Shown one piece after another: positions 1-64,000 of a stretch of 64,000 nt of DNA (within the stretch, counting starts at the first letter, position 1; every line of letters starts with the position of its first letter). The notes below the pieces were generated by a model. That model searched no databases, was not told where the DNA came from, and saw nothing but the letters and a program-made list of their open reading frames with translations. Both the position numbers and the translations under genes were made by a program. This stretch comes from Leclercia adecarboxylata. Lineage in GTDB: Bacteria > Pseudomonadota > Gammaproteobacteria > Enterobacterales > Enterobacteriaceae. The DNA lies in contig NZ_CP098325.1 of the NCBI RefSeq assembly GCF_023639785.1, forward strand, positions 124,001-188,000. Direction: 5' to 3'.

Positions 1-656
1 ATGTCGCCCGTGAAGCGCTGGGCGATGCCATTCCCCTGGCGGTGATCTCCGGCCCGACCTTTGCGAAAGAGCTGGCGGCAGGGCTGCCAACGGCTATCTC
101 GCTGGCCTCCACCGATGAGACCTTCGCTGACGATCTGCAGCAGCTGCTGCACTGCGGCAAAAGCTTCCGCGTCTACAGCAATCCCGATTTTATCGGCGTC
201 CAGCTGGGCGGCGCGGTGAAGAACGTCATCGCCATCGGCGCGGGCATGTCCGACGGCATCGGCTTTGGCGCCAACGCGCGTACCGCACTGATCACCCGCG
301 GATTAACGGAAATGTCCCGTCTTGGCGCGGCGCTCGGTGCCGATCCGGCCACCTTTATGGGAATGGCAGGGTTAGGCGATCTGGTGCTCACCTGCACCGA
401 CAACCAGTCCCGTAACCGTCGTTTTGGCATGATGCTCGGTCAGGGCATGGACGTGATCGGCGCGCAGGAGAAGATCGGCCAGGTGGTGGAAGGCTACCGC
501 AATACCAAAGAAGTCCGCGAGCTGGCACACCGTTTTGGTGTCGAAATGCCAATAACCGAGGAAATTTATCAGGTATTGTATTGCGGAAAAAATGCGCGCG
601 AGGCAGCATTGACCTTATTAGGTCGTGCACGCAAGGACGAGCGTAGCAGCAGTTAA
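1..656 (+). CDS. gpsA: glycerol-3-phosphate dehydrogenase [NAD(P)+], 5'-truncated by the window edge
   Basis: GpsA reduces dihydroxyacetone phosphate to sn-glycerol 3-phosphate in the cytoplasm, the first step towards phospholipids. The reading frame is already open at base 3 and continues to TAA at 654-656. About 218 C-terminal residues are present, and the N-terminal Rossmann GxGxxG region is lost at the edge. Visible family motifs are ISGPTFAKE near the start, the catalytic-lysine segment [14 protein letters not shown], and [20 protein letters not shown], which binds substrate. The GTG at 42 is an internal codon, because coding sequence ([11 protein letters not shown]) continues upstream in the same frame. 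cysE follows 79 bases downstream on the same strand, as in E. coli (secB-gpsA-cysE). Confidence 0.97.
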
Positions 657-680
657 CTGCAGGAAAGCGTTGTCACCTGA

Positions 681-712
681 ATGACCCGGCCGGCAAAGAA
701 CTGGCCGGTCAT
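681..712 (+). terminator. hairpin between gpsA and cysE
   Basis: A GC-rich inverted repeat (TGACC...GGCC paired with GGCCGGTCA) is followed by ATTATCATT, which is not a clean T-run. It may be an attenuator or mRNA-stabilising hairpin rather than a full terminator. Seen directly; the function is inferred. Confidence 0.4.
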
Positions 713-735
713 TATCATTACGTCTGGAGTAAGCA

Positions 736-1557
736 ATGCCGTGTGAAGAACTGGATATCGTCTGGAACAATATTAAAGCCGAAGCCCGGGCTCTGGCCGA
801 CTGTGAGCCGATGCTGGCCAGCTTCTACCACGCGACGCTACTCAAGCACGAAAACCTCGGCAGCGCCCTGAGCTATATGCTCGCCAATAAACTGGCTTCG
901 CCGATCATGCCCGCAATCGCCATTCGCGAAGTGGTGGAAGAGGCCTATGCGGCCGACCCGGAGATGATCGCTTCCGCTGCCTGTGATATTCAGGCGGTAC
1001 GCAACCGTGACCCGGCGGTGGATAAATACTCCACGCCGCTGCTCTATCTGAAAGGCTTTCACGCCCTGCAGTCCTACCGTATTGGCCACTGGCTGTGGAA
1101 CGAAGGCCGCCGCGCGCTGGCCATCTTCCTGCAAAACCAGGTTTCTGTATCCTTCCAGGTGGATATTCACCCGGCGGCGAAAATTGGCCATGGCATCATG
1201 CTCGACCACGCGACCGGTATTGTGGTGGGTGAAACAGCGGTGATTGAAAACGACGTCTCGATCCTGCAGTCCGTTACACTCGGCGGCACCGGCAAAACCA
1301 GCGGCGATCGTCACCCGAAAATCCGTGAAGGGGTGATGATTGGCGCAGGGGCGAAAATCCTCGGCAATATCGAAGTGGGACGCGGCGCGAAGATTGGCGC
1401 CGGTTCCGTGGTGCTGCAACCTGTTCCCCCGCACACCACCGCGGCGGGCGTACCGGCGCGTATCGTCGGCAAGCCGGACAGCGATAAGCCCGCGATGGAT
1501 ATGGATCAGTTCTTCAACGGCATCCACCATACTTTTGAGTACGGCGACGGGATTTAA
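736..1557 (+). CDS. cysE: serine O-acetyltransferase
   Basis: CysE transfers acetyl from acetyl-CoA to L-serine, giving O-acetylserine, the committed step of cysteine synthesis. It acts in the cytoplasm as a hexamer and is feedback-inhibited by cysteine. The 273 residues match the usual family length. The N-terminal helical domain occupies roughly residues 1-140. The left-handed beta-helix follows, with hexapeptide repeats around IGHGIMLDHATGIVVGE and the catalytic His of LDHATG. The C-terminal tail ends in GDGI; in the family the terminal Ile inserts into CysK to form cysteine synthase. The ATG at 736 is preceded by TCTGGAGT, a good ribosome-binding site. It is probably co-transcribed with gpsA. 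Confidence 0.97.
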   Translation: MPCEELDIVWNNIKAEARALADCEPMLASFYHATLLKHENLGSALSYMLANKLASPIMPAIAIREVVEEAYAADPEMIASAACDIQAVRNRDPAVDKYSTPLLYLKGFHALQSYRIGHWLWNEGRRALAIFLQNQVSVSFQVDIHPAAKIGHGIMLDHATGIVVGETAVIENDVSILQSVTLGGTGKTSGDRHPKIREGVMIGAGAKILGNIEVGRGAKIGAGSVVLQPVPPHTTAAGVPARIVGKPDSDKPAMDMDQFFNGIHHTFEYGDGI

Positions 1558-1559
1558 CC

Positions 1560-1592
1560 TGTAGGTCGGGTAAGCGAAGCGCCACCCGACAC
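1560..1592. repeat. REP element after cysE
   Basis: Palindromic unit beginning GTAGGTCGGGTAAGCG and ending CGCCACCCGAC, lying between the convergent genes cysE and trmL. It is the standard enterobacterial REP form; similar copies are at 5980, 38527, 40071 and 53762. Confidence 0.8.
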
Positions 1593-1595
1593 AAA

Positions 1596-2069
1596 TCAGC
1601 TACGTAATATCGCGCCAGGATAACCCAGCTGGCGCCAGGCTTCATACACCACTACCGACACCGCGTTCGACAGGTTCATGCTGCGGCTGTCCGGCATCAT
1701 CGGAATACGGATTTTTTGTTCAGCGGGCAGGGCATCGAGAAGGCTGGCCGGCAGGCCGCGCGTCTCAGGGCCAAACAGCAGATAGTCGCCCTCCTGATAG
1801 CTTACCGCGCTGTGAGCAGGTGTGCCTTTGGTCGTCAGGGCAAAGATGCGTTCCGGTTTTTCCGCTTCCATAAATGCGGCCTGATCTTTATGACGGATCA
1901 CGGCGGTGAATTCATGATAATCCAGCCCGGCGCGGCGCAGACGCTTGTCGTCCCACGTAAAGCCCATCGGCTCGATGATGTGCAGACGAAAACCGGTGTT
2001 GGCGCACAGGCGGATGATGTTACCGGTATTAGGCGGAATTTCTGGTTCGAATAGAACGATGTTTAGCAT
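1596..2069 (-). CDS. trmL: tRNA (cytidine/uridine-2'-O-)-methyltransferase TrmL
   Basis: TrmL (formerly YibK) methylates the 2'-OH of the wobble base (C34 or cmnm5U34) in the two tRNA-Leu species with SAM. The 157 residues match the small SPOUT (alpha/beta-knot) family that lacks extra domains. Visible SPOUT motifs are the N-terminal [16 protein letters not shown] (motif 1), [11 protein letters not shown] (motif 2) and [16 protein letters not shown] (motif 3, the knot region). It is convergent with cysE, with a REP element in the 38-base gap. The upstream gap to lldD holds a terminator-like inverted repeat, so it is probably expressed alone. Confidence 0.96.
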
Positions 2070-2103
2070 GCTGCCCCCTTGAATAGCGGGGGCAGGATAG
2101 CAT

Positions 2104-2128
2104 CCCCTCTCTCCAAAGGGGAGAGGGG
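2104..2128. repeat. CCCTCTCCC-type inverted repeat (copy 1) downstream of lldD
   Basis: CCCCTCTC pairs with GAGAGGGG across an 8-9 base loop. It lies between lldD and trmL, where lldPRD transcription would end. It is the first of six related elements in the window (8235, 13102, 28587, 50870 and 53811). Confidence 0.65.
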
Positions 2129-2135
2129 ATAAGGG

Positions 2136-3323
2136 TTACGCCGCATTCCCCTGCGCCAGCGGCGCCAGCCCGGCCGGGAGTTTACTCAACTCCTGCACCA
2201 GCATCTCTTTGCTGATGTCCGGGATAGTTTTCGCGCCGGTCAGCGTCATCGCCACCTTCATCTCTTTCTCGATCAGATTGAGCAGGTTCGCCACCCCCGC
2301 CTGCCCGTGGGTTGCCAGGGCGTACAGGTACGCCCGGCCCAGCAGTACGCTGTCGGCCCCGAGGGCAATCATACGCACCACGTCCAGGCCATTGCGGATA
2401 CCGCTGTCTGCCAGAATGGCGATATCGCCTTTTACCGCATCGGCAATGGCGGGCAGGGCGCGAGCTGAGGAGAGCACGCCGTCGAGCTGGCGACCGCCGT
2501 GGTTCGACACCACAATTCCGTCCGCGCCAAAGCGCACCGCATCGCGGGCATCTTCCGGATCGAGGATCCCTTTGATCACCATCGGGCCATCCCAGAACTC
2601 ACGGATCCACTCCAGGTCTTTCCACGAGATCGACGGATCGAAGTTATTCGCCAGCCAGCCGATGTAATCTTCCAGTCCCGTCGGTTTACCCAGATAGGTG
2701 GAGATATTCCCCAGGTCATGCGGGCGGCCGTTGACCCCCACATCCCAGGCCCATTGCGGATGGGTCACCGCCTGCCAGTAACGACGCATCGCCGCGTTGG
2801 CGCCGCTCATCCCGGAGTGGGCATCGCGATAGCGCGCGCCGGGCGTCGGCATATCCACGGTAAAGACCAGTGTGGAACAGCCTGCCGCTTTTGCCCGCTC
2901 CAGCGCATTACGCATAAACCCGCGATCGCGCAGGACGTAAAGCTGGAACCACATCGGGCGCTTGATGGTGGGGGCCACCTCTTCAATCGGGCAGACCGAG
3001 ACGGTAGAGAGCGTAAACGGAATGCCCTTCGCATCCGCTGCGGCGGCGGCCTGCACCTCACCCCGCCGGGCGTACATGCCGCACAGCCCCACCGGAGCGA
3101 GGGCCACCGGCATGGAGAGCGTTTCGTTGAACAGTTTTGTCTCAAGGCTCAGGTCAGACATATTCTTCAGCACGCGCTGGCGCAGGGCCACTTCCGACAG
3201 GTCTTCCACGTTGCGGCGCAGGGTATATTCGGAATAGGCCCCGCCATCGATATAGTGAAACAGGAATGGCGGCAGGATGCGCTGGGCGGCGGCGCGATAA
3301 TCACTGGCTGCGGAAATGATCAT
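2136..3323 (-). CDS. lldD: L-lactate dehydrogenase, FMN-dependent, respiratory
   Basis: LldD oxidises L-lactate to pyruvate and passes electrons to the quinone pool; it is a peripheral inner-membrane flavoprotein. The 395 residues match the E. coli enzyme (396). The FMN-dependent alpha-hydroxy-acid dehydrogenase barrel is complete. The signature [10 protein letters not shown] carries the catalytic His and substrate-binding Arg, and the phosphate-binding segments [20 protein letters not shown] and LGRAYLYAL follow. The start ATG overlaps the lldR stop (ATGA), indicating translational coupling. It is the last gene of lldPRD. Confidence 0.98.
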
Positions 3324-4093
3324 GAATTGTTCTCCCTGGAAATAGCGTTGTCGCCAGGCAGACGGGTAATACGCGCCTGTCGGGCCTGATCTTCATCAAA
3401 TCGTTTAATGGTGGTGTGGACGAAGCCCAGATGCGCCATCATCGCTGTGCGTGCGGCTTCGGCATCACCGGCGAGAATGGCGTTGAGTACCGCCTCGTGC
3501 TGCTCGGTCAGCCTGGCAAAAACGGGAGGCACCAGGTACATGCGCTGGCGGCTCTGCTTCACGGAGGATTGCAGCAGGTCGAAGAAGCCGCGCATGGTCT
3601 GGAGCAGCACAACGTTGTGCGAGGCCTCGGCGATGGCCAGATGAAAACGCACATCCGCCTGCGAGGCGATATCCGGGTCGCTGCTTTGCGTCGCCTCGAA
3701 ACAGACTTTGAGCTTCTCTTTATCCGCGTCGGTCGCCCGCATGGCCGCATGCCAGGCGGTGCTGGTTTCAATGGCGTGGCGGGCTTCAAGAATATCAAAG
3801 CTGTAGTCCGGGTCGTTCTCCATCAGGGTTTTCAGCGGCTGAACAATGTTCTGCCCGGACCAGTCATCGTCCTGCCAGCGCACAAAGGTGCCGCCGCCGC
3901 GACGGCTCACCAGCACCCCTTCGCTGACCAGGGTCGCTAAGGCTTCGCGCAGCGAGTTGCGCGACACGCCAAGCCGGGCAGCAAGCTGGCGCTCGGCGGG
4001 CAACTTCATGCCCGCCTCCAGCTGCATCTCTTCAATCAGCGCCCGCACGCGAGAAGCAATCTCGTCGGACAGGCGTCTGGGCATCACTATCAT
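3320..4093 (-). CDS. lldR: lactate-responsive GntR/FadR-type regulator LldR
   Basis: LldR controls the lactate operon, repressing it without L-lactate and activating it with lactate. The 257-residue protein has an N-terminal winged helix at about residues 8-72 ([36 protein letters not shown]). The C-terminal FCD ligand domain includes [14 protein letters not shown] with conserved metal/ligand residues. It lies between lldP and lldD and overlaps both by four bases (ATGA-type junctions), so the three are one translationally coupled transcript. Likely operators are the palindromes upstream of lldP. A second in-frame ATG three codons later is possible, but MIV matches the E. coli start. Confidence 0.96.
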
Positions 4094-5745
4094 GGGATCA
4101 TCCAGGTTAAGACATAGGCCTGCAGGGTAGTGATCACCCCTACCATGCAGGTAAATATCAGGCTGTGTTTAACGGTAAAGCGGAACAGATCCGACTCTTT
4201 GCCCACCAGGCCTACCGCCGCACAGGCAATGGCGATGGACTGCGGGGAGATCATCTTCCCGGTCACGCCGCCGGTGGTGTTGGCCGCCACCAGCAGCACA
4301 TCCGACACGCCAATCTGCTGGGCAGCCGTCGCCTGCAGGGCGGCAAACAGGGCGTTCGACGAGGTATCTGACCCGGTCAGGAACACCCCCAGCCAGCCGA
4401 GGAACGGCGAGAAGAAGGTGAACGCGGAGCCGGTATGGGCCAGCGCCAATGCCAGGGTTGATGACAGGCCGGAATAGTTCGAGATAAACGCGAACGCCAG
4501 CACCATGCCGATGGAGTAGATCGGCAGCATCAGCTCTTTAAGGGTAGCCGCAAACGTCTGCACCGCAGCAACCGGCTTCATGCGCAGCCAGATAATGGAG
4601 AGAAGCGCGGCAAACAGGATGGCCGTGCCGGTAGCAGAGAACCAGTCGAACTTGAACACCGCCGCATACGGCGTGGCGTCGTGCACCACCGGCGGCATAC
4701 GCGCGACCATCTTGTCGAGGAACGGCACGGAGATATTCACCACCATGTCGTACAGCGCGCCGTTCGGGGCGAACAGGGCTTTAAACGGTGGAATACTCCA
4801 CAGGGTCACGGTCGCGGTCAGGAAAAGGAACGGCGACCAGGCGCGAACAATTTGTCCGGGCGTGTAGCCGGTACGGGCCAGGGTCTGATCGACCTGCGAG
4901 GCACCCATATCGGCAAAGCGGAAGATACGTACCGGCTGCCAGCGTTTCAGGAACAGCGTCAGGCAGACCAGAGAGACCAGGGACGAGATAATGTCCGGCA
5001 GTTCCGGGCCGAGGAAGTTAGAGCTGAGATACTGGGCGATAGCGAACGAGCCACCGGCGACCATTACCGCAGGCCAGGTCTCCTTCACGCCGCGCCAGCC
5101 GTCCATAATCGCCATGATCCAGAACAGCACGATAATGGTCAGGAACGGCAGCTGACGGCCCACCATCTGGCCAATCTCAAAGCTGTCCAGCCCGGTCACC
5201 TGTCCGGCGACCAGAATCGGAATACCCATCGCGCCAAAGGCAACCGGCGCGGTGTTAACGATCAGACACAGACCGGCGGCATAGAGCGGATTAAAGCCCA
5301 GCCCCACCAGCAGCGCGGCGGTGATCGCCACCGGCGCACCGAATCCGGCGGCCCCTTCAAGGAACGCGCCGAAGGAGAAGCCGACGATCAGCATCTGCAG
5401 GCGCTGGTCCGGGGTGATGGAAAGAATCGACGAGCGGATAATGTCGAACTGTCCGGTTTTGACCGAGATTTTATAGACAAAGACCGCCGCAATGATTATC
5501 CAGGCAATGGGCCACAGGCCGTAGAAGAAGCCATACACCACCGAGGCCAGGGCGCGATCCACCGGCATTTTGTAGAAGAACAGCGCCACCAGCAGGGCGA
5601 TGGCAACGGTCCAGGTCGCCGCAAGATAGCCCTTCAGCTTGAGCTTAATCAGCGCAAAGAAGAAGAACAGAATAGGTAGCGAGGCGATCAGGCTCGATAG
5701 CCAGATATTTCCTGCCGGATCGTAGTTTTGTTGCCAGAGGCTCAT
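4090..5745 (-). CDS. lldP: L-lactate permease
   Basis: LldP imports L-lactate (also D-lactate and glycolate) with protons across the inner membrane. The 551 residues equal the E. coli protein. At least twelve hydrophobic membrane segments are visible from about residue 17 ([17 protein letters not shown]) to the C-terminus ([19 protein letters not shown]). Glycine-rich conserved stretches include [25 protein letters not shown]. The frame is open seven codons further upstream, but the start at 5745 ([13 protein letters not shown]) matches the family and has GGGAGACC upstream. It is the first gene of lldPRD, with a long regulatory region upstream. Confidence 0.97.
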
Positions 5746-5822
5746 TGCAGGTCTCCCGAGGACCACAACGTCTGTGAGGCGGTGAGTCTGTGCTCATCTC
5801 TGCGTCACATTACGTGTAAAAG

Positions 5823-5835
5823 TGGTCCTGCCAAT
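5823..5835. promoter_or_regulatory. candidate LldR operator 1 (TGGTCCTGCCA)
   Basis: Near-palindrome TGGT-N3-GCCAAT about 80 bases upstream of the lldP ATG. It fits the TGGTNNNNCCA style of FadR-subfamily GntR operators and lies where an E. coli LldR site would be expected. The assignment is inferred. Confidence 0.5.
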
Positions 5836-5863
5836 AGTGTGATGTAGGGTTAATGACAACAAA

Positions 5864-5873
5864 TGGTTAACCA
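5864..5873. promoter_or_regulatory. palindrome TGGTTAACCA upstream of lldP
   Basis: Perfect 10-base palindrome with the same TGGT...ACCA half-sites as the neighbouring candidates; a possible further LldR contact. Inferred from form and position. Confidence 0.4.
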
Positions 5874-5946
5874 AATGTTATTGGTCGGCAACGTGTTTGT
5901 GAGTGAAGATTATGGAAGTGTGAACCAGAGAAGGGTTGGTTGTGGG

Positions 5947-5961
5947 ATTGGTTGGGCCAAT
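5947..5961. promoter_or_regulatory. candidate LldR operator 2 (ATTGG-N5-CCAAT)
   Basis: Perfect inverted repeat ATTGG-N5-CCAAT about 200 bases upstream of the lldP start. E. coli lld has two separated LldR operators thought to form a loop. The roughly 115-base spacing from operator 1 fits that design but has not been tested here. Confidence 0.5.
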
Positions 5962-5979
5962 TTTAGGCGTAATAGAAAG

Positions 5980-6010
5980 GTAGGCCGGGTAAGCGCAGCG
6001 CCACCCGGCA
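5980..6010. repeat. REP element downstream of yibL
   Basis: GTAGGCCGGGTAAGCG...CGCCACCCGGC palindrome abutting the 3' end of yibL. Same family as the element after cysE. Confidence 0.8.
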
Positions 6011-6015
6011 AAAAA

Positions 6016-6378
6016 TCAAAACTCAGTCTTGCAAAAACCGGTCATCTCTTTCAGACCCATTTCACGGCCCAGTTCGGTCATCGGGTGGACAACCACCAGC
6101 CCGCGGACGCTTTTCTTAAGCTTGCCCATGTCGGCCTGCTCTTTTTTAGTGATGGCGCGGCTGAAAGGCAGTTTGGACAACTTCTGCGCCTCTTTGCTCA
6201 GCTTCTGCTCTTTCACGTTACGCAGGCGCTCGATTTCGGTTTCCAGCGTCGCTTTCTCTTTTTCCAGCTCGGCGTACTTGTCGGCGGCGTCAACCAGAGA
6301 CAGGCTGGCCTGCTGGTGGCGGATCAGATCCAGGCGATCGCTCAGACGTTTGATTTCACTCTTTTCGACTTCTTTCAT
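6016..6378 (-). CDS. yibL: YibL family ribosome-associated protein
   Basis: This 120-residue cytoplasmic protein has no recognised catalytic motif. It is highly charged, with a predicted coiled coil at about residues 25-70 ([20 protein letters not shown]...) and a Lys-rich middle segment ([21 protein letters not shown]). It matches E. coli YibL (DUF2810), which was reported to co-sediment with ribosomes; its exact role is unknown. It lies downstream of mtlR on the same strand, as in E. coli. The 59-base gap leaves open whether it is read through from mtl or has its own promoter. Confidence 0.9.
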
Positions 6379-6437
6379 GACAAATGGCTCTAAATACAGG
6401 GGGAATTACTACAAATGATACACGAATGTGCGCAGGC

Positions 6438-7028
6438 TTACTTCTGAAACGCTTTTTTTAAGCTGATTCGGGAAATCAGCTCGGTCAGGGAGAGTACCAT
6501 CGTGGAGCGAACGATCTGCTGGTAACGCTGTTTCTGCATGGCGTACAGCTCAGGGTCGCTGGTATCAAAATGGGGCGCCGGGGGCAGGGCGGTGACGCAA
6601 TGCAGCTCGCCCAGCGGGCCGAGGATTTCGTCGTCGGTAAAGGAATACTCGTTGCCGTCGTGGTTCAGCTCTTCACGTAAGGCCATCAGCAGCTCGGCAT
6701 CTTCATACTCGTGACGGCTGATGACGCCAAGGCCATAGATCAGTTTCAGACGCACGGATAAATCGCCCAAGGGGCCGTCACCGTCGAGCAACGGTTCAAC
6801 TGCGTATTTCACCGCGTAGTCGTCTTTGCGAAACACCTGAAGCACCAGGATATTCACCGCCTCGGTTAATAACTCGACGGCGGATATCAGGAAGCTTCGT
6901 ACGGTTTTGCCAGCATTCAGACGCTCCAGCACACGGTTTTCAAAGGCCTGGGTTTGTTCCATTATTGCCTGCATATCTGACAATCTATCTTCCGGGCGCA
7001 GGATGACCTGCGCCAGTTCCTGCATCAT
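6438..7028 (-). CDS. mtlR: mannitol operon repressor MtlR
   Basis: MtlR represses the mannitol operon. It is an all-helical protein of the MtlR/FumE family without a classical DNA-binding helix-turn-helix, so how it acts is unclear. The 196 residues align closely with E. coli MtlR (195), including [22 protein letters not shown] and [21 protein letters not shown]. The start overlaps the mtlD stop by four bases (ATGA), indicating translational coupling. A second adjacent ATG codon at 7025 is an equally plausible start. It is the third gene of mtlADR. Confidence 0.95.
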
Positions 7029-8173
7029 TTGGTTGCGTTGTAAACGTTCACCGCCTCCACAACCACATCGCTGTTGGCATCCAGACCGGATACCTGCGCC
7101 AGCGCGGCCTGCGGACCTTTCTCGGCAATCAACTGCGCCAGCTCCTGCGCCTGCGGATCTTCTTCGCTGCGGTAGTGCATCGCGGCAGCAATACCTTTAA
7201 CCAGGTTGCTGTGTGCCAGGCCGTATTCCAGCGTGCCGAGCAGCGGCTTAATCAGGCGATCGCCCGCACTCAGCTTGCGCAGCGGCTGGCGGCCAACGCG
7301 CTCTACGTCATCTTTCAGATACGGGTTTTCAAAACGACCGAGGATTTTCTGAATATATGCCGCATGCTTATCGGCATCAAAACCGTAGCGTTTGATCAGT
7401 ACCGCGCCGCTCTCATCCATTGCACCTTTTACCACGGCGCGAACGTTCTCATCGAGAATGGCGTCACGAATGGTCTGATGACCGGCTAATTTACCGAGGT
7501 AGGCGGTTATAGCATGCCCGGTGTTCAGCGTGAAGAGCTTACGCTCGACAAATGCCATCAGATTATCAGTTAATTCCATCCCGGCGATGTCAGGCAGCGC
7601 GCCTTTAAACTGGGTTTTATCGACGATCCACTCGCTGAAGGTTTCAACGGTCACTTCCAGCGGATCGTGAGTGGCGGATTCTGATGGAGGAACGATGCGG
7701 TCCACGGCGGAATCGACAAAGCCGACGTGCGCTTCAACCCAGGCCTTATCTTCATCGGCTACCGCCGCCATAACGTGACCTTTCAGCTGGGTAGTGCCGC
7801 GCACCATGTTTTCACAGGCGATGATATTCAGCGAAGCGTCGTTACCCTGGGCTTTACGTTTTGCCAGACCTTTAGCCACCGCTGGCGCGATACGCTCCAG
7901 TACGACCGGGCCTACCGCAGTGGTGATCAGGTCAACGCTGGCAACCAGGTCAATAACCTCGTCGCCAATGCTGCTGACCGCGTTCACGCCGGTCACGGTT
8001 TCAACCTGCTCGTTTTCACCTACCACATGCACCTGATAGCTATGACGTGCATTCAGGGCATCAAGCACCGTCTGATTGACATCGGCGAATGTCAGCGTAA
8101 TGCCTGCGTCTGCCAGCAGTTTGCCGATAAAGCCACGACCGATATTACCTGCGCCAAAATGTAATGCTTTCAT
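7025..8173 (-). CDS. mtlD: mannitol-1-phosphate 5-dehydrogenase
   Basis: MtlD oxidises mannitol 1-phosphate to fructose 6-phosphate with NAD+, linking MtlA-imported mannitol to glycolysis. The 382 residues equal the E. coli enzyme. The N-terminal NAD-binding motif is [12 protein letters not shown], and the C-terminal polyol dehydrogenase domain has the [16 protein letters not shown] segment with its catalytic Lys. The frame is open 23 codons further upstream into a repeat element. The start at 8173 ([10 protein letters not shown]) is chosen because it begins the Rossmann fold and matches the family. The gap to mtlA holds a repeated inverted element. Confidence 0.98.
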
Positions 8174-8202
8174 AGTATTAACCTTCATCAATGTTTTTAC
8201 CC

Positions 8203-8271
8203 GAGAGGGCTGGGGTGAGGAACCACGCGACTTTCCCCTCACCCTAGCCCTCTCCCCAACGGGGAGAGGGA
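8203..8271. repeat. CCCTCTCCC-type inverted repeat (copy 2), compound form
   Basis: CCCTCTCCCC and GGGGAGAGGG pair across a short loop. Just before them, GAGAGGGCTGGGGTGAGG (8203-8219) is the inverted match of CCTCACCCTAGCCCTCTC (8237-8255). The two arms make a larger nested foldback between mtlA and mtlD, which could set relative mRNA levels within the operon. Confidence 0.65.
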
Positions 8272-8281
8272 GGTGTGTAAC

Positions 8282-10195
8282 TTACTTGTTCAGCAGCGCC
8301 AGAACTTCTTCGACGCTGGTGGTGTTAGCCAGACGTTCGATAACGGTCTCGTCGTCCAGGGCGTTGGTCAGGCTGGTAATCACCTGAATGTGCTCGTTGT
8401 TACGGGCCGCGATACCAATGACCAGACGGGCAATGTCATCTTCTTCTTCACCGAAGCGCACGCCTGCCGGGTACTGACAGAACACCACGCCGGTTTTCAG
8501 AACGCGATCTTTCGCTTCAACCGTACCGTGCGGCACCGCAATGGATTCGCCCAGGTAGGTCGGGGTCAGTTTTTCACGCTCCAGCATTGCCTCTACATAT
8601 TCTGGCTGAACGTAGCCACCTTTCACCAGCTGCTCACCGGCGAAGCGAATCGCTTCTTCTTTATGGCTTGCAGTACGGCCAAGGAAGATGTTCTCTGCAC
8701 CCAGTTTGAACAGGTGGCTGTTGCTCTCGTCGAAGCTGTCCTGCAGGCTGGTACGCACTTTCACTTCGTTATCTTCGTGACGCTGAGCCGCAACCAGACG
8801 TTCGGTCAGGCTGCTGTACAGGCCGCTGTCGAGGAAGTTGGTCAGCGAAATATGCTGCGCCTGCGGCACCTGGCGCATCGCACGCTCGGTCAGATCGCGG
8901 TGGGTGATGACCAGGTCAACATCCGGCGGCAGGCTGTTAATCGCGCTGTTGGTCACGGAGATCTGGGTCAGGCCCGCATCCGCCACTTTCTTGCGCAGTA
9001 CGCCTGCACCCATGGCACTGGAACCCATACCGGCGTCGCAGGCGACGATGATTTTACGTACGTGGCTCAGGTCGTTAGAAACATCACCCGCAGCCAGCGG
9101 CGTTGCAGCAACACCTTTAGACTGGGATTTCATGTCCTGCATACGACGGGTTGCTGCTTCGATATCGTCTTCTTCTTTGACCTTGCTGGTTTTCAGCAGG
9201 ATAGCTGAGACCACGAAGGAGACCGCCATCGCGGCACAAATAGCAGCGATGTTAGCGAAGTAGGCACCTTTCGGTGTCATCGCCAGTACCGCCAGGATAG
9301 AACCTGGGGAAGCAGGAGACACCAGGCCGCCGCCCAGCACGCTCAGCGTGAACACGCCAGTCATACCGCCGAGGATAACGGCGAGGATCAGACGTGGGTT
9401 CATCAGCACGTACGGGAAGTAAATTTCGTGGATACCGCCCAGGAAGTGGATGATTGCCGCACCGCCCGCAGACTGCTTAGCGCTGCCGCGACCAAAGAAC
9501 ATATAGGCCAGCAGGACGCCCATACCCGGACCCGGGTTAGCTTCGATCAGGAAGAAGATAGACTTGCCGAGATCGTGAGACTGCTGAATACCCAGCGGTG
9601 AGAAGATACCGTGGTTAATGGCGTTGTTCAGGAACAGGATTTTCGCGGGTTCAACAAAGATGGACGCCAGCGGCAGCATGTCGTGGGCAACCATGAAGTT
9701 AACGCCCGCCGCCAGAAGTTTGGAGAGCACTTCAACTGCCGGGCCAATGCCGAGGAACGCCAGAATCGCCAGGATCATACCAATGATGCCGGCCGAGAAG
9801 TTGTTCACCAGCATTTCGAAGCCGGACTTGATCTTGCCATCAACCCAGACGTCAAATTTCTTAATGGCCCAGCCGCCCAGAGGACCGGCAATCATTGCAC
9901 CGAGGAACATCGGCATATCCGCACCGACGATAACACCCATGGTGGTGATCGCACCCACCACGCCGCCACGGTCACCGCCCACCAGACGACCACCGGTATA
10001 ACCGATGAGCAGCGGCAGCAGATAGGTGATCATTGGGCCAACAAGTTTCGCCAGCGTTTCGTTAGGCAACCACCCTGTCGGAATAAATAACGCAGTGATG
10101 ATACCCCACGCGATAAACGCGCCGATATTTGGCATCACCATGTTGCTGAGGAATCGACCAAAGCTTTGTACTTTGATCTTAAAATCGGATGACAT
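8282..10195 (-). CDS. mtlA: PTS mannitol transporter subunit IICBA
   Basis: MtlA imports and phosphorylates D-mannitol to mannitol 1-phosphate, using phosphate from HPr. The 637 residues equal E. coli MtlA. The membrane IIC domain covers about residues 1-340. The IIB domain has the phospho-cysteine motif IIVACDAGMGSSAMGAGVLRK at about residue 380. The IIA domain ends the protein, with the phospho-His in GESIAVPHGT at about residue 554. The frame extends 33 codons upstream, but MSSDFKIKVQSFGRFLS at 10195 matches the family start. It is the first gene of mtlADR, with strong CRP control predicted. Confidence 0.98.
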   Translation of the reverse strand: MSSDFKIKVQSFGRFLSNMVMPNIGAFIAWGIITALFIPTGWLPNETLAKLVGPMITYLLPLLIGYTGGRLVGGDRGGVVGAITTMGVIVGADMPMFLGAMIAGPLGGWAIKKFDVWVDGKIKSGFEMLVNNFSAGIIGMILAILAFLGIGPAVEVLSKLLAAGVNFMVAHDMLPLASIFVEPAKILFLNNAINHGIFSPLGIQQSHDLGKSIFFLIEANPGPGMGVLLAYMFFGRGSAKQSAGGAAIIHFLGGIHEIYFPYVLMNPRLILAVILGGMTGVFTLSVLGGGLVSPASPGSILAVLAMTPKGAYFANIAAICAAMAVSFVVSAILLKTSKVKEEDDIEAATRRMQDMKSQSKGVAATPLAAGDVSNDLSHVRKIIVACDAGMGSSAMGAGVLRKKVADAGLTQISVTNSAINSLPPDVDLVITHRDLTERAMRQVPQAQHISLTNFLDSGLYSSLTERLVAAQRHEDNEVKVRTSLQDSFDESNSHLFKLGAENIFLGRTASHKEEAIRFAGEQLVKGGYVQPEYVEAMLEREKLTPTYLGESIAVPHGTVEAKDRVLKTGVVFCQYPAGVRFGEEEDDIARLVIGIAARNNEHIQVITSLTNALDDETVIERLANTTSVEEVLALLNK

Positions 10196-10328
10196 AAAAC
10201 ACCCCTTCTTCTGTTTACGCAGGCCTTGGGCCCGAGGTTTGTTGTTAATGCGGCGGCAGAGGTTGCCCTGTTCTGATGACGTGAAATCTGGCACTTAATT
10301 GTTTAGCTGTCCAGACAGGCAAAAATAG

Positions 10329-10344
10329 TGTGATATGAGTCACG
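10329..10344. promoter_or_regulatory. CRP site, mtl region
   Basis: TGTGA-N6-TCACG: nine of ten half-site bases match the CRP consensus. About 134 bases upstream of the mtlA ATG. Four such sites agree with the multiple CRP sites known at E. coli mtlA. Confidence 0.7.
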
Positions 10345-10372
10345 TAAATATAGGGGGTGCGGGGAGAATTGA

Positions 10373-10388
10373 AGTGATGGATGTCACA
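10373..10388. promoter_or_regulatory. CRP site, mtl region
   Basis: AGTGA-N6-TCACA: nine of ten half-site bases match. It is 44 bases (about four helical turns) from the first mtl site, so both would lie on a similar DNA face. Confidence 0.7.
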
Positions 10389-10445
10389 AAATTGACGTGT
10401 AAAAAAAAGACAATGAACGCAAAAGCGCCAGTTCAGGCCATTAAA

Positions 10446-10461
10446 TGTGAAACAAATCACA
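10446..10461. promoter_or_regulatory. CRP site, mtl region (perfect half-sites)
   Basis: TGTGA-N6-TCACA: both half-sites perfect. The best CRP match seen in the window. Confidence 0.8.
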
Positions 10462-10489
10462 TTTTGTCGTCGCGAGTTTGTTTCCATTG

Positions 10490-10505
10490 TGTGATCAAAT
10501 CCACA
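10490..10505. promoter_or_regulatory. CRP site, mtl region
   Basis: TGTGA-N6-CCACA: nine of ten half-site bases match. It is 44 bases from the third site, repeating the spacing of the first pair. Confidence 0.65.
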
Positions 10506-10756
10506 AAAAAGTTTTAAGCGGATTTCTCTGGATGTGATCGCTGGCAACATTTGCTTTCCCAATCGACGCCAGGCTGTAACTCAGCAACACTTATAGCGAA
10601 AAAAGCGTAGCGGCAATGTGGTATGGCGAAAAGTTCTAAGGGAGAGTTATCTCAACTGTAAACTTAAGTCTATTATTATTCAGGATATATTTTGACACGC
10701 TTCTAAACTTGCATGGAGATGTAAGAAAAAACCATACTCCCCGGCTCTGAAATAAT

Positions 10757-10776
10757 AAGTACATCCTCATGTACTT
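10757..10776. promoter_or_regulatory. inverted repeat upstream of yibI
   Basis: AAGTACAT-CCTC-ATGTACTT, a perfect 8-base inverted repeat with a 4-base centre, 73 bases ahead of the yibI ATG in AT-rich sequence. It could be a regulator site or a small hairpin; nothing in the sequence says which protein would bind. Confidence 0.4.
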
Positions 10777-10848
10777 AAGAATGAATTAATTTGGCTGCTT
10801 ACCATTTAATTATTTTGATGAGTTTACGTTTTATTTAGTGAGGCAAAT

Positions 10849-11205
10849 ATGTTTCTCAACTATTTTGCGCTGGGTGTGTTGATTTTTGTTTTCGTGGTTC
10901 TTTTTTATGGAATCATCGCCATCCATGACATTCCCTATAATATGGCCAAAAAGCGCAACCATCCCCATGCCGATGCGATCCATACGGCGGGGTGGATTAG
11001 CCTGTTTACGCTCCATGCCATCTGGCCGTTTCTGTGGATTTGGGCAACCCTTTACCAGCCAGAGCGTGGCTGGGGTATGCAAAACCACATTCAGCCGCCG
11101 GACCGCAGCCCGGACGTTGATGCCCTGGCGAAGCGCGTAGCCGAGCTGGAACAAAAACTGGCCGCAGTGCCCCCCACTGCTGATAAGAATACGCCGGAGC
11201 ATTAA
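10849..11205 (+). CDS. yibI: YibI, DUF3302 inner-membrane protein
   Basis: Small inner-membrane protein of unknown function, 118 residues. The first hydrophobic segment is at about residues 3-25 ([22 protein letters not shown]), with a second at about 47-65 ([24 protein letters not shown]). The hydrophilic C-terminal tail has a short coiled coil ([19 protein letters not shown]). It belongs to DUF3302 (E. coli YibI/YiaW). It is always paired with a membrane-fusion protein: here yibH starts two bases after the yibI stop, so the two form one transcription unit and probably one complex. The start has GAGG upstream. Confidence 0.88.
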
Positions 11206-11207
11206 TC

Positions 11208-12344
11208 ATGGATCTGTTGATCGTATTGACCTATGTCGCCTTTGCATGGGCCATCTTTAAAATATTCCGTATCCCGGTAAACCAGTGGACGCTGGCGACC
11301 GCGACCCTGGGCGGGGTATTTCTCGTGGCCGGTCTCATTTTATTAATGAACTATAACCACCCGTATACGTATACGGCACAAAAAGCGGTTATCTCTATTC
11401 CGATTACGCCGCAGGTGACGGGAGTAGTGAGTGAAGTCACCGACAAAAACAACCAGCTTATTAAAAAAGGCGAGGTGTTATTTAAAATCGATCCGGGCAG
11501 GTATAAAGCGCGCGTCGATCGTTTGCAGGCGGACCTGGTAACGGCGACACACAATATTGATGTCCTGAAAGCCCAGCTTGCAGAAGCTCAATCAAATACC
11601 ACCCGCGTCTCCGCCGAGCGTGACCGCCTGCAGAAAGACTATCAGCGATATGTGAGAGGCAGCCGGGCGAAGGTGAACCCCTTCTCTGAAAGCGATATCG
11701 ACAACGCGCGGCAAAACTACCTGGCGCAGGACGCCATGGTGAAAGCGTCGGTGGCGGAACAAGTTCAGATCCAGAGCCAGTTAGACAGCATGTCTAACGG
11801 TGAGCAGTCGCAGATTGCCTCCCTGCGCGCCCAGTTAGCGGAAGCGCAATACAATCTGGATCAAACCGTGATTCGAGCGCCGAGTAACGGCTATGTCACC
11901 CAGGTGCTGATCCGCCCGGGGACCTATGCTGCCTCTCTGCCGCTGCGTCCGGTGATGGTGTTTATCCCTGAGCAGAAACGGCAGATTGTGGCGCAGTTCC
12001 GTCAGAACTCGTTACTGCGTCTGAAACCGGGCGATGAAGCGGAAGTGGTGTTCAGTGCCCTGCCGGGCCAGGTCTTCTCCGGTAAGCTCACCAGCATTCT
12101 ACCGGTGGTGCCGGGCGGTTCCTACCAGGCGCAGGGCGCGCTGCAGTCCCTGACGGTGGTTCCGGGCACCGACGGCGTACTGGGTACCATCGAACTGGAT
12201 CCGAACGCCGATGTGGATGCCCTGCCTGACGGTATTTACGCCCAGGTGGCGGTCTATTCCGACCACTTCACCCACGTTTCCGTGATGCGTAAAGTCCTGC
12301 TGCGGATGACCAGCTGGATGCACTACCTCTATCTCGACCATTAA
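11208..12344 (+). CDS. yibH: YibH, HlyD-type membrane-fusion protein
   Basis: 378-residue membrane-fusion (adaptor) protein of the HlyD/EmrA type, anchored by N-terminal hydrophobic segments (about residues 3-20 and 30-47). A biotinyl-lipoyl-like strand pair ([24 protein letters not shown]) and a long coiled-coil hairpin at about residues 95-210 follow, then a beta-barrel domain. Such proteins normally bridge an inner-membrane pump to an outer-membrane channel. No pump or TolC-like gene is next to it, only yibI, as in E. coli. Substrate unknown. Confidence 0.88.
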
Positions 12345-12349
12345 TCCCC

Positions 12350-12386
12350 AAAAAGGCAGGTATGCGATCCGCGTACCTGCCTTTTT
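12350..12386. terminator. terminator after yibH
   Basis: AAAAAGGCAGGTA and TACCTGCCTTTTT form a 13-bp stem around an 11-base loop. The stem is symmetric, so it could work in either direction. Confidence 0.85.
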
Positions 12387-12436
12387 CTCTTTGCCTGAGC
12401 CATACTTATCCTTTTGTTGGCGAACAGGAGCAGGCA

Positions 12437-13045
12437 ATGAAACTCATCGGCAGTTATACCAGTCCCTTCGTGCGTAAAATCTCCATTCTCCTGCTGGAGA
12501 AAGGCATCACTTTTGAATTTGTTAATGAACAGCCCTATCAGGCTGAAAGTGGTGTCGCGCAGTACAACCCTCTGGGCAAAGTTCCGGCACTGGTTACCGA
12601 TGACGGGGAACACTGGTTCGACTCGCCGATCATTGCCAGCTATATCGAACTGCTGGATATCGCCCCGGCGATGATCCCCCCTGAGCCGAAAGCGGCGCTG
12701 GCTATCCGGCAAATCGAGGCGCTGGCGGACGGGATTATGGATGCGGCGCTGGCGTCCGTACGTGAACAGGCCCGCCCGGCAGCACAACAGTCTGAGACGG
12801 AGCTGCTGCGCCAGCGCGAAAAAATTGTCCGCAGTCTCGACCATTGTGAACAGCTGATCCGCGAGGGGAAGATTGCCACTGACAGCGTCAACCTGGCGAC
12901 CATCGCTATCGCCTGCGCTATCGGCTATCTCAATTTCCGCCGCGTTTCGCCGGGCTGGTGCGTCGATCGTCCGCTGCTGGTCAAGCTGGCGGAGACCCTC
13001 TTCCAGCGCGAAAGTTTCGCCCGCACCGAACCGCCAAAGGCTTGA
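12437..13045 (+). CDS. yibF: YibF, glutathione S-transferase family protein
   Basis: A 202-residue GST-fold protein. The N-terminal thioredoxin-like domain runs to about residue 75 ([23 protein letters not shown]; glutathione-contact residues in [23 protein letters not shown]), followed by an all-helical C-terminal domain. It matches E. coli YibF, for which no physiological substrate is established. The frame is open 25 codons upstream through the terminator hairpin. The ATG at 12437 is chosen because the GST fold begins there and CAGGAGCAGG precedes it. It lies upstream of selA as in E. coli. Confidence 0.92.
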
Positions 13046-13101
13046 CGCAGGCCGTTAACACTTCCTTGCCGGACGCGGTACAATCCAGCCTGACATTGAC
13101 T

Positions 13102-13123
13102 CCCTCTCCCGTCGGGAGGGGGG
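13102..13123. repeat. CCCTCTCCC-type inverted repeat (copy 3), degenerate
   Basis: CCCTCTCCC and GGGAGGGGG around GTC, about 27 bases before selA. Shorter and less perfect than the other copies. Confidence 0.55.
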
Positions 13124-13149
13124 AAGATACCTAACCGTCAGGCGCACTC

Positions 13150-14535
13150 ATGACTACTCAGCACGCTCTCTACAGCCAACTCCCCGCGACCGATCGTCTG
13201 CTTCGCGAGGCCCGTCTTGCTCCCGTTATTGCCCGCTTTGGTCACAGCCGAACGGTGGAAACCTTACGCCTGCTGCAGGATGAAGCCCGCGCCGGGATCC
13301 GCGCCGACAATCGCCTGCCGGCATGGTGTGACGACTGGGCGCAGGAGACCGAAAAACGGCTGGCGCAGGATGAAGCCCAGGGGCTGAGACAGGTGCTGAA
13401 CCTGACGGGCACGGTGCTGCATACCAATCTCGGGCGCGCGCTGCTGGCGGATGAAGCGGTTGCCGCGGTTGCCCAGGCAATGCAGGCGCCGGTGACCCTG
13501 GAGTACGATCTCGACGGCGCCGGACGCGGTCACCGGGATCGGGCCCTGGCGGCGCTGCTGTGCCAGCTCACCGGGGCAGAGGATGCCTGCATTGTAAATA
13601 ACAACGCCGCGGCGGTGCTGCTGATGCTGGCTGCCACCGCGGGCGGTAAAGAGGTGGTGGTCTCGCGCGGTGAGCTGGTGGAGATTGGCGGCGCGTTTCG
13701 TATTCCGGATGTGATGACCCAGGCCGGATGCCAGCTTCGCGAAGTGGGCACCACCAACCGCACCCACGGCCGGGATTACGCCGCGGCCATCAATGACAAC
13801 ACCGCCCTGCTGATGAAGGTCCACACCAGTAATTACCAGATCGAAGGCTTCACCCATGCCGTCGACGAGGCCGAGCTGGTGCGTATCGGGCAGGAGAAGG
13901 ACGTGCCGGTGATTGTCGATCTGGGCAGCGGCTCGCTGGTGGATCTCACCCGCTACGGCCTGCCGAAAGAGCCGATGCCGCAGGCGTTGATTGCCGCCGG
14001 CGTCAGCCTGGTGAGCTTCTCGGGAGATAAATTACTGGGCGGTCCGCAGGCCGGGATTATCGTCGGCAAGCGCGATCTGATTGCCAGATTGCAACAGCAC
14101 CCACTGAAACGCGCCCTGCGGGCGGATAAAATGACCCTCGCCGCGCTGGAGGCGACGTTGCGCCTCTATCTTCATCCGGAGACGCTGGCGGAACGGCTGC
14201 CGACGCTGCGCCTGTTGAGTCGCGATGCCGCCGCCATTCACCGCCAGGGGGAGCGGCTGCTGGCGCAGGTCGTCGCCCACTACCCTGACTTTGAGGTTCG
14301 CGTGGAACATTGCCTGTCTCAGCCGGGCAGCGGGTCGCTGCCGGTGGATAGACTGCCGGGCGCCGCCCTGACATTCACCCCGCGCGACGGGCGCGGCGGT
14401 CAGCTGGACGCGCTGGCGTTGCGCTGGCGCTCGCTGCCCGTGCCGGTGCTTGGCCGGATCAAGGACGGGCGGCTGTGGCTGGATTTACGCTGTCTGGAAG
14501 ATGAAGCCCTGTTTCTGGAGATGTTGTTGAAATGA
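13150..14535 (+). CDS. selA: L-seryl-tRNA(Sec) selenium transferase
   Basis: SelA converts seryl-tRNA(Sec) to selenocysteyl-tRNA(Sec) with selenophosphate; it is a cytoplasmic PLP-dependent homodecamer. The 461 residues match the family. The PLP-binding lysine lies in [18 protein letters not shown], and the cofactor-contact region includes TNLGRALL and [20 protein letters not shown]. Its stop overlaps the selB start by four bases (ATGA), so the pair is translationally coupled. No selenoprotein gene is seen in the window, so substrates such as formate dehydrogenases must lie elsewhere. Confidence 0.98.
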
Positions 14536-16388
14536 TTATTGCCACTGCCGGTCACGTTGACCACGGCAAAACGACGTTGTTGCAGGCGATCACCGGCGTC
14601 AACGCCGACCGTCTGCCGGAAGAGAAAAAGCGCGGCATGACCATCGATCTGGGTTATGCCTACTGGCCGCAGCCGGATGGCCGGGTGCTGGGGTTTATCG
14701 ACGTGCCGGGGCACGAGAAGTTTCTGTCGAACATGCTGGCAGGGGTGGGCGGCATCGATCACGCCCTTCTGGTGGTGGCCTGCGATGACGGGGTGATGGC
14801 CCAGACGCGGGAGCACCTGCAGATCCTCAATCTCACCGGCAATCCGCAGCTGACGGTGGCGCTGACCAAAGCCGATCGCGTCGATGACGCCCGGGTGGAG
14901 GAGGTGCGCGAAGAGGTTCTCGCCACCCTGCGTCACTATGGCTTCGGGGAGGCGACGCTGTTTGTCACCGTTGCCACCGAAGGGCGGGGAATTGATGCCC
15001 TGCGCGCCCATCTGCAACAGCTCCCTGACCGCGCCCATGCTGACCATCACCGTTTTCGTCTGGCTATCGACCGTGCCTTCACCGTGAAAGGGGCGGGGCT
15101 GGTGGTCACCGGCACGGCGCTGTCTGGCGAAGTGCGCGTGGGCGACAGCCTGTGGCTGACCGGGGTAAATAAGCCGGTGCGTATTCGTGGCCTCCACGCA
15201 CAGAATCAGCCTGTCGAACAGGCGCACGCCGGGCAGCGCATTGCCCTTAACCTGGTGGGCGATACGGAAAAGGCCGGGCTCAATCGCGGCGACTGGCTGC
15301 TGGCTGAAGCGCCGTCGGAACCGACCACGCGCGTGATTGTCACCCTCCAGAGCGACGTACCGCTCACCCAGTGGCAGCCGCTGCATATTCACCATGCCGC
15401 CAGCCACGTCACCGGTCGCGTCTCGCTACTGGAAGGCCAGCTTGCGGAACTGGTCTTTGATACCCCGCTGTGGCTGGCCGACAACGACCGCCTGGTGCTG
15501 CGGGACATCTCTGCCCGCGTCACCCTGGCCGGTGCGCGGGTGGTGACGCTCAATCCCCCGCGTCGCGGGAAGCGTAAGCCGGAGTACCTGCACTGGCTGG
15601 CGACGCTGGCCACGGCGACGGATGACCACGGCGCGCTGCTGGCGCATCTGGAGCGCGGAGCGGTTAATCTGGATGAGTTTGGCTGGGCCCGCCAGCTGAG
15701 CGGGGAAGGGCTGCGTCAGCTGACTCAGCAGCCGACGTTTATCCAGGCCGGTACCAGCCTGCTGAATACCCCTGTTGCCGCCCGCTGGCAGCGTAAAATT
15801 CTGGATGTGCTGGCGACATACCATCAGCAGCATCAGGATGAACCCGGCCCGGGACGTGAGCGCCTGCGCCGCATGGCGCTGCCGATGGAAGACGAGGCCC
15901 TGGTGCTGCTGCTCATCGAGCGGATGCGCGAGAGCGGGGAGCTGCACAGCTACCACGGCTGGCTGCACCTGCCGGATCATAAAGCGGGCTTTACCCCGGA
16001 GCAGCAGGCCGTCTGGCAAAAAGCGCAGGTGCTGTTTGGCGATGACCCCTGGTGGGTACGCGACCTGGCGCGTGAAACCGCCACCGACGAGCAGACCATG
16101 CGTCAGGTACTGAAGCACGCGGCGCAGCAGGGGCTGATTACGGCGATCGTCAAAGATCGCTACTACCGCCACGATCGCATCGTCACTTTCGCGAATTTGA
16201 TCCGGGAACTGGACAGCGAGCGCGGCTCCACCTGCGCGGCGGATTTCCGCGACCGGCTAAACGTCGGGCGTAAGCTGGCGATCCAGATCCTCGAGTATTT
16301 CAACCGCATTGGCTTCACCCGCCGCCGCGGTAACGATCATCTCCTGCGTGACGCCCTGCTCTTTACCGGGGACGCGCAGCAGCCTTAA
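14532..16388 (+). CDS. selB: selenocysteine-specific elongation factor SelB
   Basis: SelB is the EF-Tu-like GTPase that brings selenocysteyl-tRNA to UGA codons followed by a SECIS hairpin. The 618 residues include the G1 motif GHVDHGKT at residues 7-14, the effector-region threonine in [13 protein letters not shown]3 DVPGHEKF and G4 TKAD. The EF-Tu-like barrels follow. From about residue 370 to the end are the winged-helix repeats that bind SECIS RNA (…[43 protein letters not shown]...). It overlaps selA by four bases and ends convergently with the ROK gene, with a four-base overlap. Confidence 0.98.
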
Positions 16389-17272
16389 GCCTCACGTCTG
16401 GCAAGCTTCTGTTTTGCCAGCCACACGGCGCCCAGCCTGCCCGCCTGGTTACCCAGCTGGCAGGGCAGGATGGGCACCTGCAACGCCTCCCACTCTTCAA
16501 AGGTCTGCAGGTGCCTGTCGAGCAGCTTGTAAATTTTCTCCTGCTCGCTGATGCCGCCGCCAATCAGCACCACCTGCGGGTCAAACATTGAAATCACGCT
16601 GTAGACCCCGCGCGCCAGAAACAGGGCCCACTCTTCGACGGCTTCGCGCAGATGCAGATCGTTCTCCATGCGCTCGAACAGCTCTTCGCCTTTCGGCATA
16701 TCATCCCCGGAAACCCCCAGCGCCCGGCGGCAGGTCTCCATCAGCCCTTTGGCCGAGGCCACCTCATGCATCCCTTCGCCGTTCTTACCGACCGGAATCA
16801 CCCCGAACTCCCCGGCACGGTAGTGCGAGCCGCGCCAGAGATCGCCCTCCACCACAATGCCGCCGCCGATCCCGGTGCCGAGTGTCATGCAGACAAAATT
16901 CTCATACTCCCGTCCGGCTCCGCGCCAGCGCTCACCCAGGGCTGCACAGCTGGCATCATTGTCGGCCACCAGCGGCAGATCGGTCAGTTCCGCGAAAAGT
17001 TCGTACAGGTTGACGTTATCCAGGTACTCCAGCGCGCCCGCTTTAGCGGCCTCGCCGGTATGGGTATTGATATGCCCCGGAATGCTCACCCCGATCGCCG
17101 CGATCTCATGTTCTTTCTGGTACGCTTCGACCACCTCACGCCACTGCTGCTTAAAGCTCTCTTCATCCTCTGGCGTATCAAATTGATCGGTGACGAGTTC
17201 GTTGCCCTCCTCGTCGATCACGCCGTGTTTAATGTGGGTTCCGCCCACGTCAAAGCCGATAAAAAGCCGCAT
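16385..17272 (-). CDS. ROK family sugar kinase, subtype lacking the zinc motif
   Basis: Predicted cytoplasmic ATP-dependent sugar kinase of 295 residues. ROK features are the N-terminal phosphate loop FIGFDVGGTHIKHGVID, the catalytic-base segment VADNDASCAALGE, MTLGTGIGGGIVVEGDLWRG, and a C-terminal QVVLIGGGISE. The cysteine-rich zinc site typical of ROK proteins (CxCGxxGC) is absent: after AGEFGVIPVG comes KNGEGMHEVASAKGLME. That resembles the beta-glucoside kinase (BglK) branch, so a glucoside or other hexose is possible, but the substrate cannot be read from sequence. There is no N-terminal DNA-binding domain, so it is not a NagC/Mlc-type repressor. It takes the position of yiaY in E. coli, divergent from aldB. 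Confidence 0.8.
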   Translation of the reverse strand: MRLFIGFDVGGTHIKHGVIDEEGNELVTDQFDTPEDEESFKQQWREVVEAYQKEHEIAAIGVSIPGHINTHTGEAAKAGALEYLDNVNLYELFAELTDLPLVADNDASCAALGERWRGAGREYENFVCMTLGTGIGGGIVVEGDLWRGSHYRAGEFGVIPVGKNGEGMHEVASAKGLMETCRRALGVSGDDMPKGEELFERMENDLHLREAVEEWALFLARGVYSVISMFDPQVVLIGGGISEQEKIYKLLDRHLQTFEEWEALQVPILPCQLGNQAGRLGAVWLAKQKLARREA

Positions 17273-17438
17273 TTATCCTTACCTCCGCCCGGTTTATGCG
17301 CTTTAAGTATGGCTCAGCGCCGGAAACCAAACGTAAAGTAAGGTAATGCGTGAAGGGGCTCGCAAAGCAGGCGACGAGTGGCGATGTTTTAACCGCCGCA
17401 GTCTACCTTTGAAGGACACTACACACAAGGAGACAGTC

Positions 17439-18977
17439 ATGACGAACAACCCTCCATCAGCACGTATCCTGCCTGGCGAATATGGTTTTCCTCTCAAGCT
17501 TAAAGCCCGTTATGACAACTTTATCGGCGGCGACTGGGTCCCCCCGGCCGACGGCGACTACTACCAGAACCTGACCCCGGTGACGGGCCAGCCGCTGTGC
17601 GAGATCGCCAGCTCCGGGAAACGCGATATCGATCTGGCGCTGGACGCCGCCCACAAAGCGAAAGAGAAATGGGCGCATACCTCGGTGCAGGATCGTGCCG
17701 CGGTGTTGTTCAAAATCGCCGATCGCATGGAGCAGAACCTGGAATTGCTGGCGACGGCTGAAACCTGGGACAACGGCAAACCGATCCGTGAAACCATGGC
17801 CGCCGACGTGCCGCTGGCTATCGATCATTTCCGCTATTTCGCCTCCTGTATTCGTGCTCAGGAAGGGGGGATCAGCGAGGTGGATAAAGACACCGTAGCG
17901 TATCACTTCCATGAGCCGCTGGGCGTGGTTGGGCAGATCATCCCCTGGAACTTCCCGCTGCTGATGGCGGCCTGGAAAATGGCACCCGCGCTGGCGGCAG
18001 GGAACTGCGTGGTGCTGAAACCGGCGCGCTTAACGCCGCTGTCGATACTGCTGCTGATGGAAGTGGTGGGCGACCTGCTGCCGCCGGGGGTGGTGAACGT
18101 GGTCAACGGCGCAGGCGGAGAGATCGGCGAATATCTGGCGACCTCAAAACGGATCGCCAAGGTGGCGTTTACCGGCTCCACCGAAGTGGGCCAGCAGATC
18201 ATGCAGTACGCGACCCAGAACATCATTCCGGTGACGCTGGAGCTGGGCGGTAAATCGCCGAATATCTTCTTTGCCGACGTGATGGACGAAGAGGACGCCT
18301 TCTTTGACAAGGCGCTGGAAGGCTTTGCGCTCTTTGCCTTCAACCAGGGCGAAGTCTGCACCTGTCCAAGCCGGGCGCTGGTGCAGGAGTCTATTTACGA
18401 GCGCTTTATGGAACGCGCCATTCGTCGCGTGGAGTCGATCCGCAGCGGCAACCCGCTGGATAACGTCACCCAGATGGGGGCGCAGGTCTCCCACGGCCAG
18501 CTGGAGACGATCCTTAACTACATCGATATCGGTAAGAAAGAGGGTGCGGATATCTTAACCGGCGGGCGGCGCAAGATGCTGGACGGTGAGCTGAAAGAGG
18601 GGTATTACCTCGAGCCGACCATTCTGTCCGGTAAAAACAATATGCGGGTTTTCCAGGAGGAGATCTTTGGTCCGGTCCTGGCGGTTACCACCTTCAAAAC
18701 CATGGAGGAGGCGCTGGAGCTGGCTAACGATACGCAGTATGGCCTGGGGGCGGGCGTCTGGAGCCGTAACGGCAGTCTGGCCTATCAGATGGGGCGCGGG
18801 ATCCAGGCGGGCCGCGTGTGGACCAACTGCTATCACGCGTATCCTGCCCATGCCGCGTTTGGCGGGTATAAGCAGTCCGGTATTGGCCGTGAAACCCACA
18901 AGATGATGCTGGAACATTACCAGCAGACCAAGTGCCTGCTGGTCAGCTACTCCGACAAACCGCTCGGGCTGTTCTGA
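17439..18977 (+). CDS. aldB: aldehyde dehydrogenase AldB
   Basis: AldB oxidises acetaldehyde and other aldehydes to acids, preferentially with NADP+. The 512 residues equal E. coli AldB. Visible motifs are the cofactor-binding [21 protein letters not shown], the FTGSTEVG glycine motif, the general-base Glu in LELGGKSPN, and the nucleophile Cys region [12 protein letters not shown]. The frame runs 31 codons further upstream, but the ATG at 17439 has AAGGAG seven bases before it and starts MTNNPPSA like E. coli. In E. coli expression is stationary-phase (RpoS), CRP-activated and Fis-repressed; no sites were resolved here. The 3' end overlaps convergent yiaU by 31 bases. Confidence 0.97.
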
Positions 18978-19936
18978 TCCTTCAGCGCAGGCCGCCCCAC
19001 GGCGGCCTGCTCAATATGTTTACGCAGGGTATTCAGGACGCCGTCCAGCACAAACTGAACCCGCCACGGCTGATAGTCACGTTTACGGAAGATTGCCACC
19101 AGATCCAGCCACCACTCCTCCTGATGGGTGAAGCAGGGTACGATTGAGCCCTGTTGGATCTCTTTGTTCAGGCTCTCTTTGGGCGCAAAGACAATTCCCA
19201 GATGATTGCGGGCCAGCTCGAGCGCCGTCTGGGTGTTATCGCAAATATAATTTCCCGTGACTTTGTAGTCGTGCACCTGTTGGCTGTTATTCGAGCGAAA
19301 ACGCCAGATATTGGCATCATCAACGGTCATTGAATCAATAAGGATGCAGGAGTGATTAATTAAATCATCAGGGTGATTAATAGGGTGCTTTTTAATATAT
19401 TCCGGTGAAGCGAAAGCGGTAACCGAGTATTTCGTTAAGGTGATAGCGACCAGGCTTTCGTCTTTAGGTTGAGCGTAGGTAATTAAAATATCGCAATCGT
19501 CGGGAAATACGACGCCTTCGGAAAATTCATTGCCATTCAGATTATAGGTTTTCAGGCTAATACGAATATCACCAATATTTTCGATCTCATGAACCACGTA
19601 ACGTGCAAGGTAGGTAATGATCCCCGTCGGGGCATAAATCGTCACCCTGCCACGTTTTTCATGTTTATAATCTGCAATAAAATTAATCAGTTGATCGTTC
19701 TTTTCCAGTGAAGCCTTGATGAAGGGCAGCAGCGCCTCGCCAAACTGGGTCAGCGCCAGGTGGCGGGTGGTGCGTTCAAACACCTTCAGCCCAACACGGG
19801 TTTCGAAATCAGAGAGATATTTACTGACGTTGGCCTGGGCCATGCCTAACAATGCGGCAGCGTCACCGATGCTGTGAGTGGCGGCAATGACGGCAACAAT
19901 TTTTAATTCTCTCGGTTTGATTTGCAGCTTGTTCAT
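18947..19936 (-). CDS. yiaU: LysR-type regulator YiaU
   Basis: A 329-residue LysR-family transcription factor. The N-terminal winged helix is at about residues 8-65 ([33 protein letters not shown]), and the C-terminal periplasmic-binding-like effector domain starts near residue 95. It is divergent from yiaT (119-base gap), the same arrangement as E. coli yiaU-yiaT, so yiaT is the most likely direct target. The final residues ([13 protein letters not shown]) are encoded inside the 3' end of aldB on the other strand. The upstream half of this gene is more AT-rich than its neighbours. Confidence 0.88.
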
Positions 19937-20055
19937 TGCCTGACGCCCATCTATATGAATTTATATATAATATTATACAAATATCAAAATTGCATTGCGA
20001 TTTTTGTAACCATTATTATGCGCCGGGTCGTATGACATTTAATGGATTACAAACA

Positions 20056-20796
20056 ATGAAGTTTAAAAATACTTTACTCATCGCCACTGTTTTATTTGCG
20101 GCTGCGCCCGCAATGGCTGATGGCTTTTCAATTGGCGCGGGCGCCGTTTTTAATGAGTCGCCATATAAAGGTTATAATGAGAACGTCTCCGCTGTGCCGT
20201 TAATTAGCTATGAAGGCGAGCATTTTTACGTGCGCCAGGCGACCGGCGGCTGGATCGTCTGGAAAGATGCTAAAAACGAACTCAGCCTGACCGCCTCCTG
20301 GATGCCGCTGAGCTTCGACCCGGAAGACAACGACGACCCTGCGATGAAACAGCTGAACGAGCGCAACGCCTCCGCGATGCTGGGGGGCGCGTACTACCAC
20401 CATCAGAGCTGGGGTAGCCTGAAGTTTGCCATTGCCGCCGATGCGATGGATGAAAGCGGTGGCGTGATGGGGGAAGTGTCTTACTTTCGTCCGTTCCGCA
20501 TGGAACGCCTGACCCTGACGCCATCCGTGGGCGTGTTCTTCCACGATGACAGCTTCAACGATTACTATTATGGCGTCTCTGCCAAAGAGTCCCGTCGCAG
20601 CGGTTTGCAGCAGTACACCGCTGGCGAAACCGTGACCCCGTACGTGGGCGTAGCGGCGAAATACGAGCTGACGCAGAACCTCTCTCTGAACGCCAGTGCC
20701 GTGTATATCGTGCTGCCTGACGACGTGAAAAACAGCCCAATGATCGACCGTGACGACAGTTTCGCGCTGATGACCGGCCTCTCCTGGACGTTCTGA
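20056..20796 (+). CDS. yiaT: YiaT, MipA/OmpV family outer-membrane protein
   Basis: A 246-residue outer-membrane beta-barrel of the MipA/OmpV family. The signal peptide is MKFKNTLLIATVLFAAAPAMA with cleavage before DGFSIG. Alternating-residue strands and a terminal aromatic signature (FALMTGLSWTF, C-terminal Phe) fit BAM-dependent insertion. MipA relatives are linked to murein-synthase scaffolding, others to metal or antibiotic stress; YiaT itself has no settled role. The frame is open 40 codons upstream, but only the ATG at 20056 starts a signal peptide. It is divergent from yiaU, and a terminator follows it at 20807. Confidence 0.9.
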   Translation: MKFKNTLLIATVLFAAAPAMADGFSIGAGAVFNESPYKGYNENVSAVPLISYEGEHFYVRQATGGWIVWKDAKNELSLTASWMPLSFDPEDNDDPAMKQLNERNASAMLGGAYYHHQSWGSLKFAIAADAMDESGGVMGEVSYFRPFRMERLTLTPSVGVFFHDDSFNDYYYGVSAKESRRSGLQQYTAGETVTPYVGVAAKYELTQNLSLNASAVYIVLPDDVKNSPMIDRDDSFALMTGLSWTF

Positions 20797-20806
20797 GTTT
20801 CAAAAA

Positions 20807-20834
20807 CAGCCCTCAGGGACGAGGGCTGCCTCTA
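20807..20834 (+). terminator. terminator after yiaT
   Basis: CAGCCCTC and GAGGGCTG form an 8-bp stem with a 6-base loop, followed by CCTCTATTT, a weak T-run. Confidence 0.7.
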
Positions 20835-20878
20835 TTTAAGCGAGTGACGCTACCCATACCTGTCCTGCATAACTCACA

Positions 20879-21961
20879 TTAGTTATAAAGTGCCGCTGTT
20901 GCTTTTAGTATATCCGCGAAGGAGTAAATATCATCGACAGTCGCAATAGGATGTCGTGTTTCATTCTTTTCGATATCAAAAAGGCCTATGTATTTTTGCG
21001 AGCGGTTAAAGTGCAAGCGGCATATAGGCTTACGATTATTATCGTCAACTAAAATTCCAAAGTAGCTTTTGGTATCTCTATGAGTTATTCGTGGGGCATC
21101 AAGAACGGCCCTGGTTATTGCTTTAACAATATGAAATCCTTCGAGCTCTTCAAGTGTTGTTACAACATCATTTTCATCTTTTTCCAGGGCAGCAGAAGAG
21201 TCTTCAGTATGAATTTCTGGCTCAGAGTGGACACTTATAGGTGTGTTTCCAGTAATCGCTGACTTAAGTCTTTCGTTGACCTGATCGTTTATGTATTGGC
21301 TGGCAGCCTTCTTAGTCAAGGTCAGGAATAGTTCTCTCACTTTTTGTGTTAAAATGCCATCATAAACTCTTGACGCAAAAAATTTTACAAACTCATCTTC
21401 TGGTGTATTGAGTTGAGTGTGAAGAATTTTTTTGATTTGACTGACGTATTTAAGTTCGCCTGCCGCATTAATTATTGATTCCAGATCAAAAGATGACTTT
21501 GTTAATTTGTTTAACTCGGGTATGATATTTTCATCAATATCTAATAAGTCAACTTCTAAAAATGGCTTTTCATCCATTTTATTTGGTGCGTCGAGGTCAG
21601 TAAAAAATTTATATATTTGGCCATTTGTCAGAATTGAAATTCTGGCATTAGTCACATGGAAATATCTAAAGAGTTGAGAGGCGTGATTAACATTGAGCGG
21701 TTCACCTATCTTTTTACATTCAATGAGGATTTGTACCTCATTATTTTTCATAATGGCGTAATCTATTTTTTCTCCCTTCTTGGTACCTACATCGCAGATG
21801 AATTCGGGCGTGACTTCCCTTGGGTCGAAAACATCATAACCTAGTACATTATGAATAAATGGCATTACAAAAGCAGTTTTAGTAGCTTCCTCTGTTTCGA
21901 TGGAGCTGTTTTGTTGTTTTATTTTAGTGGATAAGGCATTAAGCCTTTCATTGAAATCCAT
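20879..21961 (-). CDS. lone HsdR_N-type (type I restriction R-subunit N-terminal) nuclease-domain protein
   Basis: This 360-residue protein looks like the N-terminal nuclease domain of type I restriction subunits standing alone. The first ~150 residues match the HSDR_N pattern: an N-terminal helix (EEATKTAFVMPFIHNVLGYDVFDPREVTPEF), then KIDYAIMKNNEVQILIECKK. That segment supplies the Asp and Glu-x-Lys of a PD-(D/E)xK nuclease. There is no helicase (DEAD/H) part, and no hsdM or hsdS gene nearby. The C-terminal half (about 240-360) is not one I recognise. Base composition is much more AT-rich than the neighbours, suggesting horizontal transfer. Function unknown; defence or mobile-element origin is an inference. 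Confidence 0.75.
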   Translation of the reverse strand: MDFNERLNALSTKIKQQNSSIETEEATKTAFVMPFIHNVLGYDVFDPREVTPEFICDVGTKKGEKIDYAIMKNNEVQILIECKKIGEPLNVNHASQLFRYFHVTNARISILTNGQIYKFFTDLDAPNKMDEKPFLEVDLLDIDENIIPELNKLTKSSFDLESIINAAGELKYVSQIKKILHTQLNTPEDEFVKFFASRVYDGILTQKVRELFLTLTKKAASQYINDQVNERLKSAITGNTPISVHSEPEIHTEDSSAALEKDENDVVTTLEELEGFHIVKAITRAVLDAPRITHRDTKSYFGILVDDNNRKPICRLHFNRSQKYIGLFDIEKNETRHPIATVDDIYSFADILKATAALYN

Positions 21962-22105
21962 GATAAGACCTTACTATCGCTGTGTGTGATAATGAGATAA
22001 CACTAAAAAGCTTGATGTTCAATATGAGAGTATGAGCGTTTCTATAAAATTGAATTTTCCGAGAAACAGCTCACAGATATTGAATTATTCATATCAGCGT
22101 AAATT

Positions 22106-22129
22106 AAACCCGACAAAAATGTCGGGTTT
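22106..22129 (-). terminator. terminator downstream of the GH127 gene
   Basis: AAACCCGACA and TGTCGGGTTT form a 10-bp stem with a 4-base loop. It lies between the GH127 stop and the HsdR_N-type gene start; on the minus strand it follows the GH127 gene. Confidence 0.75.
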
Positions 22130-22174
22130 AGTTCATCTTAAATAGCAGAGCTACAAGTTATATGAATGTAAAGG

Positions 22175-24133
22175 TTATTTGACCTCATCCACCCAGATCC
22201 GCATCTCCCCTTCGCCCCGGTTGGCCCAGCTAAACCACGGAATAAAGGTCAGCGTCCGGGCCTGTTGCGTGGTGGGCACCCGGTCATACTGCCACAGGGG
22301 CTGGTGTTCAGCGTCGGCGGCATGGCGGGTAAAGCCTTGCGTCTGGATCAGCATCTTGTGAGCAAAAATCCCTTTGCCTTCAAACAGCTTAAATTCACTG
22401 TCTGCCGGAAGCGCCAGGTTGTGCAGCCCCGCGCCGTTATCCGCTTCTTCAAGACAGTAAACCAGCGGCCCGCGCTGCAGGGCCACTTTCCCGGCCTGCT
22501 GGCGCACCTGCGGGTTACCGTAAACCCGGCGAACCGGCATCGGCAGGGTTAAGAGCAGCGTATCGCCCTCCTGCCAGCGGCGGGTCAGGTAGAGATAGCC
22601 TTGACGCACTTCCCCCGTAACGGCTTCGCCATTGAGCGTGAGCTGCGGCGCGTCGCACCAGTCCGGCAGACGCAGCGCCAGCGTGTGGTCGATGGCGACA
22701 GGCGAAGCGATCTCGATTTTGACCTGCTCCTGCCACGGATAATTACCGCTAATCCGCACCTGCAACTCCTGCCCGTCTACCGGGAACGCCATGCTGTTGC
22801 CGATATAGAGGTTAATAAACAAAACATCGTCGCGAAGGGTATAGATGTAGTGACCAATCGAGGTCAGGACGCGGGCGATGTTCGGCGGACAGCAGGCGCA
22901 GCCGAACCAGCGCTGGCGAACCGGCTTCACGTGATCGTAGATATGGTTAAACTTCAGCGTTTTCGGATGCACTTCCAGCGGATTGACGTAGAAAAAGTGC
23001 TTTCCGTCCAGCGCCATGCCGCCGAGCACGGTGTTGTACAGGGCCCGCTCCATCACGTCGGCGTACTGGCTATTGGCCTCCATCTCCAGCATCCGGCGGG
23101 CAAACATCATCAGGCCGATCGAGGCGCAGCTTTCGGCATACACGGTGTCGTTCGGCAGATCGTAATCGCTGCTGAAGGCCTCGCCGCTGCTCTGGGAACC
23201 AATTCCGCCGGTGATGTACAGCTGGCGTTGGGCCATGTTGTTCCACAGGCGCAGGCAGTCCTGGCGTTTGCCTTCGTCATGGCTCAGACGGGCCAGGTGC
23301 GCGACGCCGGTCATCAGATAGACGAAGCGCACCGCATGGCCAATCGCCTTTTGCTGTTCGGCCAGCGGCTGATGCGCCTGGCTGTAGGCTTTATCCTGCA
23401 CCATCCATGCCGGGCCGTAGGTGTTCCAGTAGGAGGTGTTGCCCCGCTTCTCATATTCGATGTCGTAGAAGTGCGGCTGGGTGCCGCGCTCCTCGACGAA
23501 ATACTTCACCAGCGCCAGATAGCGCGGCTCCTGAGTGACATCGAACAGGCGCATCAGCGCCAGCTCGATCTCCGGGTGGCCGGGATAGCCATGCAGCTGC
23601 TGCTCGCCTGGGCCAAAAACGCTGTCGATATGGTCGGCCAGCTTGCAGACAACGTCCAGCAGACGGCGTTTGCCGGTGCCCTGGAACCAGGCCACGCCCG
23701 CTTCAATCATGTGCCCGGCGCAGTACAGCTCATGGCACTCGGCCAGGTTAGTCCAGCGTTCTTCCGGCGCTTTTACCGTAAAGTAAGTGTTCAGATAGCC
23801 ATCGTCGCACTGGGCGGCGGCCACCAGCTCGATCACCTCATCGGCGGTCTTTTCCAGTTCCGCGTCGGGCTTCTGGCACAGCGACCAGGCGACCGCCTCC
23901 AGCCATTTCGCCACGTCGCTGTCCTGGAAGACCATCCCGTAAAACTCCCCACTCTGCTGGCCCGCCGCGATACGGAAGTTGCTGATGGCATGGCTCGGTT
24001 CAGCCTCCTCGATGCGATCGTTCAGGGCATCCCACTGGTAGGGGATGACCACATCGCGCACCAGCTGTTGATACTGCCCCAGAAACGGGTCGCTGATTTT
24101 CAGTTTATGCAGGTCGGGTTCCATTATGGACAT
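22175..24133 (-). CDS. glycoside hydrolase family 127, probable beta-L-arabinofuranosidase
   Basis: This enzyme probably releases L-arabinose from beta-L-arabinofuranosides in the cytoplasm, since no signal peptide is present. GH127 features from the start used here: acid/base Glu at about 318 (SSGEAFSSDYDLP), zinc ligands Glu334 and Cys336 (DTVYAESCASIG), and the Cys pair 414-415 (WFGCACCPPN), whose second Cys is the expected nucleophile. The layout parallels HypBA1 of Bifidobacterium longum, numbering three to four residues lower. A C-terminal beta-sandwich follows. AGGAG lies six bases before the ATG at 24133; ATGs at 24136 and 24124 are alternatives. It is ten bases downstream of the GPH transporter gene, so it is co-transcribed. 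Confidence 0.9.
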   Translation of the reverse strand: MSIMEPDLHKLKISDPFLGQYQQLVRDVVIPYQWDALNDRIEEAEPSHAISNFRIAAGQQSGEFYGMVFQDSDVAKWLEAVAWSLCQKPDAELEKTADEVIELVAAAQCDDGYLNTYFTVKAPEERWTNLAECHELYCAGHMIEAGVAWFQGTGKRRLLDVVCKLADHIDSVFGPGEQQLHGYPGHPEIELALMRLFDVTQEPRYLALVKYFVEERGTQPHFYDIEYEKRGNTSYWNTYGPAWMVQDKAYSQAHQPLAEQQKAIGHAVRFVYLMTGVAHLARLSHDEGKRQDCLRLWNNMAQRQLYITGGIGSQSSGEAFSSDYDLPNDTVYAESCASIGLMMFARRMLEMEANSQYADVMERALYNTVLGGMALDGKHFFYVNPLEVHPKTLKFNHIYDHVKPVRQRWFGCACCPPNIARVLTSIGHYIYTLRDDVLFINLYIGNSMAFPVDGQELQVRISGNYPWQEQVKIEIASPVAIDHTLALRLPDWCDAPQLTLNGEAVTGEVRQGYLYLTRRWQEGDTLLLTLPMPVRRVYGNPQVRQQAGKVALQRGPLVYCLEEADNGAGLHNLALPADSEFKLFEGKGIFAHKMLIQTQGFTRHAADAEHQPLWQYDRVPTTQQARTLTFIPWFSWANRGEGEMRIWVDEVK

Positions 24134-24143
24134 CATGTTCTCC

Positions 24144-25544
24144 TCAGGCTTGAGCGTGACGCTGGCGCAGGTCGGTGGCAATGCGCGCCATCATCGGGTT
24201 ATCGAGTCGGCACTTGCGGATCGCCAGCGCCAGCAGCAGATGGAAAAGGGCAGGCAGCAGGGTTTCCATGGCGGTGATGCCCTGCAGCGAGGCGGGCGTC
24301 TGGTTGCCTGCGCCCGGCTGGTAGGCCACAAAGATAAACACCAGGCTGATGATCCCGGCGCTGGAGGCCCAGGCCAGCTTGATGAAAAAGAGGTTAAAGG
24401 CGAAGTTCATGCCGGAGGAGCGCACGCGGGTTTTCCACTCGCCGTAGTCATCCGCAAAGGCCATCAGCGCGAAGTGCAGCGGCAGGGTAAACCCGAGGAT
24501 TACCCCGTTCGCCAGAATGACCACCAGCCACAGGGTCTGGTACGCCGGGCCGCCGGGCAGGAACCACATCCCCAGCGCCAGCGCCGCCAGCACCAGGTTG
24601 GTGTAATAGTAGAGTTTGACGGTATCGCTGCGGCGCGACAGCAGGTTAACGATCACCGCCCCCAGAATGGCGGCAAAGGTCACCATGGTGAAGAACAGCG
24701 AAGTGTAGGCGGTGCTGCCTTCCAGCACGTAAGTGATGAAATACATGTAGCCGCCGCCGCGAATGTTAAAGACGTTGATCAGCAGGAAAGACATCACCAG
24801 CATCAGCAGCAGCTGATCGTTCTGACGCAGACCGGCGAGGTGCTCCCTGAGCGTAAATTTTCCCATCATCGCCAGCGGGACGCGTTCGCGCACCCAGAAG
24901 AAGCAGCACAGGAACATTACCACCGCAATGGCGCACAGCACGCCAACCCCCAGCTGATACCCCTGCGCCACGTTGCCCTTGCCGAGAAGATCAACCAGCC
25001 ACGGCAGGCCGACGGAGACCAGGAAACCGGCCACGCCGCACAGCACAAAGCGCCAGGACTGGCAGGAGAGCACTTCGCTGTGGCGGGTGGTCATGGTGTT
25101 GATCAGCGCGCAGTAGGGCACGTTGATGGCGGTATAGCCCACCGAGAGCAGCAGATAGGTGCCGAAGGCCCATGCGATTTTGACCCCCATGCCCGCATCC
25201 GGCACGGTGAAGGTCAGCACGCCGATAACGCCAATCGGCAGGGCGACCCAGAGCTGCCACGGGCGAAAGCGCCCCCAGCGGCTTTGGGTCCGGTCGGCGA
25301 TGATCCCCATCACCGGGTCGGATACCGCATCAAATATGCGCAGGGCGATAAACAGCGTACCCACCAGCGCCGGGGTTAAGCCAAAGACATCGGTATAGAA
25401 AAAGGTGAGAAAGTTCATGATCAGGCAGGTGATCACCGTCCCGCCGGCATCACCCAGGCCGTAGCCTATTTTTTCGCGCACCGTCAGGCGATCGTTGACG
25501 GCCTGCCGGGCAATCTCTGTCTGTGTAATCGGAGTGGAGGTCAT
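24144..25544 (-). CDS. GPH-family glycoside/cation symporter (MFS)
   Basis: A 466-residue twelve-helix transporter of the glycoside-pentoside-hexuronide:cation symporter family (MelB/YicJ/XynP type). The family signature regions are visible: [20 protein letters not shown] at the N-terminus, [30 protein letters not shown] in loop 2-3, and [14 protein letters not shown] later. The paired downstream GH127 gene makes an arabinofuranosyl oligosaccharide or glycoside the likely substrate (inference). The ATG at 25544 has GAGGAG seven bases upstream; 28 earlier codons in frame lack family similarity. The stop codon TGA at 24144-24146 is part of the GH127 ribosome-binding site. Confidence 0.88.
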
Positions 25545-25678
25545 GAGGTAACTCCTCGGGTTAGCGGATTTTTTATGTTGTTTTGCAGAGTACTCGATTA
25601 ATTTTGCACTGTTCCCCGGGGCCAACAAGGGAAGGGAAAAGTATAAAAAGATGAGGATTCCGACCTTGTTCGCAAAAT

Positions 25679-25694
25679 GTGATTTTGATCGAGA
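25679..25694. promoter_or_regulatory. weak CRP-like site between the GPH gene and the AraC-type gene
   Basis: TGTGA-N6-TCGAG: a perfect left half and a poor right half. It lies in the 226-base divergent region, where a sugar operon would be expected to have CRP control. Weak evidence. Confidence 0.3.
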
Positions 25695-25770
25695 AGAACG
25701 GTAATTATCTGTTAATAATCAGTGGGAAAGCCTCATAAATTGTCTGTTGATAGCGAGAAAGTGAATAACC

Positions 25771-26589
25771 ATGCTCGAATTATCCATAGCACTTCCGCTT
25801 CGGGTTCAGAACGGCGGCTATTTTATCTCCCGGGGTGTAGGGCGGCACCCGGCGCGCAGGCTCGACTCATGGGAGGTGATCTTTGTCGAAAAGGGGACAT
25901 TAACGATCCAGGAGGATACGACGGTCTTTGACGTCCATGCGGGGGAGAGTTTGCTCCTCTGGCCTCATCGTCGGCATAAAGGCATCGAGGATTTTCCCGC
26001 CGATTTACGCTTTTACTGGCTCCATTTTGAGGTGCAGGAACAGCCCTCAGCGTCACCCTGGAGTACGCTGCTGTCGGTGCAGCAGCATGGTAAAACCAGC
26101 GATCCGCAGGCGATGATCGCGCTTTTCCGACAATTTCTGACGGAACAGGAGAAACTGCAGCGCAGCCCGGCGCTGGAGTATATTTTGCTATTGATCCTGC
26201 AGCAGCTCTCCCTGACGGCCGGGCAGGCGCTGCCGCCGGATGAAGCCGGCGTCAGCCTGGCGTGGAAGGCGCGGCAGCTCATCAGCACCCAGTTTCATCT
26301 GCCGCTCTCGACGTCGCAGATCGCCCGGGAGCTACACTGCAACGCCGACTATCTCGGGCGGGTATTTCGTCGGGTTTTTCATCTGACGTTGACCGAGGCT
26401 ATTCACCGCCAGCGCGTCAGGGGGGCGGAAAAATTACTTCTCAATGACGCCGTGTCGCTCAAGGAGGTGGCGGTGCGCTGCGGATTCAACGACGTGGGCT
26501 ATTTCCGGCAGATCTTTCGCAAACACACAGGGCTAACGCCCGGCGTCTGGAAACGTCGCTACTGCAAGGAACACATTAATTCTGCCTGA
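25771..26589 (+). CDS. AraC-family regulator of the GH127 locus
   Basis: A 272-residue regulator with an N-terminal cupin-like sensor domain (about 10-95: SWEVIFVEKGTLTIQEDTTVFDVHAGESLLLWPHRRHKG). A C-terminal pair of AraC helix-turn-helix motifs follows (about 175-265: LSTSQIARELHCNADYLGRVFRRVF and SLKEVAVRCGFNDVGYFRQIFRKHTGLTP). It is divergent from the GPH transporter and GH127 genes across 226 bases, the usual arrangement for a local sugar-responsive activator. The inducer is not readable from the sequence; L-arabinose or an arabinofuranoside is a guess. Confidence 0.87.
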   Translation: MLELSIALPLRVQNGGYFISRGVGRHPARRLDSWEVIFVEKGTLTIQEDTTVFDVHAGESLLLWPHRRHKGIEDFPADLRFYWLHFEVQEQPSASPWSTLLSVQQHGKTSDPQAMIALFRQFLTEQEKLQRSPALEYILLLILQQLSLTAGQALPPDEAGVSLAWKARQLISTQFHLPLSTSQIARELHCNADYLGRVFRRVFHLTLTEAIHRQRVRGAEKLLLNDAVSLKEVAVRCGFNDVGYFRQIFRKHTGLTPGVWKRRYCKEHINSA

Positions 26590-26715
26590 GTTTTGTGGCA
26601 GATGGCCAGTTTTCGCGGCAGGGCGCACAAAAGTGGTTTTATGCCCTGTCTGATCAAAGCGCATGGCCTGAACACTCTGGCAACCTGCCTTTTTTCAGCA
26701 AGGAGGGAGCAGGCG

Positions 26716-27186
26716 ATGAACCCGTTTATTGTTGCGGACCCGGCAAAATGTATTGGCTGTCGCACCTGCGAAGTGGCCTGCGTGGTGTCTCATCAGGAGA
26801 GGCAGAATTGTGCGGCAGTGACGGCAAAGACCTTCATCTCCCGCATTCGGGTGGTGAAAGGCGGAACCTTTACCACAGCGGTTACCTGTCACCAGTGTGA
26901 AGATGCCCCCTGCGCTAACGTCTGTCCAACGCAGGCCATTCAGCGTGAGAAGGGCGTCTGGCTGGTGGATCAACAGCGCTGTATCGGCTGTAAAAGCTGT
27001 ATGGTGGCCTGCCCGTTTGGGGCGATGCAGGTCTCCGGGGATGCGGGGCGGGTTCAGGCCCTGAAGTGCGACCGCTGCTCACACCGCGAAGGCGGACCCG
27101 CCTGCGTGGAGGCGTGTCCGACCCGCGCGTTAAGCTGCGTCGATCCAGCCAGATTACGCGCCGAACGGCTGCGTTATCTGGCATAA
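26716..27186 (+). CDS. ysaA: YsaA, polyferredoxin-like 4Fe-4S protein
   Basis: A 156-residue iron-sulfur electron carrier of the HydN/DmsB-like type with sixteen cysteines in four clusters: CIGCRTCEVAC, CHQCEDAPCANVCP, CIGCKSCMVACPFGAM and CDRCSHREGGPACVEACP. These should bind four [4Fe-4S] centres. It resembles HydN and AegA-linked proteins, so transfer to formate dehydrogenase or related oxidoreductases is possible but unproven. The frame is open 41 codons upstream, but the ATG at 26716 has AGGAGG nine bases before it and starts MNPFIVAD as in E. coli YsaA. It is convergent with avtA, with only four bases between stops, as in E. coli. Confidence 0.9.
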   Translation: MNPFIVADPAKCIGCRTCEVACVVSHQERQNCAAVTAKTFISRIRVVKGGTFTTAVTCHQCEDAPCANVCPTQAIQREKGVWLVDQQRCIGCKSCMVACPFGAMQVSGDAGRVQALKCDRCSHREGGPACVEACPTRALSCVDPARLRAERLRYLA

Positions 27187-27190
27187 ATCG

Positions 27191-28447
27191 TTACTGACCG
27201 TTTTCCCGCCAGGCGATGTCGATCTCTTCTGCGAGGATCTTCACGCCGGCTTCGATTTTGTCCGGGTCCGGAACGTAGTTCATACGCATGCACTGGTGGG
27301 TATGCGGCCACGGTTTATCCAGGCCCGGGAAGAAGTAGTCCCCTGGCACCATCAACACGCCGCGCTTTTTCAGACGCTGGTACAGCAGTTCGGTGGTGAT
27401 CGGCAGATCCTTAAACCACAGCCAGAGGAAAATCGCCCCTTCAGGTTTGTGGATCAGGCAGCGCTCTTCCGGCAGATAGCGGCGGATAGTCGCGATGGTC
27501 TCGTGGACGCGCTGATAATAGAACGGCTTAATCACCTCGTTGGACAGGCGCAGCAGGTCGTTGCGCTTAATCATCTCGCACATCATCGCCGGGCCAATCC
27601 CGCCAGGGGACAGACTGATAATGCCGTTCATATTGGTGATGGCGGTGATGATTTTCTCGTTGGCGATGATGATCCCGCAGCGGCTGCCCGGCAGCCCCAG
27701 CTTGGACAGGCTCATGCACAGCACGATGTTCGGGTTCCACAGCGGGCGCGCTTCGCTGAAGATGATGCCCGGGAAGGGCACGCCATAGGCGTTATCAATC
27801 ACCAGCGGGATACCGTGCTGGTTTGCCAGCGCATCCAGCTTAATCAGCTCTTCATCGGTGATGACGTTGCCGGTCGGGTTGGTTGGGCGCGAGACGCAGA
27901 TCATCCCGGTCTCTTCGCCAATATGCAGATGCTCAAAATCGACGTGGTACTTGAACTGGCCTTCCGGCAGCAGCTCAATGTTCGGACGCGCGGAGACGAA
28001 AAGATCGTCTTCCAGGCCGGAATCGGCATAGCCGATATACTCCGGCGTTAACGGGAACAGCACCTTTTTGGTGGTGCCGTCGGCGCGTCGGCCCGCGAAG
28101 AGGTTAAATAAGTAGAAAAACGCGCTCTGGCTGCCGTTTGTCAGTGCAATGTTCTGTGGTTCGATCTCCCAGCCGAGGGTATCGCGCAGCATCTCCGCCA
28201 GCGTGGTGAGCAGCTCGGTTTTTCCCTGCGGGCCATCATAATTGCACAGCGCATCAGTGGCTGTACCCTTTTCCAGCATGTCCGCGAGGAGCGTCTGAAA
28301 ATAGGCGTTCATCTCGGGGATTTGTGCCGGATTACCGCCGCCGAGCATGATGGCGCCCGGAGTGCGCAGCCCGTCGTTGAGATCCTCCATCAGGCGGGTA
28401 ATGCCTGAATGGCGGGTGAATTTGTCGCCGAAAAGTGAAAAGGTCAT
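27191..28447 (-). CDS. avtA: valine-pyruvate aminotransferase
   Basis: AvtA transfers the amino group between valine and pyruvate, giving alanine and 2-ketoisovalerate; it is a cytoplasmic PLP enzyme (transaminase C). The 418 residues match the family (417 in E. coli). Class I/II aminotransferase features are SRPTNPTGNVITDEEL, the Asp-Asn pair VIDNAYG, and the PLP-lysine region CMSLSKLGLPGSRCGIII. It is transcribed separately from malS, with a CCTCTCC-type hairpin and 176 bases between them. Confidence 0.96.
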   Translation of the reverse strand: MTFSLFGDKFTRHSGITRLMEDLNDGLRTPGAIMLGGGNPAQIPEMNAYFQTLLADMLEKGTATDALCNYDGPQGKTELLTTLAEMLRDTLGWEIEPQNIALTNGSQSAFFYLFNLFAGRRADGTTKKVLFPLTPEYIGYADSGLEDDLFVSARPNIELLPEGQFKYHVDFEHLHIGEETGMICVSRPTNPTGNVITDEELIKLDALANQHGIPLVIDNAYGVPFPGIIFSEARPLWNPNIVLCMSLSKLGLPGSRCGIIIANEKIITAITNMNGIISLSPGGIGPAMMCEMIKRNDLLRLSNEVIKPFYYQRVHETIATIRRYLPEERCLIHKPEGAIFLWLWFKDLPITTELLYQRLKKRGVLMVPGDYFFPGLDKPWPHTHQCMRMNYVPDPDKIEAGVKILAEEIDIAWRENGQ

Positions 28448-28586
28448 AGCAGGTGATCTGTCGAGCGTGTTCTAAGTGTGGCTCACCATAACGCTACAAC
28501 TGCGCGGGTGCAAATCAGCGTCGAAACGAAGAGGTGCGGTTTTGTTTTCCCTGTTTGCTATCTGGCAGCGAATTATTCTGGTTTCT

Positions 28587-28605
28587 CCTCTCCTGGCAGG
28601 AGAGG
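28587..28605. repeat. CCTCTCC-type inverted repeat (copy 4) between malS and avtA
   Basis: CCTCTCCTG and CAGGAGAGG form a perfect 9-bp stem with a single-base centre, just downstream of malS on the minus strand. It may terminate malS; there is no T-run in that direction, so termination is uncertain. Confidence 0.6.
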
Positions 28606-28623
28606 GGGGTATGTCGATGACGA

Positions 28624-30654
28624 TCAGCGATTGCCTGCCCACACGACCATCACCTTATCGCCCTGATGCTCACGCACAAAGCCGTAGCCCTGCGGCATCG
28701 TCAGCGTGGTTTGCGTGCCTTCCCCCACCGCCGGATGGCGGGCGCGGAACTGGCCAAGCCTTTGCCAGTGGGCGACGGTTTCTGCCTGTGAGCCGTTGAT
28801 ATCCTGCCAGTTCATGTCCGAGCGCGTGCCCTGTAAGGGGTCGGAACCCGTAGGGCCAAAGGGCCTTGCTGATTCATCCCCGTAGTAGATCTGCACGCTA
28901 CCCGGCGCCAGCAGCAGAAGCTCGGCCGCACGCTGGCCGCCCTCGCGGAACAGGCGGGTATCGTGGGAGGAGAGATAGCTCAGGACGTTAAAGCTCTGCA
29001 GCTTTTCCGCCATCTGCTGCCAGGTCAGGTCGATACTGGAGAGGCAATCTACCGCTTTGGCCGCCTGCTCCTGATAGTCAAAATTGATCATCGCATCGAA
29101 GCCATGCCGGTAGTAATCGCTCTGCATCACCCCATGACCCCAGGACTCGCCGGTCATCCAGAACGGCGCATCGTCGAGTTTCTTATCCGGGTTGGCCGCT
29201 TTCCACGCCTTTAGCGCGTCGCTGGCCCGATCTTTCAGCTGCTGCCAGCCGGCAAGCTCAACGTGTTTCGCGGTATCGACCCGGAAACCGTCGATGCCGT
29301 ATTCACGCACCCACTGACTCAGCCAGTGGGTGAGGTAATCCCGGGGCGTGTAGCCGTCGATGGCCTGCGCCCGGGTGTCGGGTTTGTGGCGATAGAAATT
29401 CGGCAAGCCCGACGGGGTGGTGGATTCTGTTTTCAGATCCGGCAGGAAGGCCAGCGACATGGTCAGATCGTCAAAGCCGGGATTATCGTAATCGCCAATG
29501 TCGGTGCGCACCCACTTTTTGCCCCACCACTTCTCCCAGCCTGCTTTATCGCTGAAGTTGATGTAGTCGTTAAAGCTGTGCCAGCTCTGTCCGGCGGCCG
29601 GTTTCCAGTCTGTCCAGCGATCGCCCAGGATGTTCTTCAGCTCCGTGCCCTGTAAATAGAGAGCGCCAAACTGATACTCCTGCATATCCGCCAGCGTCGC
29701 ATAACCGGTGTGGTTCATCACCACGTCAAACAGAATGCGGATCCCCCGGCGATGGGCTTCATCCACCAGCTGGCGCAAGTCGTCTTCCGTACCCATGTTG
29801 GCATCGAGCCGGGTCCAGTCCTGGATGTAATAACCGTGATAGGCGTAATGGGGGAAATCCCCTTTCGTGCCGCCGCCGACCCAGCCGTGGATCTGTTCCA
29901 GCGGGGAGCTGATCCACAGGGCGTTAACGCCAAGCTGCTGCAGGTAATCCAGTTTGCGGGTGAGTCCTTTCAGATCGCCGCCGTGGAAGGTGCCGATCTC
30001 TTGCATGCCGTCCTTATGGCGTCCATAGCTATTGTCGTTCGACGGGTCGCCATTCTCAAACCGGTCGGTCAGGACAAAATAGACGGTGGCGTTCTGCCAA
30101 CTGAACGGGGCGGGCTTGTCTGTCTCTGCCCGCTCCAGTAACAGCAGGCCGTTGCTGCCCGGCGCAGGTTGCAGGGTAATTTTGCCCTGCTGCACGGTGG
30201 CGGTCTGTTTGCTGTAGAAATCCCGCACCACGCTTCCTTCCGGGAAGGTATGGCTGACGTCGAGCGTTAAGGGTTTGCCGTCCCATCTGGGGCACTGTTG
30301 AACCACCGATGTCACCGCCTTTTCGCTGGTGCTGGCGACGGTCAACATCAGCGTTGGCGTGCCGGAGCGAGTATCAATCCGTGCCTGATAATCACCATCG
30401 CGGAAGATGCGCCACTGCACCGGATCGCCTTCGCACGGCTTCAGTGACATCATCTCGTTGAGTTTTATCGCGTTTGTAGGCTGCCAGCACGCCTTGTCAA
30501 GATTCAGAGTGAGCGGGCGGGTACCCTTCGTCAGCTTTGCCTGTGACGTGAAAATCCCTGAACCCTCAGCGGTAAAGGCCGGAAAACCCGGGGCGGACCA
30601 GTCGGCGCTGGCTATAGCAGGCAAGAACAGAAGAGCGAGAGCAGAACGTTTCAT
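28624..30654 (-). CDS. malS: periplasmic alpha-amylase MalS
   Basis: MalS cuts long maltodextrins in the periplasm, mainly releasing maltohexaose for the maltose transporter. The 676 residues match E. coli MalS. The signal peptide is MKRSALALLFLPAIASA with mature start at DWSAP. The GH13 barrel has DVVMNHTGY (region I), GFRVDTAKHVE with the nucleophile Asp, TGESWGHG with the acid/base Glu, and LSSHDTR with the stabilising Asp. A partial N-terminal carbohydrate-binding domain precedes it. It belongs to the MalT regulon in E. coli; a candidate MalT box is upstream at 30709. Confidence 0.97.
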   Translation of the reverse strand: MKRSALALLFLPAIASADWSAPGFPAFTAEGSGIFTSQAKLTKGTRPLTLNLDKACWQPTNAIKLNEMMSLKPCEGDPVQWRIFRDGDYQARIDTRSGTPTLMLTVASTSEKAVTSVVQQCPRWDGKPLTLDVSHTFPEGSVVRDFYSKQTATVQQGKITLQPAPGSNGLLLLERAETDKPAPFSWQNATVYFVLTDRFENGDPSNDNSYGRHKDGMQEIGTFHGGDLKGLTRKLDYLQQLGVNALWISSPLEQIHGWVGGGTKGDFPHYAYHGYYIQDWTRLDANMGTEDDLRQLVDEAHRRGIRILFDVVMNHTGYATLADMQEYQFGALYLQGTELKNILGDRWTDWKPAAGQSWHSFNDYINFSDKAGWEKWWGKKWVRTDIGDYDNPGFDDLTMSLAFLPDLKTESTTPSGLPNFYRHKPDTRAQAIDGYTPRDYLTHWLSQWVREYGIDGFRVDTAKHVELAGWQQLKDRASDALKAWKAANPDKKLDDAPFWMTGESWGHGVMQSDYYRHGFDAMINFDYQEQAAKAVDCLSSIDLTWQQMAEKLQSFNVLSYLSSHDTRLFREGGQRAAELLLLAPGSVQIYYGDESARPFGPTGSDPLQGTRSDMNWQDINGSQAETVAHWQRLGQFRARHPAVGEGTQTTLTMPQGYGFVREHQGDKVMVVWAGNR

Positions 30655-30967
30655 ACCATTTTCCTGTCACAGCATTTTGCTCAGTTTGCCATCTATTTTA
30701 GTGGGCAAACTCATCCCCTGGCGCTAACGCGCAGGGAGGAGCAAAGAGGGTGAGTGATCTCGCGCTAAGTTCGCTGTTTAACTGCGATATTGAGCACATT
30801 TTGATGAAAATGATGCTTAAGCGAGCGATTTTCAGATGACAGGGTTTCGGATTTAGACTATTTCTTTGGATGCTCTTCTCGACTATTTTTGCTAGGATCT
30901 GAGATTCGCCTCTCATTTTACGAAAAAAATAAGGTGTTGGAATGTTTCTATCCGACCAGGAGACCTA
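30655..30967. other. malS-bax divergent intergenic region
   Basis: 313 bases with no gene-like ORF. It holds the malS promoter side, with a good MalT-box match at 30709 and a poorer one at 30733. On the bax side AATAAGGTGTTGG and GACCAGGAGACCT are leader sequence, with AGGAG before the bax ATG. Confidence 0.6.
30709..30718 (-). promoter_or_regulatory. candidate MalT box upstream of malS
   Basis: Read on the minus strand it is GGGGATGAGT, nine of ten matches to the MalT box GGGGA(T/G)GAGG. It is 55 bases upstream of the malS ATG. A weaker opposite-strand match (8 of 10) starts at 30733. Inferred from motif and position. Confidence 0.5.
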
Positions 30968-31792
30968 ATGATATCGACTCCCATTCGACGATATGGGGCC
31001 GCGATACTCATGTTACTCACCATGGCAATTTCTGGTGAGGTGCTTGCAAAGACGCACACGGACACAACGAGTAATAAGGCCCACGTCTTAAAGACGACAA
31101 GTAGTAAGGTTAGCAGTAAACAAGAGTATTCTCGCAATAGTGCAAAGAGTAGTTCACTTCCTGATTTGCGAAAATACCCTTCCGGGACACCAAGGAAAAA
31201 AGCGTTTCTCCGGACGGTAATGCCTTACATTACAAGTCAAAATGCCGCGATTACGGCTGATCGTAACTGGTTGATCTCCAAACAGTACGATAGCCGCTGG
31301 TCGCCATCAGAACGTACGCGTCTGAAAGAAATATCAAAACGCTATAAAGTGAGCTGGAACGGAAATACACGTCGTGTACCCTGGAACGCTCTGTTAGAAC
31401 GCGTAGATATTATTCCAGGCAGTATGGTCGCAACGATGGCTGCAGCCGAAAGTGGCTGGGGTACCTCGAAACTCGCACGCAGTAATAACAATCTTTTCGG
31501 CATGAAGTGCGCGAAAGGTCGTTGTAACAATGCACCGGGCAAAGTGAAAGGCTACTCGCAGTTCGAATCGGTAAAAGATTCCGTGAATGCGTATGTTGTG
31601 AACCTGAACACGCATCCCGCTTACAAATCTTTCCGTAAGTCTCGTGCGCAGCTGCGTAAAGCAGACCAGGAAGTGACCGCGAGCAACATGATCCATAAGC
31701 TGAAAGGTTACTCAACCCAGGGCCAACGCTATAACAACTATCTGTTTGCGATGTACCAGGATAATCAGCGCTTAATTGCCGCGCATATGTAA
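30968..31792 (+). CDS. bax: Bax, glucosaminidase-domain protein
   Basis: A 274-residue exported protein with a C-terminal N-acetylglucosaminidase-like (FlgJ/Bax) domain. The signal-like hydrophobic N-terminus covers about residues 10-27 (AAILMLLTMAISGEVLA), followed by a Ser/Thr/Lys-rich linker to about 65. In the catalytic domain, MAAAESGWGTSKLARSNNNLFGMKC holds the expected catalytic Glu, and YSTQGQRYNNYLFAMYQDN ends it. Peptidoglycan cleavage is inferred. The cellular role is unknown in E. coli, where bax also sits between xylR and malS. A strong terminator shared with xylR follows. Confidence 0.92.
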   Translation: MISTPIRRYGAAILMLLTMAISGEVLAKTHTDTTSNKAHVLKTTSSKVSSKQEYSRNSAKSSSLPDLRKYPSGTPRKKAFLRTVMPYITSQNAAITADRNWLISKQYDSRWSPSERTRLKEISKRYKVSWNGNTRRVPWNALLERVDIIPGSMVATMAAAESGWGTSKLARSNNNLFGMKCAKGRCNNAPGKVKGYSQFESVKDSVNAYVVNLNTHPAYKSFRKSRAQLRKADQEVTASNMIHKLKGYSTQGQRYNNYLFAMYQDNQRLIAAHM

Positions 31793-31796
31793 TCGT

Positions 31797-31828
31797 AAAA
31801 AAGGCCTTCCATCCGGAAGGCCTTTTTT
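31797..31828. terminator. bidirectional terminator between bax and xylR
   Basis: AAAAAAGGCCTTCC, a 4-base loop, then GGAAGGCCTTTTTTT. The symmetric stem with A- and T-runs ends transcription from both convergent genes. Confidence 0.92.
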
Positions 31829-31831
31829 TAG

Positions 31832-33010
31832 TTAAATCAGCACTTCACTGTAGCGGTCGCGATACTCTTTCGGCGTGGTGTCATACTCTTTTTTAAACAC
31901 CGAATAGAAATACTGCAGCGACGGATAACCGCACATCTGCGAAATCTCGTTAATAGACAGCGACGTCGAAATCAGCAGGCTGCGGGCTTTTTCCAGTTTC
32001 TCCGCATGAATAACCGCGTGAATCGTCTCTCCCACCTCTTCTTTAAAGCGTTTCTCCAGGTTTGAGCGCGAAATACCTACGGCATCCAGGACCTGATCCA
32101 CTTTAATACCTTTGCAGGCGTGGTTACGGATATAGTGCATCGCCTGAATGACAGCCGGATCGTTCAGCGAACGGTAATCGGTGGAGCGCCGCTCCACAAC
32201 GCGGACCGGTGGCACCAGCAGACGCTGCAGGGGCAGGTTTTCGTTATCCAGCAGTCGGTGCAGCAGCTTGGCTGCCTGATAGCCCATCTGACGCGTTCCC
32301 TGCGCTACCGACGACAGCGCCACGCGCGAGAGGTAACGGGTGAGCTCTTCATTATCGATCCCAATCACGCACAGCTTTTCCGGCACCGGGATATGCAGAT
32401 GTTCGCACACCTGCAATACGTGACGGGCCCGGGCATCGGTAACGGCGATGATGCCGGTCTGCGGCGGCAGGGTTTGCAGCCAGTCGGCGAGACGGTTCTG
32501 GGCGTGCTGCCAGTTTTCCGGGGCGGTTTCCAGTCCCTGATAAACCACGCCGCGATACTTCTCTTTTGCCACCAGCTGGCAGAACGCATACTCACGCTCC
32601 GCCGCCCAGCGCTTACCGCTGGACGCGGGCAGGCCATAAAAGGCGAAGCGGTGAACCCCTTTTTCTTTAAGATGAAGAAACGCGCTCTCTACCAGGGCGT
32701 GATTGTCGGTCGCGATATAGTGAACGGCAGGGTAGTTATCCGGCTTGTGGTATGAGCCGCCGACGCCGACGATGGGGACGTCGACATCGACCAGCAGTTG
32801 CTGAATAACGGCGTCGTCAAAATCCGCGATGACGCCGTCACCCAGCCAGTCTTTAATATTTTCGATTCGCGTGCGGAAATCTTCTTCGACGAAAATATCC
32901 CACTCGGATTGCGACGCCTGCAAGTATTCCCCAACGCCCTCGACGACCTGACGGTCGTAGGCTTTATTGGCATTGAATAACAACGTAATGCGGTGACGCT
33001 TCTCAAACAT
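31832..33010 (-). CDS. xylR: xylose operon activator XylR
   Basis: XylR activates xylAB and xylFGHR when it binds D-xylose. The 392 residues match E. coli XylR. The N-terminal part (to about 275) is a LacI-like sugar-binding domain, including GVIADFDDAVIQQLL and VIGIDNEELTRYL. The C-terminal part has two AraC-type helix-turn-helix motifs (KGIKVDQVLDAVGISRSNLEKRFKEEVG and SINEISQMCGYPSLQYFYSVFKKEY). It starts 41 bases after the xylH stop, so it can be read from the xylF promoter; E. coli also has a weak xylR promoter. Confidence 0.97.
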   Translation of the reverse strand: MFEKRHRITLLFNANKAYDRQVVEGVGEYLQASQSEWDIFVEEDFRTRIENIKDWLGDGVIADFDDAVIQQLLVDVDVPIVGVGGSYHKPDNYPAVHYIATDNHALVESAFLHLKEKGVHRFAFYGLPASSGKRWAAEREYAFCQLVAKEKYRGVVYQGLETAPENWQHAQNRLADWLQTLPPQTGIIAVTDARARHVLQVCEHLHIPVPEKLCVIGIDNEELTRYLSRVALSSVAQGTRQMGYQAAKLLHRLLDNENLPLQRLLVPPVRVVERRSTDYRSLNDPAVIQAMHYIRNHACKGIKVDQVLDAVGISRSNLEKRFKEEVGETIHAVIHAEKLEKARSLLISTSLSINEISQMCGYPSLQYFYSVFKKEYDTTPKEYRDRYSEVLI

Positions 33011-33051
33011 GCGCTATTTTTCCAGAACAAGTGACAGATGATAAGGCATCC

Positions 33052-34233
33052 TCAGGCGCGCCGTTTGGTTGCGGAATCCATCCATACCGCCAGCAGCAAA
33101 ATGGCACCCTTGACGATATATTGCCAGAATGTCGGGACGTCCATCATACTCATTCCGTTATCCAGCGACGCCATAATAAATGCCCCCATGACCGCCCCTG
33201 CGACGCTGCCGATGCCCCCGGCAAGACTGGTTCCGCCGATGACGCAGGCGGCAATGGCGTCGAGTTCGGCAATATTCCCTGCCGATGGCGAGCCTGCCCC
33301 CAGACGCGAACTTAAGATTAGCCCCGCTACGGCAACCATCAGGCCATTAATGGCAAAGACGGCCAGTTTGGTGCGTTCAACATTGATGCCGGAAAGACGC
33401 GCGGCTTCGAGGTTGCCCCCAATGGCATAAATACGGCGACCAAAGGCGGTACGGGTCGCCATAAACATCCCCGCCAGCAGCAGCAGAACCAGCAGCAGCA
33501 CCGGCGTTGGCACGCCGCGATAGTCGTTCAGCAGCCAGATCGCGCCAAGAACAATCACTGCCGTCAACGCCTGGCGTCCGACGACGGAAGTAGAAGGTGT
33601 GGTGGCTAAACCTAACGTCTGACGGCGCATTCTGCCGCGCCACTGCCAGGCGACAAATGCCATCAGGCCAATTGCGCCCAGGGTAAAACCCACTCCGCCG
33701 GAGAGATAGCTCTGACCAATCTGCGACATGGAGGCGCTGGTAGGAGAGACGGTAGTCCCGTTAGTGATGCCGATCAGGATGCCGCGAAAGGCCAGCATCC
33801 CCGCCAGCGTGACGATAAACGACGGTACTTTACGGTAGGCCACCCACCAGCCGTTCCAGGTGCCGAGCAGTAAGCCGAGCAGCAAGGTCACCACGATAGT
33901 CAGGGGGAGCGGCCAGCCCAGCCAGACGTCGAATATCGCCGCCACGCCGCCGAGCAGGCCCATCATCGAGCCCACGGAGAGGTCGATTTCCGCAGAGATA
34001 ATCACAAATACCATCCCCACTGCCAGAATGCCGGTGATGGCGGTCTGGCGCAGCAGGTTGGAGACGTTACGCGCGCTGAGATAAGAGCCGTCGGTCATCC
34101 AGGTGAAGAACAGCATGATCGCCACGATAGCGGCAATCATGACAAACACCTGCAGATTGAGCGCTTTCAGCCCGGAAAAGAGGCCCGGTGCGGGTGCCGT
34201 GACTTTTAACTCAGAGGGGTTGCTTTTCGACAT
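33052..34233 (-). CDS. xylH: xylose ABC transporter permease XylH
   Basis: Membrane component of the high-affinity D-xylose ABC importer, 393 residues. It has about ten hydrophobic segments and the RbsC-type permease core ([31 protein letters not shown]-like loop; [62 protein letters not shown]). Its start lies inside xylG (23-base overlap), indicating coupled translation. It works with XylG (ATPase) and XylF (binding protein). Confidence 0.97.
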
Positions 34234-35752
34234 GGCGTTCGCTCCTTAGTGCGGCTTCCATCACCTGTTCCTGCGTCAGGCTCTGGTTTATCAGGTTGGC
34301 TTTCAGTTTTCCTTCGTGCATCACCAGTACCCGGTCGCTGAGACCCAGGACTTCGGGCAGCTCCGAGGAGATGACAATCACGGCGATACCCTGCTGGACC
34401 AGCTGGTTGATCAGCTTGTAAATTTCGTACTTCGCGCCGATATCGATCCCGCGGGTAGGTTCATCGAGGATCAGGATGCGCGGGTTGAGCAGCAGGCAGC
34501 GGGCGAGGATCGCCTTCTGCTGATTACCGCCGCTCAGACGACCAATCGCCAGTTCCGGGGAGGACGTTTTGACTTTTAGCCGCTGCAAAGACTGAAGGAT
34601 GCAGTGTTGTTCCGCTGCGTCATCAAGGCTACTCAGCTTGCCGCTGAACTGATCTAACGCGGCAAGGGTGATATTTTTGCCCACCGCCATCACCGGCACG
34701 ATGCCATCTTTTTTGCGGTCTTCCGGCACCATCGTAATACCCTGGGCGATGGCCTGCTGACAGTTTTTAATCTCAACCGGCTTTCCATCAATAAAGATGC
34801 TGCCTTCCCAGCGACCGGGCCAGACGCCAAACAGGCACTGTACGGCCTCGGTGCGCCCGGCACCGACCAGCCCGGCAACGCCAAGGATTTCTCCGCGATG
34901 CAGCGAGAAGGAGACGTCATTCACCCGTTTGATATGGCGATTCACCGGATGCCAGGCGGTGAGATGCTCCACGCGCAGCACCTCTTCTCCCAGGGTATGG
35001 GGTTCATTCGGGTAGAGCGCGGTCAGCTCACGGCCAACCATCATGGTAATAATGTCGTCCTCGCTCATCCCCTGCGCTTCCCGGGTGCCGATATGCTGCC
35101 CGTCGCGAATGACGCACACCGTATCCGAAATCGCTTTTACTTCGTTGAGCTTGTGGGAGATATAAATGCAGGCAATCCCGTGGTGTTGCAGGTCGCGAAT
35201 GATGTCCAGCAATACCGCGGTTTCCTGTTCCGTCAGCGAGGCTGTCGGTTCATCGAGGATAAGCAGACGCACCTGCTTATTCAGCGCTTTGGCGATCTCC
35301 ACCAGCTGCTGCTGCCCAAGGCCTAAGTCACCCACCCGCGTATCGGGGGAGATCGCCAGGCTCACCTGGGCCAGCAGCTTTTCGCAGCGCAGGGTCATGG
35401 CGTCGTAATCCATTACCCCGTGGCGGGTGATCTCGGCACCGAGGAAGATGTTCTCCAGCACGGTCAGATGCTTCACCAGCGCCAGCTCCTGGTGAATGAT
35501 AGCGATCCCTTTGCGCTCGGTGTCGCGAATATGCGTGGCCTGCAGCGTTTCGCCAGAAAAAACAATCTCACCGTCGTAGCTGCCGTGAGGATAGATACCG
35601 CACAGCACCTTCATTAAGGTGGATTTGCCCGAGCCATTTTCGCCGCATAACGACATGATCTCGCCCGCGTTTAAGCGCAGGCTGACGTTATCGACGGCCT
35701 TCACCGCGCCAAAGGCTTTGGTGATACTTTTCATTTCAAGTAAATAAGACAT
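34211..35752 (-). CDS. xylG: xylose ABC transporter ATP-binding protein XylG
   Basis: ATPase of the xylose importer, 513 residues, with two fused ABC domains. The first has Walker [10 protein letters not shown] (about 38-46), signature LGLGQQQ and Walker [10 protein letters not shown]. The second has a degenerate P-loop GLVGAGRTE (about 289-297), signature LSGGNQQK and Walker [12 protein letters not shown]. This pattern is normal for the sugar-importing CUT2 group, where the two sites are unequal. It lies between xylF (70-base gap with a hairpin) and xylH (overlap). Confidence 0.97.
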
Positions 35753-35796
35753 AACTGCCCCGCATGACCCGGTGAAAACAGTACAAGTCGATGCGC

Positions 35797-35811
35797 CCCC
35801 GCAAAGCGGGG
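35797..35811. terminator. intra-operon hairpin between xylF and xylG
   Basis: CCCCGC-AAA-GCGGGG, a perfect 6-bp stem with no T-run on the minus strand. It probably stabilises the abundant xylF message or lowers read-through into xylGH, as in other binding-protein operons. Confidence 0.6.
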
Positions 35812-35822
35812 ACGATGATGGT

Positions 35823-36815
35823 CTACAGTTCGCTCTTTTTGTGGAAACCGTCTTTCACAACGGTGGCGTCAATGTTCTCTTTATTGACTTCGATAGGGGT
35901 CAGCAGTCGGGATGGCACATCTTTCAGGCCGTTGTTTAACCTGGCGTCCGCTTTAGGCTGCTGGCCATTTCCCAGCTCAACGGCAATTTCCGCCGCGGTG
36001 GTGGCAAGCTGGGTGATGGGTTTATAAACGGTCATGGTCTGGGTGCCCGCCACGATGCGTTTCACCCCGGCCAGGTCAGCATCCTGCCCGGAGATCGCTA
36101 CTTTGCCGGCCAGCCCCTGGGCGCTGAGCGCCTGAATGGCGCCCCCTGCGGTTGCATCGTTAGAGGCCACCACGGCATCGATTTTGTTATTGTTGGCGGT
36201 TAAGGCGTTTTCCATAATTTTTAATGCGTTTTCTGGTAACCAGCCGTCCGCCCACTGGTCGCCAACGATCTTGATTTTGCCCTCATCGATATAGGGCTTC
36301 AGCACCTTCATCTGCCCGGCGCGGAAGAGTTTGGCGTTGTTGTCTACCGGCGAGCCGCCCATCAGGAAGTAATTGCCCTGAGGCACTTTTGCGACCAGGC
36401 TTTGCGCCTGTAATTCACCGACTTTTTCATTGTCGAAGGAAATATAATAGTCGATATCCGCATTATTAATCATGCGGTCATAAGCCAGCACTTTAATGCC
36501 TTCGCGTTTGGCTTCTTTAACCACGTTACTTAAAACCTGGCCGTTATAGGGAATAATAACCAGAACGTCGACGCCGCGGTTTATCATATTTTCGATTTGC
36601 GACATCTGAGTTTCTTCATTGCCGTTGGCAGATTGTACAAAAACTTTTGCACCTAATGCCTCTGCCTTATTGACAAAAATATCGCGATCTTTTTGCCAGC
36701 GTTCCAGACGGAGGTCATCAATCGCCATGCCGATTTTGACTTCTTTTGCATGACTCGCCGTACTCGCCAGCAGCAGCGATGCACAAAGAGTGAGGCACAG
36801 GTTCTTTATCTTCAT
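35823..36815 (-). CDS. xylF: D-xylose-binding periplasmic protein XylF
   Basis: Periplasmic high-affinity xylose receptor, 330 residues as in E. coli. Signal peptide [23 protein letters not shown], mature start [11 protein letters not shown]. The rest is a type I periplasmic-binding fold, including [15 protein letters not shown] and [32 protein letters not shown]. The frame is open 16 codons upstream, but the signal peptide fixes the start at 36815. It is the first gene of xylFGHR, divergent from xylA across 370 bases. Confidence 0.97.
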
Positions 36816-37055
36816 AATTGTATTGCCTTTTGTAGGGTTAGGTTGCTGAGATAAAAGAAACAATCATTGCAAGAGACGTAGCAAATTCTTAACGGGGAAC
36901 GGCAGGCTGGCAATTACAGATTTTTATCTTCTCGTTATGATATTTGGTTTATTTCTGAATTTATGACAGCGATCGGATTTTAAATTTCATAACTGCTTAA
37001 TTACACATGATTATGGAATTTGCGCTGTGAAATTCGGTTGTCTGCAAATTGATTT

Positions 37056-37071
37056 TGCGAGCCAGCGCACG
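37056..37071. promoter_or_regulatory. CRP site of the xyl regulon
   Basis: TGCGA-N6-GCACG, the equivalent of the central CRP site between E. coli xylF and xylA. Relative to consensus it is imperfect, so the assignment rests mainly on conserved position and context. Confidence 0.6.
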
Positions 37072-37078
37072 TTTGTGC

Positions 37079-37125
37079 ATTCTCTCAATAGCAGTGTGAA
37101 ATAACGTAATTGAGCAACCTGCGAT
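37079..37125. promoter_or_regulatory. candidate XylR-binding site ahead of xylA
   Basis: Two related half-sites, CTCAATAGCAGTGTGAAATA and GTAATTGAGCAACC, form the direct-repeat pattern recognised by XylR in E. coli and immediately precede the xylA promoter. Inferred by similarity to the K-12 site. Confidence 0.65.
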
Positions 37126-37185
37126 CACTATTCACTATTACTCCAGTATCAACTCTTTGCCGCATCCCTGATTATGGAGCTCACT

Positions 37186-38508
37186 ATGCAAGCTTATTTC
37201 GATCAACTCGATCGCGTTCGTTATGAAGGCCCGAAATCCTCAAATCCTTTAGCGTTTCGTCATTACAACCCGGACGAGCTGGTGCTGGGTAAGCGCATGG
37301 AAGATCACCTGCGTTTCGCGGCCTGCTACTGGCATACCTTCTGCTGGAACGGTGCCGACATGTTTGGTGTGGGCTCGTTCGACAGGCCATGGCAGCAGCC
37401 AGGCGAAGCGCTGGAGCTGGCGAAGCGTAAAGCGGATGTCGCCTTTGAGTTCTTCCACAAGCTGAACGTGCCTTACTACTGCTTCCATGACGTAGACGTC
37501 TCACCGGAAGGCGCCTCGCTGAAAGAGTACCTGAATAACTTTGCGCAGATGGTCGACGTGCTGGGCGAAAAACAGCAGCAGAGCGGCGTGAAGCTGCTGT
37601 GGGGCACCGCCAACTGCTTTACCCACCCCCGCTATGGCGCAGGGGCTGCCACTAACCCGGATCCGGAAGTGTTCAGCTGGGCGGCTACCCAGGTGGTGAC
37701 GGCGATGAACGCCACCCATAAGCTGGGCGGTGAAAACTACGTGCTGTGGGGCGGACGTGAAGGCTACGAAACGCTGCTGAACACCGACTTACGCCAGGAG
37801 CGTGAGCAGATTGGTCGCTTCATGCAGATGGTGGTAGAGCATAAACACAAAATCGGTTTCCAGGGTACGCTGCTGATCGAGCCAAAACCGCAGGAGCCGA
37901 CCAAGCATCAGTACGACTACGATGTGGCAACGGTGTACGGCTTCCTGAAGCAGTTCGGGCTGGAAAAAGAGATCAAAGTGAATATCGAAGCCAACCACGC
38001 GACCCTGGCGGGCCACTCGTTCCATCATGAGATCGCCTCCGCTATCGCGCTGGGCATTTTCGGTTCTGTGGATGCCAACCGCGGCGATCCGCAGCTGGGC
38101 TGGGATACTGACCAGTTCCCGGTCAGCGTGGAAGAGAACGCGCTGGTGATGTATGAAATTATCAAAGCGGGCGGCTTTACCACCGGTGGCCTGAACTTTG
38201 ACGCCAAAGTGCGCCGTCAGAGTACCGATAAGTACGATCTCTTCTATGGTCATATTGGGGCGATGGACACCATGGCGCTGTCGCTGAAAGTGGCTGCCCG
38301 CATGATTGAGGATGGTGAGCTGGATAAGCGCGTGGCGAAACGCTACGGCGGCTGGAACAGTGAGCTGGGTCAGCAAATTTTGAAAGGCCAGTTATCCCTT
38401 ACCGAGCTGGCGAAGTACGCTGAACAGCATAACCTGGCGCCGCAGCACCAGAGCGGTCATCAGGAGCTGCTGGAAAACCTGGTGAATCACTATCTGTTTG
38501 ATAAGTGA
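37186..38508 (+). CDS. xylA: xylose isomerase
   Basis: XylA converts D-xylose to D-xylulose in the cytoplasm as a metal-dependent tetramer. The 440 residues equal E. coli XylA. Active-site motifs are [12 protein letters not shown] with the catalytic His and Asp, [17 protein letters not shown] with the metal-binding Glu and the Lys, [17 protein letters not shown], and the Asp-rich metal region [12 protein letters not shown]. The frame opens four codons earlier, but the ATG at 37186 with GGAG upstream matches the family. It is first in xylAB and XylR/CRP controlled. Confidence 0.98.
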
Positions 38509-38526
38509 TTAATAGCGTCCAGCTAT

Positions 38527-38556
38527 GTAGGCCCGGTAAGCCTTGCGCCACCGGGC
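38527..38556. repeat. REP element between xylA and xylB
   Basis: GTAGGCCCGGTAAGCC...GCGCCACCGGGC palindrome in the 72-base intra-operon gap. Intercistronic REP elements usually stabilise the upstream message, here xylA. Confidence 0.8.
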
Positions 38557-38580
38557 ATTTCTGTTAAAGGAGTCACCGCA

Positions 38581-40035
38581 ATGTATATCGGGATCGATCT
38601 TGGCACATCGGGTGTGAAAGCCATTCTGTTAAATGAACAGGGCGACGTGCTGGCAACGCAAACAGAAAAACTGCAGGTGTCACGGCCACATCCGCTCTGG
38701 TCTGAACAGGATCCTGAAGCCTGGTGGCTGGCCACGGATCGCGCCCTGAGAGCGCTTGGCGAGAAACACTCCCTGCGCGAAGTAAAAGCGCTGGGGATTG
38801 CCGGCCAGATGCATGGCGCCACGCTGCTGGATAAGGACAACCGCGTCCTCCGCCCGGCGATTTTATGGAACGATGGCCGCTGCGCTGAAGAGTGCGCCCT
38901 GCTGGAAGCGCGGGTGCCGACCTCAAGAGAGATCACCGGCAACCTGATGATGCCGGGCTTTACCGCGCCGAAACTGCTGTGGGTCCAGCGTCATGAACCC
39001 GAGATTTTTAACCAGGTGGCGAAGGTATTGCTGCCAAAAGATTATTTGCGTCTGCGTATCACAGGCGAGTACGCCAGCGATATGTCCGACGCCGCAGGCA
39101 CAATGTGGCTGGACGTGGCAAAACGCGACTGGAGCGAGACGATGCTCGAAGCCTGCCATCTCACCCGCGACCATATGCCCGCGCTGTTTGAAGGCTGCGA
39201 GCAGACCGGCACGCTGCTGCCGTCGGTGGCCGAACAGTGGAATATGCCCGCTGTCCCGGTTGTGGCGGGCGGCGGGGATAACGCTGCGGGGGCGGTTGGC
39301 GTGGGTATGGCCGATGCCGGACAGGCGATGCTCTCGCTGGGCACTTCTGGCGTCTATTTCGCCGTAAGCGACGGCTATCGCAGTAATCCTGACAGCGCGG
39401 TGCACAGTTTCTGCCATGCGTTGCCGGGGAAATGGCATCTGATGTCGGTGATGCTCAGTGCGGCCTCGTGTCTGGACTGGGCGGCGAAGCTGACCGGGCT
39501 GGACAGCGTGCCGGCTCTGCTCGACGCCGCGCAACAGGCCGATGAAAACGCAGGTGCCCTCTGGTTCCTGCCTTATCTTTCCGGCGAGCGCACACCGCAT
39601 AACAATCCGCAGGCAAAAGGGGTGTTTTTTGGCTTAACCCATCAGCACGGCCCGGCCGAACTGGCCCGCGCCGTCCTCGAAGGCGTGGGCTATGCGTTGG
39701 CCGATGGAATGGATGTGGTGCATGAGTGCGGGCTGCAGCCGTCCAGCATTACGCTGATTGGTGGGGGGGCTCGCAGCCCTTACTGGCGGCAAATGTTGGC
39801 GGATATCAGCGGGCAGCAGCTCGATTACCGTACCGGCGGGGACGTCGGGCCTGCGCTGGGTGCCGCGCGTCTGGCGCAGATAGCAATGAACCCGGGCAAG
39901 CCGCTGTCAGCGCTGTTGCCACAGCTTGCGCTGGAACAGCAGCACACCCCGGACCCCGAACGTCACGCCCGCTATGCCGAACGCCGCGAGGTGTTCCGCA
40001 AGATCTATCAGCAGCTTTTGCCGCTGATGTCGTAA
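38581..40035 (+). CDS. xylB: xylulokinase
   Basis: XylB phosphorylates D-xylulose to xylulose 5-phosphate with ATP, feeding the pentose phosphate pathway. The 484 residues equal the E. coli enzyme. FGGY-kinase features are the N-terminal phosphate loop IGIDLGTSGVKAIL, GIAGQMHGATLLD, the catalytic Asp in VVAGGGDNAAGAVGVG, and a C-terminal adenosine motif LIGGGARSPYWRQMLADISG. It is the second gene of xylAB; a REP element follows. Confidence 0.97.
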   Translation: MYIGIDLGTSGVKAILLNEQGDVLATQTEKLQVSRPHPLWSEQDPEAWWLATDRALRALGEKHSLREVKALGIAGQMHGATLLDKDNRVLRPAILWNDGRCAEECALLEARVPTSREITGNLMMPGFTAPKLLWVQRHEPEIFNQVAKVLLPKDYLRLRITGEYASDMSDAAGTMWLDVAKRDWSETMLEACHLTRDHMPALFEGCEQTGTLLPSVAEQWNMPAVPVVAGGGDNAAGAVGVGMADAGQAMLSLGTSGVYFAVSDGYRSNPDSAVHSFCHALPGKWHLMSVMLSAASCLDWAAKLTGLDSVPALLDAAQQADENAGALWFLPYLSGERTPHNNPQAKGVFFGLTHQHGPAELARAVLEGVGYALADGMDVVHECGLQPSSITLIGGGARSPYWRQMLADISGQQLDYRTGGDVGPALGAARLAQIAMNPGKPLSALLPQLALEQQHTPDPERHARYAERREVFRKIYQQLLPLMS

Positions 40036-40070
40036 AACAGCGCCTGGGTGTTACCCATCCATAAGGTTTT

Positions 40071-40100
40071 GTAGGCCCGGCAAGCGTAGCGCCGCCGGGC
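40071..40100. repeat. REP element between xylB and wecH
   Basis: GTAGGCCCGGCAAGCG...GCGCCGCCGGGC palindrome between convergent genes. Confidence 0.8.
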
Positions 40101-40112
40101 AAACAGCCGTAT

Positions 40113-41108
40113 CTAGCTCACAAATCTGCGCGTATCAATCCGCTGCAACAGCATCGACAGCAGCAAACTAACCGCCACCGTAATTGAAAAAATCCACACA
40201 ATATCCAGCAGCGGCCAGCTTTTTAACTCCACGCCACGGGTGCGCAGGGCGTGGATCACCAGCGCGTGAAAACCGTAGATACCCAGCGAATTTCGTGAAA
40301 TTAACCCCAGCAGCGGCACGGGGCCTGTATTCAGGGTATTTTTCACCAGCGTGAAGAGCGCAACGGCGCAGATAAAGACCATCGGGCCGCAGTAGAGATA
40401 CCAGGTATCAGCGAAGGTGCCGCGCCACTGCAGTTCGTGCAGCGTACCGCGGGAGATGATGGCCACTGCGGCAATAAACAGGGCGGCGCACAGAACATTC
40501 ATCCCGCGTCTCTGAGTGTCCATCATGCCCAGAGCACGGCCCAGCATGCCGTACAGCACGTAATAGAAAGTGTCACCGTTGATATAGAGATTGATCGGCA
40601 GCCATTCAAATCCACTTATTTTTTGCGAGACCGTGTTGGGATTCGCCAGGATGCCGATAACGATCATGAGTGCCAGCAGCATTTTGCCGCTCACGCTTTT
40701 TACTTGCAGCAGCGGGGAGAGCAGGTAAATCACGATAATGGCGAAGAAAAACCACAGGTGATAGAACACCGGTTTTTGCAGCAGGTATTTCAGCGACAGC
40801 TCGCTGTTAATCGAGGTAAACAGCACGATATAGAGAAACGACAGGGTGCTGTAAAACAGCAGGCAGAGGCCGATACGTAAAAAGTGGCGCGGTTGCGCGC
40901 TCCGCTCGCCAAAAAAGAGATAGCCGGAGATCATGAAAAACAGCGGCACGCTCACCCGGGAGGCGGAGTTGAGAACGTTGGCGATATCCCAGTTAACGAG
41001 GCTGATGCTCGGGGCATTAGTAATGTACCAGGTGGTGGTATGGATCATTACCACCATCAAACAGGCGATTCCCCGTAAATTATCAATCCAGTTAATTTTG
41101 TCCTGCAT
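40113..41108 (-). CDS. wecH: O-acetyltransferase WecH (enterobacterial common antigen)
   Basis: Inner-membrane acyltransferase that adds O-acetyl groups to enterobacterial common antigen in E. coli. The 331 residues are almost all hydrophobic, with about ten membrane helices. The acyltransferase-3 family signature starts with the catalytic-His region [20 protein letters not shown], followed by [20 protein letters not shown]. It aligns end to end with E. coli WecH (YiaH). The yiaA and yiaB genes found between xylB and wecH in E. coli are absent here. Confidence 0.93.
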
Positions 41109-41291
41109 CCATCCCTCTGTTTACGCATTAAAAAGAGTCTGACCACGACAGTGATTCAGACGCTCGTTGGAAAATTCTGAGTTTGCATCGCCCTGCTTGT
41201 GCCGGAGCGGTGTGATTCGCAGAATGCCGGGCCATACTCTATAAAGTTTAGAGTTTAAAAATAAGAGCCACAGCACAGGGCGGTAATATAA

Positions 41292-41594
41292 ATGATGATA
41301 CGCGCGATGATGCTTCTGCTTCCCGCATTACTGGCCGGTTGCGCGGCGCAGGAGACGGTCCCGGCGCAAAAAGCGCAAACCAAAAAAGTCAGTCCGGCGC
41401 GTTCGCTGGATATGGAACAGCTGTGTAAGGATCGGGCGGCCCAGCGCTACAATACCGGTGCGCAAAAGATAGACGTTACTGCCTTCGAGCAGTTTCAGGG
41501 CAGCTATGAGATGCAGGGCTTCACTGCCCGCAATGAGAGTTTCATCTGTTCTTTTGACGCAGACGGCCATTTTTTACACCTTTCGATGCGTTAG
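41292..41594 (+). CDS. ysaB: YsaB family small lipoprotein
   Basis: A 100-residue lipoprotein of unknown function. The N-terminal hydrophobic segment ends in the lipobox LLAGC (Cys about 16). The conserved C-terminal part includes LCKDRAAQRYNTGAQKIDVT and CSFDADGHFLHLSMR, shared with E. coli YsaB, including two cysteines that could pair. A second ATG at 41295 is an alternative start. It lies immediately upstream of glyQS, as in E. coli, but the 159-base gap contains a separate glyQ leader. Confidence 0.9.
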   Translation: MMIRAMMLLLPALLAGCAAQETVPAQKAQTKKVSPARSLDMEQLCKDRAAQRYNTGAQKIDVTAFEQFQGSYEMQGFTARNESFICSFDADGHFLHLSMR

Positions 41595-41753
41595 GATGGC
41601 TGCGTAACGAGCTGGCTGCGCCTGCAGGGCGCTGTTAGCCACCCTTATTTCCCAATTTTCCCTAAACAACCCCGTTTCGTACTGTATATCTTGCACTCAG
41701 CGGGTATACTGAACCCTTCCATTTAAAACCACACGTATCCAGCACGAAATACT

Positions 41754-42665
41754 ATGCAAAAGTTTGATACTAAGACCTTCCAGGGCCTGATCCTGACCTT
41801 ACAGGATTACTGGGCTCGCCAGGGCTGCACCATTGTTCAACCTCTGGACATGGAAGTGGGCGCCGGCACCTCACATCCGATGACCAGCCTGCGTGCCCTG
41901 GGGCCAGAGCCGATGGCCACTGCCTATGTACAGCCATCCCGCCGCCCGACCGACGGTCGCTACGGTGAAAACCCGAACCGCTTACAGCACTACTATCAGT
42001 TCCAGGTGGTCATTAAGCCGTCCCCGGACAATATTCAGGAGCTGTATCTCGGGTCGCTGAAAGAGCTGGGTATGGATCCGACCATTCACGACATTCGTTT
42101 CGTGGAAGATAACTGGGAAAACCCGACGCTGGGCGCCTGGGGTTTGGGTTGGGAAGTGTGGCTGAACGGTATGGAAGTGACCCAGTTCACCTATTTCCAG
42201 CAGGTTGGCGGTCTGGAATGTAAGCCGATCACCGGTGAAATCACCTACGGTCTGGAACGTCTGGCAATGTACATTCAGGGCGTAGACAGCGTTTACGACC
42301 TGGTCTGGAGCGACGGCCCGCTGGGTAAAACTACCTACGGCGACGTGTTCCATCAGAACGAAGTGGAGCAATCCACCTATAACTTCGAATACGCGGACGT
42401 GGACTTCCTGTTCACCTGCTTCGAGCAGTACGAGAAAGAGGCCCAGCAGCTGCTGGCGCTGGAAACTCCGCTGCCGCTGCCAGCCTACGAACGTATTCTG
42501 AAGGCCGCCCACAGCTTCAACCTGCTGGACGCCCGTAAAGCGATCTCTGTGACTGAACGTCAGCGCTACATCCTGCGTATTCGTACCCTGACCAAAGCCG
42601 TTGCAGAAGCTTATTACGCGTCCCGTGAAGCCCTTGGCTTCCCGATGTGCAACCGAAACAAATAA
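41754..42665 (+). CDS. glyQ: glycyl-tRNA synthetase alpha subunit
   Basis: Catalytic alpha subunit of the alpha2beta2 glycyl-tRNA synthetase, a class II enzyme. 303 residues, the E. coli length. Class II motif regions include [21 protein letters not shown] and [21 protein letters not shown], which bind ATP and glycine, and a C-terminal helical bundle. The beta-subunit gene starts nine bases after its stop, so the two are an operon. Confidence 0.98.
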
Positions 42666-42674
42666 GAGGCGGCC

Positions 42675-44744
42675 ATGTCTGAGAAAACTTTCCTGGTGGA
42701 AATCGGCACCGAAGAGCTGCCACCAAAAGCCCTGCGCAGCCTGGCTGAATCCTTTGCTGCGAATGTCACCGCGGAGCTGGATAATGCTGGCCTCGCACAC
42801 GGTAAGATTGAATGGTTTGCTGCGCCGCGTCGTCTGGCGCTGAAAGTGGCAAATCTGGCCGCTTCCCAGCCGGATCGCGAAGTCGAAAAACGCGGCCCGG
42901 CGATTGCCCAGGCGTTTGACGCTGAAGGCAAACCGAGCAAAGCGGCAGAAGGCTGGGCACGTGGCTGCGGCATCACCGTTGACCAGGCCGAGCGTCTGAC
43001 CACCGACAAAGGCGAATGGCTGCTCTATCGTGCCCATGTGAAAGGCGAGAGCGCAGAAGCGCTGCTGCCGAACATGATCGCCACGTCACTGGCGAAGCTA
43101 CCTGTTCCAAAACTGATGCGCTGGGGCGCAAGCGACGTGCACTTCGTGCGTCCGGTTCATACCGTGACCCTGCTGCTGGGCGATACCGTTATCCCTGCCA
43201 CCATTCTGGGCGTCGCGTCCGATCGCGTGATCCGCGGTCACCGCTTTATGGGCGAGCCGGAGTTCACCATCGACAACGCCGATCAGTATCCAGAAATCCT
43301 GCTGGAGCGCGGTAAAGTCATTGCCGATTACGAACAGCGTAAAGCGAAAATCAAAGCCGATGCAGAAGAGGCGGCACGTAAGATTGGCGGTAATGCCGAT
43401 CTGAGCGACAGCCTGCTGGAAGAAGTCACTTCACTGGTGGAGTGGCCGGTGGTACTGACCGCGAAGTTCGAAGAGAAATTCCTCGCGGTGCCGGCCGAAG
43501 CGCTGGTTTACACCATGAAGGGCGACCAGAAGTACTTCCCGGTCTATGCCAACGACGGCAAACTGCTGCCTAACTTCATCTTCGTGGCGAATATCGAATC
43601 GAAAGATCCGATCCAGATTATCTCCGGTAACGAGAAAGTGGTTCGCCCGCGTCTGGCGGATGCGGAGTTCTTCTTTAATACCGACCGTAAAAAGCGCCTG
43701 GAAGATCATCTTCCACGCCTGCAAACCGTGCTGTTCCAGCAACAGCTGGGTACGCTGCGTGACAAGACCGACCGTATCGCGGAACTGTCTGGCTGGATCG
43801 CCCGTGAAATCGGTGCTGACGTCAACCACGCTACCCGTGCGGGGCTGCTCTCCAAGTGCGACCTGATGACCAACATGGTGTTTGAGTTTACCGACACCCA
43901 GGGCGTGATGGGCATGCACTACGCGCGTCACGATGGCGAAGCGGAAGACGTGGCCGTGGCCCTGAACGAGCAGTATCAGCCGCGCTTTGCGGGTGACGAT
44001 CTGCCGTCTAACCTGGTTGCCTGTGCGGTCGCGATTGCCGATAAGATGGACACCCTCGCGGGTATCTTCGGTATCGGTCAGCATCCGAAAGGCGATAAAG
44101 ACCCGTTCGCGCTGCGTCGTGCTGCGCTGGGCGTGCTGCGTATCATCGTTGAGAAGAACCTGAACCTGGATCTGCAGACCCTGACGGAAGAAGCGGTGCG
44201 TCTGTACGGGGACAAGCTGACCAACGCCAGGGTGGTAGATGACGTTATCGACTTTATGCTGGGCCGTTTCCGCGCCTGGTATCAGGACGAAGGTTACACC
44301 GTCGACACCATTCAGGCGGTTCTGGCCCGTCGTCCGACCCGTCCGGCAGACTTCGATGCCCGTATGAAGGCGGTGTCCCACTTCCGTACCCTGGAAGCGG
44401 CATCGGCGCTGGCTGCAGCCAACAAGCGTGTCTCCAATATCCTGGCGAAATCCGATGAGAAGCTGAACGAGCGCGTTAACGCCGCGACGCTGAAAGAGCC
44501 GGAAGAGATCGCCCTGGCGATGCAGGTTGTGGTGCTGCGTGACAGGCTGGAGCCGGTGTTTGCGGAAGGCCGCTACCAGGAAGCGCTGGTGGAACTGGCC
44601 GAACTGCGTGATGTTATCGACGCCTTCTTCGAGAAAGTGATGGTAAACGTAGAAGATAAAGATCTGCGTATTAACCGTCTCTCTATGCTCGAAAAACTGC
44701 GTGAACTGTTCCTGCGCGTGGCGGATATTTCGCTGCTGCAGTAA
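42675..44744 (+). CDS. glyS: glycyl-tRNA synthetase beta subunit
   Basis: The beta subunit binds tRNA-Gly; 689 residues as in E. coli. It begins [26 protein letters not shown], the family N-terminus. It includes B3/B4-like and HD-domain sections ([13 protein letters not shown]) and a C-terminal anticodon-binding region. GAGGC precedes the ATG. It is co-transcribed with glyQ, and a terminator follows at 44792. Confidence 0.98.
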
Positions 44745-44752
44745 GCGTCTCT

Positions 44753-44780
44753 TGCCCGGCGGCGCTACGCTTGCAGGGGC
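44753..44780. repeat. degenerate REP element after glyS
   Basis: TGCCCGGCGGCGCTACGCTTGC is one arm in the reverse REP orientation; the second arm has decayed to AGGGGCCTGG. It lies between the glyS stop and its terminator. Confidence 0.6.
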
Positions 44781-44791
44781 CTGGATGTGCT

Positions 44792-44818
44792 AAAAACCCG
44801 CTTCGGCGGGTTTTTTTA
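44792..44818 (+). terminator. terminator after glyS
   Basis: AAACCCGC-TTCG-GCGGGTTT with a stable UUCG loop, then a T-run. Confidence 0.93.
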
Positions 44819-44821
44819 TGG

Positions 44822-44850
44822 TTGAAACGGTCAATAAAAAAACGTTATTC
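44822..44850 (+). promoter_or_regulatory. promoter of the ABC-F gene
   Basis: TTGAAA at 44822, a 17-base spacer, then TTATTC at 44845. It starts right after the glyS terminator. The expected start near 44857 gives a leader of about 120 bases. Prediction by consensus only. Confidence 0.55.
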
Positions 44851-44891
44851 TGCCCCTCGTTAACTTTCTTTCGCTGGAGCGCCCCCCAAAA

Positions 44892-44929
44892 ATGAACAAC
44901 CACGCCTGATGATCTTCGATCCTTGCTAA
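44892..44929 (+). promoter_or_regulatory. two tiny overlapping leader ORFs upstream of the ABC-F gene
   Basis: ATG at 44892 encodes MNNHA and stops at TGA 44907-44909. That stop overlaps ATG 44909, which encodes MIFDPC and stops at TAA 44929. The TGATG coupling and the position in a roughly 120-base leader suggest translation-dependent attenuation, known for antibiotic-inducible ABC-F genes. Their short length means chance cannot be excluded. Confidence 0.3.
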
Positions 44930-44977
44930 ACGCCACCGCGTCGGCAGGGGATGTTTTGATTTCATTCAGGAGTGCTT

Positions 44978-46597
44978 ATGGCTCATTTTGCGCAATCCCC
45001 TTCTTTTATTTTGCATCAGGTCACCTGTCAGTTTCCGACGGGCGATACCCTTTTTGGTCCGCTTAATGTCTCGCTGGAGCCGACGCTCTGCGCGCTGGTA
45101 GGCCGTAACGGCAGCGGCAAAACCCGTCTCCTGCGCCTTTTGGCCGGGCTGGACGCGCCCGCCAGCGGCCATATCGAACGCTTCGGCACCCACAGCTACG
45201 TGGCGCAGCAGCATGATATTTCCCCCCATACTACTCTGGCGCAGTTGCTCGGCTACGAAGCGCTTTTCGCGGCCCGCAGGCGTATCGACAGCGGGGACTA
45301 TCTGCCTGAGGATCTGGAGCGCCTTGACGGTTACTGGGATTTAGCTGACCGGCTGAGGGAGGCATTTATCAGTGCCGGGCTTCCGGGGTTTGATCCCGAC
45401 AGGCTGGCCTCTGAACTGAGCGGCGGCGAGCGGGTTCGCGCCCTGCTGTGCGGCGCGTTTACGGCGAATGCGGATTATCTTCTGCTGGATGAACCCACTA
45501 ACCACCTCGACCGGCAGGGGCGGGAGTGGTTTTACGCACAGCTGGCCCGTCAGACCGGCGGGGTACTGATCGCGTCACACGATCGTGAGTTGCTGGCTCA
45601 GGTGCCGCGCATTCTGGAACTCAGCGCGTCCGGCTTGCACAGCTACGGCGGAAATTACGCGGACTATCAGCGCCAGCGGACTGCGGAACAGCAGGCCGCC
45701 CGCGCGGCCCTGGAGCATGCAACCACCGAACGCAAACGCACCCGCGCGCGTCAGCAAAAAGAGCATGACGACAGCCTGCGTCGTTCGGCAAAAACCCAGC
45801 GTACTGTCGACACGCTCAACATCGCCTCCTTTGAGCGCGTTAAATATAAAGGCGCGGCGAAAGAGCGCCCGGGTGCATGGCGTAAGCAGCATCATGACCA
45901 GCAGGTTGCACTGAATGCGGCGGTTAATCAGGCGCGGGAGCGGGTGGAGGAGGATAATCCGGTGATGTTTACCCTGCCGGCCAGCCAGGTAGCGGAGGGG
46001 AAACAGGTGCTGGTGCTGGAAGAGGTGCTGCTGCCGCACGTCAGGATGGCGCCCCTCAACTGGCGCATGGATGGGCCGATGCGGGTGGCGTTGCGCGGGC
46101 CGAACGGCTGCGGGAAATCCACCCTGCTGAAAGCGATCCTCGGTGAATGCGTGCCTGTCACCGGTGCCTGTCGGGTGTCGGTCAACGTGGCGTATCTTGA
46201 CCAGCATTTATCGCAGCTGGATCTGACGCAATCCGTTATCTCCCATCTTAATCTGCATAATACGCCGCTGGAGGAGGGGATACTGCGCAGCCGTCTGGCT
46301 CAGCTCCAGCTCGGGGCCGATCGGGTTACGCTGCCGCTCTCAGCGCTCAGCGGCGGCGAGCGCTTAAAAGCGGCGCTGGCCTGCGTGCTGTGGCGGGAAG
46401 AGGCGACGCAGCTTTTGCTGCTCGATGAACCGACCAACCATCTGGATCTGGCTTCGACACGCGCTATCGAGGCGGCGCTGGCAGGATTTGCAGGCGCACT
46501 GCTGGTGGTGTCCCATGACGAGGCATTTCTTGACGGACTTAGGCTGACGCATGAACTGGTGTGGCGGGACGGGGAGTGGCGCGGTGAAAGGCGGTAA
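44978..46597 (+). CDS. ABC-F family ATPase, distinct from the four E. coli members
   Basis: 539-residue soluble protein with two ABC domains and no membrane segment; ABC-F proteins act on the ribosome. Domain 1 has Walker A GRNGSGKT (about 42-49), signature LSGGE and LLLDEPTNHLD. The roughly 70-residue linker between domains (about 220-310) is very rich in Arg, Lys and Gln. Domain 2 has GPNGCGKS, LSGGE and LLLDEPTNHLD. It is not EttA, Uup, YheS or YbiT by N-terminal sequence. Role (translation rescue or antibiotic protection) unknown. AGGAG lies five bases before the ATG at 44978; the GTG two codons earlier is less likely. Confidence 0.88.
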   Translation: MAHFAQSPSFILHQVTCQFPTGDTLFGPLNVSLEPTLCALVGRNGSGKTRLLRLLAGLDAPASGHIERFGTHSYVAQQHDISPHTTLAQLLGYEALFAARRRIDSGDYLPEDLERLDGYWDLADRLREAFISAGLPGFDPDRLASELSGGERVRALLCGAFTANADYLLLDEPTNHLDRQGREWFYAQLARQTGGVLIASHDRELLAQVPRILELSASGLHSYGGNYADYQRQRTAEQQAARAALEHATTERKRTRARQQKEHDDSLRRSAKTQRTVDTLNIASFERVKYKGAAKERPGAWRKQHHDQQVALNAAVNQARERVEEDNPVMFTLPASQVAEGKQVLVLEEVLLPHVRMAPLNWRMDGPMRVALRGPNGCGKSTLLKAILGECVPVTGACRVSVNVAYLDQHLSQLDLTQSVISHLNLHNTPLEEGILRSRLAQLQLGADRVTLPLSALSGGERLKAALACVLWREEATQLLLLDEPTNHLDLASTRAIEAALAGFAGALLVVSHDEAFLDGLRLTHELVWRDGEWRGERR

Positions 46598-46604
46598 ACA
46601 CAAA

Positions 46605-46622
46605 CCCCCGCAAATGCGGGGG
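46605..46622. terminator. terminator-like hairpin between the ABC-F gene and yiaG
   Basis: CCCCCGC-AAAT-GCGGGGG, a strong 7-bp stem between convergent genes. T-rich sequence is weak on the + strand, but GTTTGTG follows on the minus strand, so it may serve either gene. Confidence 0.75.
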
Positions 46623-46644
46623 CTAAATCAACACTATTTCAAAA

Positions 46645-46935
46645 CTATTCAGTCAACTGCTTGCGGAGTGCCGGGTTAGCCTGAATCAGGCTCATCAGCT
46701 TCAGCTCGGTCATGGAGGGCTTCACTCTTTTTGATTCCCACTCCTGAACCATCGCTACGCTGACACCCATTGCTCGGGCGAAATCATCAGTTTTCATCCC
46801 TGTCCCTTTGCGTAAGCGCTCAAATTCCGTAAAGGGGTTAGACTTTTGGTTAAGGGTAACCGTCTGCGGTACATCTTTAAAAACAATCTGCTCCAGACTG
46901 CTTAACAGATCGAACATAGGATCTTTTAATTCCAT
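46645..46935 (-). CDS. yiaG: HTH-type regulator YiaG
   Basis: A 96-residue protein with a C-terminal XRE/Cro-type helix-turn-helix at about 38-85 (LRKGTGMKTDDFARAMGVSVAMVQEWESKRVKPS). It aligns along its whole length with E. coli YiaG. Such small HTH proteins of the HigA/MqsA type are sometimes antitoxins, but no toxin gene is next to it here. The regulon is unknown. The upstream 331 bases separate it from yiaF. Confidence 0.9.
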   Translation of the reverse strand: MELKDPMFDLLSSLEQIVFKDVPQTVTLNQKSNPFTEFERLRKGTGMKTDDFARAMGVSVAMVQEWESKRVKPSMTELKLMSLIQANPALRKQLTE

Positions 46936-47266
46936 TGAGAACTCCTCTTAAATCACACTGCGGGATCGTGAACATAGAGAGCAATTTAAGAATAGTCGCT
47001 AAAACTGACAGGAGATCGTAACGTGCGTGATTAATTGTCGGAGATACGTTTCGCTGGCTTTTTTTCCGGGCGATTAACTATGCTAATGACTTGATTATTC
47101 AGTAGCACCATAGCACCAGGTATTTTTTTGTAAATCGTAAGAATTTATATGGCAATAGTCGTTTTACATGAAAAGAGTATCTTGCGGGCCTGACCTGGAC
47201 TATTCTTGTCACCGTTGGGCACGCGTGTGCCGGTGTGCGCTTTTTTGGGTGAAAGGAGTAATAACA
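46936..47266. other. yiaG-yiaF intergenic region
   Basis: 331 bases with promoter-like AT-rich sequence near yiaG and around 47095-47160. No RNA gene, repeat or gene-like ORF was recognised; the yiaF frame is open upstream to 47168 but lacks a good start there. Confidence 0.5.
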
Positions 47267-47977
47267 ATGGCGACAGGAAAGCCCTGCTCTCGCTGGTTTG
47301 CGCCGCTTGCGGCGTTGTTAATGGTAGTGAGCCTGAGTGGGTGTTTCGATAAGGAAGGCGATCAGCGCAAAGCGTTTATCGATTTCCTGCAAAATACTGC
47401 GATGCGCAGCGGCGAGCGTTTACCAACGTTGACTGCGGATCAGAAAAAACAGTTCGGTCCCTTCGTTTCCGACTATGCCATTTTGTATGGCTATTCACAG
47501 CAGGTGAATCAGGCGATGGATGCCGGTCTGCGTCCGGTAGTGGACAGCGTGAACGCGATTCGCGTGCCGCAGGATTATGTCACCCAGCGTGAGCCGCTGA
47601 GCCAGTCAAACGGTGCTCTGGGCGTACTGGGCCAGCAGCTGCAAAATGCCAAAATGCAGGCTGATGGCGCGCACTCCGCGCTGAAGCAGGGTGAAGATCT
47701 GAAACCTGTGTTCGATAAAGTGTATGACAAGGTAGTGACTAAACCTGCCGATGCACTGCAGCCGCTCATTCCTGCCGCGCAGATCTTCACGCAGCAGCTG
47801 GTGCAGGTGGCGGACTTTATTTCCCAGCAGGGTACTCAGGTGAGCTTTGTCTCTAACGGCATTCAGTTCCCGACCTCTCAGCAGGCCAGCCAGTACAATG
47901 CGCTGATTGGGCCGCTGGCAGCGCAGCACCAGGCGTTCAGCCAGGCGTGGAGCGCGGCAATGGCCGCAACGGAATAA
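47267..47977 (+). CDS. yiaF: YiaF, DUF3053 lipoprotein
   Basis: A 236-residue lipoprotein of unknown function. The N-terminal segment SRWFAPLAALLMVVSLSGC holds the lipobox LSGC (Cys about 26), followed by FDKEGDQRKAFIDFLQ. The rest is helical and hydrophilic, without catalytic motifs, and matches E. coli YiaF. The ATG at 47267 has AAGGAG nine bases upstream; the frame extends 33 codons further without similarity. It is followed by its own terminator, so it is separate from cspA. Confidence 0.9.
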   Translation: MATGKPCSRWFAPLAALLMVVSLSGCFDKEGDQRKAFIDFLQNTAMRSGERLPTLTADQKKQFGPFVSDYAILYGYSQQVNQAMDAGLRPVVDSVNAIRVPQDYVTQREPLSQSNGALGVLGQQLQNAKMQADGAHSALKQGEDLKPVFDKVYDKVVTKPADALQPLIPAAQIFTQQLVQVADFISQQGTQVSFVSNGIQFPTSQQASQYNALIGPLAAQHQAFSQAWSAAMAATE

Positions 47978-48002
47978 CCTCGGACGTGCAGGTTGCCAGA
48001 GT

Positions 48003-48032
48003 AAAAAACCCCGCTGAAAAGCGGGTTTTTTT
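48003..48032 (+). terminator. terminator after yiaF
   Basis: CCCGCT-GAAA-AGCGGG stem with an A-run before and a T-run after. Confidence 0.9.
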
Positions 48033-48090
48033 ATGTTCTCAGAAAATAAAGCTTGTCTTTGATCCGCTAACTATGTCTTAATACACCTCG

Positions 48091-48248
48091 TCGGTTTGTT
48101 ACACAGACCTAAAGCAGTTTAGTAAAGCAGTCCAGATGCGTTATCCTTAGATACCCTTCGTAGTGACCCTTCCTTCATCGCTTAAAAATCTGTAACACAT
48201 TCCATCATCGCGCCGGAAGGCAAAACAAATTTTTAAAAGGTAATATCT
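48091..48248 (+). promoter_or_regulatory. cspA long 5' leader (cold-sensing mRNA structure)
   Basis: About 158 bases closely matching the E. coli cspA leader: CGGTTTGTTACACAGACC at its start is the cold-box region, then AAAGCAGT, CTTCGTAGTG and finally AAAAGGTAAT before the ATG. In E. coli this RNA refolds at low temperature to open the ribosome site. The start point is placed by similarity, with a TTAATA -10-like element at 48078. Confidence 0.8.
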
Positions 48249-48461
48249 ATGTCTGGTAAAATGACTGGTCTGGTAAAATGGTTCAACGCTGATAAAGGTT
48301 TCGGCTTCATCACTCCTGACGATGGCTCTAAAGACGTGTTCGTACACTTCTCTGCTATCCAGAACGATGGCTACAAATCTCTGGACGAAGGTCAGAAAGT
48401 TTCCTTCACCATCGAAAGCGGCGCTAAAGGCCCAGCAGCTGGTAACGTTGTAAGCCTGTAA
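48249..48461 (+). CDS. cspA: major cold-shock protein CspA
   Basis: 70-residue RNA chaperone with a single cold-shock domain. It has the nucleic-acid-binding motifs KGFGFITP (RNP1) and DVFVHFSAI (RNP2), and the start [15 protein letters not shown]. It melts RNA structures in the cold and acts as an antiterminator. The leader identifies it as cspA rather than another csp paralogue. The position near yiaG also matches E. coli. Confidence 0.96.
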
Positions 48462-48486
48462 GCTTCCAGCTCAGCTAAAAGAACTT

Positions 48487-48513
48487 AAAAACCCGCCTCT
48501 GGCGGGTTTTTTT
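48487..48513. terminator. terminator between cspA and ghrB
   Basis: AAAACCCGCC-TCT-GGCGGGTTTT with a long T-run; symmetric, so it can end both convergent genes. Confidence 0.93.
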
Positions 48514-48516
48514 CGT

Positions 48517-49491
48517 TCAGGATCTGGCCTGCGGATTGACGCAGTTTTTATCGACCTTGCCCTGCAGGGCGTCGATCAGGTTCTCCACCGCACAGGCCGC
48601 CATGTTGTAGCGGGTTTCGTGCGTGGCAGAGCCAATGTGCGGCAGGGCCACCACGTTAGGCATCTTCAGCAGTTCTGAGCTGGTCGGCAGCGGCTCCTGC
48701 TCAAACACGTCCAGCCCCGCCGCGTGGATCTCTCCGTTTTTCAGCGCCGCAATCAGCGCCTGCTCATCCACTACCGGCCCGCGTCCCGCATTAATAAAGA
48801 TGGCGGACTTCTTCATCTTCGCAAACTGCGCCTGGCCGATCATATGGTGAGTTTCATCGGTCAGCGGCAGGATCAGGCAGACGAAGTCCGCTTCCTGCAA
48901 CAGGGTATCCAGGTCGCAGTAGCGGGCGTTAAAGCGTTCCTCCGCTTCTTTATGCTGGCGGCGCGCGTTATACAGAACCGGCATATTGAAACCGAAGTGG
49001 GCGCGCTGGGCCAGCGCCAGACCGATGCGGCCCATGCCGACGATACCCAGAGTTTTGCCATGCACGTCGGTACCGAACCAGTCCGGGCCAATGCTTTTGG
49101 TCCATTCCCCGGCTTTGACGCGTTCGGCTACTTCCACCACGCGACGCGCGCTGCTGAGCACCAGCGCCATCAGCGTATCCGCCACGGTCTCGGTAAGTAC
49201 GGTTGGCGTATGCATCAGCAGGACATGGCGGGCATTCAGCGCATCGACGTCGAAGTTGTCATAGCCCACCGAAATGGTTGAGGTTGCACGCAGCGCAGGC
49301 ATCTTCTCCAGCAGCGCGGCATCCACTTTTTCGCTGGAGCCGAGCAGCCCGACAGCACTGGCGAACGCCTCGGCATGCTGCTGTACCGTCTCCGGGCTCA
49401 GGTTGTTAACCCGGGTAACGGTGAAATGATCTTCAAGGCGCTGCTGTAACGCGTCAGGCAGGGCTTTATACAAAATGACGGACGGCTTCAT
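48517..49491 (-). CDS. ghrB: 2-ketogluconate / glyoxylate / hydroxypyruvate reductase GhrB
   Basis: GhrB (TiaE) reduces glyoxylate, hydroxypyruvate and 2-keto-D-gluconate with NADPH. The 324 residues match E. coli GhrB. D-2-hydroxyacid dehydrogenase features are [17 protein letters not shown] (nucleotide-binding glycines), [10 protein letters not shown] (catalytic Arg), a Glu in [10 protein letters not shown], and the catalytic His in [11 protein letters not shown]. It starts 27 bases after a kguT-like gene, so here it is the last gene of a ketogluconate operon. It may act as the KguD reductase for 6-phospho-2-ketogluconate. In E. coli the preceding kgu genes are absent. Confidence 0.9.
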
Positions 49492-49518
49492 GCTAATCTC
49501 CGTTGATTTTTAAAGGGT

Positions 49519-50799
49519 TCAGGCGTGGCGTGCGCCGACGGGAATGTTTTGATTATTAGCAGGCTTAACAATTAAAGTAAGCCACACTGAGGCAAAAAGC
49601 GCCACCCCCATAAAGATGTACGAGGCCGACGGGCCGCCGGTCACACCGTTCAGATAACCCACGAACCATGAACCAAAGAATGAACCCAGCGCACCCATGC
49701 TGTTGATCAGCGCCATCGCGCCGCCCGCTACGTTACGCGGCAGCATTTCCGGGATGATGGCAAAGAACGGACCATAAGGCGCGTACATGGCGGCACCGGC
49801 GATCACCAGCAGGGTGTAAGAGATCCAGAAGTGGTTTGCACCCACCGCCCAGGAACCAATAAAGGCACAGGCAGCAATCAACAGCAGCGGCCAGACGAAC
49901 AGCTTACGGTTTTGCAGTTTATCCGACGCCCAGGAGACCACAATCATGGCGATGGTTGCCGCAAGATAGGGAACGGAGGAGAGCCAGCCCACCTCGACCA
50001 TACCGAGGTTATCGCCCGCGCTGCGGATGATGGACGGCAGCCACAGAACAAAACCGTAAACCCCGATGCTCCAGGTGAAGTACTGCATGCACAGCAGGAC
50101 CACGTTGCGGGAGCGGAAGGCTTCGCCGTAGTTACGCACTGCTTTCAGACCCTGCTGCTCTTTATCCAGTTGCGCCTGCAGGGCTGCTTTTTCATCTTCC
50201 GAAAGCCATTTGGCCTGGGCCGGTTTGTCTTTTACCAGCACCCACCAGCAGAAGGCCCAGATCACCGCTGGAACGCCTTCAATAATGAACATTTCGCGCC
50301 AGCCGAAGGACTGGATCAGATACCCGGAGACCACCGACATCCACAGCACCGTGACCGGGTTGCCAAGAATAAGGAAGGTGTTGGCACGCGAGCGTTCAGA
50401 TTTGGTAAACCAGTTGCTGATGTAGATCAGCATCGCCGGCATCACCGCCGCTTCCACCACGCCAAGAATAAAGCGAATGGCCGCCAGCGCCGGGATGTTA
50501 TTCACGACCCCGGTCAGGGAAGCACAGGCGCCCCAGAGGATCAGGCAGATGAAGATCAGCTTACGCACGCTGCGGCGTTCGGCATAGATAGCGCCGGGGA
50601 TCTGGAAAAAGAAGTAACCGAGGAAGAAGAGGGCACCCAGCAGCGAGGAGATACCTTTGGTGATCCCCAGGTCTTCGGTAATGCCTGCGGCAGACGCGAA
50701 GCTAAAGTTCGCGCGGTCAAGGTACGCCAGGCTGTATGTGATGAACACGACAGGCATGATGTACCACCAGCGTTTTACTGCGTTTGTTGCATTGTTCAT
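49519..50799 (-). CDS. kguT: MFS transporter, probable 2-ketogluconate permease
   Basis: A 426-residue anion:cation symporter (ACS) family MFS protein with twelve predicted helices. The ACS-type motif FITYSLAYLDRANFSFA is in helix 1, with LSSLLGALFFLGYFFFQIPGA and, after helix 4, SNWFTKSERSRANTFLI. The substrate is inferred from context: it is flanked by a kguK-like kinase and ghrB, the composition of Pseudomonas kguEKTD operons. A tartrate or glucarate relative of the same family cannot be excluded from sequence alone. Confidence 0.72.
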   Translation of the reverse strand: MNNATNAVKRWWYIMPVVFITYSLAYLDRANFSFASAAGITEDLGITKGISSLLGALFFLGYFFFQIPGAIYAERRSVRKLIFICLILWGACASLTGVVNNIPALAAIRFILGVVEAAVMPAMLIYISNWFTKSERSRANTFLILGNPVTVLWMSVVSGYLIQSFGWREMFIIEGVPAVIWAFCWWVLVKDKPAQAKWLSEDEKAALQAQLDKEQQGLKAVRNYGEAFRSRNVVLLCMQYFTWSIGVYGFVLWLPSIIRSAGDNLGMVEVGWLSSVPYLAATIAMIVVSWASDKLQNRKLFVWPLLLIAACAFIGSWAVGANHFWISYTLLVIAGAAMYAPYGPFFAIIPEMLPRNVAGGAMALINSMGALGSFFGSWFVGYLNGVTGGPSASYIFMGVALFASVWLTLIVKPANNQNIPVGARHA

Positions 50800-50869
50800 A
50801 GGTTTGCCTCTGTGGTTGAGGAAATGACCGCCGCTGTCTGTAGGGTACAGGGTGGCTTAATATTTAGCT

Positions 50870-50906
50870 CCCTCTCCCCTTTGGGGAGAGGGTTGGGGTG
50901 AGGGGA
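50870..50906. repeat. CCCTCTCCC-type inverted repeat (copy 5)
   Basis: CCCTCTCCCC-TTT-GGGGAGAGGG, a perfect 10-bp stem, followed by TTGGGGTGAGGGG. It lies between kguK-like and kguT-like genes of the same operon. Confidence 0.7.
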
Positions 50907-50907
50907 T

Positions 50908-51846
50908 TTATTCCCCTAACTGTTCCCGATTGGGTAATCCTTCGCTGTCGCCCTGAACCTGGATCGCCAGCGAGCCGATGAGATTGCCGCGCGTGACGGC
51001 CTGATGCAGCGTTTTGCCTTCCAGCAGCGCGCTGATCACGCCTACGGCAAAGCCGTCACCCGCGCCGACGGTATCGACAACGTTCTCCACCTTCACCGCT
51101 GCCACCGCACCTTGCTCGCCCTCGGCAGTTTTATACCAGGCGCCATCGGCACCGGTTTTCAGGATCACGGCTTTTACCCCCTTGTTCAGATAAAAATCAG
51201 CGATCCCTTCCGGGGTTTTTTCCCCGGTCAGAATGAAGCCCTCTTTCAGGCCGGGTAACACCCAGTCGGCCTGAAAGGCGAGGTGGTTCAGCTTCTCCAC
51301 CATCTCCGCTTCGCTTTTCCACAGCACCGGACGCAGGTTCGGATCGAAGGAGAGAGTTTTGCCCGCGGCTTTCATGGCACCCGCCGCATGATCGAGCAGG
51401 GCGTAAGAGCTGGGGGACAACGCCGCCGCCACGCCGCTCAGGTGCAGATGCCTTGCTGCGGTAAACCAGACAGGACTGAAATCTTCCACTGACAGATGGC
51501 TGGCAGCAGAGCCTTTGCGGAAATACTCCACAATGGGATCGGTTCCATCGGTAACCTTAGATTTCAGCTGAAAACCGGTGGGGTAACGTCCATCCAGGGT
51601 CACGCCTGCGGTGTCGATGCCCTCTTTTTTCAGGGTGTCGAGCACAAACTGGCCGAAGCTGTCATTGCCGACGCGACTCACCCAGCCTACCTTCAGGCCA
51701 AGGCGTGCCAGCCCGGTGGCAACGTTCAGTTCGGCACCCGCAACGCGCTTCATAAAATGGTCAACTTCGCTTAAGTCGCCGGTGTGGGTGGCCACAAACA
51801 TGGCCATGGCTTCACCAATGGTGATGACATCCAGAGCGTTCGGCAT
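50908..51846 (-). CDS. kguK: 2-ketogluconate kinase (PfkB family)
   Basis: A 312-residue ribokinase/PfkB-family sugar kinase. It begins ALDVITIGEAMAMFVA, has the first PfkB-type glycine region AGAELNVATGLARLGLKVGWVSRVGND, and ends with the second signature DTVGAGDGFAVGVISALLE (anion hole and catalytic Asp). In the ketogluconate pathway it would make 6-phospho-2-keto-D-gluconate. The close relative 2-keto-3-deoxygluconate kinase is the main alternative; context favours ketogluconate. The start at 51846 has GAGGAG upstream; kguE ends four bases before it. Confidence 0.78.
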   Translation of the reverse strand: MPNALDVITIGEAMAMFVATHTGDLSEVDHFMKRVAGAELNVATGLARLGLKVGWVSRVGNDSFGQFVLDTLKKEGIDTAGVTLDGRYPTGFQLKSKVTDGTDPIVEYFRKGSAASHLSVEDFSPVWFTAARHLHLSGVAAALSPSSYALLDHAAGAMKAAGKTLSFDPNLRPVLWKSEAEMVEKLNHLAFQADWVLPGLKEGFILTGEKTPEGIADFYLNKGVKAVILKTGADGAWYKTAEGEQGAVAAVKVENVVDTVGAGDGFAVGVISALLEGKTLHQAVTRGNLIGSLAIQVQGDSEGLPNREQLGE

Positions 51847-51850
51847 CGCG

Positions 51851-52600
51851 TTACTCCTCACGCAGTAAATTAACGTAGTGACGGGTGACAGCCGTCAGGT
51901 CTGGCCCTTCGAGAGGGAACTCGATCCCACGCGGCACATCGGCGGGCAGTTGCTCCAGCAGGGCCTGCCAGCGGGTGCTGTCGTTGTCCGGCGGCACGGC
52001 GCGATAGCGCTGCTGATGAGGAACGGCGGCCTTAACGTGGATATAGCTCACCGCAGGGGCCAGATGCTTCGCGGCCTCTTCCGGGGATTCGCCCACCCAC
52101 AGCCAGTTGCCCATATCAAAGGTCAGCGTAACCGGCAGGTTCATCACCCGGCAGGCCGCTTTAAAGCGCTGCATCGGTGCCAGCTGGCCGCAACGGGTCT
52201 GGTCGTTTTCGACCACCAGCGTCATACCGCTTTCATCAAGAAGGGCACGGAGGGCATCAAGCTGCTGCTTGTCGCTGAAGTTGCCCAGGGAGACTTTCAG
52301 CCACAGGGCGTTGAGCGTCGCGGCTTCGGACAGGTAGCGGGGCAGCATCGGGTTGAGAGCGCCGTCCGGGGTAAAAAGAGCATCCGGAGCGGAATAGCAG
52401 GCCAGCAGGCCGAGCAGTTCAATGGATCCGGCCAGCGTGGGTAAGGTTGCCAGCTCGGCATCGCTGAATAACTCACGGCGGATTTCGACGCCGTCGGCAC
52501 CTGCCCCGGCGATCACGTGCAGCATGGCGCGCTGGCCTCCTGCTTCACGTACCTTGTCAGCGCCATACGCGGCGGTGACGACAATAATTTTTCTGCCCAT
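51851..52600 (-). CDS. kguE: KguE-like TIM-barrel sugar epimerase/isomerase
   Basis: A 249-residue protein of the xylose-isomerase-like TIM-barrel (AP-endonuclease-2) family. Visible barrel elements are HVIAGAGADGVEIRRELFS, LVVENDQTRCGQ (metal-ligand Glu), and LTFDMGNWLWVGESPEE with a metal-binding Asp. KguE is the putative epimerase found in ketogluconate operons, with unproven activity. It is the first gene of the kgu unit; a PtxS-like operator lies just upstream. It is four bases from kguK. Confidence 0.72.
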   Translation of the reverse strand: MGRKIIVVTAAYGADKVREAGGQRAMLHVIAGAGADGVEIRRELFSDAELATLPTLAGSIELLGLLACYSAPDALFTPDGALNPMLPRYLSEAATLNALWLKVSLGNFSDKQQLDALRALLDESGMTLVVENDQTRCGQLAPMQRFKAACRVMNLPVTLTFDMGNWLWVGESPEEAAKHLAPAVSYIHVKAAVPHQQRYRAVPPDNDSTRWQALLEQLPADVPRGIEFPLEGPDLTAVTRHYVNLLREE

Positions 52601-52640
52601 CGGCGGACTCCATCACGTAGCTGATACTCTTTACGCTAGA

Positions 52641-52654
52641 TGGAACCGGTTCCA
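52641..52654. promoter_or_regulatory. PtxS-like operator TGGAACCGGTTCCA upstream of the kgu genes
   Basis: A perfect 14-base palindrome centred on CCGG, 41 bases upstream of kguE and just after the regulator gene. Pseudomonas PtxS binds TGAAACCGGTTTCA, which differs at only the two mirrored third positions. It has the usual LacI/GalR operator form. Confidence 0.75.
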
Positions 52655-52701
52655 AAGAAAAGTTCAGGATGCTGGATTTATGATCGCCATCACGAAGGGG
52701 G

Positions 52702-53718
52702 TTAACGGGTCGTGGAGCCGCGGACGATCAGCTCGCCGGAGAAGACCTGCTCGCGGACGGCATCATCGGCACCGTTGATCCGGCGCACGACCTGCTCGAC
52801 GGCGGCGAAGCCAATCTGCCAGGTGGGCTGTTTGAGGGTGGTAATGCCGACACCGGCCAGCTCGGCCCACTCCAGCTCGTCAAAGCCCAGCAGCCCGATA
52901 TCGCTGCCCCAGTGCAGGCCAATGCGCTTGAGCGAGCGGGCGACCTGCAGCGTTAATGCGCCGTTCGCGGAGATGACCGCCTTGCGCATGCCGCGATGGC
53001 GGGTATGGAACTCGCGCAGGGCATTATCCAGCCGATCGGCTTCATGAAGTGGGAGTTCGATATTCTCGGCGACCACGCCAGGATAGCGGGCGAGGGTGGC
53101 GCGGAATGCGCTCAGGCGTTCGCGGCGGGTATTGACCATTCCCAGCGGTTCGCTCAGGAACAGGATCGCTTCAAAACCTTGATCTATCAGGTGCTCGGTA
53201 GCTGTGGTGGCGGCCTGGGTGTTATCCAGCCCGACGACATCACAGGCGAAGTCCGGGATTTTGCGGTCAATCAGCACCATTGGCAGGGAGGACTGTTGCA
53301 GGCGGTTCAGTCCCTCTTCACGCATCCCCACGGCATTGACCACGATGCCCTCAACCTGATAGCTGCGCAGCAGGTCGAGGTAGTGCAGCTCCTGATCGAG
53401 CTCGTTGTTGGTGTTACACACCAGCGGGGTGAAGCCTTTTTCCCGGCAGGCCGTTTCGATGCCGCTGAGGACGTTAACGGAGTAGGGATTAGTAATATCG
53501 GCGATAATCAGCCCAATCAGGCGGGTTCGGCCACGCTTCAGGCCCCGGGCCATCAGGCTGGGGCGATAGTCGAGGTCGGCGATAGCCTGTTCAATGCGGG
53601 CCAGCAGCGCGTCGGAAAGCAGGTGTTTTTCGCCGTTGAGATAACGGGAAATACTGGTTTTACCGGTTTTTGCGGCTTTCGCTACGTCGCTGATGGTGGG
53701 CCGTGCTGATTTGCTCAT
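52702..53718 (-). CDS. LacI-family regulator, PtxS-like
   Basis: A 338-residue LacI/GalR repressor. The N-terminal helix-turn-helix is at about 8-30 (TISDVAKAAKTGKTSISRYLNG), with the hinge helix LMARGLKRGRTRLIGLIIADITNPY. The C-terminal sugar-binding domain includes VVGLDNTQAATTATEHL and IGLLGFDELEWAELAGVGITTLKQP. It precedes the kgu-like genes on the same strand, and a PtxS-like operator lies between. 2-Ketogluconate is the likely effector (inference). AAGGAA precedes the ATG at 53718; 33 upstream in-frame codons lack similarity. Confidence 0.82.
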   Translation of the reverse strand: MSKSARPTISDVAKAAKTGKTSISRYLNGEKHLLSDALLARIEQAIADLDYRPSLMARGLKRGRTRLIGLIIADITNPYSVNVLSGIETACREKGFTPLVCNTNNELDQELHYLDLLRSYQVEGIVVNAVGMREEGLNRLQQSSLPMVLIDRKIPDFACDVVGLDNTQAATTATEHLIDQGFEAILFLSEPLGMVNTRRERLSAFRATLARYPGVVAENIELPLHEADRLDNALREFHTRHRGMRKAVISANGALTLQVARSLKRIGLHWGSDIGLLGFDELEWAELAGVGITTLKQPTWQIGFAAVEQVVRRINGADDAVREQVFSGELIVRGSTTR

Positions 53719-53761
53719 CGCTGGTTTCCTTGCCTTGGTTGAGCATACCTTAGCGCGAAAA

Positions 53762-53793
53762 TGCCCGGTGGCGCTACGCTTACCGGGTCTGGG
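53762..53793. repeat. REP element upstream of the PtxS-like gene
   Basis: TGCCCGGTGGCGCTACGC...TACCGGGT, reverse orientation of the REP unit. Confidence 0.75.
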
Positions 53794-53810
53794 GTTTGTG
53801 CGGCCTGATG

Positions 53811-53843
53811 CCCTCACCCCGACCCTCTCCCAGAGGGAGAGGG
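53811..53843. repeat. CCCTCTCCC-type inverted repeat (copy 6)
   Basis: CCCTCTCCC-A-GAGGGAGAGGG-type hairpin preceded by CCCTCACCCCGA, the same two-part design as copies 2 and 5. Next to a REP element. Confidence 0.7.
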
Positions 53844-53854
53844 CGCAAATACTA

Positions 53855-53879
53855 AAAACGGCAACCAGGTTGCCGTTTT
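53855..53879. terminator. terminator downstream of yiaD
   Basis: AAAACGGCAACC-A-GGTTGCCGTTTT, a 12-bp perfect stem; on the minus strand it follows yiaD and ends in a T-run. Confidence 0.88.
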
Positions 53880-53887
53880 GCTTTTAT

Positions 53888-54550
53888 CTACTGAATCGGG
53901 CTTAAGGTGATCTCGACGCGACGGTTCTGCGCTTTGCCTTCCGCCGTGCTGTTGCTGGCGATCGGATTCGCCGGGCCCATGCCGCTGGTGCGAATGCGGT
54001 TCGCCGCCACGCCCTGAGTGATCAGCGAGCTGGCCACCGCGTCAGCACGCTGCTGGGAGAGACGCATGTTCAGATCCTGGCTGCCGGTGCTGTCGGTATA
54101 GCCCAGCACGTTCACGGCGGTTTTTTCATACTCTTTCAGCACCATCGCCACGCCGGTCAGGGTGTTGGCACCCGCCGGTTTCAGCGTTGCGCTGCTGCTG
54201 TCGAAAGTGACGTTGTTTGGCATGTTCAGAATGATGTTATCGCCGCTGCGGGTCACGCTTACGCCGGTACCCTGCATTTTGTCGCGCAGCTTCGCTTCCT
54301 GCACATCCATGTAATAACCCGCGCCGCCACCCAGCGCTGCGCCTGCTGCGGCACCAATCAGGGCACCTTTGCCGCGATCTTTTTTCGAGGAGGAGAGTGC
54401 GCCAACACCTGCGCCCACCAGGGAGCCGATGCCTGCGCCAATACCTGATTTACCTGCTTCGCGTTCGCCGGTGTAAGGGTTGGTGGTGCAGCCTGAAACA
54501 ACCAGGGCGCCGCTCACTACGGCGGCAATCATAAGTGCGCTTTTTTTCAT
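53888..54550 (-). CDS. yiaD: YiaD, OmpA-family outer-membrane lipoprotein
   Basis: A 220-residue lipoprotein with a lipobox (VVSGC, Cys about 21). A Gly-rich glycine-zipper segment follows at about 38-78 (AGIGSLVGAGVGALSS and GKGALIGAAAGAALGGGAGYY), then an OmpA-like peptidoglycan-binding domain to the end. The binding motif is NVLGYTDSTGSQDLNMRLSQQRADAV, with the Asp and Arg that contact diaminopimelate. In E. coli YiaD can suppress a bamD defect; its ordinary role is unclear. Confidence 0.94.
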   Translation of the reverse strand: MKKSALMIAAVVSGALVVSGCTTNPYTGEREAGKSGIGAGIGSLVGAGVGALSSSKKDRGKGALIGAAAGAALGGGAGYYMDVQEAKLRDKMQGTGVSVTRSGDNIILNMPNNVTFDSSSATLKPAGANTLTGVAMVLKEYEKTAVNVLGYTDSTGSQDLNMRLSQQRADAVASSLITQGVAANRIRTSGMGPANPIASNSTAEGKAQNRRVEITLSPIQ

Positions 54551-54718
54551 CTTCTTTCCTTAAGCTTTTTTATTCTTTGCCACGACGGGCGTGGCGGTTG
54601 ATTATGACGTCCAGTTACGGAGAAAATTCCGGGGATAACTCTTAAATTTGTGTCAAATCATAAACAGTCTCAATGAAGGCTGAGAAAACCTGCAACCGGC
54701 AATCCAGGAGCACACGCT

Positions 54719-57046
54719 GTGACCACTTCAACGAAAACCATTCTGACTGCAGCCCACTGGGGGCCCATGCTGGTCGAAACCGACGGCGACAGGGTACTGT
54801 CATCCCGTGGCGCGTTGCCGACAAAGCATCCCAACTCCCTGCAGACCGCGGTGCGCGACCAGGTGCACAGCAAAACGCGCGTGCGCTGGCCGATGGTGCG
54901 TAAAGGCTTTCTCGCCTCGCCGGATAACCCACAAGGGGTGCGCGGGCAGGATGAATTTGTGCGCGTCAGCTGGGATGAGGCGCTGACGCTTATCGATGCG
55001 CAGCATAAACGTATTCGCCAGAGCTATGGCCCATCGTCCATTTTCGCCGGTTCGTACGGCTGGCGCTCCAACGGCGTGCTGCACAAAGCTGCCACCCTGC
55101 TCCAGCGCTATATGAGCCTCGCAGGCGGCTACACCGGCCATCTGGGGGACTACTCAACCGGTGCGGCACAGGCCATCATGCCGTATGTGGTGGGCGGCAA
55201 CGAAGTCTATCAGCAGCAGACCAGCTGGCCGCTGGTGCTGAAGCACGCCGGGGTGGTGGTGCTGTGGAGCGCTAACCCGCTCAACACCCTTAAGATTGCG
55301 TGGAATGCCAGCGACGAGCAGGGGATGCAGTATTTTGACGCACTGCGTAAAAGCGGCAAGCGCCTGATCTGCATCGATCCGATGCGCTCCGAAACCATGG
55401 ATTTCTTTGGCGACAGCGCCGAGTGGATCGCCCCGCATATGGGCACCGATGTGGCAATGATGCTCGGCATCGCCCATACGCTGGTAGAAAACGGCTGGCA
55501 GGATGACGCTTTCCTGGCGCGCTGCACCTCCGGGTATGAAAAGTTTGCTGATTACCTGACCGGTGCGGCAGACGGTATCGCCAAAACGGCTGAATGGGCC
55601 GCGGACATTTGCGGCGTTCCGGCAGATAAAATTCGCGAACTCGCGGCGTTGTTCCACAATAACACGACGATGCTGATGGCTGGCTGGGGCATGCAGCGTC
55701 AGCAGTTTGGCGAGCAGAAACACTGGATGCTGGTCACCCTGGCGGCAATGCTCGGCCAGATTGGGACCCCGGGCGGTGGCTTTGGGCTTTCATATCACTT
55801 TGCCAACGGTGGTAACCCGACGCGTCGTGCGGCGGTGCTGGCCTCGATGCAGGGTTCGGTTAAGGGCGGTACCGACGCGGTGGATAAAATCCCGGTCGCC
55901 CGCATTGTTGAAGCCCTGGAAAATCCCGGCGGCTTTTATCAGCACAACGGTCTGGATCGCCACTTCCCGGATATTCGCTTTGTCTGGTGGGCCGGCGGCG
56001 CCAACTTTACCCACCATCAGGACACTAACCGCCTGATCCGCGCCTGGCAAAAACCGGAGCTGGTGGTGATCTCCGAGTGCTTCTGGACGGCGGCGGCGAA
56101 GCATGCCGATATTGTACTGCCGGCCACCACCTCGTTTGAACGCAACGACATGACCATGACCGGCGACTACAGCAACCAGCATATGGTGCCCATGAAGCGG
56201 GTTGTGGCCCCGCGCGATGAAGCGCGTGACGATCTTGACGTGTTTGCTGAGCTGAGTGAACGCTGGGAGCAGGGCGGCGGTGAGCGTTTCACCGAAGGCA
56301 AAACCGATCTGGAATGGCTGGAGTCGTTCTATGAGATTGCCGGGCAGCGCGGCGCGGCACAGGGGGTGACCTTAGCGCCCTTTGCTGAGTTCTGGGCAGC
56401 CAACGCTATCGTCGAAATGCCGGAGTCTGAAGACAATGCGAAGTTTGTGCGCTTCGCTGATTTCCGTCGCGATCCTGAGCGTCATCCGCTCAAAACCGAG
56501 AGCGGCAAAATCGTGCTGTACTCAGAGCGTATCGCCAGCTTCGGCTACGCCGATTGTCCACCACACCCGATGTGGCTGGCGCCGGACGAGTGGCAGGGTA
56601 ATGCCGAGCCGGGGCAACTGCAGATCCTCTCTGCCCACCCGGCGCACCGTCTGCACAGCCAGCTTAACTACTCATCCCTGCGCGAGCAGTACGCGGTGGC
56701 CGGACGCGAGCCGGTGACGCTGCACCCGGATGACGCCAGGGCGCGCGGTATTGCCGATGGCGACGTGGTACGGGTCTGGAACCATCGCGGCCAGGTGCTG
56801 GCCGGGGCGGTGGTCAGCGAAGGCATCAAGCCGGGGGTGATCTGCATTCACCAGGGGGCATGGCCGGATCTGGATCCTGAGAACGACGGGATTTGTAAGA
56901 ACGGGGCGGTTAACGTGCTGACCAAAGATATCCCCAGCTCGAAGCTGGGGAATGGTTGCGCGGGGAATACCGCGCTGGCGTGGCTGGAAAAATATCAGGG
57001 GCCGCTGCTTACGCTGACGGCGTTTGATCCGCCTGCCAGCTCATAA
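54719..57046 (+). CDS. bisC: biotin sulfoxide reductase BisC
   Basis: Molybdopterin enzyme that reduces biotin sulfoxide to biotin and also methionine S-sulfoxide; cytoplasmic in E. coli. The 775 residues match (777). No signal peptide is present. DMSO-reductase family features include [14 protein letters not shown] with the Mo-coordinating Ser, [28 protein letters not shown], and the C-terminal [16 protein letters not shown] and cofactor-contact GNTALAWLE. The start is GTG at 54719 with AGGAG eight bases upstream; no ATG is closer. The 3' end overlaps convergent yiaC by 38 bases. Confidence 0.95.
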
Positions 57047-57455
57047 GCCAGGTCGGGTGCTGGGTATCTTCCTGCCAGGCGCTGTCTTCAATGCGAAAGC
57101 CCTGCGCATGATAGAAATTCACCGCCCGACTGTTCTTCTGGTAGACCTCGAGGCTTAAATACGGGTAGCGCTGCTGAACATGGTTTATCAGCGCATGCCC
57201 GATGCCTTTGCCCGCCCAGGCGGGATCGATAAACAGCGCGCCGATGAACCTGGACTCCATCACGCTGATAAACCCGCGAATAGCGCCTTCCTCTTCCCAT
57301 ACCCACGTCTCGGCCGAAGGCAGGTAAACCTCCCGCACCACCTCCTCGCTCTCCACCCAATACTGCGCATCGATAAACGGATGGGCGACAGTGGTACTCT
57401 CCAGCCACAGGGTCAGCAGCGGCTCGACGTCGTCACTGAGCCATTTGCGGATCAT
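57009..57455 (-). CDS. yiaC: YiaC, GNAT N-acetyltransferase
   Basis: 148-residue GNAT acetyltransferase. The acetyl-CoA-binding region is [23 protein letters not shown] (Q/RxxGxG/A-type), followed by [23 protein letters not shown]. coli YiaC was reported to acetylate protein lysines. The longer open frame (31 more codons) overlaps tag further, but MIRKWL at 57455 matches the family start. It overlaps tag by 23 bases upstream and bisC by 38 bases downstream. Confidence 0.9.
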
Positions 57456-58014
57456 GTTGACCTCCGGGGTGCCAGTCACAGGCGGTAACGTGATCGTTGA
57501 CCAGCCCGCAGGCCTGCATAAAGGCGTAACAGATGGTGCTGCCGACAAACTTAAAGCCGCGCTTTTTTAACGCCTTCGAGAGGGCATCGGAGGTGGGCGT
57601 CGAGGCGGGGATCTGCGCCAGCGTTGCTGCCCGGGTCACCTGCGGCGCGTTATCGACAAAGGACCAGATAAAATCGGAAAAGCGCTCGCCGCGCTCTTCC
57701 ATCGCCAGGTAAGCGCGGGCGTTGCCGATGATGGCTTCGATTTTGCCCCGATGGCGAATAATGCCCGCATCCAGCACTAACCTGTCGACATCCTCGACGG
57801 TCATCTCTGCCACCTGAACCGGATCGAACTGGTGGAAAGCCTGACGATAGTTTTCGCGCTTTTTAAGCACGGTGATCCAGGATAATCCGGCCTGCTGACC
57901 CTCAAGGCAAATCATCTCGAATAATTTCTTTCCATCAGTTTCCGGCACGCCCCACTCTTTATCGTGATAGGCGATGTAGAGCGGATCCTGGCTAACCCAG
58001 CCACAACGTTGCAT
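57433..58014 (-). CDS. tag: DNA-3-methyladenine glycosylase I
   Basis: Tag removes 3-methyladenine from alkylated DNA. The 193 residues align with E. coli Tag (187). Zinc ligands are visible: Cys4 (MQRCGW), His17 (AYHDKEWG), and the C-terminal His and Cys of VNDHVTACDWH. The 3-meA pocket includes Glu of DKEWG and Trp in LSWITVLKKR. The gene ends inside yiaC, so the two are probably one operon, as in E. coli. Confidence 0.96.
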   Translation of the reverse strand: MQRCGWVSQDPLYIAYHDKEWGVPETDGKKLFEMICLEGQQAGLSWITVLKKRENYRQAFHQFDPVQVAEMTVEDVDRLVLDAGIIRHRGKIEAIIGNARAYLAMEERGERFSDFIWSFVDNAPQVTRAATLAQIPASTPTSDALSKALKKRGFKFVGSTICYAFMQACGLVNDHVTACDWHPGGQHDPQMAQ

Positions 58015-58192
58015 CGGTTCTCTCCCTTTTGTTCATGAAATGACAAAAATTTCAATCGACCCGGCTTGACGTGTCATCTAAAGAGACAATAGTTAATACA
58101 GGCTGATACGCAACATCCCTCATGTCGCAACAGGCCTCACTATAAACAATCACAAATATCGCCGAATTCGGCTCTTCTCTGGAGTCGCTTTG

Positions 58193-58897
58193 ATGATTAT
58201 AAAAAAAATAAGTGGCCGCCATGCCGTAACCGGTCTGGTGAGTTTCTTAGCCTGTCTGCTGACAGGCAACACAGCAAATGCCTGGCAACAGGAATATATC
58301 GTTTCGGATACAAAAAGTAATACCACTGAGCGTTATACATGGGATGACGATCACCAACCGCGTTATGAGGACATTCTCAAAGAGCGGATCCTCTCTTCGC
58401 AGAATATGCCCGGTTTAGCGCTGAATCTACCCGATACGTCGCCTGTTGAAGCGACCAGCTCCATGAGCGTGGGCCTGAGTATTCCCGTGGCCCGCCGTTT
58501 TACCACCGGACCGGTTGCCGCCTGGCACTATGACGGCTCTACGCCCAATATGTACAACGAGTTTGGCGATAGCGTGAACACCCAGTCGCTAATCGATCCC
58601 CTATGGCATGCCAGCGTCAGTACGCTCGGCTGGCGCGTTGATACGCGCGTGGGCGATCTCCGGCCCTGGGCGCAAATCAGCTATAACCAGCAGTTTGGCG
58701 ATAATCAGTGGAAAATGCAGTCCGGCCTGGGGCGCCTGGCGCCGTCCACGCAATACGGTAACTGGATGGATGTCACCGTCGGGGCCGATATGCTGATCAA
58801 CCCCTATATGGCGGCCTATGCCTCTATGTCACAGGCCGACAATATGACCACCGGCGAAGATTATCTCTATACCCTCGGCGTCAGCGCCAGGTTCTGA
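58193..58897 (+). CDS. yhjY: YhjY, autotransporter-type outer-membrane beta-barrel protein
   Basis: A 234-residue protein with a signal peptide ending GNTANA before WQQEY. The rest is composed of alternating strands, ending in GVSARF with a C-terminal Phe; it resembles the barrel of GDSL-lipase autotransporters (EstA). No lipase passenger is present, as in E. coli YhjY, so it is a barrel-only protein. TTG at 58190 is also in frame, but ATG at 58193 has GGAG eight bases upstream and is preferred. It lies between tag and yhjX as in E. coli. Confidence 0.88.
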   Translation: MIIKKISGRHAVTGLVSFLACLLTGNTANAWQQEYIVSDTKSNTTERYTWDDDHQPRYEDILKERILSSQNMPGLALNLPDTSPVEATSSMSVGLSIPVARRFTTGPVAAWHYDGSTPNMYNEFGDSVNTQSLIDPLWHASVSTLGWRVDTRVGDLRPWAQISYNQQFGDNQWKMQSGLGRLAPSTQYGNWMDVTVGADMLINPYMAAYASMSQADNMTTGEDYLYTLGVSARF

Positions 58898-58988
58898 ACT
58901 GAACGCATAAATGGCCTGTGCAGCGCCGGAAGTGAGCCTTCTCCGGTGCGGTTCAGACAGCAGTCCAGGCCATTCATTCCTGATTTTC

Positions 58989-59019
58989 GGCATTTCATTC
59001 CGCGCCCTCTGCATTTCAT
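58989..59019 (+). promoter_or_regulatory. YpdB-type direct repeat upstream of yhjX
   Basis: GGCATTTCAT-N11-TGCATTTCAT, 84 bases before the yhjX ATG. It matches the known YpdB site (two GGCATTTCAT copies 11 bases apart) with one mismatch. In E. coli YhjX is induced by extracellular pyruvate through YpdA/YpdB. Confidence 0.85.
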
Positions 59020-59102
59020 GCCGTTTTACCCCTGGTAAGTTAGGGTTTTAGTTATCGTTGTCAGCAGTGAATTTCCCTTTTTTCTGCTGCAGGACAACTG
59101 CC

Positions 59103-60305
59103 ATGAACACATCATCTTACAACCGCACTCGCTGGCTGACCCTTATCGGCACCATCGTGACCCAGTTTGCGCTGGGTTCAGTCTACACCTGGAGCCTGTT
59201 TAACAGCGCGCTCTCCGATAAACTCAATGCACCGGTGAGCCAGGTGGCTTTCTCCTTTGGCTTGCTGAGCCTGGGCCTGGCGCTCTCCTCCTCCGTTGCC
59301 GGTAAATTACAGGAACGCTTCGGCGTTAAGCGCGTCACCATGGCTTCCGGGCTGTTGCTCGGGCTCGGCTTCTTCCTGACCGCGCATTCCAGCAATCTGA
59401 TGATGCTGTGGCTGAGCGCCGGGGTGCTGGTAGGACTGGCGGATGGCGCGGGCTATCTGTTGACCCTGTCGAACTGTGTGAAATGGTTCCCGGAACGTAA
59501 AGGGCTGATCTCCGCCTTTGCCATTGGTTCTTACGGTCTTGGCAGCCTGGGCTTCAAATTTATCGACAGCAATTTGCTTGCCACCGTCGGCCTTGAAAAG
59601 ACCTTCATGATCTGGGGCGCTATCGTGCTGGTGATGATCCTGTTCGGTGCCACCCTGATGAAAGATGCCCCGCAGCAGGAAGTGAAATCCGTCAACGGTG
59701 TGGTAGAGAACGACTTTACGCTGGTCCAGTCAATGCGTAAGCCGCAGTACTGGATGCTGGCCGTGATGTTCCTGACCGCCTGCATGAGTGGCCTGTACGT
59801 GATTGGCGTGGCGAAAGATATCGCTCAGGGGATGGTAAAACTGGACGCGGCAACGGCGGCCAACGCGGTGACCGTTATCTCTATCGCCAACCTCTCTGGT
59901 CGCCTGGTGCTGGGGATCCTGTCTGATAAAATCGCCCGTATCCGCGTCATTACTATTGGCCAGGTGGTTTCGCTGGTGGGTATGGCGGCCCTGCTTTTCG
60001 CCCCGCTCAATGAAGTGACCTTCTTTGCGGCTATTGCCTGCGTTGCATTTAACTTCGGCGGCACCATCACCGTCTTCCCGTCGCTGGTAAGTGAATTCTT
60101 CGGGCTTAATAACCTGGCGAAAAACTACGGCGTTATTTATTTAGGTTTTGGTATCGGCAGTATTTGCGGTTCGCTTATTGCGTCGTTATTCGGCGGTTTC
60201 TATGTAACCTTCTGCGTAATATTCGCCCTGCTTATCCTTTCTCTGGCGCTTTCCACTACGATTCGCCAGCCACAGCGCGAAATATTTAAAGAAGCGCATG
60301 CCTGA
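59103..60305 (+). CDS. yhjX: YhjX, MFS transporter of the oxalate/formate antiporter type
   Basis: A 400-residue MFS protein with twelve hydrophobic segments, related to oxalate:formate antiporters (OFA family). The start is FALGSVYTWSLFNSALSDKL, and LGLADGAGYLLTLSNCVKWFPERKGL lies around helix 4-5. In E. coli it responds to pyruvate and is thought to transport it or a related acid. The ATG at 59103 is taken because the frame's earlier start (59058) lies in the leader after the YpdB site. A terminator follows at 60320. Confidence 0.93.
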   Translation: MNTSSYNRTRWLTLIGTIVTQFALGSVYTWSLFNSALSDKLNAPVSQVAFSFGLLSLGLALSSSVAGKLQERFGVKRVTMASGLLLGLGFFLTAHSSNLMMLWLSAGVLVGLADGAGYLLTLSNCVKWFPERKGLISAFAIGSYGLGSLGFKFIDSNLLATVGLEKTFMIWGAIVLVMILFGATLMKDAPQQEVKSVNGVVENDFTLVQSMRKPQYWMLAVMFLTACMSGLYVIGVAKDIAQGMVKLDAATAANAVTVISIANLSGRLVLGILSDKIARIRVITIGQVVSLVGMAALLFAPLNEVTFFAAIACVAFNFGGTITVFPSLVSEFFGLNNLAKNYGVIYLGFGIGSICGSLIASLFGGFYVTFCVIFALLILSLALSTTIRQPQREIFKEAHA

Positions 60306-60319
60306 GTAAATTCCCTCTA

Positions 60320-60345
60320 AGGGCCGGATATTCCGGCCTTTTTTG
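60320..60345 (+). terminator. terminator after yhjX
   Basis: GGCCGGA-TAT-TCCGGCC stem with a six-base T-run. Confidence 0.9.
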
Positions 60346-60570
60346 TTTCTGCACTCCGTAAAAAACAGTCCGATGGTATGTCATCGGACTTGTTTTTTTG
60401 TAAATATTTGCAGGGATCACATTCTCTGCTGCCACTTTTTCTTTTCCTTGTGGTCTACTTACCGCGCTTACAGACGTTTCCTATAACGTACTCCCAGGCA
60501 ATGAAATATGTTGTTCACTTTTTAACCAAGAGTGAGACGGCTCTACTTTATCTTTTTCCAGGTTGCATTA

Positions 60571-62262
60571 ATGAAATATATCAAAGCGATGACGCAACAA
60601 AAGCTCAGCTTTTTGCTCGCGTTGTACATCGGTCTGTTTATGAATGGCGCGGTTTTTTTCCGTCGGTTTGACGGTTATGCGCAAGACTTTACCGCCTGGA
60701 AAGGAATCGCTGCGGTCGTTGAACTGGTTGCCACTGTGCTGGTCACCTTCTTTTTACTGCGTTTGCTGTCGCTGTTTGGCCGCCGGATATGGCGCGTACT
60801 CGCCACGCTGGTGGTGTTGTGCTCGGCGGGTGCCAGCTATTACATGACCTTTATGAACGTGGTGATCGGCTACGGCATTATTGCCTCGGTCATGACCACA
60901 GATATTGATCTCTCGAAAGAGGTGGTCGGTATTCACTTTGTCCTCTGGCTGGTTTGCGTCAGCATCCTGCCGCTGCTGCTTATCTGGAACAACCGCTGCC
61001 GCTATACGCTGTTGCGCCAGCTGCGTACCCCAGGGCAGCGCATCAGAAGCGCTGCGGTGGTTGTCCTGGCGGGATTGATGGTGTGGGGCCCTATCCGCCT
61101 GCTGGATTTACAGCAGAAAAACGTTGAGCGTACCTCCGGCGTGGATATGCCGAGCTATGGCGGCGTGGTGGCGAACTCCTATCTGCCGTCTAACTGGATC
61201 TCCGCGCTGGGGTTATATGCCTGGGCGCAGGTGGATGAGTCTTCTGACAATAAATCGCTGATGAACCCGGCGAAGAAATTTACCTATCAGGCCCCTGCGG
61301 ATATTGATGATACCTATATGATCTTCATTATCGGTGAAACCACGCGCTGGGATCATATGGGGCTTCTGGGCTATGAGCGGGATACGACGCCGAAGCTGGC
61401 GCAGGAGAAAAACCTCGTCGCCTTCCGCGGTTACTCGTGCGATACCGCGACCAAGCTCTCGTTGCGCTGCATGTTCGTGCGTGAGGGTGGGGCAAGCGAT
61501 AACCCGCAGCGTACGCTGAAAGAGCAGAACGTCTTCGCGGTGCTGCGCCAGCTGGGCTTTAGCTCCGACCTCTACGCGATGCAAAGCGAGATGTGGTTCT
61601 ACAGCAACACCATGGCCAACAACATTGCCTATCGTGAGCAGATTGGCGCTGAGCCGCGTAACCGCGGTAAGAGCGTGGACGATATGCTGCTGATCGACGA
61701 GATGAAACGCTCGCTGCAGGGCAACCAGAATGGTAAGCATATGATTATTCTGCATACCAAAGGGTCGCACTTTAACTACACCCAGCGTTATCCGCGCAGC
61801 TTTGCAAAATGGACGCCGGAGTGTAAGGGCGTGGACAAAGACTGTAGCAAACAGCAGCTGATCAACTCCTACGATAACTCGGTGACCTATGTGGATCACT
61901 TTATCGACAGCGTGATTGACCAGGTGCGTGATAAGAAAGCTATTGTCTTCTACGCCGCCGATCACGGTGAGTCGATTAACGAGAAAGAGCATCTGCACGG
62001 CACGCCGCGCAAGATGGCACCGCCGGAGCAGTTCCGCGTCCCGATGATGGTGTGGATGTCTGACAAGTATCTGGCGAACCCGGAGAAAGCCAAAATGTTC
62101 GCCCACCTCAAAGAGCAGGCGGATATGAAAGTGGCGCACCGTCATGTGGAGCTGTACGACACCATTCTCGGTTGCCTCGGTTATACCTCGCCGGACGGCG
62201 GGATTAACGAGAATAACAACTGGTGTAAAGTGCCGGACACCGCGGTGAAAGCCGCGAAGTAA
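60571..62262 (+). CDS. eptB: kdo(2)-lipid A phosphoethanolamine transferase EptB
   Basis: EptB adds phosphoethanolamine to the outer Kdo of LPS, at the inner-membrane periplasmic face. 563 residues, the E. coli length. Four to five N-terminal membrane helices occupy about residues 1-170. The periplasmic sulfatase-like domain has the metal-binding Glu in IGETTRWDHMG, the expected nucleophile Thr in SCDTATKLSLRCMF, and metal ligands in FYAADHGES with HLHGTP. In E. coli it is repressed by sRNA MgrR and raised by sigma-E. The start at 60571 matches the family; 13 earlier codons are open. Confidence 0.96.
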   Translation: MKYIKAMTQQKLSFLLALYIGLFMNGAVFFRRFDGYAQDFTAWKGIAAVVELVATVLVTFFLLRLLSLFGRRIWRVLATLVVLCSAGASYYMTFMNVVIGYGIIASVMTTDIDLSKEVVGIHFVLWLVCVSILPLLLIWNNRCRYTLLRQLRTPGQRIRSAAVVVLAGLMVWGPIRLLDLQQKNVERTSGVDMPSYGGVVANSYLPSNWISALGLYAWAQVDESSDNKSLMNPAKKFTYQAPADIDDTYMIFIIGETTRWDHMGLLGYERDTTPKLAQEKNLVAFRGYSCDTATKLSLRCMFVREGGASDNPQRTLKEQNVFAVLRQLGFSSDLYAMQSEMWFYSNTMANNIAYREQIGAEPRNRGKSVDDMLLIDEMKRSLQGNQNGKHMIILHTKGSHFNYTQRYPRSFAKWTPECKGVDKDCSKQQLINSYDNSVTYVDHFIDSVIDQVRDKKAIVFYAADHGESINEKEHLHGTPRKMAPPEQFRVPMMVWMSDKYLANPEKAKMFAHLKEQADMKVAHRHVELYDTILGCLGYTSPDGGINENNNWCKVPDTAVKAAK

Positions 62263-62312
62263 CTGGTCTGGCGACTTTATAGCCGATCGAATGGCTTTTT
62301 CAGAATAAGGGA

Positions 62313-62341
62313 TTGACGGGGTCGCAGCGTAGCAGTAAGAT
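62313..62341 (+). promoter_or_regulatory. tRNA-Pro promoter
   Basis: TTGACG (62313), a 17-base spacer, then TAAGAT (62336). The following GCGCTCC is a GC-rich discriminator of the kind that makes tRNA and rRNA promoters sensitive to ppGpp. Confidence 0.8.
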
Positions 62342-62353
62342 GCGCTCCGCATT

Positions 62354-62430
62354 CGGCGAGTAGCGCAGCTTGGTAGCGCAACTGGTTTGGGACCAGTGGG
62401 TCGGAGGTTCGAATCCTCTCTCGCCGACCA
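62354..62430 (+). tRNA. proM: tRNA-Pro, anticodon TGG
   Basis: 77 nt including the encoded CCA. Acceptor CGGCGAG pairs with CTCGCCG. The anticodon stem ACTGG/CCAGT encloses TTTGGGA, with TGG at positions 34-36. The T arm is GGAGG-TTCGAAT-CCTCT. The sequence agrees with E. coli proM as I recall it, whereas the eptB-dppA position in K-12 carries proK (CGG). The symbol is given from sequence; by position it would be proK. Confidence 0.95.
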
Positions 62431-62469
62431 CATTCGAAAACCCCGCTCTTTGAGCGGGGTTTTTTGCAT
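62413..62469 (+). repeat. direct repeat copy 1: tRNA 3' end plus terminator
   Basis: 57 bases running from the T-loop (ATCCTCTCTCGCCGACCA) through CATTCG and the terminator stem CCCCGCTC-TT-TGAGCGGGG to TGCAT. An identical 57-base copy starts at 62579, 166 bases downstream. Confidence 0.95.
62437..62465 (+). terminator. terminator of tRNA-Pro
   Basis: AAAACCCCGCTC, a TT loop and TGAGCGGGGTTTTTT. The stem stands six bases after CCA. Confidence 0.93.
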
Positions 62470-62502
62470 CTGAAATTAATAAGGATGAGAACCTCCGGGG
62501 CA

Positions 62503-62578
62503 GGAGGTTCGACTCGAGCGAAGCGAGAGAACGTTGCTTCAGCAACGGCCCGCAGGGCGAGTCACGGAGTGACGAGTT
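62503..62578. repeat. T-arm fragment and 66-nt hairpin-rich insert
   Basis: GGAGGTTCGA (62503-62512) repeats the left half of the tRNA T arm. At the point between the two T-loop adenines a 66-base block is inserted (62513-62578). It contains consecutive small hairpins: CTCG/CGAG, CGTTGC-TTCA-GCAACG, GCCC-GCA-GGGC and GTCAC-GGA-GTGAC. The outer ends GACTCG and CGAGTT can also pair with each other. The remaining tRNA 3' end then resumes at 62579. Confidence 0.85.
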
Positions 62579-62635
62579 ATCCTCTCTCGCCGACCACATT
62601 CGAAAACCCCGCTCTTTGAGCGGGGTTTTTTGCAT
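62579..62635 (+). repeat. direct repeat copy 2: tRNA 3' end plus terminator
   Basis: An exact 57-base copy of 62413-62469, including CCA and the whole terminator hairpin (stem at 62603-62631). It cannot form a tRNA because no 5' half is present. Confidence 0.95.
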
Positions 62636-63037
62636 TTATCGCCTGTAGAAATTAACTCCCCAAAAGACTTATCTGCCTTAATTGGCAAAAATACGCCTTA
62701 CCTCAGTTTCACTCTGCCTGTTAACGTTTATGTGACATATTCCATTGTATTTTTTTATATATGGAATGATCTTTTTTCGCGTTGCTTATACATAACCTCA
62801 GCATTTTCCCCTGTGCGTTTTAACGTTCACGGCATTTAGTGCGCAGATAATCGCCATTCCGTAAGAAAATTTACCCTGGTTGAATAAATGTTAATCACTG
62901 GTTGTAGGAGAATGTGCAGAGAGTTGTGCTGCATCATGGCGGGTAGCATAAATTTCCCTGCTGAAAATATGCCCCGGTAGTTTTTTTAATCTTTGTTTGC
63001 CAATTCTCACACTTAGCGTAAATCCCCGTCACCTGTA

Positions 63038-63070
63038 TTGACGTTTTCACATTCTGTTGACAGATTGTAG
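63038..63070 (+). promoter_or_regulatory. candidate dppA promoter
   Basis: TTGACG at 63038 and a -10-like ATTGTA near 63064-63069. The start near 63076 gives a leader of about 165 bases, the leader length reported for E. coli dppA. Confidence 0.5.
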
Positions 63071-63205
63071 GGCACGAGGGGCAATTCAGGGAGGATCTGC
63101 GCTGCAACTCAGTCGCTCTTCTGAAAGGAATCTCCATCCCTTATAACGCCTTTGGGCAGCACCGACCGGACCGGGTAAAAAATAAATTAAAGGTCAGGCG
63201 GAGTA

Positions 63206-63224
63206 ACACAACAAAAACATCACA
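63206..63224 (+). promoter_or_regulatory. candidate GcvB small-RNA target in the dppA leader
   Basis: CA-rich ACACAACAAAAACATCACA just before the dppA ribosome site (TTGGAG). GcvB represses dppA in enterobacteria by pairing its GU-rich region with such CA-rich sequence. Inferred by similarity. Confidence 0.65.
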
Positions 63225-63240
63225 TTGGAGCAGAATAACA

Positions 63241-64000
63241 ATGAGTATTTCCTTGAAGAAGTCAGGGATGCTGAAGCTTGGTCTGAGCCTGGTAGCCATG
63301 ACTGTCGCAGCAAGCGTACAGGCAAAAACGTTGGTCTACTGTTCTGAAGGCTCGCCGGAAGGCTTTAACCCACAGCTCTTTACCTCGGGTACGACGTACG
63401 ACGCCAGCTCTGTACCTATCTATAACCGTCTGGTTGAATTCAAAACCGGTACCACGGAAGTTATTCCGGGTCTGGCAGAGAAGTGGGAAGTCAGCGAAGA
63501 CGGTAAAACCTATACCTTCCACCTGCGCCAGGGCGTGAAGTGGCAGGACAGCAAAGAGTTCAAACCGACGCGCGATCTGAACGCAGACGACGTGGTGTTC
63601 TCCTTCGACCGTCAGAAAAATGCCCAGAACCCGTACCACAAAGTCTCCGGCGGCAGCTATGAGTACTTCGAAGGTATGGGTCTGCCGGATCTGATCAGCG
63701 AAGTGAAAAAAGTTGACGATAAGACCGTTCAGTTCGTGCTGACCCGTCCGGAAGCGCCATTCCTGGCTGACCTGGCTATGGACTTCGCCTCTATTCTCTC
63801 TAAAGAGTACGCGGACAACATGCTGAAAGCCGGCACCCCGGAAAAAGTTGACCTGAACCCAATCGGTACCGGTCCATTCCAGCTGCTGCAGTACCAGAAA
63901 GACTCCCGTATTCTGTATAAAGCGTTCGAAGGTTACTGGGGCACCAAGCCGCAGATCGACCGTCTGGTCTTCTCTATCACGCCTGACGCCTCCGTGCGTT
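63241..64000 (+). CDS. dppA: dipeptide-binding periplasmic protein DppA, 3'-truncated by the window edge
   Basis: Periplasmic receptor of the dipeptide ABC importer; it also binds heme and serves chemotaxis through Tap. The reading frame opens at ATG 63241 and runs off the end (253 codons of about 535). Signal peptide MSISLKKSGMLKLGLSLVAM...AASVQA, mature start KTLVYCSEGSPEGFNP. Family SBP_bac_5 features include VEFKTGTTEVIPGLAEKWEVS and DVVFSFDRQKN. TTGGAG precedes the ATG. The rest of dppABCDF should follow outside the window. Confidence 0.97.
   Translation, partial: MSISLKKSGMLKLGLSLVAMTVAASVQAKTLVYCSEGSPEGFNPQLFTSGTTYDASSVPIYNRLVEFKTGTTEVIPGLAEKWEVSEDGKTYTFHLRQGVKWQDSKEFKPTRDLNADDVVFSFDRQKNAQNPYHKVSGGSYEYFEGMGLPDLISEVKKVDDKTVQFVLTRPEAPFLADLAMDFASILSKEYADNMLKAGTPEKVDLNPIGTGPFQLLQYQKDSRILYKAFEGYWGTKPQIDRLVFSITPDASVR

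Follow-up and report, generated by a model that had tools for sequence, protein, structure and literature searches.

The tRNA-Pro gene between eptB and dppA in Leclercia adecarboxylata is followed by a member of the RtT, or tRNA-linked repeat (TLR), family, which is a structured trailer behind a tRNA gene, able to form tandem arrays. Read from the sequence, one unit comprises a terminator, a spacer, an inverted T-arm, a hairpin body and an 18-nt copy of the 3′ end of the host tRNA, here called the tail. The explanation that we favor, and consider probable, is that recombination bounded by the tail changes this trailer and that read-through RNA is processed at the tail. Coordinates refer to the window, the whole 64,000-nt stretch of DNA that was analyzed, and are collected in Table 1.

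The window element is a single full unit flanked on either side by a terminator hairpin, and its parts follow in the order inverted T-arm, left half of a direct T-arm, hairpin body, and right T-arm half through the acceptor strand and CCA. A preliminary description of this DNA had reported that 57 bases around the tRNA 3′ end recur downstream, and the recurrence is exact (62413-62469 equals 62579-62635, at a spacing of 166). The left T-arm half that it placed before the second copy is likewise present: GGAGGTTCGA (62503-62512) is split from the ATCC at 62579 by 66 nt (62513-62578). This split lies inside the T-loop, as had been proposed, with the copy starting at the 18th nt from the tRNA 3′ end, and the insert is rich in hairpins, being a block of mostly short stems within an element that folds at -48.2 kcal/mol (z = -2.74 against shuffles). 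The inverted T-arm had been overlooked. It is the 5′ arm AGGATGAGAACCTCC (62482-62496), which lies upstream of GGAGGTTCGA and is followed by a six-base loop before 62503; as AGGAT-GA-GAACCTCC, it is the reverse complement of the T-arm GGAGGTTCGAATCCT but for two bases (GA for TC). The RF00391 match begins 34 nt past tRNA-Pro, and 109 nt lie between the two 57-bp copies. The promoter scan returned 1 match against 1.3 expected in shuffles, and the consensus terminator scan did not list T1.

Table 1. Features of the tRNA-Pro/RtT locus, with positions in the window.
Feature	Position	Strand	Basis
eptB (phosphoethanolamine transferase), left flank	60532..62262	+	Pfam EptA_B_N and Sulfatase; E. coli annotation
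Sigma-70-like promoter of the tRNA (TTGACG, 17 nt, TAAGAT)	62313..62341	+	consensus scan only
tRNA-Pro, anticodon TGG	62354..62430	+	ARAGORN
Repeat copy 1: 18-nt tRNA 3′ end and first terminator	62413..62469	+	exact repeat
Terminator hairpin T1	62437..62463	+	perfect 12-bp inverted repeat ending in T; folds predicted
RtT RNA, RF00391, full-length, 98 bits	62464..62596	+	Rfam covariance model
5′ arm, imperfect inverted T-arm (AGGAT-GA-GAACCTCC)	62482..62496	+	sequence; comparison with other tRNAs
Helix H1, AGGAT of 5′ arm / ATCCT of tail copy			covariation
Hairpin H2, GAACCTCC / GGAGGTTC, GA on both flanks	62489..62510	+	minimum-energy fold, alignment
Direct copy of left half of T-arm, GGAGGTTCGA	62503..62512	+	sequence; repeat search family D2
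Hairpin H3 (CTC..GAG), weakly supported	62513..62527	+	sequence; absent from the element's minimum-energy fold
Hairpin H4, CGTTGC-TTCA-GCAACG	62532..62547	+	minimum-energy fold; two-sided changes
Hairpin H5, GCCC-GCA-GGGC	62548..62558	+	fold; three inner pairs invariant in 44 sequences
Hairpin H6, GTCAC-GGA-GTGAC, GA-flanked, most covarying helix	62561..62573	+	fold, pair counts
Tail, exact tRNA 3′ end copy from T-loop to CCA	62579..62596	+	exact repeat, tail comparison
Repeat copy 2: tail and second terminator	62579..62635	+	exact repeat
Terminator hairpin T2, identical to T1	62603..62629	+	exact repeat, predicted fold
dppA, right flank, cut by window end	63241..64000	+	Pfam SBP_bac_5; E. coli annotation

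The preliminary suggestion of an rtT-like element at a tRNA-Pro locus holds. The match to RF00391 (RtT) at 62464-62596 covers positions 1-130 of 130 with 98 bits (cut-off 45, E = 1.2e-18), and the element is not new in kind, because E. coli records already annotate an RtT sRNA at eptB, tRNA-Pro and dppA. The same genome has nine RF00391 matches, seven of them above the cut-off, at loci with tRNA-Pro, -Lys, -Ser and -Arg. At E values up to 0.001, matches occur in 22 of 23 same-genus relatives, in 68 of 119 genomes taken one per genus of the family (its own included), and in 53 of 247 genomes of the order (its own included), the last spanning 11 families, 7 of which have a match above the cut-off. 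Of 5426 E. coli genomes, 5375 contain some match to the query, and in 2499 a match spans at least 80% of its length. Seven E. coli strains that were read carry 0, 1 or 2 full RtT copies at the eptB-dppA locus, which therefore shows natural copy-number variation; with such variants at the same locus, the deletion rate, tail correction and RNA processing are directly measurable. Spread by phages or plasmids was considered and rejected: RtT matches are found in only 4 of 50,697 phage records and 30 of 72,556 plasmid records, all 30 plasmid records being typed non-mobilizable and several being of chromosome length. One of the four phage-collection records, L047, was inspected and looks like host chromosome because its tRNA-Pro stands with eptB and dppA. 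Elsewhere in the window, a cspA thermoregulator (RF01766) is located at 48090-48515 with 365.7 bits.

Linkage to tRNA genes was evaluated in 94 loci that form the best-scoring part of the RF00391 matches listed, some of which overlap one another. In 91 of these 94, a tRNA points at the match within 700 nt; the other three are at a contig edge (L209), beside masked bases (L217) and on a 4.9-kb contig (L220). The last 18 nt of the Rfam match are identical to the 3′ end of the closest tRNA upstream in 79 of the 94 best-scoring loci, with 50 tRNA ends available for the comparison. Among the remaining 15, that tRNA is nearest without being equal in four, two are ties, three are nearer to another tRNA and six have no comparison. 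A separate tail search gave 259 candidates, from which 12 were removed for lacking the core signature or containing masked bases and 15 as duplicates, leaving 232 unique units (94 Tyr, 78 Pro, 40 Lys, 15 Ser, 4 Arg and 1 Glu); the search overlooks decayed tails such as that of L110. The tail is exact in 188 of the 232, a figure conditional on at most 4 tail mismatches, whereas the 79 of 94 was read with no prior demand for similarity. Identity with the tRNA ends 18 nt from the 3′ end in 101 exact tails, 19 nt in 85 and 20 nt in 2. The precise insertion point that was first noted in the window is thus found family-wide, with 186 of 188 exact tails stopping at 18 or 19 nt, and the block recurs in tRNA 3′ fragments with the same T-loop junction. 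Judged from these sequences, the placement of the join at one point of the T-loop is common to the family and not peculiar to this locus. In the window, the tail and tRNA-Pro agree at 18 of 18 positions, or over 57 bp when the terminator is counted. Two Pasteurellaceae RtTs do not fit the rule of a position downstream of a tRNA, because the available text of PMC4986893 places them upstream of tRNA genes.

The region from the T-loop to CCA is a frequent site of tRNA-targeting integrases, and the copied segment spans this region and beyond. The repeated tRNA 3′ end could then be the attL/attR pair of an integrative element, a form of the integrase relic that the preliminary description had offered, but this origin finds no support and we judge it highly improbable: the six neighboring ORFs scanned contain no integrase domain, just 109 nt separate the copies, in many loci of the Pro body tree an element stands between eptB and dppA, and related bodies occur behind tRNAs of six amino acids, each with its own tail and some in tandem arrays.

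Another reading assigns the tail a function at the RNA level. Across the 232 units, 12 tail mismatches fall at the seven T-loop and T-stem positions versus 76 at the eleven acceptor and CCA positions, and this bias supports a small-RNA gene under selection, its tail kept as a recognition site for RNase E or a tRNA 3′ exonuclease, with identity reflecting function more than recombination. We regard such a gene as a serious possibility, short of the probable one.

The mean pairing of the 5′ arm is highest with the tRNA of its own locus for all six amino acids when an offset of 0-2 is allowed. The averages for the own tRNA, for tRNAs of other amino acids and for shuffled arms are, respectively, 6.4, 5.4 and 5.6 for Pro, 6.5, 4.3 and 4.9 for Lys, 8.3, 7.0 and 4.7 for Ser, 8.0, 6.7 and 4.8 for Arg, 9.1, 5.1 and 5.2 for Tyr, and 14, 5.4 and 3.9 for Glu. 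For single units the advantage is weaker, the own tRNA exceeding the best other one in 82 of 94 units for Tyr, 25 of 78 for Pro, 21 of 40 for Lys, 1 of 15 for Ser, 0 of 4 for Arg and 1 of 1 for Glu; under a stricter statistic, with pairing required from the first tail base, it is not favored for Glu or for Ser(GGA), Ser(TGA) and Ser(CGA) units. In an alignment of 44 chosen units from Pro, Tyr, Ser and Glu loci (Lys and Arg being left out), 93.4% of cells are paired, compared to 38-52% in slid controls, and there are 95 two-sided changes versus 26 in shuffles, controls that remove relatedness only in part. Three of the twelve two-sidedly changed pairs belong to H1, and RNAalifold recovers H1 unaided while keeping two H2 pairs and pairing part of the H2 3′ strand with the H3 region. 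H1, in which AGGAT of the arm can pair with ATCCT of the tail copy to close the entire element, rests on comparison, because the minimum-energy folds of the element and of the whole transcript are without it. Together, these data suggest that the 5′ arm co-varies with the tail, and the covariation of H1, H4 and H6 supports the small-RNA gene. Folding the whole transcript to minimum energy sets the 5′ acceptor strand of the tRNA against the tail copy and not against its own 3′ strand; the copy could therefore compete with that strand. This fold and the lack of H1 in that of the element count against the explanation that we favor.

Further, the inner CCC/GGG of H5 is invariant in 44 of 44 sequences, and by a simple pattern GA flanks H2 at both ends in 62 of 78 units for Pro, 71 of 94 for Tyr, 12 of 15 for Ser, 1 of 1 for Glu, 18 of 40 for Lys and 0 of 4 for Arg. 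The available part of PMC7657543 describes a tandem GA motif for RtT. The paired GA prompted a reading as a k-junction, which the accessible text of PMC10573300 describes as tandem G.A pairs combined with a loop in the strand that bulges and a third helix in the opposite strand; the reading was set aside, as no matching bulge loop was seen on reading the alignment. The kink-turn papers searched contained no mention of RtT. The Lys- and Arg-linked units L002, L009 and L034 share a short body without H2 (AGGATAACG.TGC...GCA.CGGCCCG..GGGCGAGGCGA..GCCGAGT), a second architecture in the family.

If selection acts on the sense RNA only, changes in stems should pass through G.U and not through A.C. 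The counts are 50 to G.U versus 44 to A.C (p = 0.61) and, for internal pairs, 32 versus 19 (p = 0.09), neither of which is significant; a subset of H2, H4 and H6 that was picked after seeing the data gives 33 versus 15 (p = 0.013). Earlier, smaller sets gave 27 versus 17 for Pro and 5 versus 7 for Tyr, and 26 versus 19 for Pro. The strand test has little power, because the stems of 69 tRNA genes, counted by state as a yardstick, yield just 30 G.U versus 16 A.C. Terminator stems yield 37 G.U and no A.C but cannot serve as a control, since those pairs were taken from the predicted fold. In addition, Pro and Tyr together show 35 whole-pair replacements from one Watson-Crick pair to another, and the H6 loop is GGA in the window and GAA in E. 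coli C600.

The lack of significant asymmetry counts against a small-RNA gene and also against the explanation that we favor, and the near-equal numbers of G.U and A.C changes, like the frequent whole-pair replacement, favor hairpin DNA that has no product and is generated by template switching, its inverted repeats being held perfect by quasi-palindrome correction and its arrays by slippage. We nonetheless think this origin unlikely. The GA beside H2, the invariant CCC/GGG and the matches in 11 families are hard to explain without selection, and correction should revert GA to TC; such a reversion is seen in L064 and in some Lys units (L002, L007 and L028), and a pattern search for it can also catch the direct T-arm.

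For transcription, the closest guide is the rrnB repeat. According to the available text of PMC8144298, TLRs linked to 5S rRNA are transcribed past the first terminator, termination at rrnB being 87% at T1 and 100% at T2, and the rrB RNA begins 3 nt after 5S and stops 3 nt past the repeat; it interacts with Hfq and CsrA, and RNase E recognition is proposed as the role of the repeat. These boundaries, interactions and the proposed recognition support the small-RNA gene, as do the RtT signals on Northern blots of a Pasteurellaceae species (PMC4986893, in part). Reads for four RtT copies in E. coli are reported in the accessible part of PMC5331693. Against the small-RNA gene, the 19 TLRs of tRNA operons score below 0.01 in the CsrB/C-type prediction, and TLRs are described as having no known function as of 2021 (both from the available text of PMC8144298). 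By analogy, our best guess is that the tRNA-linked element may be read through and processed as the rrnB repeat is. The terminator hairpin T1, which precedes the element, counts against read-through.

The terminators indicate how units change. T1 and T2 of one locus have a median identity of 0.96, and 36 of 58 first-copy Pro units reach 0.9 or more; for T1 between loci the value is 0.76. Compared with all T1 sequences, T2 is closest to that of its own locus in 25 of the 58 units and ties for closest in 11. As far as alignments tell, this likeness is concerted evolution, and it is incomplete. A tail is exact in 122 of 141 units with downstream homology versus 66 of 91 without it (Fisher p = 0.01, the rows not being independent), and the 66 of 91 exceeds what is expected from homogenization alone.

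Within the genus, 60 genomes were searched and 57 matched; 50 loci were read (30, and 20 of a further 27 with low coverage), and two main terminator types, I and II, occur. The full element is present in 19 of the 50, with terminators I/I in 7, I/unclassified in 1 (I-like by eye), I/II in 6, II/II in 4 and unclassified/II in 1. One further locus, L110, has a full-length decayed element with a damaged tail, type I then II, and two, L116 and L119, have truncated elements. The element is absent in 28 of 50, which consist of 5 solo I, 20 solo II and 3 unclassified loci (two of them II-like by eye). Such absence is frequent enough to favor the product-free hairpin DNA and, together with the truncated L116 and L119 and the decayed L110, to count against a selected small-RNA gene. 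L110 also weighs against the explanation that we favor. The solo type II is the type that follows the tail in the seven TLR alleles whose T1 differs in type. An I-element-II allele and a solo II allele thus differ by the whole stretch from the tRNA end to the tail copy, the difference predicted for an exchange inside the 18-nt tail. We read solo II as loss, because the element is found at this locus in other genera and because L075, an outgroup from another genus, has a type-II-like terminator after its tail; insertion of the element into a solo II ancestor is a possible alternative. The eptB tree is not clean, and the choice of loss over ancestral absence leans on L075 and the other genera. 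Elsewhere, a strain lost one tyrosine tRNA gene along with RtT (PMC12584984, available part), and a table in the accessible part of PMC2658671 apparently lists a 175-bp repeat-number variant in rtT RNA.

Tails and bodies can also be followed separately. In the Pro body tree, L092 has a GGG-type tail and a body nested among TGG-type bodies (supports of 0.92 and 0.93), and L114, placed with weak support among CGG bodies, carries a TGG tail; some tails therefore appear to have changed apart from the body, as is best seen in L092. The window element and other same-genus TGG elements form a clade with CGG elements of the eptB-dppA locus, and common descent of the window tail and body is possible because this clade also holds L056, a TGG element from another tRNA cluster in another genus. 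When seven bases are compared, all 17 same-genus TGG loci with a recognized element have the TGG-type end; the two CGG loci comprise one with an exact end and one whose first copy carries a single change and whose second carries two. A recurrent exception in several genera is a copy ending CTGGCACCGACCA, mismatched to its tRNA; it is the distal or the sole copy at L039, L043, L054, L057, L058, L060, L065, L067 and L115.

The tRNA itself also varies. At eptB-dppA it is Pro-TGG in 48 of 50 same-genus loci, the window included, and Pro-CGG in 2 of 50; it is Pro-CGG in all seven E. coli strains read, the comparison covering L113, L115 and L040 among others. The tRNA there has therefore been exchanged. 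In one genome (G071), the Pro-TGG loci at eptB-dppA and in an Arg-His-Leu-Pro cluster (L062 and L078) share T1 and nearly the same RtT body, a resemblance that suggests exchange between these two loci of G071.

A more speculative reading treats the TLR as a cassette addressed by its tail: the segment from T-loop to CCA would act as a recombination address, and the body would be excised and captured by other tRNA loci, after which tail and arm would be rewritten. If true, this would be a non-coding route of spread among tRNA genes, one that requires no dedicated enzyme. We give it little weight, around one chance in several. The mobile hairpin unit targeting T-loops that the preliminary description had suggested may hold in a changed form: the alleles look like exchange in the tail, while movement of the unit is conjecture.

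Returning to the tail-bounded reading that we favor, recombination or slippage inside the repeated tail, either between tRNA and element or between elements, would duplicate, delete or homogenize the unit, and a deletion bounded by the tail would leave the tRNA intact. The arm would track the tail because both pair, by way of selection on the fold or hairpin-templated correction. RNA polymerase passing T1 would transcribe the element up to T2, and enzymes that mature RNA ends would cut at the tail to release a candidate small RNA, two steps modeled on the rrnB repeat. Overall, the comparisons suggest that gain and loss of the repeat, and its matching to the host tRNA, happen at the copied tRNA end. 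They supply testable rules, namely that the junction lies in the T-loop, that arm and tail change together, that tail and body can change apart and that exit seems to occur through the tail. If tail recombination repeatedly rebuilds the tRNA 3′ end, it bears on the evolution of tRNA genes and terminators.

Among known systems, hairpin repeats between genes are also formed by REP and BIME sequences. No REP-like sequence was seen by eye in the window element. In E. coli L040 (1605-2000), L041 (1605-1850) and L042 (1605-1850), the 5′ part of an element ends in GACTCGA and is followed immediately by a REP-like palindrome, which we take to be REP. Some RtT-like sequences are linked to BIMEs according to the available part of PMC2965389, and the REP-like junction in these three loci may explain that similarity. 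The rrA, rrB and rrF repeats of the E. coli rrn operons have the same arrangement of stable-RNA gene, first terminator, repeat with copied 3′ end and second terminator. They differ in that their tail copies 5S rRNA and that their CsrA-type prediction does not extend to the TLRs of tRNA operons (PMC8144298, in part); this likeness is one of layout, the sequences not having been compared.

The nearest systems are RtT and the TLRs. Like the RtT of the E. coli tyrT repeat (RF00391), the window element lies downstream of a tRNA, has a tail equal to the tRNA 3′ end and has a period of about 170 bp; its host tRNA is Pro(TGG) in place of Tyr or Pro(CGG). The TLRs of Rudd 1999, as summarized in the accessible text of PMC8144298, have a 3′ end of 18-19 bp identical to the upstream tRNA or rRNA and occur one to five per locus, with 22 copies at ten E. 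coli loci; the repeats date from 1978 (Egan and Landy 1978, Bosl and Kersten 1991 and Rudd 1999 are cited there). The window element shares the position behind a tRNA, the 18-nt identity and the membership in a repeated family. The inverted T-arm, arm-tail co-variation and terminator alleles are absent from the TLR description in the available part of PMC8144298. To this known family, the present analysis adds an inverted T-arm that co-varies with the tail, tails that changed separately from the body, and alleles bounded by the tail.
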